Below are positions 1 through 42,484 of a stretch of 42,484 bases of DNA, one piece after another. The stretch is from Acidimicrobiia bacterium (lineage in GTDB: Bacteria > Actinomycetota > Acidimicrobiia > Acidimicrobiales > AC-14): assembly GCA_023265025.1 (NCBI GenBank), contig JAHFUP010000013.1, forward strand, positions 37,549 to 80,032, written 5' to 3'. Made by a program: the position numbers and the translations under genes. The notes beneath the pieces are model-generated. The model had not been told where the DNA came from. It saw only the letters and a program-made list of their open reading frames with translations, and made no database searches. Position 1 is the stretch's first letter; every line of letters begins with the position of its first letter.

Positions 1-390
1 CTCGTCGACCGGCTGGGCAGCTTCGGGATCGCCGTCGTCCTGGCCACCCACCTGCTCGACGACGTCGCCCGCGTCTGCGACCACGTCGTCATGCTCGACG
101 CCGGCCGGCTGGTGACCGACGCCCCCACCGACACGCTGCTCCACCAGACGGGGACGGTCACCGTCGACGTGGGGCCTGTGGCCATGACCGCGCTCCTCGG
201 CGCGCTGTCCGCACGGGGACTGGCCGTGACCGCCGACGACGCCGGCACGCTGGAGGTCACCATCGCCGGCGAAGCCGACCTCGACACCATCCGCGACGTG
301 GTGGCCGACATGGGCCTTCCCCTCCACCGGCTCACCAACCGGCTGACCTCGCTCGACGAGGTCTTCGTCCACCGGGCGCCGCCGGCGTGA
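1..390 (+). CDS. ABC transporter ATP-binding protein, 3' part only
   Basis: The reading frame is open from the first base of the window, so the gene begins upstream. The visible 130 residues include a typical H-loop region (ATHLLDDVARVCDHVVMLDAGRL at about residues 16-38; the His is the switch histidine), followed by the roughly 90-residue C-terminal extension found in ABC-2 export ATPases. The Walker A, signature and Walker B motifs lie outside the window. The gene is followed by a permease, a second ATPase and a second permease on the same strand, so it most likely powers the permease at 455-1366. The substrate is unknown. An ATG at 91 would be an internal start and would cut through the ATPase fold, so I reject it. 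Confidence 0.9.
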   Translation, partial: LVDRLGSFGIAVVLATHLLDDVARVCDHVVMLDAGRLVTDAPTDTLLHQTGTVTVDVGPVAMTALLGALSARGLAVTADDAGTLEVTIAGEADLDTIRDVVADMGLPLHRLTNRLTSLDEVFVHRAPPA

Positions 391-409
391 CCGGCCCGGG
401 AGGCCGGTC
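389..409 (+). terminator. GC-rich hairpin over the stop codon of the first ATPase gene
   Basis: Perfect 8-bp arms GACCGGCC and GGCCGGTC with a 5-nt loop. The left arm overlaps the TGA at 388-390. There is no T-run. It could reduce readthrough into the next gene or be a chance GC-rich palindrome. Confidence 0.35.
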
Positions 410-430
410 CGATAGGCAATCACTGGGACG

Positions 431-447
431 CACTCCCGAAGGGAGTG
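431..447 (+). promoter_or_regulatory. Perfect inverted repeat in front of the permease gene
   Basis: CACTCCCGAAGGGAGTG has two perfect 7-bp arms around GAA. It overlaps the candidate -10 hexamer GAGTGT (443-448), which stands exactly 6 nt before the GTG at 455. The position suits a repressor operator, or with the hairpin at 389-409 a tandem RNA hairpin. No regulator is identified. Confidence 0.35.
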
Positions 448-448
448 T
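443..448 (+). promoter_or_regulatory. Candidate leaderless -10 (GAGTGT) for the first permease
   Basis: An NANNNT hexamer followed by exactly 6 nt and the GTG at 455. No Shine-Dalgarno is present. The first T of the consensus is a G, so this is a weak individual match supported by the same spacing at other genes in the window. Confidence 0.3.
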
Positions 449-454
449 GGACCG

Positions 455-1366
455 GTGACGCACCCCGTTTCCACCGGCGCGGTCTACGACCGGGGGTACC
501 GGCCGTACGAGGGCCGGCGGGGTGGCCGGCGGGCGGCAACCGCCGCCCTCTACCGGACGTCGCTCCGGCGGGCCATCGGCATCCGCCGGCCGTGGCGGCA
601 GAAGGTGGCGCCCGCCGTCCTCCTCGCCATCGCCGTGGTGCCGGCGGTCATCAACGTCGGCGTCGGCTACCTCACCCGTGACACGCCGGCCGAGGGCTTC
701 GAGTTCATCACCTACCGGGAGTACCTCGGCGTCTCCAGCGCCCTCCTGCTCTTCGTCGCGTTGGTGGCCCCCGACATCGTCTGCCCAGACCGGCGCCAGC
801 GGGTCCTTCCGCTGATCTTCGCCCGGCCGCTCACCGGGCGGGACTACGCCCTGGCCAAGGTGGGCGCCATCTTCACCTGCGTCTTCGCCTTCGCGTTCCT
901 GCCCCAGGTCGTGCTCTACGTCGGCCAGATGCTGGTCAGCAACGGCGCCCTCGACTACCTCACCAGCCACACCGCCGTCATGTGGCAGGTACCGGTGGCC
1001 GCGGCCGCGCTGGCGCTGTTCTATGCGGTCCTCGGCGTGGCGGTGTCGTCGCTGAGCGGAAGGCGGATGGTCGCGGCGGCGACGATGCTGGGCATCACCC
1101 TCGTGTCGTCGACGGTCTCGGGCATCCTCGTGCAGGCCGGGCGGGCCCCGGGCGAGGAAGTGGGCGGCGGCCACGCCGCGGCCCTGATCAACATCCTCGC
1201 CCTCCCGCTCCGGATTCGGGACCTGGTCTTCCTCGGGCGCATCGGCGAGGACTCACCGCTGACGGGCGTGGCCGGCGGCGGGGCCGCGTCACTGGCGCTG
1301 TACATCGCGGTGGTCGGCGTGTGCCTCGTGGTGATCCTGACCCGGTACCGGGCGGTCGAGGCGTGA
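455..1366 (+). CDS. ABC-2 type transporter permease
   Basis: 303 residues. A basic N-terminal cytoplasmic stretch (about 1-48, rich in Arg) is followed by about six hydrophobic segments: near residues 50-70, 88-106, 133-156, 170-196, 202-222 and 275-298. This matches membrane subunits of ABC-2 exporters that work with a single ATPase chain. The GTG at 455 gives the family-like basic N-terminus. The stop overlaps the GTG of the next ATPase gene (GTGA at 1363-1366), so the two are translationally coupled. Which ATPase it uses is unclear because it is flanked by one on each side. Substrate unknown. Confidence 0.85.
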   Translation: MTHPVSTGAVYDRGYRPYEGRRGGRRAATAALYRTSLRRAIGIRRPWRQKVAPAVLLAIAVVPAVINVGVGYLTRDTPAEGFEFITYREYLGVSSALLLFVALVAPDIVCPDRRQRVLPLIFARPLTGRDYALAKVGAIFTCVFAFAFLPQVVLYVGQMLVSNGALDYLTSHTAVMWQVPVAAAALALFYAVLGVAVSSLSGRRMVAAATMLGITLVSSTVSGILVQAGRAPGEEVGGGHAAALINILALPLRIRDLVFLGRIGEDSPLTGVAGGGAASLALYIAVVGVCLVVILTRYRAVEA

Positions 1367-2307
1367 CCGACGTCCACAGCACGGACCCGGCGTTCGTCGA
1401 CGACGCCACCGTGGAGGTCGCCGACGCCTCGGTGTGGTTCGGCCAGAAGGTCGCGCTCTCCGAGCTGGCGTGCTCCTTTGGGCCGGGTGTCACCGGCCTG
1501 CTCGGCCCGAACGGCGCCGGCAAGAGCACCCTCATGCGGGCCGTCACCGGCCTCATCGGGGTCAACTCGGGATCGGTCCGGGTCGAGGGCCGGGACCCCC
1601 GGCGGGACCGGGAGGTCCACCGGCGGATCGCCCTCGTGCCCGAGGACGAGGCCGTGCCGGCGCAACTGACCGCCATGGAGCTGGTGCGCTACGTCGCCGA
1701 CCTGCACGGCGTGCGGGACCCGGGGGCGGCCGAGCGGGCCCTCGAGCTGGTGGACATGATGCCCGCGGCCGACCGCCGGCTGCGCGGCTTCAGCAAGGGC
1801 ATGCGCCAGCGGGCCAAGGTCGCCGCCGCCCTGGTCACCGACCCGCCGGTCCTGGTCCTCGACGAGCCCCTCAACGGCGCCGACCCCGTCCAGCGGGTCC
1901 GGCTGACCGAGCTCTTCCGCCGGCTCGGCGCCGAGGGGCGGACGGTCATCGTCAGCTCCCACGTGCTCTCGGAGGTCGAGCGCCTGGCCGACCGGGTCCT
2001 GGTGCTTATCCACGGCCGCCTGGCCGCGGCCGGCAACCACCGGGCCATCCGGGACGCCATGGACGACCGGCCCCGGCACGTCCTGATCCGCGCCGACGAA
2101 CCCCGGCGCCTGGGCGCCGCCCTCCTCCGCATCGACACCGTCGCCGGCGTGAGCCTGACCGACGCCGGCCTCGTCGTCACCACCGACCGGGCCGGCGACC
2201 TCGCCGTCGCCGTCGCCCCCGTCGCCCGTGACCTCGGCGTCCGGCTGCGTGAGGTCCGGCCCCTCGACGACTCCCTTGAGAGCCTGTTCCGGGAGCTGGT
2301 GCGGTGA
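1363..2307 (+). CDS. ABC transporter ATP-binding protein (ABC-2 exporter)
   Basis: 314 residues. The GTG at 1363 overlaps the preceding stop codon; a longer in-frame ORF starting at 982 would run through the permease gene and is rejected. Motifs in order: Walker A GPNGAGKST (48-56), signature FSKGMRQR (about 143-150), Walker B VLVLDEP (about 163-169) and H-loop SSH ending at 200. The signature has SKGM in place of SGGQ, common among multidrug/ABC-2 export ATPases. The last 85 or so residues are a C-terminal regulatory-type domain. It is coupled to permeases on both sides (GTGA overlap downstream as well). Confidence 0.93.
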   Translation: MTDVHSTDPAFVDDATVEVADASVWFGQKVALSELACSFGPGVTGLLGPNGAGKSTLMRAVTGLIGVNSGSVRVEGRDPRRDREVHRRIALVPEDEAVPAQLTAMELVRYVADLHGVRDPGAAERALELVDMMPAADRRLRGFSKGMRQRAKVAAALVTDPPVLVLDEPLNGADPVQRVRLTELFRRLGAEGRTVIVSSHVLSEVERLADRVLVLIHGRLAAAGNHRAIRDAMDDRPRHVLIRADEPRRLGAALLRIDTVAGVSLTDAGLVVTTDRAGDLAVAVAPVARDLGVRLREVRPLDDSLESLFRELVR

Positions 2308-3050
2308 GCACCCGACGCTCGGCGTCGCCCCCGCTGCTGGCGATCGTCCGCTACACGGTGCGGGCGTGCGTGCCGGCGCAGCGGCTGCTGTTGCTCCTGC
2401 CGGTCGCCGGCGCTCTGCTCTTCGGGCTCCTGGCGCGCATCCCCGACGATGTCGCCGCGGTCGCCTTCGCCCGGGTGGGCGGGACTGCGATCCACACCCT
2501 CGTCCTGCCCATCACCTGCCTGATCGTCGGCGACGCGCTCCTGGGGGCCGAGATCCGCTCCGGGGTCTTCGCCTTCACCTGGCTCAGCCCGGTGAGCTAC
2601 GCGACGATCGTCGTCGGGCGCTGGCTGGGCGGCTGCGCCATCGCCGCCGCCATCCTGGTGCCGGCGGCGGCGGCCTCGGCGATCGTCGCCGGCGCGCCGT
2701 CCAGCGCTCTAGCCGCTGCACTCGCGGCAATGGCCGGCGCCGGCGCCTACCTGGCGCTGTTCATCGCCATCGGCGCCGGCTTCAAACGGCCCGTCGTCTG
2801 GTCGCTGGTGCTGGTCATCATCATCGAGCGCCTGCTCGGCGCCGCCCTCGCCGGCATCGCCCAGCTCTCACCCGGCTGGCTGGCCCAGTCCGTGCTGGTC
2901 GGCCTGACCGCGGACGGCGCCGGCCTGGCCCGCAAGGGCGTCCCCGCCGGCTGGCCGGCGGTGGGCCGGCTGGTCCTGGTCGCCATCGTCGGCCTGACCA
3001 TCGCCGCCCGCCGGCTCCGGTCGCTCCGGCCGGCGTCGTCAGCGGACTAA
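2304..3050 (+). CDS. ABC-2 type transporter permease
   Basis: 248 residues, almost entirely hydrophobic: about six membrane segments, including near residues 25-45, 58-75, 94-118, 123-160, 167-190 and 218-236. The GTG at 2304 lies inside the TGA of the ATPase gene (GTGA overlap). It is the last gene of the export cluster; a palindromic repeat lies 8 bp after its TAA. It is probably the membrane partner of the 1363-2307 ATPase. No substrate-specific feature is visible. Confidence 0.85.
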   Translation: MSTRRSASPPLLAIVRYTVRACVPAQRLLLLLPVAGALLFGLLARIPDDVAAVAFARVGGTAIHTLVLPITCLIVGDALLGAEIRSGVFAFTWLSPVSYATIVVGRWLGGCAIAAAILVPAAAASAIVAGAPSSALAAALAAMAGAGAYLALFIAIGAGFKRPVVWSLVLVIIIERLLGAALAGIAQLSPGWLAQSVLVGLTADGAGLARKGVPAGWPAVGRLVLVAIVGLTIAARRLRSLRPASSAD

Positions 3051-3058
3051 CCCCCACC

Positions 3059-3109
3059 CGATTTGGCTGCACTGACGTGCCTATAGACCCGTCACTGCAG
3101 CCAGTTCGG
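3059..3109. repeat. Palindromic repeat, copy 1
   Basis: Ends CGATTTGGCTGCA and CTGCAGCCAGTTCGG around the centre CTATAG. The arms are imperfect (about three mismatches in 16 bp). It lies between the convergent ends of the ABC permease (stop 3050) and the FAD oxidoreductase (stop 3146). The right half from CTATAGACCC to GCAGCCAG is identical to that of copy 4. It may act as a bidirectional terminator. Confidence 0.85.
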
Positions 3110-3121
3110 TCAGGGCCCCCT

Positions 3122-3141
3122 CGATTTGGCTGCCAGTTCGG
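3122..3141. repeat. Collapsed copy of the palindromic repeat (core deleted)
   Basis: The 20 bases CGATTTGGCTGCCAGTTCGG are the left end CGATTTGGCTG joined directly to the right end CCAGTTCGG, without the central part of the palindrome. It lies 12 bp after copy 1. It looks like a deletion product of a full second copy, as expected of slippage or excision at a hairpin. Confidence 0.7.
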
Positions 3142-3145
3142 TCGG

Positions 3146-4696
3146 TTAGGAGGGGGTGGCCGGCTTGTTGACGGGGTGGTCGTCGGGGTAGTGGGCCCGG
3201 GGGATCACCGGCGCGTCACGCCCCGTCCCCCGTGCGCCCCGGCCGGCGTCGACCCCCGCCGGCGTGGACTCCTCGTGGTACTCCTCTTCGACGTTGACGC
3301 TCCACACGTCATGCGTCGAGCCGGTGGCGATGTTCTCGGCGGTCAGCATGGCGGTATACATCGAGTGGTCCTGGTTGTTGTAGCGGTGCATGCCGTTGCG
3401 GCCGACGGGGTGAACGTTGGGCGCGCACTCGTCCAGCCAGGCGACGATCTTGGCCACGTTGGCTTTGTAGTGCTCGTCGTAGAACGGGTAGGCCTTCGGC
3501 ATCCGCACGACGTAGCCGGCCTCCACCTTGTCGGGCTCGACCAGGTTGAGGATGCCCAGCTCCCGCTTGCCCTGCTCGATCAGCTCGGCGTCGGGCTTGG
3601 TCCACGTCGAGTCGCCCTCGAACACAAAGAACTCCAGGCCCAGGCAGGTCCGACCCTCCTTGATCAGGTACGGCGACCAGGAGCCGAAATTCTGGATGCG
3701 CCCGACCTGCACGGCCTGGGCATGGACGTAGATCCAGTTGTCCGGGAAGCTGTACTTCTCGGGGACGACGAGGGCCACGGTGATGAAGTCCCGGTAGCGC
3801 AGGTCGTCGGCCCCCTTGAACGCCACATCCGACGCCGGTGGGTCGAAGGCCTTGAGCAGCTGGGAGATCGGCATCGACGAGATGACGTGGTCGCAGGGGT
3901 ACTCGGTGCGGGTGCCGTCCTTCCTCTCGGCCACCACCGCGACCGCCCGGCCACCCTCGTGGCGGATGCCCACGACCCGAGTCTCCATCTCGACCGTGCA
4001 GCCCGCGGCCAGCACCTTCTCGGTGCAGCGCTCCCACATCATCCCTGGCCCGTACTTCGGGTACTGGAACTCCTCGATCAGTGAGGTGATCTCCTTCTGG
4101 TTGCGCTTGGGGAGAAGGGCGTTCATCACCGCGCTGGACAAGGAGAGGTTCTTGATGCGCTGGGCGGCGAAGTCGGCCGGCAGCTTGTTGACCGGGACGC
4201 CCCACAGCTTCTCGTTGTAGGTCTTGAAGAAGTGCTTGTAGAGGCGCCAGCCGAAGCGGGCGACGATCCAGCCTTCGAGGGTCGACTGGTCCTTCGGCGG
4301 GCGGACCCGGGCCCACACATAGGACATCACGCAGCGGAACGCCTCGATGATGCCGAGGTTCTTGAGCGCATTCGACGCCTTGAGCGGGTAGTCGTAGTAC
4401 TTGCCGTCGTAAAAGATGCGACTCATGCGGGGGCGGAGCATGAAGTCCTCGTCGTCGAGGATCTCGTGCCAGAGGGCCTCGACCTGCTTCACCTTGGTGA
4501 AAAAGCGGTGCCCGCCGATGTCGAACCGCCAGCCGTCACGCTCGACGGTGCGGCTGATCCCGCCGACGACGGAGTCCGATTCGAGGATCGTCGAGGTGAT
4601 GCCATACCTGGTGACCAGCTCGTACGCGGCCGTCAGCCCGGCCGGACCGGCGCCGATGATGACGACGTTCGGTTGCGGCTGGGGGGTGTCGGTCAT
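3146..4696 (-). CDS. FAD-dependent oxidoreductase, amine-oxidase fold (protoporphyrinogen-oxidase/UDP-galactopyranose-mutase-like)
   Basis: 516 residues. The N-terminus has an FAD-binding Rossmann motif (VVIIGAGPAGLTAAYEL, about 10-26), followed by an acidic residue and a GG motif (ILESDSVVGGISRT). A second FAD motif (GGHRFFTK, about 61-68) and the C-terminal RYNNQDHSMYTAMLTAENI segment, which closes the FAD site, are typical of bacterial proteins annotated as protoporphyrinogen oxidase-like or UDP-galactopyranose-mutase-like and often linked to surface polysaccharide synthesis. There is no signal peptide. The Pro/Gly-rich tail after about residue 485 is probably disordered. The substrate cannot be assigned. 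The start has a TAGGTT hexamer 6 nt upstream and no Shine-Dalgarno. Confidence 0.85.
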   Translation of the reverse strand: MTDTPQPQPNVVIIGAGPAGLTAAYELVTRYGITSTILESDSVVGGISRTVERDGWRFDIGGHRFFTKVKQVEALWHEILDDEDFMLRPRMSRIFYDGKYYDYPLKASNALKNLGIIEAFRCVMSYVWARVRPPKDQSTLEGWIVARFGWRLYKHFFKTYNEKLWGVPVNKLPADFAAQRIKNLSLSSAVMNALLPKRNQKEITSLIEEFQYPKYGPGMMWERCTEKVLAAGCTVEMETRVVGIRHEGGRAVAVVAERKDGTRTEYPCDHVISSMPISQLLKAFDPPASDVAFKGADDLRYRDFITVALVVPEKYSFPDNWIYVHAQAVQVGRIQNFGSWSPYLIKEGRTCLGLEFFVFEGDSTWTKPDAELIEQGKRELGILNLVEPDKVEAGYVVRMPKAYPFYDEHYKANVAKIVAWLDECAPNVHPVGRNGMHRYNNQDHSMYTAMLTAENIATGSTHDVWSVNVEEEYHEESTPAGVDAGRGARGTGRDAPVIPRAHYPDDHPVNKPATPS

Positions 4697-4702
4697 CCCC
4701 CC

Positions 4703-4708
4703 AACCTA
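4703..4708 (-). promoter_or_regulatory. Leaderless-type -10 (TAGGTT) for the FAD oxidoreductase
   Basis: On the minus strand TAGGTT is followed by six G residues and then the ATG of the oxidoreductase. It matches the actinobacterial -10 consensus TANNNT, and the 6-nt gap would place the transcript start on the ATG. The identical hexamer and gap occur at 41100-41105. Confidence 0.5.
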
Positions 4709-4719
4709 CGGGCGGCCGG

Positions 4720-5559
4720 TCACACCGTGCGAACGGCGAAGGTGTCGCACGCGGTCGCCGTGGTCGACTGGAAGCCGGCCTTGAACCACTTCTGGCGCTG
4801 CTCGGAGGATCCGTGGGTCCACGACTCCGGGCTCACCTGGCCCTGGGCCTGCTCCTGGATCCGGTCGTCGCCGATGGACGACGCCGCGTTCAAGCCGTCG
4901 GCGATGTCGGCGTCGGTGATCTCGTCGATGAAGCCCGTTTCGATCGCGCCCTTGGCCCACATCCCGGCCAGGCAGTCGGCCTGCAGCTCCACCCGCACGC
5001 CGGCGCTCTGCGGCCCGGTCTCCCGGCTGCGGGCCTTCTCCAGCACGCCTCGCAGGTTCTCGATGTGGTGGCCGTACTCGTGGGCGATCACGTAGGCCTC
5101 AGCGAAGGGCCCGCCCTGGGCGCCGAAGCGGTTCCGGAGGTCCTCGTAGAAGCCGAGGTCGATGTACACCTTCCGGTCGGTCGGGCAGTAGAAGGGTCCG
5201 ACGGCGGAGGACGCGGCCCCGCAGCCGGTGTTGGTCTGGCCGGTGAAGAAGACCGTCGACGCCTTCTGGTAGTTCGGCTCGTGGGTGCCCCAGTACGCCT
5301 GGACGCTGTTGATGACGCCGACGATGCGGCAGTCGCTGCGCTGGTTGGCGTCCTCACCCGTCTGGCAGGTGGCGGAAAGGTCGGATTTGAGGTCGCCGGC
5401 CGAGGTGTCCGGCACCGTCCCTCCCCCACCACCGTTGAGCAGGGTGATCACCAGGACGATCAGCCCGATGATGCCGCCGCCGCCGATGGCCAGCGGGCCG
5501 GCGCCCCTCCGGTCTGAGACCTGGGAGGTGTCGAGCTGGGCCCCTCTGTTGAATCGCAC
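4720..5559 (-). CDS. Neutral zinc metallopeptidase (YpfJ/PF04228 family), membrane-anchored
   Basis: 279 residues. The GTG at 5559 has an AGGAG Shine-Dalgarno 6 nt upstream and gives the family-type N-terminus (MRFNRGAQLDTSQVSDRRG). An upstream extension of the open frame has no such support. One membrane segment follows (about 25-43, IIGLIVLVITLL), then a Gly/Asp-rich linker and the peptidase domain with the zinc motif HEYGHH starting at residue 160. Four Cys in the external domain (CQTGED, DCRIVG, TGCGA, YCPTD) could form disulfides. The active domain probably lies outside the membrane. Family members are annotated as putative neutral zinc peptidases with largely unknown substrates. It is divergent from the gene at 5677. 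Confidence 0.9.
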   Translation of the reverse strand: MRFNRGAQLDTSQVSDRRGAGPLAIGGGGIIGLIVLVITLLNGGGGGTVPDTSAGDLKSDLSATCQTGEDANQRSDCRIVGVINSVQAYWGTHEPNYQKASTVFFTGQTNTGCGAASSAVGPFYCPTDRKVYIDLGFYEDLRNRFGAQGGPFAEAYVIAHEYGHHIENLRGVLEKARSRETGPQSAGVRVELQADCLAGMWAKGAIETGFIDEITDADIADGLNAASSIGDDRIQEQAQGQVSPESWTHGSSEQRQKWFKAGFQSTTATACDTFAVRTV

Positions 5560-5676
5560 CCTGTGCTCCTCGTGTCGAGACTTTCTCTGTTCATGCCCCG
5601 TTTCCGGGCCGTCCGACCAGCGGATCGGCTCCGTAGACAGAAGGACACGAGAACTCTGCACCCTAGGAGAGGTCCT
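5560..5676. promoter_or_regulatory. Divergent intergenic region between peptidase and unknown gene
   Basis: 117 bp holding the Shine-Dalgarno sites of both flanking genes (AGGAG for the peptidase; AGGAGAGG at about 5665-5673 for the gene at 5677). Promoters for both must lie here, but I see no clear -35/-10 pair. Confidence 0.4.
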
Positions 5677-6090
5677 ATGCGCACCAAAGTGGACATCCCC
5701 ACCGCCGGCTCCGACGGCGCGGACACGCCCTTCGAGCTGATGAAGGCACTCGAGGCCGATCCGACGTACCGGCGCGACAGCATGATCGGCGGGATCTTCC
5801 ACCTCGGCAAGGTCTCCTACCGGGAGGTGTCCCCCACCGACAGCGTCCACATCGTCATCGACGGCGACCGGGTCTCCGCCCACGTCGACGAGGTGTCGCC
5901 GCTCCGGATACTGCCCGACGGGTCCAGCCGGTACGCCTGGGGGCGGGTCGTGGCCCACAATCTGCTGGTCGTGATCGGCGACGCCGCCCGCCGGCTCCGG
6001 GGCCAGAGGGGCGTGCAGCGGTGCGACCTCCGGTGCCAGATGGAGTGGTTCGAGGACGAGGCCCACGGCCCGGAGGACGACGCCGCATAG
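5677..6090 (+). CDS. Unrecognised protein, 137 residues
   Basis: The ATG at 5677 is preceded by a strong Shine-Dalgarno (AGGAGAGG), so the longer frame from 5563 is not used. It is soluble, with no signal peptide or membrane segment. The N-terminal part is acidic (FELMKALEADPTYRRDSM), the middle has alternating hydrophobic residues suggesting beta strands (SVHIVIDGDRVSAHVDEVSPL), and the C-terminus has two Cys (VQRCDLRCQMEWF) and an acidic tail. I do not recognise the family. It is divergent from the zinc peptidase and followed 26 bp later by a flavin amine oxidase. Confidence 0.75.
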   Translation: MRTKVDIPTAGSDGADTPFELMKALEADPTYRRDSMIGGIFHLGKVSYREVSPTDSVHIVIDGDRVSAHVDEVSPLRILPDGSSRYAWGRVVAHNLLVVIGDAARRLRGQRGVQRCDLRCQMEWFEDEAHGPEDDAA

Positions 6091-6103
6091 TCGTTCGCCG
6101 CCC

Positions 6104-6109
6104 TAAGCT
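6104..6109 (+). promoter_or_regulatory. Leaderless-type -10 (TAAGCT) for the flavin amine oxidase
   Basis: TAAGCT fits TANNNT and stands 7 nt before the GTG at 6117. There is no Shine-Dalgarno in the 26-bp gap, which favours a separate leaderless transcript rather than co-translation with the gene upstream. Confidence 0.45.
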
Positions 6110-6116
6110 GCCGGCC

Positions 6117-7208
6117 GTGGCCGCCGGCGAGGTCGACATCGATGTCGTGGTGGTCGGCGCCGGCCTGGCCGGGCTCACCACAGCCGACGCGCTGCACGCC
6201 GCCGGCCGCTCGGTCGCCGTCGTCGAGGCCCGCCCCTCGATCGGGGGCCGGATCAAGACACTCGTCGACGGCGACGCCTGGTTCGACCTCGGGGCGACAT
6301 GGCACTGGTCGAACCAGCCGGAGATGCGGTCGCTGGCCGCCGACCTCGGGCTGGCGACGTTCCCGCAGTACCGGGACGGCCTGGCGGTCGCCGAGGACGC
6401 CGCCGGCACCCCGCCCCGGACCGTCGACCTGCCGCCGCCGGCGCCGGCCGAGCTCCGCTTCGCCGGCGGGACCCAGGCCCTGTGCCACCGGCTGGCCGCC
6501 CGGCTCCCGGAGGGGGCGCTCACCCTGGGCACCGACGTGACGGGCGTCACCGCCGGCGCCGGCGGGCTGACCGTCTCGCTGGCCGGCGCCGGCACCGGTC
6601 GGGAGGCCGAGCTCACGTGCCGGTTCGCGGTCGTGGCCGTGCCGCCCCGGCTGGCGTCGGCGGGCATCACCTTCACGCCGGCGCTGCCCACCGAGCTGGT
6701 GCGGGTGATGGAGGGGACACCGACCTGGATGGCCACCGCGGTGAAGTGCATCGCCGTCTACGAGTCCGCCTTCTGGCGGGAGGCGGGGCTCTCCGGGCTC
6801 GCCTTCAGCCAGGTCGGGCCGCTCTTCGAGGTCCACGACGCCAGCACCGCCGGCGGGTCCACCCCCGCGTTGTGGGGCTTCCTGTCGCCCGCCCACGAGG
6901 TGCGCGACCTCGACGTCGAGACCCGCACCGGGATGGTGTTCGCCCAGCTGGGCCGCCTGTTCGGCCCGCCGGCCGCCGACCCGGACCGGTACTACGAGCG
7001 GGACTGGTCGGTCGACCCGTACACCAACGACGAGGTCGTCTGGCTGGACGACCCCGTCCCCTACGGGCACCCCCTCTTCGCCCAACCTCAGCTCGGCGGC
7101 CGCCTCCTCTGGGCCGGCACCGAGACGGACTCCGCCGGCGCCGGCCACATGGAGGGCGCGGTCCGGTCGGGCCGGCGGGCGGCGGCGCAGGTGATCGCCG
7201 CCGGCTGA
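6117..7208 (+). CDS. Flavin monoamine oxidase family protein (FAD-dependent)
   Basis: 363 residues. N-terminal FAD Rossmann motif (VVVVGAGLAGLTTADAL, about 10-26) with VEARPSIGGRIKT (about 36-48), a GATWHW flavin-binding segment (about 62-67), and the C-terminal AGTETDSAGAGHMEGAVRSG motif that closes the FAD site in monoamine oxidases. It is shorter than typical MAO-family enzymes (about 450 residues), mainly in the substrate domain, and I see no Cys in the usual position for covalent FAD attachment. The GTG at 6117 directly precedes the Rossmann fold; longer frames add only low-complexity sequence. The substrate (amine, amino acid or carotenoid-like) is not readable from the sequence. Confidence 0.87.
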   Translation: MAAGEVDIDVVVVGAGLAGLTTADALHAAGRSVAVVEARPSIGGRIKTLVDGDAWFDLGATWHWSNQPEMRSLAADLGLATFPQYRDGLAVAEDAAGTPPRTVDLPPPAPAELRFAGGTQALCHRLAARLPEGALTLGTDVTGVTAGAGGLTVSLAGAGTGREAELTCRFAVVAVPPRLASAGITFTPALPTELVRVMEGTPTWMATAVKCIAVYESAFWREAGLSGLAFSQVGPLFEVHDASTAGGSTPALWGFLSPAHEVRDLDVETRTGMVFAQLGRLFGPPAADPDRYYERDWSVDPYTNDEVVWLDDPVPYGHPLFAQPQLGGRLLWAGTETDSAGAGHMEGAVRSGRRAAAQVIAAG

Positions 7209-7235
7209 AGGCGTGCGGCGCCGCGGGTGAGGTGA

Positions 7236-7241
7236 CACCAT
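7236..7241 (+). promoter_or_regulatory. Candidate leaderless -10 (CACCAT) for the AfsR-like gene
   Basis: NANNNT hexamer exactly 6 nt before the GTG at 7248. It lacks the first consensus T, so it is weak by itself; spacing is the main support. Confidence 0.25.
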
Positions 7242-7247
7242 CGTCCG

Positions 7248-10200
7248 GTGTCGGACATCGGGGTGGACCAGCTGGCGACGCCAGAGCTGCGGATCCGGCT
7301 GATCGGCCGGTTCCAGGTCACCCGGGGCACGCCCAACGACGGGCTCGCCCTCCCGGTCGGCAAGGCGACCACGATCATCCAGCTGCTGACGGTCCAGCGC
7401 CGGACGTTCGTGTCGACCGATGCGATCGTCGAAGCGCTGTGGGGGGAGGCGGCGCCGGCGGGGGCGGCCCAGAACGTCGCCTCACTGGTGAGCCGGCTCC
7501 GGCGGGTGCTCGGGGCGGAACGGATCGTCGGCGGGCGCAACGGCTACCGCCTGGAGACGGCCGGCTGCTGGGTCGACGTCGACGAGGCCGAGCGGCTGGT
7601 GAAGGAGGCGGAGACGCAGCTTCGGGTGGGGCGGCTGGCGCTGGCCGCGGCGGCCGCCGAGCAGGCCCGCAACCTGGTGGAGCACGGCCGCCTCCTCGAA
7701 GACGAGCCCTACGCCGTCTGGGCGGAGGACGCCCGCCGGGAGGTCGAGCGTCTCGTGCGACGGGCCCGGCGCACGGCCTGGACGGCGGCGCTGGCGCTGG
7801 GCGAGCACCGGACCGCGCTCGACGTGGCCACCCGGGCCACCGAGACCGACCCGCTCGACGAGGAAGCGCACCGGGCCCGCATGCAGGCCCTGTACCTGGC
7901 CGGCGACACGGCCGCCGCCCTCGCCGCGTACGAGCGGGTCCGCGACACGCTCGTCGAGGAGTTGGGCGCCGACCCGGGGCCTGAGACCGAGGCGCTCTAC
8001 CTCGCCGTGCTGCGGTCCGAGCCCGTCGTGGCCCCGGGCACCGGTTCGCCGCCGGCCGAGGACGGGCGGGGTGCCTCGGAGCTCGTGGGCCGCGACGCGG
8101 AGGTGGCCGCGCTCACCGAACGCTGGGCCGCCGCCGCCGGCGGGCGCTGGGGCATCGTGGTGGTCGCTGGGGCGGCAGGTGCGGGCAAGACCCGACTCGT
8201 GGGCGAGCTGGCCGCCCGGGCCCGGGCCGGGGGTGGGGCCGTCCTATGGGCTGTGTGCCACGAGGCGGAACGGTCCCTGTTCCTGCAACCCGTCTTGGAG
8301 GCGCTGCGGGGCTTCGTCGACTGGATGACCCCGGAGCGGCTGGCTGAGGTCGCCGGCCACTGGGCGGGGACGCTGACCGAGCTCATGCCCGAGCTGCGGA
8401 CGATCCTGCCCGTACCGCCATACCAGCGGGTCGCCCCCGAGCTGGAGCACCGGCGGTCGCTGGAGGCGGTCGCCGCCTTCCCGCAACGGCTCTCACGTGA
8501 CCAGCCGGTGCTCATCGTGCTGGACGACCTGCACCACGCCGGCGTGTCGACCCTGGAGGCCCTGCACTTCCTGCTGGAACGCCTCACCGACGAGCCGATC
8601 CTGGTCGTGGGCACCGTCGCCTCGGACAGCGCGGCGCGCGTCCTCGACCTTGTCGGCGCCGGCGCCGAGGAGCTCACGCTGGGACCGCTGACGCCGGCCG
8701 CGGTCGAGCAGCTGGCCCGGCGGTACGGGGCCGGCGACGTGAACGCCGTGGAGCTGTACGAGCGAACCGGCGGCCACGCCCAGTTCGTGGTCGAGGCGGT
8801 ACGCCTGGCCGTCGGCGCCGCCGACGGCGACCCACAACCCGAGACGCTGCAGCACGTGGTCGAGGAGCGGATCGCCCGGGCCGGGAGCGACGTCGAGGAG
8901 CTGCTCCGGGTCGCGGCGGTCACCGGGACCACCTTCGACCTCGATTTCGTCGCCGACCTGGCCGACATCCGCATCGGCGACGCGGTGCAACGGGCCGACC
9001 GGGCCCTGCGGGCCGGGCTCGTCGAGACGGACGGATCCCGGTTCCGGTTCGCCGGCAGCATCCTCCGCGACGTCCTCTACGACACCACGCCTGCGCCCAT
9101 CCGCACGAGTCACCACCGGCGCGCCGCGGCCCGTCTCGCCGGCCGCCCCGAAGCGGCGGCTCTCCATCACGCGGCCGCCGGCGCCTGGGCCCAGGCGCAG
9201 GAGGCGTGGTCGGCCGCCGCCGAGCAGGCCATCCGCGCCTTCGCCATCCGGGACGGCGAGCGCCTCCTCACCGAGGCGGTGGGTGCCGCCGGACAGGCCG
9301 GCGACAAGACCGCACTGGCGAGGGCCCGGCTCCGTCGCGGACAGCTTCGCGAGGAGCTGGCCGACTACGCCGGCGCCCAGGAGGACCACACCGCCGCCCT
9401 GGAGCTCGGTCGGCTCCTCGGCGACGACGCCCTGGAGGCCCAGGCCCTGGAGCGGCTCGGTTGGACGGCGTACTACGGGCGGGACGCGGCGGTCGCCACC
9501 GAGCTCGCCGGTCGGGCCGCCGAGCTGGCCGAATCGGCCGCCGCCGCGCCGGCCGCCCTGCCCAGCGCCCTGGTGCTCGTGGGGCGGATCCGCCACTGGG
9601 CCGGCGACATCGAGGGCGCGGCCGCCGCCTACGAGGAGGCGCTGGCCCGGGCGCCGGACCCCGCGACCCTGGCCTCGGCCCTGAGCTGCCTGGGCGCTCT
9701 GCTCGAGCACGGCGACCGCTTCGCCGAGGCCCGGCGCACCCTGGACCAGGCCGCGGCCGAGTCCACCCGCACGGGGGCGTTCCGACCTTTGCTGCGGACC
9801 CTCTTCTTCGCCGGCCTGGCCCGTGGGAACCTCGGCGACTTCGGCGGCGCGCTCCGGGCGCTGGAGCGCAAGCGCCGGCTGCTGGAGGAGTACGACGTCA
9901 GCTTCTACCGGGCCCGCACCGACACGCTGCTGGCGTGGGTGTGGCGGGAGGTAGGCGACGTCGGCCGGGCCGCCGACCTCGCGGCCCAGGCGGTCGAGGA
10001 GTCGCGGGAGGTGATCGCCGGCTCGCTCCAGGTGGAGCAGGAGTTGCACGCGCTGCTCGGCGCGGCCGAGTGCGCGCTGCTCGCCGGTGACGCCGACCGC
10101 GCCGGCGCGTTCGTCGAGGAGTCGCGCCCCCTGCTGTCGACGTGGCTGCCGTTCAAATGGCGGGCCGACCTTCGCTACCGCGAGGTCCGCTGCCGGCTCG

Positions 10201-10469
10201 TGCCCGAGGATGCGGAGGAGCTCCTGGAGCTCTCGCGGCAGCGGCACTCCCGGAAGTACGAGGCGCTCGCCCTGAGCCACCTCGGCCGGCGCGAGGAGGC
10301 CGCCGTCGCCGCCTTGGCCACCGGCTCCGACCTCCTGCTGGCCGAGGTCGCCCCGGGGCCGCAGGCCCGGGCCGCCTTCGACCGCCTCGCCGCCGCCCTC
10401 ACATCGGAGCTGCGGGACGGTTTCGTCAGCCGCGGCCCTCTGGCCCGCGCCCTCGCCACCCGTACCTGA
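7248..10469 (+). CDS. AfsR/SARP-like transcriptional regulator with BTAD, AAA ATPase and TPR region
   Basis: 1073 residues. Domains in order: OmpR-type winged-helix DNA-binding domain (about 13-105; VSTDAIVEALWG and NVASLVSRLRRVLG), bacterial transcriptional activation domain with helical repeats (about 110-258, ending ELGADPGPETEALY), ATPase module (ELVGRDAEVAAL, then Walker A GAAGAGKT at 308-315 and Walker B VLIVLDDLHH), and an Ala-rich TPR superhelix from about 640 to the end. In the AfsR/SARP class these proteins activate neighbouring metabolic genes in response to ATP/ADP state or bound partners. The target is unknown. It lies 39 bp after the flavin amine oxidase and 56 bp before the hybrid kinase, both plausible regulon members. 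Confidence 0.9.
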   Translation: MSDIGVDQLATPELRIRLIGRFQVTRGTPNDGLALPVGKATTIIQLLTVQRRTFVSTDAIVEALWGEAAPAGAAQNVASLVSRLRRVLGAERIVGGRNGYRLETAGCWVDVDEAERLVKEAETQLRVGRLALAAAAAEQARNLVEHGRLLEDEPYAVWAEDARREVERLVRRARRTAWTAALALGEHRTALDVATRATETDPLDEEAHRARMQALYLAGDTAAALAAYERVRDTLVEELGADPGPETEALYLAVLRSEPVVAPGTGSPPAEDGRGASELVGRDAEVAALTERWAAAAGGRWGIVVVAGAAGAGKTRLVGELAARARAGGGAVLWAVCHEAERSLFLQPVLEALRGFVDWMTPERLAEVAGHWAGTLTELMPELRTILPVPPYQRVAPELEHRRSLEAVAAFPQRLSRDQPVLIVLDDLHHAGVSTLEALHFLLERLTDEPILVVGTVASDSAARVLDLVGAGAEELTLGPLTPAAVEQLARRYGAGDVNAVELYERTGGHAQFVVEAVRLAVGAADGDPQPETLQHVVEERIARAGSDVEELLRVAAVTGTTFDLDFVADLADIRIGDAVQRADRALRAGLVETDGSRFRFAGSILRDVLYDTTPAPIRTSHHRRAAARLAGRPEAAALHHAAAGAWAQAQEAWSAAAEQAIRAFAIRDGERLLTEAVGAAGQAGDKTALARARLRRGQLREELADYAGAQEDHTAALELGRLLGDDALEAQALERLGWTAYYGRDAAVATELAGRAAELAESAAAAPAALPSALVLVGRIRHWAGDIEGAAAAYEEALARAPDPATLASALSCLGALLEHGDRFAEARRTLDQAAAESTRTGAFRPLLRTLFFAGLARGNLGDFGGALRALERKRRLLEEYDVSFYRARTDTLLAWVWREVGDVGRAADLAAQAVEESREVIAGSLQVEQELHALLGAAECALLAGDADRAGAFVEESRPLLSTWLPFKWRADLRYREVRCRLVPEDAEELLELSRQRHSRKYEALALSHLGRREEAAVAALATGSDLLLAEVAPGPQARAAFDRLAAALTSELRDGFVSRGPLARALATRT

Positions 10470-10525
10470 GCGAGGCTTGCCGTCGGCGCCGGCGCGGACG
10501 ATGATGGTGACGGAGGCAAAACCTC

Positions 10526-12676
10526 GTGGCGGCGCATGCGGGATCGTTTCGAACGCAGCGATCGGGCGCACGCGTGCTCGATGTCGTCACCGCCGCGCTC
10601 GTGCTGGGGTACGTGGCCTCGACAGTCCTGCGACGCCGCCAGTCCACGAACGCCTTCTTCGACATCGGCGTGGCCAACCTGGCCTACGCGGGTTGCGTCG
10701 CGCTCTGCTGGTTGCGAGCGGTGCAGGTACGCGAGCACCGGCCGGCGTGGACCGCCATCGGGGCCAGCCTGGCGTTGTTCACGGTGGGATCGCTGCTGTG
10801 GACGACCACGGTCCAGTTCTCCGACCCCGTCCCCTACCCCTCCGTCGCCGACGCCTTCTTCCTCGTGTTCTACCCGGTGGCGTACGTCGGCGTCGCCCTG
10901 CTCGTGGTCGAAAGCGTTGGCACCCGGTCGCACGCGATCTGGTGGGACGGGCTCATAGCCGCGTTGGGCGTGGCCGCCCTGGAGGCGGCGATCGTGATCG
11001 CACCGATCTCCCGGGGCTCCCGGGGCGAGGCGGCCACGGTGGCGACCAATCTCGCCTATCCCATTGGCGACCTGGTCCTGGTGATGATGGTCGTCGCCGT
11101 GTTCGCCATGACCGGCTGGCGACCGGGGCGCGTGTGGTGGACGCTGGGCGCCGGGCTGATCCTGTTCTCGCTGGCCGACAGCATCTACGTGTGGCGGGTG
11201 ACCTCCGACACCTACGCCACCGGCACGCCGCTCGACGGCGCCTGGCTCGTGGGTGCGTTCCTGATCGCCTCCGCGGCCTGGCTGGGGACCACCGGCCACC
11301 AGGGAACGTGGCGGGAACAGCCGATCGTCGTCCCCGCCTGCTTCCTCCTCAGCTCGTTTGGCATCGTCCTGTACTCGACGTGGTACGAGGTGCTCCCGCT
11401 GGCCGAGCTGCTCGCCGCCAGCACGCTGCTCATCGCCATCGCCCGGCTGGTGTTGGCCCACCGCGAGCTCCAGGCCTCCATCGAGTCGCGGCGCCAGGCC
11501 GAAGCCGCGATGCGGGCCGCCCAGCAGGCGGCCGATAAGGCCAACCGGTCCAAGAGCGAGTTCCTCTCCCGCATGAGCCACGAGTTGCGTACCCCACTCA
11601 ACGCGGTGCTGGGGTTCGCCCAGATCCTGGAGCTGCAGGCGCTGCCGCTGGACCAGGCCGAGTGTGTCGAGGACATCCTCAAGGGCGGCCGCCACCTCCT
11701 CGGTCTCATCGACGAGGTGCTCGACATCTCCCGCATCGAGACGGGGCACCTCCGGCTGACAGCCGAGCCGGTGCTCGTGGCCGAGCTCGTCCGGGAGGCG
11801 GTCGACCTCGTCGCTTCGGCGGCCGCCGACCGGGAGATCGCCATCGTGGTCACCGATCCGGCGATGTCCGCCTACGTCCTCGCCGACCGTCTCCGGGCCC
11901 GCCAGGTGCTCGTCAACCTCCTGTCGAACGCGGTCAAGTACAACCGGCGAGGAGGATCGGTCGCGGTCGCCGGCGCGAAAATCGGGGGAGCGCGGCTGCG
12001 GATCACCGTGGTCGACACGGGTATCGGCATCCGGCCCGAACACATGGACCGGCTGTTCACGCCGTTCGACCGCCTCGACGCCGCACAGTCGGAGGTCGAG
12101 GGCACCGGCATCGGCCTGGCGCACTCGAGGAGCCTGGCCGAGGCCATGCACGGAGCCGTCTTCGCCGAGAGCGTCTTCGGCGATGGCAGCACATTCACGA
12201 TCGAGCTCCCCCAGGCCGAGGGGCCCGCACCTCCGACGGCTGGTGACCCGAGGCAGCACCAGCTCGCCAGCCCGGCACGTCTCGCCGACGGCCGGCGTCA
12301 CCTCGTGATCCACGTGGAGGACAATGCCGCCAACCTGAGGCTGATGGAGCGGATCCTCTCGAGACGCGATGTCGACGTCATGTCGGTCAGCGAGGGTCGG
12401 CGTGGACTCGAGCTGGTCCGGGAGCACCGTCCGGCCCTGGTGCTGCTCGACCTCCACCTTCCCGACATGAGCGGCGACGAGGTGCTCCGTCGCCTCCGCG
12501 CCGACCCGCCGACCATGTCGATCCCGGTCGTCATCGTCAGCGCCGACGCCACCGGGGATCGGACGAGCAATGTCCTCGCCGCCGGCGCCACCGCACATCT
12601 CACCAAGCCGCTCGACATCGACGCCCTCCTCCGGGTCGTCGACGAGGTGCTGGCGCGGAACAACGCCGACTCGTAG
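10526..12676 (+). CDS. Membrane hybrid sensor histidine kinase with C-terminal receiver domain
   Basis: 716 residues. The GTG at 10526 has a GGAGG site 9-10 nt upstream. The first 310 or so residues form about ten membrane segments with almost no external loops, a sensor module like those on actinobacterial GGDEF/EAL proteins (conserved YPSVADAFFLVFYPVAYVG). A short coiled coil (about 315-345) leads to the H-box SHELRTPLNAVLGF with phospho-acceptor His352, then the N-box (NLLSNAVKYNRRGG), G1 (VDTGIGI), F-box (LFTPFDRL) and G2 (GTGIGLAHS). The receiver domain (about 600-710) has acidic residues HVEDN, phospho-acceptor Asp642 (LLDLHLPDMSG) and the Lys of LTKPLD. It has no output domain, so it probably hands phosphate to another protein not encoded nearby. 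Confidence 0.94.
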   Translation: MAAHAGSFRTQRSGARVLDVVTAALVLGYVASTVLRRRQSTNAFFDIGVANLAYAGCVALCWLRAVQVREHRPAWTAIGASLALFTVGSLLWTTTVQFSDPVPYPSVADAFFLVFYPVAYVGVALLVVESVGTRSHAIWWDGLIAALGVAALEAAIVIAPISRGSRGEAATVATNLAYPIGDLVLVMMVVAVFAMTGWRPGRVWWTLGAGLILFSLADSIYVWRVTSDTYATGTPLDGAWLVGAFLIASAAWLGTTGHQGTWREQPIVVPACFLLSSFGIVLYSTWYEVLPLAELLAASTLLIAIARLVLAHRELQASIESRRQAEAAMRAAQQAADKANRSKSEFLSRMSHELRTPLNAVLGFAQILELQALPLDQAECVEDILKGGRHLLGLIDEVLDISRIETGHLRLTAEPVLVAELVREAVDLVASAAADREIAIVVTDPAMSAYVLADRLRARQVLVNLLSNAVKYNRRGGSVAVAGAKIGGARLRITVVDTGIGIRPEHMDRLFTPFDRLDAAQSEVEGTGIGLAHSRSLAEAMHGAVFAESVFGDGSTFTIELPQAEGPAPPTAGDPRQHQLASPARLADGRRHLVIHVEDNAANLRLMERILSRRDVDVMSVSEGRRGLELVREHRPALVLLDLHLPDMSGDEVLRRLRADPPTMSIPVVIVSADATGDRTSNVLAAGATAHLTKPLDIDALLRVVDEVLARNNADS

Positions 12677-12677
12677 C

Positions 12678-12697
12678 GGCCGGCGTCAACGCCGGCC
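12678..12697 (+). terminator. GC-rich hairpin after the hybrid kinase gene
   Basis: GGCCGGCGT and ACGCCGGCC form perfect 9-bp arms around CA, beginning 2 bp after the TAG. There is no T-run. It probably separates the kinase transcript from the VOC gene. Confidence 0.4.
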
Positions 12698-12773
12698 TCG
12701 GTGACGCGCAACGGCTGCGCAACGGCCGGTCCTACAAAGACACGGACGACCAAACGAGCAAGGAGACAGCGAC

Positions 12774-13205
12774 ATGACCCAGGTAGTCGGCTACCACCAC
12801 CTCAGCCTCAGCGTGACCGACCTCGGCACGAGCACCGAGTGGTACCAGCAGGTGCTGGGCCTCGACCTCGCCGCCGAGATCGAGGGCGACGGCTTCCGCC
12901 GCAACCGCCTGCGGGACAACGCCAGCGGTGTCACCCTGACCCTCACCGCCCACGAGCAGGAGTCGGGCGAGACTTTCAGCGAGCGCCGGCCGGGCTTGGA
13001 CCACGTGGCCTTCAACGTCGGCGGCGTGCCGGAGGTCGAGGCGCTGAAGCGCCGGTTCGAGGAGATCGGCGTCACCCACTCGCCGGTCAAGTCGTCCACC
13101 ACCGGGACCGCGCTCATCACCCTGCGCGACCCCGACAACATCCAGATCGAGGTCTTCGGCGGCCCCGTGACCTCCTCCATCGCGGCCGGAGGGAGTGGAG
13201 CCTGA
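12774..13205 (+). CDS. VOC (glyoxalase/dioxygenase) superfamily protein
   Basis: 143 residues, with a good AAGGAG ribosome site before the ATG. Two beta-alpha-beta-beta-beta modules make up the chain (about 5-60 and 75-130). Likely metal ligands are His8/His9 near the start (YHHLSLSV), the His of LDHVAFNV, and the Glu of IQIEVFGGP near the end. The family includes glyoxalase I, extradiol dioxygenases and drug-resistance proteins, so the reaction cannot be named. It is a single-gene unit between the kinase hairpin and a perfect palindromic repeat. Confidence 0.88.
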   Translation: MTQVVGYHHLSLSVTDLGTSTEWYQQVLGLDLAAEIEGDGFRRNRLRDNASGVTLTLTAHEQESGETFSERRPGLDHVAFNVGGVPEVEALKRRFEEIGVTHSPVKSSTTGTALITLRDPDNIQIEVFGGPVTSSIAAGGSGA

Positions 13206-13232
13206 GCCGCTCCCTCCCGCCGCCCCCCCAAC

Positions 13233-13284
13233 CCGAACTGGCTGCAGTGACGTGCCTATAGGCACGTCACTGCAGCCAGTTCGG
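13233..13284. repeat. Palindromic repeat, copy 2: perfect 52-bp palindrome
   Basis: Two 26-bp arms are exact reverse complements (from CCGAACTGG through GTGCCTA to the mirrored right end). The flanks extend the potential stem with a C-run on the left and a G-run on the right. It lies between the convergent VOC gene (stop 13205) and AlkZ-like gene (stop 13307), the ideal place for a bidirectional terminator. It is the cleanest copy and the best reference for the family. Confidence 0.95.
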
Positions 13285-13306
13285 AGGGGGGACGACCGAC
13301 AGCGCG

Positions 13307-14341
13307 TCAGGCATGGAACTCGGTGAGCCGGGCCGCTTCGGCCTCGACCTCGGCGGCCACCGCCGGCGCCAGCGGCTCGAACGGCGCGGTCACGACCCGT
13401 CGCTTCTCGTAGCGCCACGTGCCGGCGACGGTGCCGTCGACGAGGAACGTGCACATCGAGTGCGGCGTCCTGGTGTTGAAGATCAGCGGCCGGTGGGCCT
13501 CGGCGACGATCCCCTTGCGCCGGGCATGGACGAGGAGGCTGGCGTCCCAGGTGGGCAGGAAGCGCACCGGCGCCGGCGTCGAGGGGTCAGGGAGCGGGCC
13601 GTCGGGGAGGTCGTAGAGGGTGCGGCCCTCCTCGTCGGCGAACCGGCGCAGCTCCAGTCGTTCGAGGACCGGGACGACGTCGGCGGGCCGCAGGCCGCCC
13701 CAGTCGGCCACGTCGGCCGCGGTAGCCGGGCCGAAGCCCTGCAGGTACCGGCGGACGAGATGCTCCGTCGCGGCCTCGACGGTGAGGTCGGCCGGCGGCG
13801 GTTCGACCCAGTCCTCGGCCAGGCCGTACAGGTCCGCCCGCCGGCGCTCCCAGGTCCCCGACGGCGGGACGCGGACGAGGTCGAGCCAGAGCCCGACGCC
13901 GATGCTGCGGTCCCGGCCGACCAGCTGGTCCAGCTCGGTCCGCTTGATTGGGCCCTCGCGCAGCCGCTCCCGCAGGGCGGCGGCCGACTCCGCCAGCTGC
14001 TCGGCGCTGACCGCGTGGCGGGTGGCCCGGAGCCAGAGCGCCCGCCGGGCCTCCCGGACGGCGACGGCGATTGGCCAGTAGTCGCCAGCCGACACCAGAT
14101 GGATGGTCACCCGCATGAGGGTGCCCTGCACGACGATCCGGTCCTCCAACGCCGAGGTCAGATCGGCGCGCTCGAAGCCCTCGACCCGCGACCACAGGCC
14201 GACGTACATCGACGGCGCGTACTGGGCCTGCAGGCACCCCATGCGATTGAGCGCTGACGGGATGACAACGTCGGAGCGTCCGAGGAGGAGCTGACGGGCG
14301 AGGAGGGCTCGGTTCAGCTCCCGCTCGGTCAGGACGCGCAC
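13307..14341 (-). CDS. HTH_42 winged-helix DNA-binding protein, possible AlkZ-like DNA glycosylase
   Basis: 344 residues. The sequence matches the HTH_42 family (PF06224), whose characterised members AlkZ and YcaQ/AlkX are DNA glycosylases that remove bulky alkyl or crosslink lesions. In AlkZ catalysis depends on a Q-x-Q motif near residue 38; here LQAQY places Gln38 and Gln40 at the same position. The rest of the chain shows tandem winged-helix-like segments and the motif TWDASLLVHARRKG (about 265-278). The start is a GTG. It is convergent with the VOC gene across a perfect palindrome and follows the frameshifted TIGR03086 gene by 24 bp. Many members are annotated only as winged helix DNA-binding domain-containing, so the enzymatic role is inference. 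Confidence 0.82.
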   Translation of the reverse strand: MRVLTERELNRALLARQLLLGRSDVVIPSALNRMGCLQAQYAPSMYVGLWSRVEGFERADLTSALEDRIVVQGTLMRVTIHLVSAGDYWPIAVAVREARRALWLRATRHAVSAEQLAESAAALRERLREGPIKRTELDQLVGRDRSIGVGLWLDLVRVPPSGTWERRRADLYGLAEDWVEPPPADLTVEAATEHLVRRYLQGFGPATAADVADWGGLRPADVVPVLERLELRRFADEEGRTLYDLPDGPLPDPSTPAPVRFLPTWDASLLVHARRKGIVAEAHRPLIFNTRTPHSMCTFLVDGTVAGTWRYEKRRVVTAPFEPLAPAVAAEVEAEAARLTEFHA

Positions 14342-14365
14342 GGACCAGTGGCTACCACTGCCGGC

Positions 14366-15026
14366 TCACGGCCGCCGGCCGTTCCACGCCACGAGGCGGT
14401 CGATGAGCGGGGCGCCGTCGGGAACGGGGACGGCATCGGCGAACGGGGCGGCGAAGTCGCGCAGCTCCGGCGGCATCGACGGCCGCATGCGCTCGAACAT
14501 GGCGGCGCGGTTCTCGCCGGGCATGAAGCGGATGCCGTCGAAAGCCAGGCTCACCACCTCGGGGGTCCCAGGCCGGGCGCTGGCCCGTGGCCGTGGCCAG
14601 GTCCCAGGTGTGCACGGTGATCTCGTTGAGGTAGCTGACCAGCATTCCCGCGCCCGTACTGTCCGCCCACGGGAGGCGCATCGAACGGGCCAGCACGGCG
14701 TCGTCGGTCCACGCCTGCTGGACGTCGTGGGCCGCGGACAGCCACCGGCCGAAGTGGGCGTCGCCGTCGATCGGAGCCAGCACGCCGGCGGCGAACGGGT
14801 CGTCACCCCGGCCCAGCGCCGCCACTCGGCGCAGGACGGACACGAGGTGGTCGAGCAGGGACCGCACGTCGAACTCGGTGCACGGCGTCGGGTTGGCCAG
14901 CTGGTGGGGGCTGACGCGGCCGATGACCGCCGTGCCCAGGGCAACCGCCTTGGCGAACGCCATCCGGGGGTCTTCGGGACCGATGGGGGGATCGACGACG
15001 GCGGTGGATGTCTCGTGGGTTGTCAT
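14366..15026 (-). pseudogene. TIGR03086/mycothiol-isomerase-like (DinB fold) protein, broken by a +1 frameshift
   Basis: Translation from the ATG at 15026 gives a clear TIGR03086 N-terminal two-thirds, with metal-binding His in LLDHLVSV and EITVHTWDLATATGQ, up to RPAWDP. After that the frame turns into Arg-rich nonsense ending at 14352. The family-like end (EVVSLAFDGIRFMPG, then VPVPDGAPLIDRLVAWNGRRP and a stop at 14366) continues in the next frame. Removing one base from the run of five G (plus strand 14561-14565; C5 in the gene) restores WDPEVVSL and a protein of 219 residues. It could be a homopolymer sequencing error or a real recent lesion. The gene is divergent from the WYL regulator with a 62-bp gap. 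Confidence 0.85.
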
Positions 15027-15032
15027 GCGTCC

Positions 15033-15038
15033 ATCGTG
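15033..15038 (-). promoter_or_regulatory. Candidate leaderless -10 (CACGAT) for the TIGR03086 gene
   Basis: On the minus strand CACGAT is followed by 6 nt and the ATG at 15026. It fits NANNNT with the common spacing. Confidence 0.3.
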
Positions 15039-15076
15039 CGCCTCTGAACCGGACACCTGGTGACCGGCTTGGGTGC

Positions 15077-15082
15077 GAAGAT
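15077..15082 (+). promoter_or_regulatory. Candidate leaderless -10 (GAAGAT) for the WYL regulator
   Basis: NANNNT hexamer exactly 6 nt before the GTG at 15089. With CACGAT at 15033-15038 it would make back-to-back promoters in the 62-bp gap, where the WYL regulator could act on both. Confidence 0.3.
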
Positions 15083-15088
15083 CGGGAC

Positions 15089-16042
15089 GTGCGCGCCGAC
15101 CGGCTGGTGGCCATCCTCCTCATGCTCCAGGCCCGCGGCCAGGTGACTGCGGCCGAGGTCGCCCTGGAGCTGGAGGTGTCGGAGCGGACGGCCCGACGCG
15201 ACCTCGACGCCCTCGGTGTCGCCGGCCTGCCGATCTACTCCCGCCAGGGCCGCAACGGCGGCTGGCAGCTGGCCGGCGGGGGCCGCACCGACCTCAGCGG
15301 CCTCACCGCTTCGGAGGCGCGGGCGCTGTTCCTGGTCGCCGGCCCGTCGTCGGCGGCGACGCCGGAGGTGAAGGCGGCCCTCCGCAAGCTGGTCCGTGCG
15401 CTGCCCGAGCCGTTCCGGGACCACGCCGAGGCGGCGTCGACCGCGGTCGTGATCGACCCCGCCGGCTGGGACAGCCCGGCGCGGCCACGGCGGACCCCAC
15501 CCCTGCTCGACGCCGTCCAGCGCGCCGTCATCGAGGCCCGGCAGGTCACCCTCGGCTACCGCGCCCGGGACGGCGCGGTCACCACCCGGGTCGTCCATCC
15601 CCTGGGCGTGGCGGCGAAGGGAGCGGGGTGGTACCTGGTCGCGTCGACCGACGCCGGCCTGCGCACGTTCCGCGTCGACCGCATGTCGTCGGTAGAGCCC
15701 ACGGGCGAGGCCGTGGTCCGCCCCGAGGGCTTCGACCTCACCGAGGCGTGGCGGCTGATCACCGACGAGGTCGACAAGCGGCGGATGCCCGTTGTCGCCC
15801 GGGGCCTGATGAGCTCCGGCATGGTGTGGCTGTTGCGCACGATGTTCGGCAACCGGGTGCGCATCGGACCACCCGGTGTCGACGGCCGGGTCGAGGTCGA
15901 GCTGCGCGGCCACAGCATCCGATCGCTGGCCGGCGAGACGGCGGGCCTCGGCGGCATGCTCGAGGTGCTCGATCCGCCCGAGCTGCGCGAGGAGCTGGCG
16001 GCCATCGGCGCCCAGCTGGCCGAGCTGTACCGCGTACGGTGA
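15089..16042 (+). CDS. YafY-type transcriptional regulator with HTH and WYL domains
   Basis: 317 residues. N-terminal winged helix (about 1-60; DRLVAILLMLQARGQVTAAEVALELEVSERTARRDLDAL), a linker domain, and a WYL ligand-sensing domain (about 140-225, with GAGWYLVASTDAGLRTFRVDRM carrying the W-Y-L signature). The C-terminal WCX-like part ends ELYRVR. WYL domains bind nucleotides or other small ligands. The GTG at 15089 starts immediately before the HTH. It is divergent from the TIGR03086 gene, a common arrangement in actinobacteria, and likely controls it and itself. Confidence 0.92.
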   Translation: MRADRLVAILLMLQARGQVTAAEVALELEVSERTARRDLDALGVAGLPIYSRQGRNGGWQLAGGGRTDLSGLTASEARALFLVAGPSSAATPEVKAALRKLVRALPEPFRDHAEAASTAVVIDPAGWDSPARPRRTPPLLDAVQRAVIEARQVTLGYRARDGAVTTRVVHPLGVAAKGAGWYLVASTDAGLRTFRVDRMSSVEPTGEAVVRPEGFDLTEAWRLITDEVDKRRMPVVARGLMSSGMVWLLRTMFGNRVRIGPPGVDGRVEVELRGHSIRSLAGETAGLGGMLEVLDPPELREELAAIGAQLAELYRVR

Positions 16043-16046
16043 CCGG

Positions 16047-16295
16047 ATGAAGAAGCTGGCCGACTACGGCGCCGACGACCATCCCGCCGACGACCCCGAG
16101 CGGGCCCAAGCCTCGTGGACCGTGGCGCTGATGGACGACTGCGAGCCGTGCGGCGGTCTCCGTGTCGAGCTCACGGTCGAGGAGGCCGGTCAGGCCGGGC
16201 GGGGTGTCGTCGCCCACTTGGCGCCGGCCACCGCCCGCCGGCTGCGCGCCGCCCTGGCCACCGCGCTGCGCGAGATGGGCGAGCCGGTCGACTGA
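16047..16295 (+). CDS. Small unrecognised protein, 82 residues
   Basis: The ATG at 16047 is 4 bp after the stop of the WYL regulator, so it is probably co-transcribed and co-translated. The N-terminus is acidic (ADDHPADDPERAQ). A DDCEPCGG segment holds a C-x2-C pair, and an amphipathic helix follows (ATARRLRAALATALREM). No signal peptide or membrane segment. High third-position GC supports coding. I do not recognise the family. Confidence 0.65.
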   Translation: MKKLADYGADDHPADDPERAQASWTVALMDDCEPCGGLRVELTVEEAGQAGRGVVAHLAPATARRLRAALATALREMGEPVD

Positions 16296-16331
16296 CCCGC
16301 CGGCGCGCTCCCGGGCCGAGGCTCATCACCT

Positions 16332-16371
16332 GGTGACATTTCGCATCGCCAGGACGATGTGAAACGTCACC
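16332..16371. terminator. Bidirectional terminator-like hairpin between convergent genes
   Basis: 17-bp arms with two mismatches, 6-nt loop: left arm begins GGTGACATTT, right arm ends AAACGTCACC. It lies between the ends of the 82-residue gene (16295) and the transglutaminase gene (16393). The sequence is unrelated to the CGAACTGG palindrome family. No T-run. Confidence 0.55.
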
Positions 16372-16392
16372 GAAGCGGATTCGGCGACGACG

Positions 16393-17238
16393 TCAGGCGA
16401 GCCGGGTGAGCTCGACGGTCACGCCCAGGGCCTTCGCCGGGCCGCCGTGGAAGATGCCGTTGAGCGGGGCGAGGTCGGCGTAGTCCCGGGCCCGGCCGAC
16501 GACGACGTGGCGCTCGCCGACCTCGCTGCCGTTGGTGACGTCGAAGGACATCCAGTCACCCACCCACGCCTCCACCCACGCGTGGCTCTGGCCGGCCAGG
16601 ACCTCGCCCGGCTGGGCCTTGGCCGAGGGGTGCAGGTACCCGGAGACGTAGCGGGCCGGGATGCCCCGGGAACGGAGCAGACCGAGGGCGACGTGGGCAA
16701 AGTCCTGGCACACGCCGCTGCCGATCCGGATGGCGTCGGCCGCGGTCGTGGACACCGTCGTCGTGCCCCGCTCGTAGGTCAGCAGCTCGCGCACGAGGGT
16801 GGCGACGGCCTCGCAGGTCTCGCGGGGGTCGAGCGCCGGGTCGAGGTCGGCGGCCGCCTCCCGCACCCCGTCGTCGAGGGGGACGTAGGTGCTGGGCGTC
16901 AGCAGCTCCCAGTAGCGGTCGCGGGTGCCGGCGTCGGCCAGGTCGGCCCAGGTCGCCGGCGACTCCGGTGCCGCCGGCGGGCCGCTGGTCTCCACGATCG
17001 ACGTGCCGGTGATGACGAGCTCGTCGTGAGGCTCATGGAGGTCGAAGGAGTGGACGAGCGTGCCCCACCAGTCCCAGTAGCGGTACACCGACGCCGGCGG
17101 GGAGACCTCTACCTCCGACTCGAGCACGAGCTGGCGGTCGTTGGAGATCGGCGTGATGCGGGCCTCGTTGTACGACGACGTGACCGGCTGGGTGTACTCG
17201 TACCCGGTGACGTGGCGGATCCCCACCCGCCAAGTCAT
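16393..17238 (-). CDS. Transglutaminase-like protein with bacterial transglutaminase N-domain
   Basis: 281 residues. N-terminal beta domain (about 1-80; RVGIRHVTGYEYTQPVTSSYNEARITP is typical), then the papain-like core with the triad visible as Cys177 (GSGVCQDFAH), His219 (QSHAWVEAW) and Asp233 (FDVTNG). No signal peptide. It is the last gene of a four-gene unit: its ATG is 1 bp after the alpha-E stop, with ribosome site GGAGG. In families of this gene set the protein is thought to cleave or make amide bonds in a peptide that the ATP-grasp partner ligates (comparative-genomics inference by Iyer, Aravind and colleagues). The natural substrate is unknown. Confidence 0.92.
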   Translation of the reverse strand: MTWRVGIRHVTGYEYTQPVTSSYNEARITPISNDRQLVLESEVEVSPPASVYRYWDWWGTLVHSFDLHEPHDELVITGTSIVETSGPPAAPESPATWADLADAGTRDRYWELLTPSTYVPLDDGVREAAADLDPALDPRETCEAVATLVRELLTYERGTTTVSTTAADAIRIGSGVCQDFAHVALGLLRSRGIPARYVSGYLHPSAKAQPGEVLAGQSHAWVEAWVGDWMSFDVTNGSEVGERHVVVGRARDYADLAPLNGIFHGGPAKALGVTVELTRLA

Positions 17239-17239
17239 C

Positions 17240-18187
17240 TCATTGCCTCCCGCCGGCCACTTCGAGGTTCCACGCCTGGGGGGCGCTCTGGCGGAAGAAG
17301 CGCCGGGCCAGGGCGTCGCCGGCGGTGGAGCAACACGTCTGCAGCGAGGCCAGGTGCCCGGGCAGGTCGGCGACCAGCTCCTGGACCCGGCGGAACTCCA
17401 GGTCGGTTCTCGCCCGGCCGAGGATGCGCCGGGCCTCGTCGTCGAGGCCGGCCCGGCCGGCGCCGGGGTCGAGCTCGGCCAGGCACCGCTCGGCCTGGTC
17501 GAGGGCGTGGAAGGCCGAGCGGGGGAACAGCCGGTCGAGCAGCAGGAACTCGGCCACCAGGTCGGGCTCGACCCGCCGGCGGTACGTCCGCAGGAAGGCC
17601 TCGTGGGCCGAGCAGCACCGCAGGGTGGTGACGAGCTCGGCCTGGCCCGACCCGTCGCCGAAGCTGGCCGAGAGGAGGCGGGCGGTCATGTCCACGCGCT
17701 CCAGGCTGCGGCCGAGGATCAGGAACAGCCAGCCGTCGTCCCGGCTCATCGTGGAGTCGGCCAGGCCGGCAAGGATGGCGGCCCGCTCCTTCACGTAGGA
17801 GAAGAAGGCGTGAGGCGACCCGCCGGACGCCCGGGCGACCACGCCGGGGAGGGCGTTGTAGGTGGCGTTCAGGCACTCCCACATCTCCGAGGAGATGGAG
17901 TCGCGGGCGCTGCGGGCATTCTCCCGGGCCGCCACCAGGCTGCCGGCGATCGACGTGGTGCTGGCGCTGTCGAAGGCGAGGATCCCCAGGAGGTCGGCGC
18001 TGTCGAGGGCCCCCTCGGGCGCCTTGCAGCCCATGACCGCCAGCAGGCCGCGGCAGGCGGCGTCCTCCTCGACCGCGGGGTCCTCCAGCGTGCGGTGGAC
18101 GTGGACGTCGAGGATGCGGGCCGTGTCCTCCGCCCGCTCGACGTAGCGGCCCACCCAGTAGAGCGACTCGGCGATCCGGCTCAGCAC
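17240..18187 (-). CDS. Alpha-E domain protein (DUF403)
   Basis: 315 residues, all helical. The opening LSRIAESLYWVGRYVERAEDTARILDVH and the internal RSLERVDMTARLL motif are diagnostic of the alpha-E family (PF04168). The GTG at 18187 overlaps the stop of the ATP-grasp gene by 7 bp, so translation is coupled. Alpha-E proteins almost always accompany a circularly permuted ATP-grasp and a transglutaminase; their biochemical role is not established, and a scaffold or ligase-accessory role has been proposed. No membrane segment. Confidence 0.93.
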   Translation of the reverse strand: MLSRIAESLYWVGRYVERAEDTARILDVHVHRTLEDPAVEEDAACRGLLAVMGCKAPEGALDSADLLGILAFDSASTTSIAGSLVAARENARSARDSISSEMWECLNATYNALPGVVARASGGSPHAFFSYVKERAAILAGLADSTMSRDDGWLFLILGRSLERVDMTARLLSASFGDGSGQAELVTTLRCCSAHEAFLRTYRRRVEPDLVAEFLLLDRLFPRSAFHALDQAERCLAELDPGAGRAGLDDEARRILGRARTDLEFRRVQELVADLPGHLASLQTCCSTAGDALARRFFRQSAPQAWNLEVAGGRQ

Positions 18188-19860
18188 GAGCGGGCCTGTT
18201 GCTGCTGGGCGGCCTGCGCCACCGCCGGCCCGGGGTCCAGCGGCGAGCTGGCCGCCGCCGGCGCCAGCACCCTGGGCGCCGCCGGCTTGGGGCGGGGCTG
18301 GGCCCGGGCGCCGCCGGGCTCGGCCAGCACCCACGTGTCCTTCGAGCCGCCGCCCTGGCTCGAGTTGACGACCAGGCTTCCCTCGGGCAGCGCCACCCGG
18401 GTAAGCCCGCCGGGCACCACCCACACCCGCTCGCCGTCGTTGACCGCGAAGGGCCGCAGGTCGACGTGGCGGGGCAGCAGGCGGTCGCCGATCTGGGTGG
18501 GCGACGTCGACAGCTGCACGACCTCCTGGGCGATCCAGCCCCGGGGGTCGGCCATGAGGACGTGGCGCATGCGCTCGAGCTCCTCGGGGGCCGCCGCCGG
18601 CCCGATGACGAGCCCGTAGCCGCCGGAGCCGGCGACGGGCTTGAGCACCAGTTCGGGGAGCCGGCCGAGCACGGCCTTCAGCTGGTGGGGATCCTCCAAC
18701 CGGTAGGTGTCGACGTTGGCGAGGATCGGGTCCTCGTCGAGGTAGTAGCGGATGATCTCGGGCACGTAGGTGTAGAGGAGCTTGTCGTCGGCGACGCCGT
18801 TGCCCACCGCGTTGGCGATGGTGACGTTGCCGGCCCGGGCCGCGTTGACGATGCCGGGGCAGCCCACGACGGAGCCGGCCCGGAACTGCAGCGGATCCAG
18901 GTACTCGTCGTCGACCCGCCGGTACACCACGTCGACGCGCTGCTCGCCGTCGGTGCTGCGCATGTAGACGACGTTGCCCCGGCACACGAGGTCGCGCCCC
19001 TCGACCAGCTCGACGCCCATCTGGCGGGCCAGAAACGCGTGCTCGAAGTAGGCCGAGTTGTAGATGCCCGGCGTGAGCACCACCACCGTGGGGTCTCCCA
19101 CGCCGGCCGGCGTGGCCGCCCGCAGTGCCTCGAGCAGCCGGGCCGGGTAGCTGTCGACCGGGCGGACGCGATGGCTGGCGAAGAGCTCGGGGAAGACGCG
19201 GGCCATCGTGCGCCGGTTCTCGATGACGTAGGAGATCCCCGACGGGGTCCGAAGGTTGTCCTCCAGGACGCGAAAGCCCCCGTCGGCGCCCCGCACGAGG
19301 TCGATGCCGGCGACCTGCACCCGCACCCCGTTCGGCGGCTCGATGCCGGCCGCGGTGCGGTGGAAGTGGGCACAGCTGGTCAGGAGCCGGCGGGGGACGA
19401 TGCCGTCGTCCACGATCCGTCCCAGGCCGTAGACGTCGGCGAGGAACGCCTCCAGCGCCCGCACCCGCTGGCTGACGCCGGCCTCGATCGTCGGCCAGAT
19501 GTTGGCCGAGAGGATGCGGGGCACCAGGTCCAGCGGGAAGGGCCGCTCCTCGCCGGAGTGGGAGAAGGTGATGCCCTGGTCGCGGAAGGCGTGGTCGCGG
19601 GCTGCGCACCGCGATTCGAAGTCGTCGGCCGACAACGACTGGAGGACCTCGTACAGCGCCTTGTAGGGCGTGCGGGGATTTCCGGAGCCGTCGAACATCT
19701 CGTCCCAGCCGGTGCCGAGCGGGTAGCCGTCGAGGAAGTCGCCCACCGGGCCATCCTGCACGGAGCGCGTTTCCAGCGCATGTCCGCTATCCATCGGTCG
19801 CGTCAACTCGGAAGCCAAGTCCGCCCGAGCGTACCCGTGGCGGTCTGGCCTCCGGTTCAT
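18181..19860 (-). CDS. Circularly permuted type 2 ATP-grasp protein (amide ligase-like)
   Basis: 559 residues from the ATG at 19860, which overlaps the stop of the zinc-ribbon gene (ATGA); an alternative ATG at 19794 gives 537 residues and begins close to the conserved region (FLDGYPLGTGWDEMFDGSG). Typical family motifs follow: VYGLGRIVDDGIVPRRLL, the strand VRVQVAGIDLVRGADGGFRVLEDNLRTPSGISY, LTPGIYNSAYFEHAFLARQMG, LKPVAGSGGYG (nucleotide-binding loop) and WIAQEVVQLSTSP. The C-terminal 60 or so residues are Ala/Pro/Gln-rich and probably disordered. The family is predicted to form peptide-like amide bonds using ATP. It is coupled with zinc-ribbon, alpha-E and transglutaminase genes. Confidence 0.93.
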   Translation of the reverse strand: MNRRPDRHGYARADLASELTRPMDSGHALETRSVQDGPVGDFLDGYPLGTGWDEMFDGSGNPRTPYKALYEVLQSLSADDFESRCAARDHAFRDQGITFSHSGEERPFPLDLVPRILSANIWPTIEAGVSQRVRALEAFLADVYGLGRIVDDGIVPRRLLTSCAHFHRTAAGIEPPNGVRVQVAGIDLVRGADGGFRVLEDNLRTPSGISYVIENRRTMARVFPELFASHRVRPVDSYPARLLEALRAATPAGVGDPTVVVLTPGIYNSAYFEHAFLARQMGVELVEGRDLVCRGNVVYMRSTDGEQRVDVVYRRVDDEYLDPLQFRAGSVVGCPGIVNAARAGNVTIANAVGNGVADDKLLYTYVPEIIRYYLDEDPILANVDTYRLEDPHQLKAVLGRLPELVLKPVAGSGGYGLVIGPAAAPEELERMRHVLMADPRGWIAQEVVQLSTSPTQIGDRLLPRHVDLRPFAVNDGERVWVVPGGLTRVALPEGSLVVNSSQGGGSKDTWVLAEPGGARAQPRPKPAAPRVLAPAAASSPLDPGPAVAQAAQQQQARSC

Positions 19861-20684
19861 CCGACGGACCATGACCCTTCGTCGTCCGGCTCCGGATCGG
19901 TGCGCATCCGAACGGGCGCCGGCCGGCCCAACAGCACTTTGGCGGCCAGGACGAGCGCGACCAGGGCGAGGGGCCGCAGGGGCCGGCGGTCGGTCGCCGG
20001 CGCCGGCGCGAACCACCACTGGTCGTCGATCCAGCGGTCCAACTCGGCCTCGGTCGAGCCCACGGTGCCGAGCACGCGGCCGCCGGTCTCGACCAGCTCG
20101 AACGAGCCCCGGCGCCTGGCCAGGCGGGCCACCGGTGCGCTGGTCTCGTCACGGACGTCGATCCCGGTGGCAATCCGCCCGATGCCGGTGTGGATGTACG
20201 TGGCCAGGGCGGCCCCGTCGGCCCCGAACGCCACGACCGCCCGCTCGGCGGGCTCGTAGGCGAGGAGCCGGAACAGCACGGAGTCGTCGTCTGTGCAGGT
20301 CAGCGGGGGCGCGGCCCGGCCGTCGGAGCCCTCGACCGACGCCTCCACCAGGCCGCTGTCCCCCGTGAAGACCATCGGGCCGCGTGGCGCCAGCCGCTGG
20401 AGCGTGCACCCCGGCCCGCCGGCGAATGCGGCGACGCCGGGAGGCCGGCGGAGGTGCCCGCCGTCGGCGAGGGTCCGCGCCATGGCCTCGACCATTGCCG
20501 TCGGGTCCGGCCGCAGCTCGGCCAGGCAGGACGGGCACGACTGCATGGTCGCCGGCCACTCCTTCCCGCAGTGCCGGCAGCGCACCTTGGCCGTCGGGTC
20601 GGCGACGAGCTCGACCAGGCAGTCGGGGCAGGTGACCCGCTCCGCCGGCCACGCCTTCCGGCACGACGGGCACCAGAGGTTCAC
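19857..20684 (-). CDS. Tandem zinc-ribbon protein with C-terminal membrane segment
   Basis: 275 residues from the GTG at 20684, which has an AGGTGG ribosome site and starts just before the first Cys pair; a longer frame to 20747 overlaps the divergent NuoF-like gene. The N-terminus has two repeated units of about 31 residues, each with two C-x2-C pairs: Cys5/8 with Cys19/22, and Cys36/39 with Cys50/53. Each unit ends with a D-P-T-A stretch. The middle part is mostly beta-like (residues 90-225, EASVEGSDG, VVAFGADGAALATYIHTG). A single membrane segment lies near residues 236-252 (LALVALVLAAKVLLG) with a short acidic tail. It is the first gene of the operon, joined by ATGA to the ATP-grasp gene. 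Function unknown; a membrane-tethered adaptor or substrate is possible. Confidence 0.85.
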   Translation of the reverse strand: MNLWCPSCRKAWPAERVTCPDCLVELVADPTAKVRCRHCGKEWPATMQSCPSCLAELRPDPTAMVEAMARTLADGGHLRRPPGVAAFAGGPGCTLQRLAPRGPMVFTGDSGLVEASVEGSDGRAAPPLTCTDDDSVLFRLLAYEPAERAVVAFGADGAALATYIHTGIGRIATGIDVRDETSAPVARLARRRGSFELVETGGRVLGTVGSTEAELDRWIDDQWWFAPAPATDRRPLRPLALVALVLAAKVLLGRPAPVRMRTDPEPDDEGSWSVG

Positions 20685-20716
20685 GCCGGGCCACCTGAGA
20701 GGGAAGACTCCGTCAC

Positions 20717-22192
20717 ATGACCATCGTGCACCGGGTTCTGTACCCACACGCCATCGCGGACCTCGACGAGTATCTGGCCCGGGGGGGCGGGAAGGGACTG
20801 GAGGTCGCCCGGAAGGTGGAACCTCTCGCCCTCATCGAGGAGTTGGAGGCCTCGGGGCTTCGCGGACGGGGCGGCGCCGGCTTCCCGACGGGCACGAAAT
20901 GGCGGACGGTGGTCGAGAACGCGTCGCCGGCGCGGCCCACCACCGTCGTCGTCAACGGCGCCGAGGGCGAGCCGGGGACGTTCAAGGACCGCACGATCCT
21001 GCGCAACGACCCCTACCAGGTGGTGGAGGGGGCGCTCATCGCGGCGCGGGCCGTGGCCGGCGCCTCGGTGATCTTCGCCCTGAAGCGGTCGTTCGCCGAG
21101 GAGGTCGCCCGGCTGAAGCAGGCGATCGACGAGGTCGTCGCCGCCGGCTGGGCCCAGGACGTGGCGCTGGAGGTCTTCGAGGGGCCGAACGAGTACCTCT
21201 ACGGCGAGGAGACCGCGCTCCTGGAAACGCTCGACGGCCGCTACCCCTTCCCCCGTATCGCCCCGCCATTCCGTCGCGGGGTCGTCGAGGTGGTCGAGGA
21301 CGCCTCCGACGCGAGATCGGGGAGCGGCCTCGCCGCCCACGTGGAGATGGCCGGCGAGGGTGGAAGCGCAGCGCCGCCGACGCTGGCCAACAACGTCGAG
21401 ACGCTGGCCAACGTGCCGCGCATCATCGCCCGTGGCGCCGACTGGTTCCGCACCGTGGGCACTGAGAAATCGCCGGGCACGATCGTCTGCACGGTCACCG
21501 GCAGCACGCAGCGCCACGGGGTCGCCGAGGTGCAGATGGGGACACCGCTGCGCGAGGTCATCGAGGAGATCGGTGGCGGGGTCGCCGGCGGCCGGCGCAT
21601 CCGGGCGGTGCTTCCGGGTACCGCGCAGGGCTTCATCCCCGAGAACCTGCTCGACACGCCCGTCAGCTACGAGGGATTGGCGGCCATCGGCAGCGGCCTC
21701 GGCTCCGCCGGCTTCATCGTGTACGACGACGCCGACGACCTCACCGCAGTCGCCGCCGGCGTGTCCCGGTTCCTGGCCGTGGAGTCCTGCGGCCAGTGCA
21801 CGCCGTGCAAGCAGGACGGTCTCCAGCTGGCGGAGTTGATGGACAAGGTGTGCCACTCCAACGCCGTCGAGCACGACCTGGAGACCATCAGGAAGCGGGT
21901 CTCCACCGTTGCCGACGGCGCCCGGTGCTACCTCGCCACCCAGCACCACAACGTGCTCGCCAGCCTCCTGGACCAGTACGCCGAAGACGTCGAGGCCCAC
22001 CTCTCCGGCACGGCCGAGGGCGTGGACGCCGAGCTGATCGCCGAGCTGGTCGACATCGACGCCGACCGGGCCATCTGGGACGAGCGCCACCGGGAGAAGC
22101 AGCCGGACTGGAGCTACGACGAGGAGTACTCGGGCAAGGTCCCGGCCGAGCGGTTCGGCGAACACCGGGCCCCAGAGGCTCTCGAGGAGTGA
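20717..22192 (+). CDS. NuoF-like NADH dehydrogenase flavoprotein (FMN, 4Fe-4S), stand-alone
   Basis: 491 residues. FMN-binding GRGGAGFPTGTKW (50-62) and NGAEGEPGTFKDR (80-92), NADH-region EYLYGEETALLETLDG (159-174), an SLBB-like domain (about 255-320) and the 4Fe-4S motif C358-x2-C361-x2-C364-x39-C404, all as in complex I subunit F or hydrogenase/formate dehydrogenase diaphorases. The last 75 or so residues form an acidic extension. No nuoE, nuoG, hydrogenase or formate dehydrogenase gene is in the window. It is divergent from the ATP-grasp operon (32-bp gap) and ends 146 bp before the peptide transporter operon. It probably moves electrons between NAD(P)H and an unknown iron-sulfur partner. 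Confidence 0.92.
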   Translation: MTIVHRVLYPHAIADLDEYLARGGGKGLEVARKVEPLALIEELEASGLRGRGGAGFPTGTKWRTVVENASPARPTTVVVNGAEGEPGTFKDRTILRNDPYQVVEGALIAARAVAGASVIFALKRSFAEEVARLKQAIDEVVAAGWAQDVALEVFEGPNEYLYGEETALLETLDGRYPFPRIAPPFRRGVVEVVEDASDARSGSGLAAHVEMAGEGGSAAPPTLANNVETLANVPRIIARGADWFRTVGTEKSPGTIVCTVTGSTQRHGVAEVQMGTPLREVIEEIGGGVAGGRRIRAVLPGTAQGFIPENLLDTPVSYEGLAAIGSGLGSAGFIVYDDADDLTAVAAGVSRFLAVESCGQCTPCKQDGLQLAELMDKVCHSNAVEHDLETIRKRVSTVADGARCYLATQHHNVLASLLDQYAEDVEAHLSGTAEGVDAELIAELVDIDADRAIWDERHREKQPDWSYDEEYSGKVPAERFGEHRAPEALEE

Positions 22193-22338
22193 CCGGCGCC
22201 ACGCGTGAGCGATTGAAGTTTCACCCAAGAGGGCACATTCCGATATGGATGGGTACCCCGGTACAGTTGGGCGTGTTCCCAAGCCCGACTGGGCCTCGCG
22301 TCCCAGGACAATCGGATGGTGGGACAAGGAGGTTCCAA
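22193..22338 (+). promoter_or_regulatory. Leader region of the peptide transporter operon
   Basis: 146 bp without a gene. It contains a short inverted repeat GTACC-CC-GGTAC (22253-22264), a TANNNT-type hexamer TACAGT (22262-22267) overlapping it, and an AAGGAGG ribosome site at about 22326-22332 ahead of the GTG at 22339. A start just after TACAGT would leave a leader of about 65 nt. The -35 is not convincing. The inverted repeat over the hexamer is a possible operator. Confidence 0.35.
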
Positions 22339-24003
22339 GTGAGACACACCGGGAACAGCGGGCGCTTCGCGGCGGTAGCCCTCTGTCTGAGCCTCTTGGC
22401 CGCCGCATGCGGCGGCTCGGACGACGACAACGACAACGCCGGCGGCCAAACCAACACCACCGCCGCCGCCACCGGGAAGACCGGTGGCGTTTTCCGTATC
22501 GCCATCGGTGAGCCGGCCGCCATCGACCCCTACAACACACGGGAGTCCGAGGGCACGAACGTCAACAAGCGGCTCTTCGTCGGCCTGGTCACCTACGACG
22601 GCAACGCCGAGCTGAAGATGCGCCCGGGCGTGGCCGAGAAGTGGTCGTTCAACACCGACTGCACCCAGTGGACCTTCAACCTGCGCAAGGGCAGCAAGTT
22701 CACCAACGGCGAAGAGGTGACGGCCAAGTCGTTCATCGACGGCTGGACCCGCGCCGTCATCGGCACCGCCGCCTCCCAGGTCGCCTACCACCTCACCGAC
22801 GTGCAGGGCTATAAGGAGCTGCACGCCGCGCCCCCGACGGCCACCACCTTCTCCGGCCTCTCGGCGCCCGACCCGTACACGTTCGTGGTGAAGCTGAGTG
22901 CGTCGGACTGCGAGTTCGACAAGAAGACGGGGACCCCGGTCACCAGCCCGGTTCCGTCGACGGCCGGCGATGCCAAGAACCAGACCTTCAACGAGGCCCC
23001 CGTCGGGAACGGCCAGTTCATGATCAAGCCGGGCACGAAGTGGGAGCACAACCAGAAGATCTCCCTCGTCCGCAACGACGGCTTCTTCGGCGACAAGCCG
23101 AAGCTCGACGGGATCGACTACACCATCTTCCCGGCCCAGGGCCGGCTCGACGCCGAGTACCGGGCCTTCACCGCCGGCGACGTCGACTTCGCCCGCATCC
23201 CGCCGGCGCTGTTCTCCCAGGCCAAGAGCACCTACGAGCCCCAGGGCAACTTCTTGAAGCAGGAGATGTTCGGGATCAACTACATCATGCCCAACTCGGC
23301 GAAGGGCCCGTTGGCCAACGCCGATGCCCGCAAGGCCGTATCCCTGGCCATCGACCGTGACGCCATCAACAAGGGTGTGTACCAGGGGTCGCTGACGTCG
23401 GCGACCGCGCTCATCCCCCCGCCCTTCGGGGAGTTCTATCAGGCCTCGACCTGCGCCGACACGTGCAAGTACGACCCGGTGAAGGCCAAGGAGTTCGCCA
23501 CCAAGGGCGGTCTCACGCCGGGCACCCACCTGAAGTTGTCCTACAACAACGACGGAGGCCACGAGCCGCTCGTCCAGGCCTGGAAGGACCAGCTGGAGAG
23601 GAACCTCGGCGTGGTGGTCGACCTCGACGGCAAGCCGTTCGCCGAGCAGCTCCAGCAGCGTGACAAGGGTGACTTCGACCTCGCCCGCGCCGGTTGGAGC
23701 GCCGACTACCCCACGGCCGACAACTTCCTCTTCCCGCTGCTGGGCACCGGCGCCGAGGACAACGACGGCGGGTACTCGAACAAGGCGTTCGACGCCCTGA
23801 TCACCAAGGAGCGGTCGCCGGTGAGTGACTCTGAGCGCAAGAAGGCGATCCAGGACGCCGAGAAGCTCGCCGTCGGCACGGACGCAGCGGCCATCCCCAC
23901 CTACTACCGGACCCAGTACCGGGTCTTCGACTCCAAGAAGTGGTCCGGCGTCAGCCTCGACTTCCACGAGAACCCCACCCTGGGCACCATCGGCCCGAGG
24001 TAG
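22339..24003 (+). CDS. Oligopeptide/dipeptide ABC transporter substrate-binding lipoprotein
   Basis: 554 residues. The GTG at 22339 follows a perfect AAGGAGG site. The signal sequence ends in LSLLAAACGGSDDDND: a lipobox-like segment with the lipidated Cys about residue 22, then an acidic linker. The mature part is a family 5 solute-binding protein (SBP_bac_5): GGVFRIAIGEPAAIDPYNT, ADARKAVSLAIDRDAINKGVYQG and a C-terminal FDLARAGWSADYPTADNFL segment that is typical of peptide binders. It should be anchored outside the membrane and deliver peptides to the permeases that follow. It is the first gene of the importer operon. Confidence 0.94.
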   Translation: MRHTGNSGRFAAVALCLSLLAAACGGSDDDNDNAGGQTNTTAAATGKTGGVFRIAIGEPAAIDPYNTRESEGTNVNKRLFVGLVTYDGNAELKMRPGVAEKWSFNTDCTQWTFNLRKGSKFTNGEEVTAKSFIDGWTRAVIGTAASQVAYHLTDVQGYKELHAAPPTATTFSGLSAPDPYTFVVKLSASDCEFDKKTGTPVTSPVPSTAGDAKNQTFNEAPVGNGQFMIKPGTKWEHNQKISLVRNDGFFGDKPKLDGIDYTIFPAQGRLDAEYRAFTAGDVDFARIPPALFSQAKSTYEPQGNFLKQEMFGINYIMPNSAKGPLANADARKAVSLAIDRDAINKGVYQGSLTSATALIPPPFGEFYQASTCADTCKYDPVKAKEFATKGGLTPGTHLKLSYNNDGGHEPLVQAWKDQLERNLGVVVDLDGKPFAEQLQQRDKGDFDLARAGWSADYPTADNFLFPLLGTGAEDNDGGYSNKAFDALITKERSPVSDSERKKAIQDAEKLAVGTDAAAIPTYYRTQYRVFDSKKWSGVSLDFHENPTLGTIGPR

Positions 24004-24009
24004 CCCACC

Positions 24010-24939
24010 ATGGGCAAATACGTTGTCCGGCGCCTCCTGCAGATGGTGCTGGTGCTCTTCGGCGCCAGCATCATCCTGTTCCTCGCCCTGTTCGTGATTC
24101 CCGGTGACCCGATCGCCACCTCGCAGGGGGAGGGCCATCAGCTCGACAAGGCCAGCCACGACGCCATCGCCCGCCGGTACCACCTCGACCAGCCGCTCCC
24201 GCAGCAGTACGTGGGCTACGTGGGGCGGCTGCTCAAGGGCGACCTGGGCGAGTCGTACAGCTACCGGCGCCCGGTGACGACGATCATCAGGGAGAAGATC
24301 GGGAACACCGCCAAGCTGGCGGTGGCCGCCATCGTGCTGGAGATCGCCCTGGGCATCATCGCCGGGATCATCGCCGCGGTGTTCCGGTACTCGTTCCTCG
24401 ACGTGCTGGTCACCCTCTCTACGACCGTGGCCATCGGCGTACCCACGTTCGTCATCGGGCTCGCGCTGCAGAACGTCTTCGCGGTCAACCTCCATTGGTT
24501 GCCGTTGCAGGGCCAGCAGGCCGGCCGGGAGTCGATCATCCTGCCGGCGATCACTTTGGCGGCGGTCAACATCGCCCTGGTGGCCCGGCTGATGCGGGGC
24601 GCCATGTCGGAGGTGCTGCGGGCGGACTACATCCGCACCGCCTATGCCAAGGGGCTCTCCAAGCGGGTCGTCATCATGAAGCACGCGTTGCGCAACTCGA
24701 TCATCCCGGTGCTGACGTACCTCGGCATCTCCTTCGGCGCCCTGCTCGGCGGCGCGCTGATCACCGAGACGGTGTTCAACTGGAACGGGATCGGACTGGC
24801 CCTGGTCGGCGCCATCCAGCAGCAGGACAACCCCATCGTGCTGGGCGTTGTGACCTACGGTGTCGCGGTCTTCGTGGTCGTCAACCTCATCGTCGACATC
24901 TCGTACGCGTTCCTCGACCCCCGCATCAGGCTGGAGTGA
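24010..24939 (+). CDS. Oligopeptide ABC transporter permease (DppB/OppB type)
   Basis: 309 residues. N-terminal membrane segment YVVRRLLQMVLVLFGASIILFLALFVIPGDP is the hallmark of the B-type permease, followed by a periplasmic-type loop, then five further membrane segments. The coupling (EAA) loop is YIRTAYAKGLSKRVVIMKHALRNSIIPV (about 204-231). It starts 6 bp after the substrate-binding protein stop and precedes the C-type permease by 1 bp. Confidence 0.95.
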   Translation: MGKYVVRRLLQMVLVLFGASIILFLALFVIPGDPIATSQGEGHQLDKASHDAIARRYHLDQPLPQQYVGYVGRLLKGDLGESYSYRRPVTTIIREKIGNTAKLAVAAIVLEIALGIIAGIIAAVFRYSFLDVLVTLSTTVAIGVPTFVIGLALQNVFAVNLHWLPLQGQQAGRESIILPAITLAAVNIALVARLMRGAMSEVLRADYIRTAYAKGLSKRVVIMKHALRNSIIPVLTYLGISFGALLGGALITETVFNWNGIGLALVGAIQQQDNPIVLGVVTYGVAVFVVVNLIVDISYAFLDPRIRLE

Positions 24940-24940
24940 C

Positions 24941-25894
24941 ATGACGGAGGTTGCACCCACCCAATCGCCGGCGCCCGCCGGCGAGATCACCCTTGAGGCC
25001 GGCGCCGGCGGGTTCGGGAACGTCGAGAACGAGGCGACAGTCCTCGGCATCCGCCAGCAGACACAGTTCGGCGACGTCCGGCGCCGGTTCTTCCGGCACA
25101 AGCTGGCCGTGGTGGGGCTGGTGATGGTCGGCCTCGTCTTCCTCGCCGCCATCGCCTCTCCCGTCATCGCCACCCGGCCGCCCAAGGCCCAGGACCTCAC
25201 CAACACCCTCCAGGAGCCCTCGTCGGCCCACTGGTTCGGCACCGACGAGCTGGGTCGCGACCAGTTCAGCCGTGTCATCTACGGCAGCCGCATCGCCGTC
25301 ACCGTCGGCCTCGCCTCCATCATCCTGGCCCTGGTCATCGGCGTGACGCTCGGGGCCGTCTCCGGGTACCTCGGCCGGGGATGGGACGCCGTCATCATGC
25401 GGACCGCGGACGTGTTCTTCGCCTTCCCGCTCATCATCGGGGCCATCGTCGTCATCCTGGTCATGGGCCGCGGCGTCACGCCGGTGGTGATCTCCCTGGG
25501 CATCTTCAGCTGGGCCACCATCGCCCGCCTGCTCCGAAGCTCCATCCTGTCGATCCGGGAGGCCGAGTACGTGGAGGCGGCGCGGTCGCTCGGTGCGGGC
25601 AAGTGGCGCATCGTCACCCGCCACGTCCTGCCCAACAGCATGGCGCCCGTGCTCGTCTACGCCATGGTCAGCGTGGCCACGGCCATCGTGGCCGAGGCGG
25701 CGCTGAGCTACCTCGGCGCCGGCGTCCAGCCCGACGTGCCGGACTGGGGCAACATGATCTCCGCCGGCCAGAAGTTCTTCGGGTTCAAGGACTACCTGTG
25801 GTTCTTCCCGAGCATGGCCGTGGTCTTCACCGTGCTCGGCTTCATCTTCGTCGGCGACGGCCTGCGCGACGCGCTGGACCCGCGCCTTCGTTGA
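24941..25894 (+). CDS. Oligopeptide ABC transporter permease (DppC/OppC type)
   Basis: 317 residues from the ATG at 24941, 1 bp after the B-type permease stop; an ORF start further upstream would overlap that gene. A 55-residue N-terminal cytoplasmic region is followed by RRFFRHKLAVVGLVMVGLVFLAAIASPVIA (first membrane segment), the HWFGTDELGRDQFSRVIYGSRIA motif, and the EAA loop EYVEAARSLGAGKWRIVTRHVLPNSMAPV. Its stop overlaps the TTG start of the ATPase gene (TTGA). Confidence 0.95.
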   Translation: MTEVAPTQSPAPAGEITLEAGAGGFGNVENEATVLGIRQQTQFGDVRRRFFRHKLAVVGLVMVGLVFLAAIASPVIATRPPKAQDLTNTLQEPSSAHWFGTDELGRDQFSRVIYGSRIAVTVGLASIILALVIGVTLGAVSGYLGRGWDAVIMRTADVFFAFPLIIGAIVVILVMGRGVTPVVISLGIFSWATIARLLRSSILSIREAEYVEAARSLGAGKWRIVTRHVLPNSMAPVLVYAMVSVATAIVAEAALSYLGAGVQPDVPDWGNMISAGQKFFGFKDYLWFFPSMAVVFTVLGFIFVGDGLRDALDPRLR

Positions 25895-26898
25895 CCGAGC
25901 CCCTGCTCTCCGTCGAGGACCTGCGCGTCCATTTCCACACCGACGCCGGCGTGGTGAAGGCCGTCGACGGCGTGAGCTGGTCCGTGGCACCCGGTGAGAC
26001 GCTCGGGATCGTCGGCGAGTCGGGCTCCGGCAAGTCGGTCTCGGCGTTGGCGGTGATGGGTCTCGTCCCCGTCCCGCCCGCCCGCTACGAGTCCGGCCGG
26101 ATCCTGTTCAAGGGCCGCGACCTCATCGCGGCCGACGAGAAGGAGCGGCGCGCCATCCGGGGCAAGGAGATCTCCATGATCTTCCAGGACCCGCTCACGG
26201 CGTTGAACCCGGTCTTCCGCGTCGGCCACCAGATCGCCGAGGTCATCCAGGCCCACGAGAAGATCGGGCGCATCCCGGCCCGGGCCAAGGCGGTCGAGCT
26301 GCTGGGCGAGGTGGGCATCCCCAACCCGCGCCAGCGGGCACGGGAGTACCCCCACCAGTTCTCCGGCGGCATGCGCCAGCGGGCCATGATCGCCATGGCC
26401 CTGGCCCTCGACCCCCTCGTGCTGCTGGCCGACGAGCCGACGACCGCCCTCGACGTCACCGTGCAGGCCCAGATCATGGACCTGCTCATCCGGCTCCAGG
26501 CCGACCGGGGCACGGCCATCGTGCTCATCACCCACGACCTCGGCCTGGTCGCCGGCCACGCCGACCGGGTGCTGGTGATGTACGCCGGCAAGGTGGCCGA
26601 GCTGGGCACCATCGACGACGTGTACTACCGGCCCCGCCACCCCTACACGCTCGGGCTCCTGAACAGCCTGGCCCGCATGGACCAGCGACGGACCGACCGG
26701 CTCCGGCCCATCATCGGCCAGCCGCCGAGCCTGATCCGGGTCCCCCCCGGCTGCGCCTTCCACCCCCGCTGCCCGTTCGCCACCGACGTCTGCCGGCGTG
26801 ACGTGCCGGCGCTCGAGCCCAAGGACGGCCCCGACCACCTGGCCGCCTGCCACCACGCCGACCAGGTCGAGCTCCAACAGTCGCCGGCCGCGTCATGA
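25891..26898 (+). CDS. Oligopeptide ABC transporter ATP-binding protein (DppD/OppD type)
   Basis: 335 residues. The start is a TTG at 25891 overlapping the permease stop (TTGA), which gives the family N-terminus EPLLSVEDLRVHF. Walker A GESGSGKS (42-49), signature FSGGMRQR, Walker B LLADEPTTALD and H-loop THD are present. The C-terminal oligopeptide-transporter extension holds a cluster of Cys (GCAFHPRCPFATDVC, then AACHH), as in iron-sulfur-binding DppD proteins. A palindromic repeat separates it from the F-type ATPase gene. Confidence 0.95.
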   Translation: MTEPLLSVEDLRVHFHTDAGVVKAVDGVSWSVAPGETLGIVGESGSGKSVSALAVMGLVPVPPARYESGRILFKGRDLIAADEKERRAIRGKEISMIFQDPLTALNPVFRVGHQIAEVIQAHEKIGRIPARAKAVELLGEVGIPNPRQRAREYPHQFSGGMRQRAMIAMALALDPLVLLADEPTTALDVTVQAQIMDLLIRLQADRGTAIVLITHDLGLVAGHADRVLVMYAGKVAELGTIDDVYYRPRHPYTLGLLNSLARMDQRRTDRLRPIIGQPPSLIRVPPGCAFHPRCPFATDVCRRDVPALEPKDGPDHLAACHHADQVELQQSPAAS

Positions 26899-26912
26899 GT
26901 GCACCCTCCCTC

Positions 26913-26962
26913 CGATTTGGCTGCACTGACGTGCCTATTGGCACGTCAGTGCAGCCAGTTCG
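26913..26962. repeat. Palindromic repeat, copy 3, inside the peptide transporter operon
   Basis: Perfect 17-bp arms (26919-26935 and 26940-26956) around TATT, with outer ends CGATTT and AGTTCG. Unlike the other copies it lies between co-directional genes of one operon (D- and F-type ATPases), just ahead of the ribosome site of the latter. It could attenuate the distal gene or stabilise the upstream message. Confidence 0.93.
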
Positions 26963-26971
26963 AAGGGAACC

Positions 26972-27973
26972 ATGACCGCGCTGGTCGAGGTCGAGAACCT
27001 GGTCAAGCACTACCCGATCCGGTCCGGGATCGTGTTCAAGCACGACGTCGGCGCGGTGAAGGCGGTCGACGGGATCTCCTTCGAGCTGGCCGCGGGCGAG
27101 ACGTTCGCCATCGTCGGCGAGTCGGGCTGCGGCAAGTCGACGACGGCCCGCTGCGTCCTCCGGCTCATCGAGCCGACGTCGGGCACCGTCCGCTTCGACG
27201 GCGAGGACATCACCGCCGCCGGCACGGCCCGCCTCCGCGAGCTGCGCCGGGAGATGCAGATGATCTTCCAGGACCCGTTCGCAAGCCTCAACCCGCGCAT
27301 GACGGTGCGCGGCATCCTGCGTGAGCCGTTCCGCATCCACGGCCTGGAGGAAGACGGCAAGGTCGAAGACCTCCTGGAGATGGTGGGGCTCCTGCCCGAG
27401 CATGCATCGCGTTACCCGCACGAGTTCTCCGGCGGGCAGCGCCAGCGGGTGGGCATCGCCCGGGCCATCGCCCTGAACCCGAAGCTCATCGTCTGCGACG
27501 AGCCCGTGTCGGCCCTCGACGTGTCGATCCGCGCCCAGGTGCTCAACCTGCTGGAGGACCTGCAGAAGCAGCTCGGGCTGACCTACCTCTTCATCGCCCA
27601 CGACCTGAGCGTCGTCCGCCACATCGCCAACCGGGTGGCGGTGATGTACCTGGGGACGATGGTCGAGACCGCCGCCACCGACGACCTCTTCGAGCGGCCG
27701 TCCCACCCCTACACCCAGGCGCTGATCTCGGCCGTCCCGGTCCCCGACCCGAACCGCGAGCGCAGCCGGCGCCGGATCCTGGTCTCAGGCGACGTGCCGA
27801 GCCCGGTCAACCCGCCGAGCGGCTGCCGCTTCCGCACCCGGTGCCCGAAGTTCGCCAACGAGCTGTCGGAGGCCGAGCGCCAGCGGTGCGTCGATGAGCC
27901 GCCGGCGCTGGTGGACCGGGGCGAGGGCCACCCGACCGCCTGTCACTACTCCGAGGCCCGCACGCTGGTCTGA
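26972..27973 (+). CDS. Oligopeptide ABC transporter ATP-binding protein (DppF/OppF type)
   Basis: 333 residues. Begins ALVEVENLVKHYPIRSGIVFK; Walker A GESGCGKST (49-57), Q-loop MQMIFQDPFASLNPRM, signature FSGGQRQRVGIARAI, Walker B LIVCDEPVSALD, H-loop AHD. The C-terminal extension has GCRFRTRCPKF and the late Cys of ACHYSE. It pairs with the D-type ATPase to drive the permeases. It is the final gene of the operon but is separated from the D-type gene by 73 bp containing palindrome copy 3. Confidence 0.95.
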   Translation: MTALVEVENLVKHYPIRSGIVFKHDVGAVKAVDGISFELAAGETFAIVGESGCGKSTTARCVLRLIEPTSGTVRFDGEDITAAGTARLRELRREMQMIFQDPFASLNPRMTVRGILREPFRIHGLEEDGKVEDLLEMVGLLPEHASRYPHEFSGGQRQRVGIARAIALNPKLIVCDEPVSALDVSIRAQVLNLLEDLQKQLGLTYLFIAHDLSVVRHIANRVAVMYLGTMVETAATDDLFERPSHPYTQALISAVPVPDPNRERSRRRILVSGDVPSPVNPPSGCRFRTRCPKFANELSEAERQRCVDEPPALVDRGEGHPTACHYSEARTLV

Positions 27974-27982
27974 GCCGCGGAA

Positions 27983-28228
27983 CTACGCCTTGGCGGACCG
28001 CGCCGCCTTCCGTAGCACGTCGATCTGGCCGGCGACCGATGATGTCGACGGAAGGGTCGGACACCCGTCCGGCGCATCAAACGACCGTCCCTCCAGGCTG
28101 ACCCGGACGAGGACCGGCGTTGACGGATGCCGGCGCCGCTCGGCCTCGAGCACCTCCGCCCCGCCCGGGCCCAGGTCGAAGACGACGACGTCGGCGCCGG
28201 CGGCCAGGTGGCACTCCGAACGGCCCGA
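27983..28228 (-). pseudogene. Response-regulator-like C-terminal fragment without a normal start codon
   Basis: A frame open directly after the stop of the SRPBCC gene, and in the same frame as it, runs 81 codons to a TAG at 27983-27985. Most third positions are G or C, as in the real genes around it. The peptide reads ECHLAAGADVVVFDLGPGG, then EVLEAERRRHPSTPVLVRVS, and ends IDVLRKAARSAKA. That resembles the second half of a receiver domain (phospho-acceptor strand, helix, next strand). No ATG or GTG precedes the conserved part; only a CTG (28205-28207) could start it. I read it as the 3' remnant of a truncated gene. A stop-codon readthrough extension of the SRPBCC protein or a CTG-started small gene are alternatives. 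Confidence 0.5.
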
Positions 28229-28858
28229 TCAGTCGCCGGTGTAGGCGGCCGTCGTCCGGGCGGCCGCAGCCTCGGCCTCGGCCGGGTTCGTGCCGGCGGC
28301 GATGCTGGCCAGGCACCAGCGCCGGCTGCTGAGCGCCATGAACTCCTTGCCTTCGTCCGACGCCAGCCAGGCCTCGTCATCGGTCGGCGCGCCCTCCTCC
28401 CCCGCGTCGAGGTGGCGGGCCAGGCTGTGGAGACCGAGGTCCCAGCCGACCCCAGTCGCGCCGGGGCCGAACTCGGCCCAGCGCGCGTCGGTCACGTGGG
28501 CGACGTGCTCCAGCTCGAAGCGCGTCCCGCCGGCGGGCTCGGGCAGCAGCCGCACCTCGATCCAGCTGAGGTCCCCGCCGTGCTCCCACGTCGCGCTGAA
28601 GGCGACCGGCGGGTCGCAGCTCTCGATCGTCCCGCCGGCGTTGCCTTCCAGCTGGTACCGGCCGCCGAGCCGGAGGTCGCCCGAGACCGGCAGGAACCAC
28701 CGGGAGATCCGCTCGGGGTTGGTGCACGCGTTCCACACCTCTTCGACGGCCGCCGCGTAGACGCGGCTCATCGTCTGCGTCCGGGCCCACTGGGATTCGA
28801 CCAATCGGACGCTGACCCGGCGCTGGACGATGTTCACCTGGTGCGCGACGTCGTTCAT
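28229..28858 (-). CDS. SRPBCC (AHSA1-like) domain protein
   Basis: 209 residues. The START/Bet v 1-like fold covers about 30-150: SRVYAAAVEEVWNACTNPERISRWFLPVSGDLRLGGRYQLEGNAGGTIE is a textbook AHSA1/SRPBCC segment. The C-terminal extension (GKEFMALSSRRWCLASIAAGTNPAEAEAAAARTTAAYTGD) is normal for the actinobacterial subgroup, so the protein is full length. Such proteins bind hydrophobic ligands and often pair with an ArsR repressor; none is found here. The ribosome site is AAAGGGTG before the ATG. It is divergent from the ABC1 kinase gene (98-bp gap). Confidence 0.9.
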   Translation of the reverse strand: MNDVAHQVNIVQRRVSVRLVESQWARTQTMSRVYAAAVEEVWNACTNPERISRWFLPVSGDLRLGGRYQLEGNAGGTIESCDPPVAFSATWEHGGDLSWIEVRLLPEPAGGTRFELEHVAHVTDARWAEFGPGATGVGWDLGLHSLARHLDAGEEGAPTDDEAWLASDEGKEFMALSSRRWCLASIAAGTNPAEAEAAAARTTAAYTGD

Positions 28859-28956
28859 TCACCCTTTCTTACCAATCCTCGGGGCCTGCTCGATTTCACG
28901 TCGCATCGGGACCCCCTATTGCCGCCGGCCCCACGGGGGTACAAGGTGAGCACACG
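28859..28956. promoter_or_regulatory. Divergent intergenic region, SRPBCC / ABC1 kinase
   Basis: 98 bp with ribosome sites for both genes (AAAGGGTG on minus; AAGGTGAG on plus, ending about 7 nt before the ATG at 28957). It is less GC-rich at its left end. No promoter hexamers stand out clearly. Confidence 0.35.
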
Positions 28957-30627
28957 ATGCCTACGCTCCATCCCCGACACGCCGCCCGCTACCGGGACAT
29001 CGCCCGGCTCCTCGTGAAGTACGGCCGCTCCGACCTGGTCAAGGAGGCCGGCCTCGGGGACATGGCCGACTTCAGCGAGGCGGGCGAGGTCCCGCCCAAG
29101 GCCGAGGAGCTCACCGACGACCTGGAGCGCATGGGGCCGACGTACATCAAGCTGGCCCAGCTCCTGTCGACCCGGGCCGACCTGATCCCGCCGCCCTACG
29201 CCCAGGCCCTCAGCCGATTGCAGGACGCCGTCGAGCCCTTCGGCTTCGAGGAGGTCGAGCGCATCGTCACCGAGGAGCTGGGCGTTCGGCTGTCGCGGGC
29301 ATTCGCCTCGTTCGAGGCTCAGCCCCTCGCCTCCGCTTCCCTCGGGCAGGTCCACCGCGCCACCCTCCGGGACGGGCGCGAGGTCGTGGTCAAGGTCCAG
29401 CGGCCCGGCATCAAGGAGCGCATCGCCGAGGACATGGAGGCCCTCGCCGAGTTGGCGGAGTTCGCCGACAAGCACACCGAGGCGGGCCGGCGCTACGGGT
29501 TCGGCGAGCTGCTGGAGCAGTTCCGCCGGTCGCTCAACGGCGAGCTCGACTACCGCCACGAGGCGGCCAACCTCACCACGCTGGGCAAGATCGTCGCCCG
29601 CTACGACGCCCTGGTGATCCCCGAGCCGGTCGACGATTTCACGAGCGCCAGGGTCCTGACCATGGACTACATCAGGGGCGGCAAGGTCACCGACCTCGGG
29701 CCGCTGATCAGGATGGAGCTCGACGGCCGGCGGCTGGCCGAGCAGCTCTTCCAGGCCTACCTCGACCAGATCCTGGTCGAGGGCTTCTTCCACGCCGACC
29801 CCCACCCCGGCAACGTCCTGCTCACCGACGACAACCGGCTGGCGCTCGTCGACCTCGGCATGGTGGCCCACGTGCCTTCGATGATGCGCAAGCAGCTCGT
29901 CAAGCTGCTCCTGGCCATCAGCGACGGCAACGGCAAGGCGGCGGCCGACGTCGCCATTGCCCTGGGCCGGCCGCTCGAGGACTTCGAAAGCGCCGCCTTC
30001 TGCGCCAGCGCCTCCGATCTGGTCGAGCGGAGCCAGGGCGTCAGCCTCCGCGAGCTGGACGCCGGCTCGATGGTGATGGAGCTGATGCGCATCTCCGGCG
30101 ACCATGACCTGCGTCTGCCCCCGGAGCTGTCCATGCTCGGCAAGGCCCTCCTGAACCTCGATCAGGTGGCCCGCCAGCTCGACCCCGACTTCGAGCCGAG
30201 CGAGGCCATCCGCCGGCACGCGGGCTCGATCATGGAGAGCCAGATGCGGACGTCGTCTGGCAGCGCCTTCACCGCCCTGCTCGAGGCGCGGGACTTCGTC
30301 GAGCAGCTGCCCGGTCGGGTGAACAAGGTCATGGACGCCATGGCCGAGGGGACCTTCCACCTCGAGGTCCACGCCTTCGACGAGGCCGAGCTCATGCGGG
30401 GCTTCCAGAAGCTGGCCAACCGCGTGACGATGGGACTGGTCGTCGCCGCCCTCATCGTCGGGGCGGCCATGCTGATCCAGGTCGAGACCACCTCCAAGCT
30501 GTGGGGCTACCCGACCCTGGCGATCGTGTGCTTCCTCACCGCCGCCGCCTTCGCGCTCCTGCTGTTGATCTCGATCCTGCGGGCCGACCGCAAGGTCAAC
30601 CGCCAGATCCGCAACAAGCGCCTGTGA
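28957..30627 (+). CDS. ABC1/AarF/UbiB family atypical kinase
   Basis: 556 residues. Motifs in order: GPTYIKLAQLLSTRADLIP (60-78), Ala-rich loop ASASLGQVH (125-133), catalytic Lys146 (VVVKVQRPG), HADPHPGN (279-286) and the metal-binding DLG of LALVDLGMV (about 297). The C-terminus has two membrane segments (about 485-510 and 520-545) and a basic tail. The family-defining K-x-G-Q motif reads KLAQ here, with Ala for Gly. Relatives support quinone or isoprenoid lipid metabolism as ATPases more than protein kinases; no ubiquinone genes are nearby, so the role in this organism (probably menaquinone-using) is open. Confidence 0.92.
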   Translation: MPTLHPRHAARYRDIARLLVKYGRSDLVKEAGLGDMADFSEAGEVPPKAEELTDDLERMGPTYIKLAQLLSTRADLIPPPYAQALSRLQDAVEPFGFEEVERIVTEELGVRLSRAFASFEAQPLASASLGQVHRATLRDGREVVVKVQRPGIKERIAEDMEALAELAEFADKHTEAGRRYGFGELLEQFRRSLNGELDYRHEAANLTTLGKIVARYDALVIPEPVDDFTSARVLTMDYIRGGKVTDLGPLIRMELDGRRLAEQLFQAYLDQILVEGFFHADPHPGNVLLTDDNRLALVDLGMVAHVPSMMRKQLVKLLLAISDGNGKAAADVAIALGRPLEDFESAAFCASASDLVERSQGVSLRELDAGSMVMELMRISGDHDLRLPPELSMLGKALLNLDQVARQLDPDFEPSEAIRRHAGSIMESQMRTSSGSAFTALLEARDFVEQLPGRVNKVMDAMAEGTFHLEVHAFDEAELMRGFQKLANRVTMGLVVAALIVGAAMLIQVETTSKLWGYPTLAIVCFLTAAAFALLLLISILRADRKVNRQIRNKRL

Positions 30628-30630
30628 GGG

Positions 30631-31182
30631 CTACGGCCGCCGGCCGATGAAGGCGATCAGCTTCGTCTGCTCGTCGGCATCGTCGGGCACCTGGACCCGG
30701 GGACCGTAGTGACCGCTCTGGCGCAGGGCATCGTCCCACGGCTCCATGCCCTCCAGCATCCGGTGCACCTCGTCGGGATCGAGCGTCTCGTCGAGCCCGG
30801 TGGCCCGGGCCAGATCCCAGGTGTGGAGGAACACGTCGTTGGTGACGATCATGTCGATCGCCTGCTCGACCGACATCCGGCCCATGGGTGTGTCGTACTC
30901 GCGTGCCGCCACCTCGGGATCGTCCAGCAACGCCTGCAGGGCGTCGCACAGGCCCTCCCACGCCGCGGCTGGGTCGGTGTCGACCGACATAGCCGCCGGC
31001 ACAGAGATGTCGGTGTAGGACGCGAAGAAGGCGGGCACCCACTCGACGAGGTGGCGTACGACGTCGCGGGCGACCCACCCGTCGGGGGGCGCCGGGTTGT
31101 CCCAGGCGGTCTCGGGCACCGCCGTCACCCGGTCGGTGAACTGGCGGGCGATCCAACGGTACCGGTCAGCAATCTCGGTCAC
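30631..31182 (-). CDS. TIGR03086 family (mycothiol-dependent isomerase-like, DinB fold) protein
   Basis: 183 residues. DinB four-helix fold with metal-binding residues in ARDVVRHLVEW and FLHTWDLARATG, and the TIGR03086 end VPDDADEQTKLIAFIGRRP. It is a paralogue of the broken gene at 14366-15026 and useful as an intact reference for it. Relatives use a metal and mycothiol in isomerase or transferase reactions; the substrate is unknown. The GTG start has a GAGGAT hexamer 6 nt upstream and no Shine-Dalgarno. Its 3' end is only 3 bp from the convergent ABC1 kinase gene. Confidence 0.9.
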   Translation of the reverse strand: MTEIADRYRWIARQFTDRVTAVPETAWDNPAPPDGWVARDVVRHLVEWVPAFFASYTDISVPAAMSVDTDPAAAWEGLCDALQALLDDPEVAAREYDTPMGRMSVEQAIDMIVTNDVFLHTWDLARATGLDETLDPDEVHRMLEGMEPWDDALRQSGHYGPRVQVPDDADEQTKLIAFIGRRP

Positions 31183-31188
31183 TGGTCC

Positions 31189-31194
31189 ATCCTC
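31189..31194 (-). promoter_or_regulatory. Candidate leaderless -10 (GAGGAT) for the second TIGR03086 gene
   Basis: Minus-strand GAGGAT followed by exactly 6 nt and the GTG at 31182. One mismatch to TANNNT. Confidence 0.3.
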
Positions 31195-31275
31195 TCCGAG
31201 GACGGCCCAGTGAGTGCTCGCTGGACCGGCCTCCCGGGCCTGTCATGCCGGTTCGACGCTACGGCCGGCCGGAAC

Positions 31276-32019
31276 TCATCGCACGAGCAGGCGGACGGCG
31301 ACGGCCACACCCACGACGACGATGGCGGCCCGCAGCCAGTTCGGCGGGATCCGCCGGCCGAGGGTCGCCCCCACCTGGCCGCCGGCGATCGCCCCGGCCG
31401 CCAGCAGGCCGGCGACGGCCCAGTCGACGTCGGCGAACACGATGAACAGGACGGCGGCGATGCCGTTGACCAGCGCGGCCAGCACGTTCTTGGTCGCGTT
31501 GAGCCGCTGGAGCTTGTCGTCGAGGAAGATGCCGAGCAGGGCGATGAGCATGACGCCCTGGGCCGCCCCGAAATAGCCGCCGTAGATGCCGGTGAGGAAG
31601 ACGCCGGCGAACAACGGCAGGCCGCCGTGGGCCCGGAGCCGGCGCTCACGCGCCGCCAGCCGGGGCTGGAGCGCGACCAGCGCGCACGCCACAAGGATGA
31701 GCACCGGCACGACGTCGCGAAAGACCGACGCCGGCAGAGCCAGCAGCAGGATGCCCCCGGTGAGCCCCCCGGCCAGCGACGCCATGCCCAGCGTTCGCAG
31801 ACGGGGCCACTGCCCGACCAGCTCCCGCCGGTAGCCGATCGCCCCGCTGATCGAGCCGGCGATCAGGCCGACGGTGTTGGAGACGTTGGCCACGACCGGC
31901 GGGTAGCCCAGGGCCAGCAGGGTCGGGAACGTGATCAGCGACCCCGACCCGACAATGGTGTTGATCGTTCCGGCCAGCAGGCCGACGCCGACGATGGCGA
32001 GGGCGGCAAGCAGGGACAT
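31276..32019 (-). CDS. TSUP/TauE-SafE family membrane transporter
   Basis: 247 residues with about eight membrane segments. The N-terminal motif GLLAGTINTIVGSGSLITFPTLLALGYPPVVANVSNTVGL and the repeated second half (FLTGIYGGYFGAAQGVMLIALLG) are the two inverted halves typical of the family (PF01925). Members move sulfite, sulfoacetate or other organosulfur anions, mostly outward. No sulfur gene is adjacent, so the substrate is unassigned. The start is the ATG at 32019. It lies 12 bp after a strong hairpin that should end the upstream sialidase-like transcript. Confidence 0.9.
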   Translation of the reverse strand: MSLLAALAIVGVGLLAGTINTIVGSGSLITFPTLLALGYPPVVANVSNTVGLIAGSISGAIGYRRELVGQWPRLRTLGMASLAGGLTGGILLLALPASVFRDVVPVLILVACALVALQPRLAARERRLRAHGGLPLFAGVFLTGIYGGYFGAAQGVMLIALLGIFLDDKLQRLNATKNVLAALVNGIAAVLFIVFADVDWAVAGLLAAGAIAGGQVGATLGRRIPPNWLRAAIVVVGVAVAVRLLVR

Positions 32020-32030
32020 CGTTTGCCCAT

Positions 32031-32073
32031 CTTTGTGACTTCAGCTACCGCAGCGGTAGCTGAAGTCGCAAAG
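32031..32073. terminator. Strong hairpin after the Asp-box repeat protein gene
   Basis: 21-bp arms with one mismatch around a single central base; the minus strand reads from CTTTGCGACTTCAG to the mirrored end, directly after the stop of the 32079-33671 gene. Its outer bases are A/T-rich (TTTG / CAAAG). It is built like the CGAACTGG family but has a different sequence, so it may be a second element family. Confidence 0.7.
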
Positions 32074-32078
32074 AACGG

Positions 32079-33671
32079 TCAGCTCACGCCGGCGGACGTC
32101 TTCTCCACGATCGCCGGCGCCGGCCCCTGGCGCCGGCGGGCGGCCAGGGCGACGACCAGCAGCAGGACGCCGGCGATGGCCAGGCCGGCCATGGCCGCGG
32201 CCAGGTTGCGGGCCGTGTCGCTGTTGCCGCCGCCGAGGGCCTTGAACTGCACGGCGCGGGCGAAGATGTCCTGGCTGGGCGCCAGCTCGGTGCCGTTGCG
32301 GGTGTCGTCCCAGCCGAAGACGGTGTACTCCGCGGCTGACGCGATGGCCGGCGGCCCCCGCATGTCCGAGCCGTTGCTCCACACACCGAGCCGGCGGTTG
32401 ATCGGCGTGTCGGTCACCTTGGTGTTGGCCGACCACGTGACGCCGTTGTCGGTGGACCAGGTGGCGTAGACGTCGTTGGTGAAGGCGCCCTTGTCGTCCC
32501 GGAAGTCCCACCACGCCGCCGTCACCCGGCCGTCGGGCGCCACGTCGAGGTTGGGCGTCACCTGGAGGTGCAGGGCGCCGGGATCGGCGTCGTCGTTCAG
32601 CTTCTTGGGCTGGGACCAGGTGTTGGCGCCGTCGGTGGAGCGGACGTAGTAGATGTCCCGGTCGGCCCGGCCGGCGGGCTGATCGGGCTTGTCCTCGTAG
32701 ACGAAGTGGAGCGTGCCCTGGGCGCCGCCCTCGGCGCTCCACCGCAGCATCTGGACGCCCTCGGGGTAGTTGCCGGGCGGCGTGGCCTCGTGGACCTCCC
32801 ACGTCTTGCCCCTGTCGGTCGATCGACCGACGAGCATCGGCGTCGGTGCCGCGGTGGCGAAGCCGCCGGGCGTGCCCCCAGGGTACGAGGCGTAGACGGT
32901 GCCGTCGCCGCCCACCGCGATCTGGGGGTCGCCGAAGAAGTTGGCGATCGGGTACTCCTTGCCGGCCGCGTCCTTGACCGTCTTGGTGTAGGAGCTGGCC
33001 ACGTTCACCGGGTCGCCGAAGGTCTTGCCACCGTCGAGGGAGGCCGCCACCTGCACCGCGGCCACCGCCCCAGTCTTGTTCGGGTACCGGGTGCCCCAGG
33101 CGACGTAGACGATGTCCTGCTCGCCGCTCTTGGTGTCGACGGCGAGGCCGGTGACGAGGTTGTTCTCGACGTCGGCGTCCTTGAGGACGCGGGCGTTGCG
33201 GACGATGGACGTCGTCCAGCTGTCGCCCACGTTGTCGGACTTGGCCAGCAGGACGGTCTTGTTGAAGCGCTGGCCGCCGTCCTCGTCGCCCCAGCCGGCG
33301 AGGGCGTAGTAGAGGCTGTGGTCACGGCCCCACGCCAGCGGCGTCTCGGCCGCCATCCAGGCGATGTAGAAGCAGTACGGGAACGAGGGCGTCGACGGCG
33401 AGGCTTCGAGCCGCTTCCACGTCGTGCCGCCGTTCGTCGAGCGGAACGTGTGGCAGGTACGGGCCCGGGCGTCGACCGCGGAGGCCACGATCTGGCGGGG
33501 GTTCTCCGGGTCGACCGAGAGGTACGGGGCCAGATAGGTGCGGCTGGGCGCCTGGTCGTCGACGGTGACGTGGCCGGCGCTGGTGAGGCGGGGCGGGTCG
33601 GCGGCGAAGGCGGTGGCCTGGCCGGCGAGGAGGACGCCGACGGCGGGGAGGAGCCAGCGCCGGCGGCTCAC
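32079..33671 (-). CDS. Exported Asp-box (sialidase/BNR-like) beta-propeller protein with C-terminal membrane anchor
   Basis: 530 residues from the GTG at 33671, which overlaps the stop of the gene before it (GTGA). A signal peptide (RRRWLLPAVGVLLAGQATAFA, about 3-23) leads to a predicted six-bladed propeller with Asp-box motifs of the form S-x-D/N-x-G-x-T-W: STNGGTTW, SDNVGDSW, SLDGGKTF, STDRGKTW, STDGANTW and STDNGVTW. A C-terminal membrane segment (about 494-514, LAAAMAGLAIAGVLLLVVALAA) with Arg residues after it anchors the protein. I see no clear sialidase catalytic Arg triad, so a binding or scaffold role is as likely as hydrolysis. Confidence 0.87.
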   Translation of the reverse strand: MSRRRWLLPAVGVLLAGQATAFAADPPRLTSAGHVTVDDQAPSRTYLAPYLSVDPENPRQIVASAVDARARTCHTFRSTNGGTTWKRLEASPSTPSFPYCFYIAWMAAETPLAWGRDHSLYYALAGWGDEDGGQRFNKTVLLAKSDNVGDSWTTSIVRNARVLKDADVENNLVTGLAVDTKSGEQDIVYVAWGTRYPNKTGAVAAVQVAASLDGGKTFGDPVNVASSYTKTVKDAAGKEYPIANFFGDPQIAVGGDGTVYASYPGGTPGGFATAAPTPMLVGRSTDRGKTWEVHEATPPGNYPEGVQMLRWSAEGGAQGTLHFVYEDKPDQPAGRADRDIYYVRSTDGANTWSQPKKLNDDADPGALHLQVTPNLDVAPDGRVTAAWWDFRDDKGAFTNDVYATWSTDNGVTWSANTKVTDTPINRRLGVWSNGSDMRGPPAIASAAEYTVFGWDDTRNGTELAPSQDIFARAVQFKALGGGNSDTARNLAAAMAGLAIAGVLLLVVALAARRRQGPAPAIVEKTSAGVS

Positions 33672-34279
33672 GTGCGGGCCGCCACGGACTCGGGGCCGGC
33701 GGGCCGGCGGGCCACCATGATCGCCACCCCGCCACCGATGAACAGGGCGGCGCCGGCCACGCCGAGGGCCAGGACGACCAGGCTGCCGGTGCTGACGTCG
33801 TCCTCCTCGGCCAGGCCCACGAAGGGCTGGTCGGCGGCGGCCGCCGGCGGCGGCCCGGAGAGGACGGGTGCGGCACCGCTGGCGCTCACCACCTGGATGG
33901 TGGCCTGGGACGGGATGCCGCGGATGTAGGTCTCGCCCGGGGTCAGGGTCTGGGTGGCGTAGAGCTGGTAGGTGCCGGCCTTGGCGTCGGCGGGGATGGT
34001 GACGTTCCCGGGCCCCCACTGGGCGTAGGCCTCGGTGTTGGGCTGGAAGCTCCCGAGGACCGGCCCGGTCGGCGAGCCCCAACGGACCTCGACGGGGTTG
34101 GTCGGGCCGTAGCCGCGCGGGCCGTAGACGGAGACCTCCTGGCCGGGCTTGGCCTGGGCCGGCGTCACCTGCAGCTGGGCGACGTGGGGCGCCCACGACG
34201 GCAGGGCGGTGACGAGCAGCAGTGCAGTGGCTCCGCCGGCCACAAGCAACACCCGGACGAGCCGGTTGGACTTGGGCAT
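33668..34279 (-). CDS. Exported Ig/IPT-like protein with C-terminal membrane anchor
   Basis: 203 residues. Signal sequence VRVLLVAGGATALLLVTALPSWA (about 8-30), a single beta-rich domain (about 32-130; LQVTPAQAKPGQEVSVYGPRGYGPTNPVEVRWG resembles an IPT/Ig-like fold), a Pro/Ala linker and a membrane segment (about 166-190) with basic residues behind it. Excellent ribosome site (GGGAGG). It is translationally coupled (GTGA) to the Asp-box protein, and both share signal peptide plus C-terminal anchor, so they probably act together on the cell surface. Function unknown. Confidence 0.82.
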   Translation of the reverse strand: MPKSNRLVRVLLVAGGATALLLVTALPSWAPHVAQLQVTPAQAKPGQEVSVYGPRGYGPTNPVEVRWGSPTGPVLGSFQPNTEAYAQWGPGNVTIPADAKAGTYQLYATQTLTPGETYIRGIPSQATIQVVSASGAAPVLSGPPPAAAADQPFVGLAEEDDVSTGSLVVLALGVAGAALFIGGGVAIMVARRPAGPESVAART

Positions 34280-34361
34280 GGTGCCTCCCCCCGAGACGCT
34301 TTGTGACGCGAAATTGTACCCGGCCGGGAATAAACACAGGCGGACCTGGGTCTAACCCGAC
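34280..34361. promoter_or_regulatory. Divergent promoter region, surface-protein pair / SDR operon
   Basis: 82 bp and noticeably more A/T-rich than its surroundings. On the minus strand TACAAT (34313-34318) is a good -10 candidate about 34 bp before the ATG at 34279; the -35 is poor. Nothing equally clear faces the SDR gene. Confidence 0.4.
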
Positions 34362-35060
34362 ATGCCCACCGCCATCATCACCGGAGCGTCCCGAGGCCTC
34401 GGCCTCGCCCTGGCCCGTGCCCTCGCCGACCGGGGCTGGAACCTGGTCCTCGACGCCCGGGGGGGTGACGCCCTCCAGAAGGTCGCCGAAGAGCTGTCAG
34501 CCACCACCGAGGTGGTGGCCGTGACCGGCGACGTGGCCGACGACGGCCACCGGGCCGCGCTGGTCGAGGCGGCCCAGGCGTTGGGCGGCCCCGACCTGCT
34601 GGTCAACAACGCCAGCCTCCTCGGCCCCAGCCCCCAGCCCCGGCTGGCCGATTACCCCCTCGACGTCTTCGAGGCCGTGTACCGGGTCAACGTGACCGCT
34701 CCGCTCGCCCTGATCCAGCGGGCGCTGCCGCTGCTGGCGCAGTCGCCGCAGGGCGGCGTCCTCAACGTGACGTCCGACGCCGGCGTGGAGGGCTACGAGG
34801 GGTGGGGTGGCTACGGGTCGTCGAAGGCCGCCCTGGAGCAGCTGTCCAAGGTGCTGGCCGCCGAGCACCCCGAGCTGAAGGTGTGGTGGGTCGACCCCGG
34901 CGACATGAACACCCAGATGCAACAGGAGGCCTTCCCCGACGAGGATGTCTCCGACCGGCCGCCGCCCGAGGACTCCGTGCCCGGGCTGCTGCGGCTGCTC
35001 GACGACAACCTCCCCAGTGGCCGCTACCAGGCCCGCCCCTCGGGAGACGGGGCCGCGTGA
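34362..35060 (+). CDS. Short-chain dehydrogenase/reductase (SDR)
   Basis: 232 residues. Cofactor motif TGASRGLG (7-14), NNAS (82-85), and catalytic Ser138, Tyr151 and Lys155 (YGSSK) are all present; Arg in the second cofactor strand (LVLDARGG) suggests NADP. The chain is at the short end of the family, and the C-terminus is acidic and Pro-rich (DVSDRPPPEDSVPG). Its stop overlaps the GTG of the QueA-like gene (GTGA), a neighbourhood that recurs in actinobacteria as far as I recall. Substrate unknown. Confidence 0.92.
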   Translation: MPTAIITGASRGLGLALARALADRGWNLVLDARGGDALQKVAEELSATTEVVAVTGDVADDGHRAALVEAAQALGGPDLLVNNASLLGPSPQPRLADYPLDVFEAVYRVNVTAPLALIQRALPLLAQSPQGGVLNVTSDAGVEGYEGWGGYGSSKAALEQLSKVLAAEHPELKVWWVDPGDMNTQMQQEAFPDEDVSDRPPPEDSVPGLLRLLDDNLPSGRYQARPSGDGAA

Positions 35061-36109
35061 CCGCCACCCTCACGACGCGGCCGCCCATCGTCTTCGAGCT
35101 CCCCCGGGACCTCGAGGCGCATGAGCCGCCGGAGGCCCGGGGTCTGGCCCGCGACGACGTCCGCCTGCTCGTCTCCCGCCCGGGCGTCGCCCCGGAGCAC
35201 GCCCGGTTCCGGGCGCTCCCCGACATCCTCCACGCCGGCGACCTGCTGGTCATCAACACCTCGGCCACCCTGCCGGCGTCGCTCGACGCCGTCCGCCCCG
35301 ACGGCAGCGTGGTCGAGCTCCACCTCTCGACTCCTCTGCCCGCGGGCCTCTGGGTCGTCGAGCTGCGCCAGCCGGCGCGGCCCGGAACCCTGCCGTTCCA
35401 CGGGGACGTCACCGGCGAGACGCTCGCGGTGCCCGGCGGCGGGCGGGTCGAGCTGCTGGCCCGCTACCCCCGCTCGGGGCGGCTCTGGGTCGCCGTCCTC
35501 CACCTGCCGGAGGAGCTGCAGGCGTACCTGGCCGCCCACGGCCGGCCCATCCGCTACGGCCACGTCGACCACGACTGGCCGCTGTCGGCCCACCAGACCG
35601 TCTACGCCAACGAGGCCGGCAGCGCCGAGATGCCCAGCGCCGGCCGGGCCTTCACCCCCGAGCTGATCACCGCCCTGGTGGCCCGGGGCATCGGGATCAG
35701 CCCGATCGTCCTCCACGCCGGCGTGGGGTCGCTGGAGACCGGCGAGCTGCCGGCGCCGGAGCCGTTCCGGGTGCCGGCGACGACCGCGGCTCGGGTCAAT
35801 GCCACCCGGGCCAACGGCGGCCGGGTGATCGCGGTCGGCACGACGGTCGTCCGGGCTCTCGAGACCGTCGCCGACGTCAGCGGTGTCGCCCACCCCGGCG
35901 AGGGCTGGACCGAGGTCATCATCACCGCCGAGCGGGGCATCCGGGTGGTCGACGGCCTGCTGACCGGTTGGCACGAGCCGGCGGCGTCGCACCTGCTGAT
36001 GCTGGAGGCGGTCGCCGGCCGCCAGATGCTCGACGACGCCTACCAGGCCGCGCTGGCCGGCCGCTACCTGTGGCACGAGTTCGGCGACCTCCACCTGTTG
36101 CTGCCGTGA
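35057..36109 (+). CDS. S-adenosylmethionine:tRNA ribosyltransferase-isomerase (QueA)-like protein
   Basis: 350 residues. QueA features: DLLVINTSATLPASL (cf. the NNTRVIPARL region of QueA), HDWPLSAHQTVYANEAGSAEMPSAGRAFTPELI, HAGVGSLETGELP and RVIAVGTTVVRALET. In QueA the enzyme moves the ribosyl part of SAM to preQ1 in tRNA. Here the conserved NNT-type and YQTVYA-like motifs are altered, and no tgt or queG gene is in the window, so it may be a diverged paralogue with another substrate. It is coupled by GTGA overlaps to the SDR before it and the SufR-like regulator after it. Confidence 0.87.
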   Translation: MTATLTTRPPIVFELPRDLEAHEPPEARGLARDDVRLLVSRPGVAPEHARFRALPDILHAGDLLVINTSATLPASLDAVRPDGSVVELHLSTPLPAGLWVVELRQPARPGTLPFHGDVTGETLAVPGGGRVELLARYPRSGRLWVAVLHLPEELQAYLAAHGRPIRYGHVDHDWPLSAHQTVYANEAGSAEMPSAGRAFTPELITALVARGIGISPIVLHAGVGSLETGELPAPEPFRVPATTAARVNATRANGGRVIAVGTTVVRALETVADVSGVAHPGEGWTEVIITAERGIRVVDGLLTGWHEPAASHLLMLEAVAGRQMLDDAYQAALAGRYLWHEFGDLHLLLP

Positions 36110-36753
36110 GCGCGCGAGCGCCCACGCAGGCCACCGAGCTGATGACGGCCCTGAAGCACGCCGGCGAGGCCACCGCCGACGAGCTGGCCGCCACCCTCGG
36201 CATCACGGTGAGCGCGGTGCGACAGCAGCTCGACGGCCTGTGCGCCGACGGCATGGTCACGTACCGGGCCGAGGCCCGGGGCCGCGGCCGCCCCACCCAC
36301 CTCTACCAGCTCACCCGGGCCGCCGAGCCCCTGTTCCCCAAGGCCTACGGCGGCCTCACGACCGAGCTGCTGGGGTACGTGGCCGATGCCGACCCGGCTC
36401 TCGTCGACGACATCTTCGACCGCCGGCGCCAGCGCCGGCTGGAGGGTGCCCAGGCCCGTCTGGCCCCGGTGGGCGACGACTTCGCCGCCCGGGTCGCCGA
36501 GCTGGCAAGCATCCTCGACGACGATGGCTACCTCGCGGCCTGGGAGGCCCTCCCCGACGGCTCGTACCGGATCGTCGAGCACAACTGCGCCGTCCTCGAC
36601 GTGGCCGAGCGCTACGGGCAGGCCTGTTCCAGCGAGATCGCCTTCCTCCGCCAGGCCCTCCCCGACGCCCGCATTGAGCGGGTCAGTCACATGATCGCCG
36701 GCGCCCACTCCTGCGCCTACAAGATCGATTTGGCTGCACCTGCAGGTCTATAG
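36106..36753 (+). CDS. SufR/DeoR-like winged-helix regulator with possible Fe-S cysteines
   Basis: 215 residues from the GTG at 36106 (GTGA overlap). N-terminal winged helix (about 8-70; GEATADELAATLGITVSAVRQQLDGL), then a C-terminal domain with Cys161, Cys174 and Cys203 (HNCAV, QACSSE, HSCAYKI), the pattern seen in SufR, a repressor that binds an iron-sulfur cluster. SufR normally precedes suf genes; here it closes an SDR/QueA-like operon. The final residues after CAYKI (DLAAPAGL and the stop) are encoded by palindrome copy 4, so the native C-terminus has been replaced or extended. Confidence 0.87.
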   Translation: MSARAPTQATELMTALKHAGEATADELAATLGITVSAVRQQLDGLCADGMVTYRAEARGRGRPTHLYQLTRAAEPLFPKAYGGLTTELLGYVADADPALVDDIFDRRRQRRLEGAQARLAPVGDDFAARVAELASILDDDGYLAAWEALPDGSYRIVEHNCAVLDVAERYGQACSSEIAFLRQALPDARIERVSHMIAGAHSCAYKIDLAAPAGL

Positions 36754-36775
36754 ACCCGTCACTGCAGCCAGATCG
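36726..36775. repeat. Palindromic repeat, copy 4, forming the ends of two convergent genes
   Basis: CGATTTGGCTGCA at the left, CTGCAGCCAGATCG at the right and CTATAG in the centre (36748-36753). The left half is coding for the SufR-like protein and, on the other strand, the right half is coding for MtnA. Both stop codons are the TAG inside the self-complementary CTATAG. The left arm has diverged from the mirror of the right arm at several positions. Confidence 0.92.
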
Positions 36776-37737
36776 AAGCGGTAGGGCGGTCGTAGCACGC
36801 CGTCCTCGGTGACGATGGCGGTCACGAGGGCCGCCGGCGTGACGTCGAAGGCCCGGTTCTCGGCTGCGAAGCCGGCGGGGGCGATGCGGTGGCCCTCGAT
36901 GGACGTCACCTCGTCCGCGGACCGGCGCTCGATCGGGATGCCGGCGCCGGTCGGGCAGTCCCGGTCGACGGTCGACATGGGGGCGGCGACGTAGAACGGG
37001 ATGCCGTGGTGGTGGGCCAGGACAGCCAGGCCGTAGGTGCCCACCTTGTTGGCCACGTCGCCGTTGGCTGCGATGCGGTCGGCACCGACAACGACGCAGT
37101 CGACGTCGCCGGCGGCCATGAGCGAGCCGGCCATCACGTCGGCCACCAGGGTGGACGGGATACCCAGCCGGTCCAGCTCCCAGGCGGTCAGCCGGGCACC
37201 CTGGAGCACGGGGCGGGTCTCGTCGACCCAGACCGACGGGCGCCGGCCCGCTTCCGCCGCACCCCGGACGACCCCGAGGGCCGTGCCATAGCCGGCGCAG
37301 GCCAGGGCGCCGGCGTTGCAGTGGGTCAGGACCCGCCCGTCCTGGGGCACCAGCGGCGCCCCATGGGCGCCGAGCCTGCGGTTGCGGGCAATGTCGTCGG
37401 CGTAGAGGCGGACGGCCTCAGCCACAGGGTCGGCCGCGGCCAGGCCCTTGGCGACGCCCCAGGCCAGGTTGACGGCCGTCGGGCGGGTGGCCCGGATGCG
37501 GGCCGCGGCGCCGTCGGCGTCCTCCCCGGTTACGGCGGCCAGGGCCATCCCCATGGCGCCGGCCACGCCGAGGGCCGGCGCCCCCCGCACGGCCAGCGTG
37601 CGGATGGCGTCGCAGATCTCCTCGACCGTCCGAGCCTCAAGGAAGGCCAACCGCCCGGGCAATGCCCGCTGGTCGATCATGCGGACGGCACCGTCGCGCC
37701 ACTCGATGGTGGGCGGGATCGGGTCGGCGGCCGTCAT
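36748..37737 (-). CDS. mtnA: S-methyl-5-thioribose-1-phosphate isomerase
   Basis: 329 residues. Converts methylthioribose-1-phosphate to methylthioribulose-1-phosphate in the methionine salvage pathway. Family motifs: RGAPALGVAGAMGMAL (about 51-66), THCNAGALACAGYGTALGV with the catalytic Cys, VWVDETRPVLQGARLTAWEL, and VVGADRIAANGDVANKVGTYGLAVLAHHHGIPFYVAAP with the catalytic Asp. No other mtn gene is in the window. The last residues (DLAAVTGL) come from palindrome copy 4 and its stop codon overlaps that of the SufR-like gene by 6 bp. Confidence 0.96.
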   Translation of the reverse strand: MTAADPIPPTIEWRDGAVRMIDQRALPGRLAFLEARTVEEICDAIRTLAVRGAPALGVAGAMGMALAAVTGEDADGAAARIRATRPTAVNLAWGVAKGLAAADPVAEAVRLYADDIARNRRLGAHGAPLVPQDGRVLTHCNAGALACAGYGTALGVVRGAAEAGRRPSVWVDETRPVLQGARLTAWELDRLGIPSTLVADVMAGSLMAAGDVDCVVVGADRIAANGDVANKVGTYGLAVLAHHHGIPFYVAAPMSTVDRDCPTGAGIPIERRSADEVTSIEGHRIAPAGFAAENRAFDVTPAALVTAIVTEDGVLRPPYRFDLAAVTGL

Positions 37738-37747
37738 GGCCCCGACC

Positions 37748-37753
37748 AGCCTA
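37748..37753 (-). promoter_or_regulatory. Candidate -10 (TAGGCT) for mtnA
   Basis: TANNNT hexamer on the minus strand 10 nt before the ATG at 37737, which would leave a leader of only about 3-4 nt. It lies in the 23-bp gap between whiB and mtnA. Confidence 0.35.
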
Positions 37754-37760
37754 GGAGCGC

Positions 37761-38027
37761 CTACGCAGCCTTGCGGGCGGCTTCCTGCCGGCGCCGGCGG
37801 GCGCGGCGGCGCTCGTTCTCGTCGAGACCGCCCCAGACGCCGTCATCCTGGCGGGTGATGATGGCGAAGTCGAGGCACGCCTCCCGTACCGGGCACGCGG
37901 CGCACACGGCCTTCGCCGTTGCGATCTGCTCGTCGGTCTCGGGGAAGAAGATGGCGGTGTTCAGGTCACGACACGCAGCGTCGAGCCGCCACTCGGCGGG
38001 GTCGTAGGTGATGTACGTGTCAGGCAT
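37761..38027 (-). CDS. WhiB family iron-sulfur transcriptional regulator
   Basis: 88 residues from the ATG at 38027 (GGAAG upstream). Four cluster ligands Cys19, Cys42, Cys45 and Cys51 (AAC, then AVCAACPVREAC), the GVWGG turn (63-67) and a very basic C-terminus (RRRARRRRQEAARKAA) for DNA contact. WhiB proteins bind a 4Fe-4S cluster and act with the sigma factor; they are confined to actinobacteria and their phages, so this is the best taxonomic marker here. It probably has its own promoter in the 146-bp gap upstream. Longer in-frame starts exist but lack family similarity. Confidence 0.94.
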   Translation of the reverse strand: MPDTYITYDPAEWRLDAACRDLNTAIFFPETDEQIATAKAVCAACPVREACLDFAIITRQDDGVWGGLDENERRRARRRRQEAARKAA

Positions 38028-38054
38028 GGCGATCTTCCAACAACCGTGTCGGCT

Positions 38055-38096
38055 CTTGCATTCCATAGCTTGAGCCGTGGTGGGGCTCGATGCAAG
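38055..38096 (-). promoter_or_regulatory. Nested inverted repeats upstream of whiB
   Basis: Outer arms CTTGCAT (38055-38061) and ATGCAAG (38090-38096); inner arms GAGCC (38072-38076) and GGCTC (38084-38088). They lie 28-70 bp before the whiB start. They may be an operator or a structured leader; the promoter itself is not obvious. Confidence 0.3.
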
Positions 38097-38173
38097 ACCT
38101 TGATCCCTGGTGCGTTTTCGGTCGTCAGAATCCGACATTTCGCGCCGGATCACGACCAGAAACACACCGAGGC

Positions 38174-38458
38174 TCAGTCGGTACGGGCTCCGACCGGCCG
38201 GCGGATCCTCGGGGCCGGCGCCGGCACCGGCGCCATGGCCGGGGTGACCCGGACCTCGTGGATCCGGAGGGGCGGCTGCGCGGGGAGCACCGGGCGGGCG
38301 GCCATGGCCCGATCGAGCTCGGCCAGCCGGGCCTGCAGGGGCAACCAGTCCTCCGCCGGCGGCCGACCGAGGCTCACCCGGGCGTCAATTGCCTCCTGTG
38401 CCTGCTGTTCGATCTCTTCGCGGGAATAGCGCGGCTCGCGGCCGAAATACTTCCCCAT
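38174..38458 (-). CDS. Small unrecognised protein, 94 residues
   Basis: The ATG at 38458 follows a GAGG/AAAGG region and begins MGKYFGREPRYSREEIEQQAQEAIDARVSLG; the longer frame upstream reads as low-complexity basic sequence. The N-terminal half is an amphipathic helix, the C-terminal half Pro/Ala-rich (PAQPPLRIHEVRVTPAMAPVPAPAP) and probably disordered. No membrane segment or signal. It precedes whiB on the same strand by about 146 bp. Unknown function. Confidence 0.6.
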   Translation of the reverse strand: MGKYFGREPRYSREEIEQQAQEAIDARVSLGRPPAEDWLPLQARLAELDRAMAARPVLPAQPPLRIHEVRVTPAMAPVPAPAPRIRRPVGARTD

Positions 38459-38610
38459 CCTCGGCGACCTTTCGTTCGAACAGGCTGCGGCGTCGGTCCG
38501 CCTTTTGGCTCCGGAAGAAGCCTCGCGCGCGCCCGGAACCCGCCGCAATGAGTGTTTGCGACCTACAGTCGCCCGGACGGCCCGGACGGCGTGTGCCACA
38601 ATCCGGTGCG
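38459..38610. promoter_or_regulatory. Divergent intergenic region before the ConA-like gene
   Basis: 152 bp. On the plus strand a CACAAT hexamer (38597-38602) lies 8 nt before the GTG at 38611. A direct repeat CGGACGGC occurs twice close to it. An in-frame ATG at 38548 is an alternative start for the plus-strand gene. Confidence 0.3.
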
Positions 38611-39570
38611 GTGCCGTCGGTCGAGGTCGTCGATAGCTCCCCCGACGACTTCTTCGCCGGCCAGACCGACGCCGGCGCCTACGTCGCCCGGACGATCGCC
38701 GGCGAGGTCATCCTCACCCCGAAGCTGGCCGGCGAGTTCGCCGGCGACTCCCTCCCCGAGGGCTGGACGGTGACGCCCTGGGTCGAAGGGGGCACCGGCA
38801 CGTTCCGTGACGGCATGCTGAGCCTGGACGGCGCCAGCCTCCGGTGCGAGCCGCTCTTCCTCAGCCCTCGCGCCCTGGAGTTCTCCGCCGTCTTCGCCGC
38901 CCGGCCCGACCAGCACGCCGGCCTGGGGGTCAACTTCGTCGACGTCCCGTGGGTGAAGTTCAGCACCAAGTGGGGCCGGCGGCTCTACGGCCGGACCCAC
39001 CTGCTCACCATCGAGGACAAGCAGTTCTCGGCCGACCTGTTCGACGCACCGCACCGCTTCCGCATCGACTGGAACATCCTCGACATCATCTTCTCCGTGG
39101 ACGCCACCCGCCTGGCCCACCTGATGGTGCCCATGCCGGGCTACATGCGGGCGCTGGCCGCCAACGAGCGCCTCGGAAAGCAGCCACTGCGCATCGAGTG
39201 GATGCGCCTCTCGCCGTACGCGCCGCAGGGCCGGTTCACCTCCCGGGTGCTCGACGCCGGCACGGTGGCCGAGTGGCACGACGCCGTCTGGGAAGCGGAC
39301 GTCCCCGAGCCGACCAGCCTGAGCCTGGAGGTCCGCACGGGCGACAGCCTCCGTCCCGGCCGGTCGTGGTCACCGTGGCGCCCGCTGGCGCAACCGGGCG
39401 CCCCGATGTCCGCCAGGTCCCGGTACCTGCAGTACCGGGCGCTGCTGGCGACCGCCGACCCGTCCTGGACGCCGGCGCTCCGCGAGGTCCGGGTGCGCTA
39501 CTCCGCCGCAGGCGCCGGCGGGGTGTCCTCCAGCAGCTTGGTCTCGGGCAGGGCCTTGGGGTGCCAGTGA
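38611..39570 (+). CDS. Unrecognised beta-rich (ConA-like) protein
   Basis: 319 residues from the GTG at 38611 (an ATG at 38548 would add 21 residues of low-complexity sequence). No signal peptide. The first two-thirds look like a concanavalin/lectin-type sandwich (LEFSAVFAARPDQHAGLGVNFVDVPWVKFSTKWG, FRIDWNILDIIFSVDATRLAHL). The last third matches a module found at the ends of many bacterial enzymes (FTSRVLDAGTVAEWHDAVWEADVP through SRYLQYRALLATADPSWTPALREVRVRY). The final 20 or so residues are Ser-rich and come from a 73-bp overlap with the convergent amine-oxidase-like gene. Carbohydrate binding is plausible but not shown. Confidence 0.7.
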   Translation: MPSVEVVDSSPDDFFAGQTDAGAYVARTIAGEVILTPKLAGEFAGDSLPEGWTVTPWVEGGTGTFRDGMLSLDGASLRCEPLFLSPRALEFSAVFAARPDQHAGLGVNFVDVPWVKFSTKWGRRLYGRTHLLTIEDKQFSADLFDAPHRFRIDWNILDIIFSVDATRLAHLMVPMPGYMRALAANERLGKQPLRIEWMRLSPYAPQGRFTSRVLDAGTVAEWHDAVWEADVPEPTSLSLEVRTGDSLRPGRSWSPWRPLAQPGAPMSARSRYLQYRALLATADPSWTPALREVRVRYSAAGAGGVSSSSLVSGRALGCQ

Positions 39571-41093
39571 CCGGGGACGAGGTCGGGCCCCACCCGCTCG
39601 GCGCCGGTGCCCGGGTGTCCGACGTGCACGCCGTACCAGACCACCACGTCCTTGCTGTGGATGCCCTCGCCTGAGACGTACCGGTCAAGGCCGGCCCGGG
39701 CCAGGGCCGGGTCGGCCGTGAAGCCCTGGTGGTCGTCCATCTCGTCGGGGCTGTAGGCCAACACCCAGAGGTCGCCGGCACCAAAATCGTCTGCGGTGCC
39801 GTCGTCGGGCCCCGGCAAGATCGAGTACTCCCGGCCGTCACGGTCGTGGCGGACCAGCCAGTACCGGCCGTGCGCCGGGTCCCTGGGGCGCTTGACCTCG
39901 AAGCGCATGAAGTGCCAGCGGGTCTCGCCCCGTATCGGCGGGTCGTTGAACTCGCGCAGCACGTTCGACCCGGGCGCCAGGATGTCGAAGTCCAGCCGCC
40001 AGTAGGCGTGGTGGACGTGCGGCTGGCACGTCACCGAGTTGGTCCCCGCCGAGCACCCGAGCCGGGGCCGGATCGTCCCGTCGGCGGCCAGCCGCCACTC
40101 GTTGACGTACCGGTAGGGGCCGGCCTCCAGCTGGCTGGAGATCACGACCTCGTCGTCACCGGCCCACAGGGCGACGCCCCGGAACCCACCCCCGTCGGTC
40201 CCCCTCTCCAGGATGGTCTCGGGCCTCGCGGTGCACACCCGGAAGCCCGCCACCGGGTCCTCGCCCTCGGCGACGAACGCCGCCTCCTCGTAGGCCCAAT
40301 GGCGCTCGGCCCCGCCGGTCTCGTCGAAGCGGACGTTCAGGATCGGAAGGTGCGCCCGTTGCAGCACCCGGGCGCCGAGGTAGTCGACGGTGCGCAGCTC
40401 GACGCCGGAGCCGTTGGTCCCCGACGAGGCCGCCGGCCGGACGACGACCATCTCCCAGAGCAGGATCTCGCCCTGCCACACCCGCACCCGGGCCTGGCGG
40501 GCGGCGCCCGGTACGGCCGGCGCCGCGGCCTCAGTCGGGGCGCCGCACTCCTCGGTCGACGGCGCCGGCGCGTTGGCCGGCTCCCGGAGGATCTCGCCGT
40601 CGGCGGTGCGAACGCCGACGATGCGGTGCTCGCCGGCGGTCGACCGCAGGCCGACGGCCACCGCCCGGTCGAGATTCCCGTCGGGGTCGTGGAAGCTCAC
40701 CAGCGTCGGCATCGGGCGGTACGGGACCAGTTCTCCACCCTCGATGAGCACGCCGAGAATGTGGTCCTCCTTGAGCAGGTCGACCGCCCACCCGAACTCG
40801 TCGTCGGTAGGCGGCCGCTGCCACGCCGCGTTGTTCAGGGTCGAGTACTCGAGCTCGTCGAAGCGACCATCGGCCAGGATCACCCGGCCGCTGTCCATGT
40901 CCTGGATGGTGGCGGTGAATCGCTGGCCGGCCTCGACGCCCTTGTCGACCACGTCATGGGCCACGATCCACAGGTCGCGACCGGCGAAGTCCACCTGGAT
41001 CATGTCGTGGGTGAACAGGGCCTTGGTGGCCTTGGCGATCTCCTGCTCGTACTCGACCTCGGGGACGACCTCGATACGCAGCGGTTCCGGCAC
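39498..41093 (-). CDS. Copper amine oxidase-like protein with altered cofactor motif
   Basis: 531 residues. The chain follows the copper amine oxidase core: GPYRYVNEWRLAADGTIRPRLG occupies the place of the topaquinone motif, PHVHHAYWRLDFDIL (His359 and His361) that of the two copper ligands, and WYGVHVGHPGTG (His490/His493) that of the third. In active enzymes the cofactor Tyr sits in N-Y-D/E; here Tyr327 is flanked by Pro and Arg (PYR), so self-processing to topaquinone is doubtful. No signal peptide. The GTG start has TAGGTT 6 nt upstream. The gene overlaps the convergent ConA-like gene by 73 bp. It may be an inactive relative or use a different cofactor. Confidence 0.75.
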   Translation of the reverse strand: MPEPLRIEVVPEVEYEQEIAKATKALFTHDMIQVDFAGRDLWIVAHDVVDKGVEAGQRFTATIQDMDSGRVILADGRFDELEYSTLNNAAWQRPPTDDEFGWAVDLLKEDHILGVLIEGGELVPYRPMPTLVSFHDPDGNLDRAVAVGLRSTAGEHRIVGVRTADGEILREPANAPAPSTEECGAPTEAAAPAVPGAARQARVRVWQGEILLWEMVVVRPAASSGTNGSGVELRTVDYLGARVLQRAHLPILNVRFDETGGAERHWAYEEAAFVAEGEDPVAGFRVCTARPETILERGTDGGGFRGVALWAGDDEVVISSQLEAGPYRYVNEWRLAADGTIRPRLGCSAGTNSVTCQPHVHHAYWRLDFDILAPGSNVLREFNDPPIRGETRWHFMRFEVKRPRDPAHGRYWLVRHDRDGREYSILPGPDDGTADDFGAGDLWVLAYSPDEMDDHQGFTADPALARAGLDRYVSGEGIHSKDVVVWYGVHVGHPGTGAERVGPDLVPGHWHPKALPETKLLEDTPPAPAAE

Positions 41094-41099
41094 CGAACG

Positions 41100-41105
41100 A
41101 ACCTA
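41100..41105 (-). promoter_or_regulatory. Leaderless-type -10 (TAGGTT) for the amine-oxidase-like gene
   Basis: Minus-strand TAGGTT followed by exactly 6 nt and the GTG at 41093, the same hexamer and spacing as at 4703-4708. No Shine-Dalgarno. The 9-bp gap to the methyltransferase stop means the promoter lies at the very end of that gene. Confidence 0.5.
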
Positions 41106-41954
41106 TCCGGTACGGCTCCTACCGCCGGCGGGCCAGGAGATGATCGCCGCCGGTACGGTCTTCAGGGGCACGCCGAGGCCGCCGTCCCGGGGGATGAGCC
41201 AGTCGGCGAGCAGGCCGCGCAGCTCCTTGCGGACCTCCGGCGTGTCGGCCAGGCAGAGCTGGTCGCGATAGTCCTTGGCCGCGGCGGCGACGGTCTTGAA
41301 CCGGGCCCGGGCGGGGACCTCGACCACCTCGACCTCGGGCTCGATGCCCAGCTCGCGGAGGACGTCGGCCGCGTCCAGGTACGTGGCCCCCGACTTCCGG
41401 GACGTCCCGTGGAAGTGTCGCCAGAGCGGATCCATGATGGCGTCGGCGGTGTAGGCGCCCAGGTAGAGGTACGCCCGCTCGGTGGCGCATGCGTCCATCT
41501 TGGTGAGGAACCGGGCGGCGTCGGCCACCAACGTGACGACGTAGGACGAGAACACGACGTCGGCCGCCGGCACGTCGACCTCCTCCCACCGGCCCTGGAC
41601 GCAGGTCACATTGGTGAGCCCCATGGCCCGGGCCTGCCGCCGGCAGATGTCGAGCATGGCGCCGCTCGAGTCGACGGCGGTGACCGCGGCCACGTGCGGG
41701 GCGAGGGTCAGCGTGAACCGCCCGGGGCCGGACCCGACGTCGATCACCGTGGTGCGCCGCCCGGTGGCCTTGCGCAGCCGGCGGTAGAACGGGTCGCCGG
41801 CCGCGGTCGCCACGCTCATGCGGGACGCGAACCGCTTGGCCCGGCTGTCCCAGAACGCCGGCGCCAGTGGCCCACGGCCGGGATGGAGCTTCTCGGTCTC
41901 CGCCAGGCGGGCGGTCACGAGCTTGCGCCAGCGGGTGGCGGCGGGGCCGGGCAT
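41103..41954 (-). CDS. Class I SAM-dependent methyltransferase
   Basis: 283 residues. SAM-binding motif I VIDVGSGPGRF (70-80), acidic residue of motif II (VTAVDSSG, about 91-98) and motif IV region ADVVFSSYVVTLV (about 131-143) are clear. The C-terminal half is helical (VAAAAKDYRDQLCLADTPEVRKELRGLLADWL) and probably selects the substrate, which I cannot name. A CATACT hexamer stands 7 nt before the ATG at 41954. It lies just downstream of palindrome copy 5 and 9 bp upstream of the amine-oxidase-like gene. Confidence 0.9.
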   Translation of the reverse strand: MPGPAATRWRKLVTARLAETEKLHPGRGPLAPAFWDSRAKRFASRMSVATAAGDPFYRRLRKATGRRTTVIDVGSGPGRFTLTLAPHVAAVTAVDSSGAMLDICRRQARAMGLTNVTCVQGRWEEVDVPAADVVFSSYVVTLVADAARFLTKMDACATERAYLYLGAYTADAIMDPLWRHFHGTSRKSGATYLDAADVLRELGIEPEVEVVEVPARARFKTVAAAAKDYRDQLCLADTPEVRKELRGLLADWLIPRDGGLGVPLKTVPAAIISWPAGGRSRTG

Positions 41955-41961
41955 GCCCGCC

Positions 41962-41967
41962 AGTATG
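41962..41967 (-). promoter_or_regulatory. Candidate leaderless -10 (CATACT) for the methyltransferase
   Basis: Minus-strand NANNNT hexamer 7 nt before the ATG at 41954. One mismatch to TANNNT; supported by spacing only. Confidence 0.3.
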
Positions 41968-41977
41968 GGCCGGCCCC

Positions 41978-42028
41978 CGAACTGGCTGCAGTGGGCCGCG
42001 TGTCCGCGGCCAACTGCAGCCAGATGCG
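41978..42028. repeat. Palindromic repeat, copy 5, with a different core
   Basis: The ends CGAACTGGCTGCAG and CTGCAGCCAG match the family, but the centre is a GC-rich stem around TGTC instead of CTATAG. The arms are 19 bp (41982-42000 and 42005-42023) with one mismatch. It follows the stop of the minus-strand gene at 42039 by about 11 bp. It shows that the ends are conserved while the core changes but stays self-complementary. Confidence 0.85.
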
Positions 42029-42038
42029 GAGAGGATGC

Positions 42039-42484
42039 CTACGGGCCGGTGGCCTCGACCGCTGGCGTGCAGTGGACGCCGGTCACGCTGAGGGCCGTGC
42101 CGTTGCAGACGGCCACCGCGTGGCGGTCCACGGAGACCAGGGTCCCGAGGATGTTCGCCCTGCTGAGGTCGCTCTGGATGCCGCCGACGACAGGCAATGC
42201 CGCCTGCGCCCGCATGTTGATGGCGCCGACGCCACCGGCCTGGGCCGAGAACGTGTCGTCACCGTGGATGTTGCGCACCACCGGAAGCAGCTGCTTGGTC
42301 ACCGAGTCGATGCTGCGCGCCGAGGCGTTGATGTCGCCGGCGTTGCCGTTGATCTTGTCCACGGTGCCGTCGATGCTCTTGGCCGTGTCGATGATCTGCT
42401 GGGCCTGGCCCGAAAGGGGCTGGGCGGCAGCGAGGATCTCCTCGGCCATGCGTCCGGTCTCGTTGAGCTTCTGGGTCTCGTCGA
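42039..42484 (-). CDS. Unrecognised helical/coiled-coil protein, 5' end outside the window
   Basis: The frame is open to the last base of the window, so the ATG at 42449 is internal or at best one possible start. The visible 148 residues begin DETQKLNETGRMAEEILAAAQPLSGQAQQIIDTAKSIDGTVDKINGNAGDINASARSIDSVTKQL, a heptad-like helical region as in signalling or membrane-associated coiled coils, and end in a small Cys-containing segment (VCNGTALSVTGVHC; the two Cys could pair, suggesting export). No domain is recognised. Confidence 0.75.
   Translation of the reverse strand, partial: DETQKLNETGRMAEEILAAAQPLSGQAQQIIDTAKSIDGTVDKINGNAGDINASARSIDSVTKQLLPVVRNIHGDDTFSAQAGGVGAINMRAQAALPVVGGIQSDLSRANILGTLVSVDRHAVAVCNGTALSVTGVHCTPAVEATGP

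Follow-up and report, generated by a model that had tools for sequence, protein, structure and literature searches.

The locus and its genes

The window analyzed here, that is, the whole stretch of 42,484 nucleotides, contains a gene whose product resembles copper amine oxidases (CAOs), with a methyltransferase gene on one side and a convergent gene on the other (Table 1). The reading frame of the CAO-like gene lies at the coordinates that the original prediction, made from the sequence alone, had assigned to it. A gap of 9 bp separates the CAO-like gene from the methyltransferase gene upstream, and 73 bp at the 3' end of the CAO-like gene are shared with the convergent gene. A simple gene caller supplied the bounds of the convergent gene and of the genes in the unannotated loci discussed below. 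The convergent protein has no Pfam match, and as a single sequence it has no match in the PDB; a five-sequence profile of it found only Semaphorin-5A in the PDB, at an E value of 0.052, and a search of plasmid records with the convergent protein returned no match.

Table 1. Genes and residues of interest at the locus, with positions in the window
Feature	Position	Strand	Description
Convergent gene, 319 aa	38611..39570	+	Bounds by simple gene caller
CAO-like gene, 531 aa	39498..41093	-	GTG start, intact ORF; N-terminus without strong hydrophobicity
H490-V-G-H493	39615..39626	-	Extra histidine H490, then third copper histidine H493 (hhalign, site table)
H359-V-H361-H362	40008..40019	-	Copper HxH followed by extra family-invariant histidine (hhalign, site table)
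P326-Y327-R328-Y329	40107..40118	-	Column of the TPQ motif N-Y-D/E-Y (gap-free in hhalign; site table)
E270	40284..40286	-	On the catalytic-base Asp column in the site table; uncertain, gaps adjacent
F256	40326..40328	-	Column of the conserved active-site Tyr (site table)
H248	40350..40352	-	Family-invariant histidine, mostly Ser in the CAOs tabulated (site table)
Class I SAM-dependent methyltransferase gene, 283 aa	41103..41954	-	Pfam Methyltransf_25, 1.2e-13

Homology to copper amine oxidases

Searches with the single sequence gave thin matches. The Pfam scan of the window protein returned a lone weak match to PF01179 (Cu_amine_oxid; 26.4 bits against a cut-off of 27, E 4e-6) that spans residues 436-493 only, and when three other members of its family were scanned, two scored above the PF01179 cut-off and one below it. 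The match to the NCBIfam model for primary-amine oxidase was also weak (20 bits against a cut-off of 651), and phmmer found no match among PDB sequences up to an E value of 1 when the window protein was used alone. Because the single-sequence matches are thin, evidence at the level of the family was needed. A profile built from nine family sequences matched the Arthrobacter phenylethylamine oxidase (AGAO) in the PDB with an E value of 9e-5; the best stretch of this match covers profile positions 395-498, and the TPQ column lies outside it. Furthermore, alignment of the family profile with a nine-member CAO profile by hhalign extended over 479 columns (probability 98.6%, E 7e-16) and covered residues 12-511 of the window protein, showing that the region preceding the catalytic domain also matches. 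The PDB profile match and the hhalign result together rule out a chance resemblance to CAOs, and by these alignments the window protein is a CAO homologue over nearly its whole length. The identity is low: 19% and 16% with the two CAOs compared (L013 and the E. coli copy in L031, respectively). AlphaFold2 models, made with two relatives, were poor both for the whole protein (mean pLDDT 35.1) and for residues 196-520 (mean pLDDT 34.4), and we make no claim about geometry from either.

The highest mean hydrophobicity over 15 residues near the start of the protein is at most 1.33 in all eleven family members, and the same measure gives 1.66-2.76 in the Streptomyces-type and L039 proteins described below. 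Because its N-terminus is without strong hydrophobicity, the family protein is suggested to be cytosolic.

The cofactor site and the copper ligands

In CAOs, a tyrosine beside three copper-bound histidines modifies itself into topaquinone (TPQ). The hhalign alignment sets the window segment G-P326-Y327-R328-Y329 on the CAO segment G-N-Y-E-Y without a gap, in agreement with the original prediction that proline replaces the asparagine before the tyrosine and that arginine replaces the acidic residue after it. The prediction that the copper HxH and the third histidine are present was also borne out, as H359, H361 and H493 align on the CAO ligands. Two MAFFT alignments agree with hhalign on the TPQ, HxH and third-histidine columns. 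A better-placed N-Y-D/E motif had been named as one finding that would overturn this reading; no NY motif was found anywhere in the 531 residues of the window protein, which excludes another N-Y-D/E as the true active-site motif.

Two features of the window protein had been overlooked in the original prediction. One is the phenylalanine F256 in the column of the conserved active-site tyrosine, which we take to be Y284 of AGAO and Y305 of HPAO-1. The other is the presence of the invariant histidines H248, H362 and H490.

A family of eleven related proteins

The window protein belongs to a family of 11 distinct sequences from ten genomes, one of which (G598) carries two. The closest relatives, found on genome contigs, are 82% (L004) and 80% (L005) identical to the window protein, and within the family identity to the window protein goes down to 38%. 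Whole genomes supplied further members. Plasmid-borne relatives are present in Variovorax sp. WDL1 and Nonomuraea gerenzanensis; the WDL1 protein occurs on two plasmid records (L006 and L008) and was counted once. In a tree of 29 catalytic-domain sequences, in which the other tips are 11 CAOs, five Streptomyces-type proteins and two long-branch relatives, the 11 family members are set apart by a branch that has a support of 100/100 and a length of 1.69; as the tree is unrooted, with a midpoint used for drawing, the word clade is justified provided that the root falls outside these members. Neither the tree nor the site table includes the fragments L016 and L023.

Among 396 genomes sampled evenly from the phylum, at least four contain clear members (the window's genome, G200, G211 and G598), a lower bound because no more than three candidates were scored in each genome. 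PF01179 matches at an E value of 0.001 or better occurred in 36 of the 396, including Streptomyces-type and L039-type proteins and the family member of G598. The window's genome (98% complete) gave no PF01179 match at that threshold, and its assembly yielded no ordinary CAO. Seven places in six of the 396 genomes matched a degenerate DNA pattern for HxHH[FY]WR. Five of these places are family members (G000, G200, G211 and two in G598); the places in G012 and G250 have no matching open frame of 60 residues or more and were taken as chance. No encoding locus was found in viral contigs scanned with the family profile, the CAO profile and one relative, nor was there a match in phage records searched with a relative or in PHROG searched with two members.

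Ten of the 11 members have an open frame, and that of L003 is cut off where its contig ends. In G211 the ORF is unbroken over 518 aa, and the one reported stop is taken as the stop codon of the gene itself. The dN/dS ratio of the window gene (Nei-Gojobori) is 0.20 against each of its congeners L004 and L005; the values involving two more distant relatives (0.40-0.67) are less trustworthy, as synonymous sites are GC-biased.

Conserved and altered sites

The residues at the relevant columns were compared in a site table of 60 rows: 11 family members, 40 ordinary CAOs, five Streptomyces-type proteins, three L039-type proteins and one protein from Microvirga. Five loci were omitted as repeats of loci already in use; one of these, L079 (G152), repeats L037, which was not tabulated, so that one ordinary CAO with NYEY is missing from the count of 40. 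The region of H490 and H493 is beyond the contig end in L003, leaving 10 family rows covered there.

The TPQ consensus N-Y-D/E is found in none of the 11 family rows, whereas it is present in 39 of the 40 ordinary CAOs, the exception being the HYDY of Leisingera. In the family, the residue before the tyrosine column is Trp in eight rows and Pro in three, the column itself holds Tyr in eight, Phe in one (L005) and His in two (L024 and L025), and the residue that follows is Arg in every row, giving a group-wide signature of [W/P]-[Y/F/H]-R-Y. The question raised earlier, whether the PYR variant forms a conserved clade, has a divided answer: the proteins do form one group at 100/100 support, but the exact PYR is carried only by the window protein and L004, which are of the same genus, and a clade defined by PYR itself is therefore rejected.

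HxH, and likewise HxHH, is present in all 11 family rows. The third copper histidine is present in 8 of the 10 covered rows and is absent in the same two that have His in the tyrosine column. The earlier statement that the copper ligands are kept applies, by alignment, to the window protein, but not to these two members. According to the tree, the change from Tyr to His together with the loss of the third histidine is a single event in two sister sequences.

The active-site tyrosine column holds Tyr in all 40 CAOs and in nine family rows; the window protein and L004 have Phe there. At the catalytic-base column the family has Glu (11/11) and the CAOs Asp (40/40), in a region flanked by gaps that an earlier MAFFT alignment placed differently. 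As judged by alignment, the family lacks the base loop, the RPEDWP segment that follows the third histidine, and the long insert before HxH.

Histidines H248, H362 and H490 are invariant wherever covered (11, 11 and 10 family rows, respectively). The H490 column holds Gly in the 40 CAOs and the five Streptomyces-type rows and Phe in the three L039-type rows. Apart from the covered family rows, Microvirga alone has His in this column, and H362 accompanies H490 in each of these 11 rows. The H248 column has His in one CAO as well (Leisingera), and strict pairing of H362 and H490 is contradicted by the CAO of Halarchaeum (L033), which combines H362 with Gly490. The patterns at these three columns are, in the rows tabulated, strong tendencies and not strict rules. 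H362 directly follows a copper histidine and H490 precedes one by three residues; in a regular strand, both side chains would face away from the metal.

Genomic neighbourhood and co-occurrence

The arrangement seen in the window recurs. All five Acidimicrobiia loci (the window, L028/L004, L005, L024 and L025) have the methyltransferase gene upstream and a convergent gene that overlaps the CAO-like gene by 70-109 bp, and the gap to the methyltransferase gene is 9-12 bp in four of the five. In L005, about 4.5 kb containing a Mutator-family transposase gene and a MEDS-GGDEF gene separates the methyltransferase gene from the CAO-like gene. Because this transposase-bearing segment splits the two genes, the L005 copy, which is the member with Phe in the tyrosine column, may be under relaxed constraint.

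Within the taxonomic family to which the window's genome belongs, the three genes are found together in the same 5 of 10 genomes, and none of the three was found in the other five at the thresholds used; three of these five are of one genus, and they are 70-90% complete. Outside the Acidimicrobiia, inspection by eye of the neighbouring gene lists, several of them from short contigs, found no such methyltransferase or convergent gene next to the family members. In Variovorax, the gene has a galactose-oxidase-like protein encoded on one side of it and a tyrosinase-domain protein on the other, and a single small hypothetical gene stands between it and the tyrosinase gene. The domain type of the convergent protein was detected in seven of 213 genomes of the class besides the window's own, and none of these seven is among the nine genomes that match the family profile. 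In the four such open frames that were read (L110, L112, L113 and L114), the domain lies inside longer, extracellular-looking multidomain proteins.

Discussion

By its defining motif, the window protein is not an ordinary amine oxidase. The original prediction suggested an enzyme with a different chemistry, or a binding protein. At the level of the group this suggestion stands, because the tyrosine has been lost in 3 of the 11 members, which favors non-TPQ chemistry or binding. For the window protein itself the suggestion holds less well, since Tyr327 and all three histidines remain, and it may still have a tyrosine cofactor, residual or altered. With Pro or Trp and Arg flanking the site, and Phe or His in place of the tyrosine in three members, the family as a whole is poorly explained by TPQ chemistry. 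The reading that we favor, with a confidence somewhat better than even, is that the gene encodes a cytosolic, quinone-free metalloprotein, predicted to be built on the CAO scaffold.

Such a site would hold one divalent metal, which could be copper or possibly zinc, manganese or iron, on three histidines, with an unmodified Tyr327 as the fourth ligand in most members, and with Arg328 and the histidine pair H362/H490 tuning the site. In the members that have exchanged Tyr for His and lack the third histidine, the new histidine would take over, preserving a site of three histidines; this looks like ligand exchange, in a single case represented by two sister sequences. For such a resting state the CAOs themselves offer a physical precedent: until TPQ forms, their metal is bound by the precursor tyrosine, still unmodified, together with three histidines, and zinc can occupy the site (PMC3382800). 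In the Acidimicrobiia, the protein, the adjacent methyltransferase and the convergent protein would probably act together on the same substrate. The most likely role of the CAO-like protein would be that of a metal-dependent enzyme, and the most likely function of the window protein is putatively that of a quinone-free metal protein working with the neighboring methyltransferase.

The main alternatives concern how much of the CAO activity is left. On the one hand, the tyrosine-bearing members, including the window protein, might continue to make TPQ, or a related cofactor derived from tyrosine, and act as oxidases of an unusual amine, which we consider unlikely. This would fit the retention of Tyr327, Tyr329 and the three copper histidines in the window protein, the alignment of Glu270 with the base column, and the prevalence of Tyr at its column, where it is still the commonest residue (8/11). 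It would also fit mutants described in the accessible part of PMC3382800: yeast-enzyme mutants at the neighboring Asn and Glu still make TPQ, although less of it or more slowly, with 5-10% of TPQ remaining in the Asn-to-Ala variant of HPAO-1 and biogenesis slower by an order of magnitude in the Glu-to-Gln variant, and among replacements at the base position of the E. coli enzyme, Glu alone left some activity, with a kcat 6.4 x 10^4 lower. However, in the family both flanks are changed together, to Pro or Trp and to Arg, a combination absent from the mutants in that part of PMC3382800. Furthermore, the window protein has Phe at the conserved active-site tyrosine, and according to the same source the corresponding Tyr-to-Phe change disturbs biogenesis in HPAO-1. 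The missing base loop, RPEDWP segment and pre-HxH insert, and the three members without the tyrosine, also argue against a TPQ enzyme.

On the other hand, catalysis may have been given up altogether. Within the module, the CAO fold could serve to bind a ligand or to provide structure, its histidines being used for packing or hydrogen bonds, with no metal-dependent reaction. The reduction of the substrate-channel and base elements, the loss of the third histidine in two members and the recurrence of the convergent partner's domain in extracellular-looking multidomain proteins would all be in line with such a pseudoenzyme. Yet all 11 family rows retain HxHH and all 10 with coverage retain H490, down to 38% identity with the window protein, and the number of copper-site histidines is preserved when a ligand is lost, which makes this account rather unlikely in our view. 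That the gene is a decaying CAO gene without function is very improbable. The active site is off consensus, and a PF01179 match at an E value of 0.001 or better is absent from the window's genome, as might be expected of decay; but the frame is open in every member not cut by a contig end, synteny and invariant residues are conserved, and the purifying selection indicated by the dN/dS of 0.20 against the two congeners largely refutes a pseudogene.

Returning to the quinone-free metalloprotein, a bolder version of it can be put forward, tentatively and with the expectation that it will more probably fail than hold. The family may be a new class of metalloenzyme that has abandoned the quinone and kept its three-histidine centre by ligand exchange, in which H362/H490, possibly with others, would form a second metal site or a proton relay, and whose new reaction, either hydrolytic or dependent on oxygen, would in the Acidimicrobiia be coupled to the methyltransferase.

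If the quinone-free reading is true, a natural group shows what the CAO scaffold does without its quinone, and its variants could be used to test in what way cofactor formation is controlled by the consensus residues. The group would also be a warning that homology alone is a poor ground for annotating such genes as amine oxidases.

Comparison with known systems

Among the literature searched, by titles and the starts of abstracts, no bacterial CAO group without the TPQ motif was reported; as subscription journals were mostly outside this coverage, novelty is unproven. By its alignments the group is a variant of the known CAO fold, not previously reported in the literature covered. In a study of plants and animals, a plant CuAO clade (clade I, zeta) is described as being without the T/S-X-X-N-Y-D motif (PMC12058724). 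This clade may not be a true precedent. Its motif, which we take to be N-Y-E, would still be TPQ-competent.

Several homologues share part of the features of the family. The fragment L016 resembles it in the tyrosine and HxHH region, which is all that the fragment shows. The CAO-like protein of Microvirga ossetica (L029) shares HxHH, H490, the third histidine and the tyrosine, which is followed by His; unlike the family members, it does not fall in the group of 11 but sits on a long branch of unsure place, and its domain is followed by repeat units. The short Streptomyces-type homologues (L040-L044; the genus label is inferred), with the motif G-W-Y-E-Y, have kept the copper histidines and have Trp before the tyrosine, as do 8 of the 11 family rows, but they differ from the family by the acidic residue after the tyrosine, the lack of H362 and H490, a hydrophobic N-terminus and their separate group in the tree.

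The closest well-known relatives are the bacterial CAOs of PF01179, such as AGAO and E. coli TynA, with which the window protein shares homology over nearly the full length, the HxH and the third copper histidine. In contrast to these enzymes, the window protein is without the TPQ consensus and has Phe for the active-site tyrosine, and the family as a whole is without the base loop, the RPEDWP segment and the insert before HxH, and has extra invariant histidines.

Overlap with the convergent gene

In all five Acidimicrobiia loci that were read, the gene of the copper amine oxidase (CAO)-like protein and the convergent gene opposite it overlap at their 3' ends. In two of these family members, L024 and L025, one strand of the overlap encodes an Asp/Glu-rich tail and the opposite strand a poly-Ser tail. 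The domain of the convergent gene occurs further in the class (loci L110-L118), and in all four open frames that were read (L110, L112, L113 and L114) it is part of a longer, extracellular-looking protein. At a contig end, genome G517 has a second copy of the methyltransferase gene and, after it, the initial 79 aligned residues of a CAO-like gene (L023); this may be a strain variant or an assembly redundancy of Acidimicrobiia locus L028.

Coordinates of the features discussed
Feature	Location
CAO-like/convergent gene overlap	window 39498-39570
CAO-like/convergent gene overlap	L024:9177-9249
CAO-like/convergent gene overlap	L025:4425-4512
Second methyltransferase copy and CAO-like gene start	L023 = G517:C180:2842-3078
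Variovorax sp. WDL1 plasmid 3 gene cluster with CAO-like gene	L006:6839-13602
Microvirga ossetica plasmid CAO-like protein	L029:6791-9575
Leisingera caerulea plasmid CAO, annotated hypothetical protein	L030:7221-9137

CAO-like proteins on plasmids and in other groups

In the Variovorax cluster on plasmid 3, four adjoining genes encode an FG-GAP-repeat protein with a tyrosinase domain, a small hypothetical protein, the CAO-like protein and a galactose-oxidase-like protein; an integrase gene is close by. Plasmid 2 (L008) has the same gene order, and the cluster is present on two plasmid records. Judged by their size, the "plasmid" records L007 (Nonomuraea, 11.85 Mb) and L031 (E. coli, 4.8 Mb) are evidently chromosomes.

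The M. ossetica protein, apparently divided between two annotated genes of which the second carries C-terminal repeat units, has both the HxHH motif (the copper HxH plus an extra His) and the equivalent of H490, another family-invariant histidine. In the L. caerulea protein, the Asn of the topaquinone (TPQ) motif is replaced by His (HYDY) and the copper histidines are retained.

In a further CAO-like group (L039, L104 and L105) the TPQ column reads G-[E/N]-Y-V-L-Y, and the copper HxH reads HVHYPFWR. L040-L044, short CAO homologues of about 440 residues from large genomes of one genus, have a hydrophobic N-terminus and retain the copper histidines, and their TPQ column is G-W-Y-E-Y rather than N-Y-E-Y.
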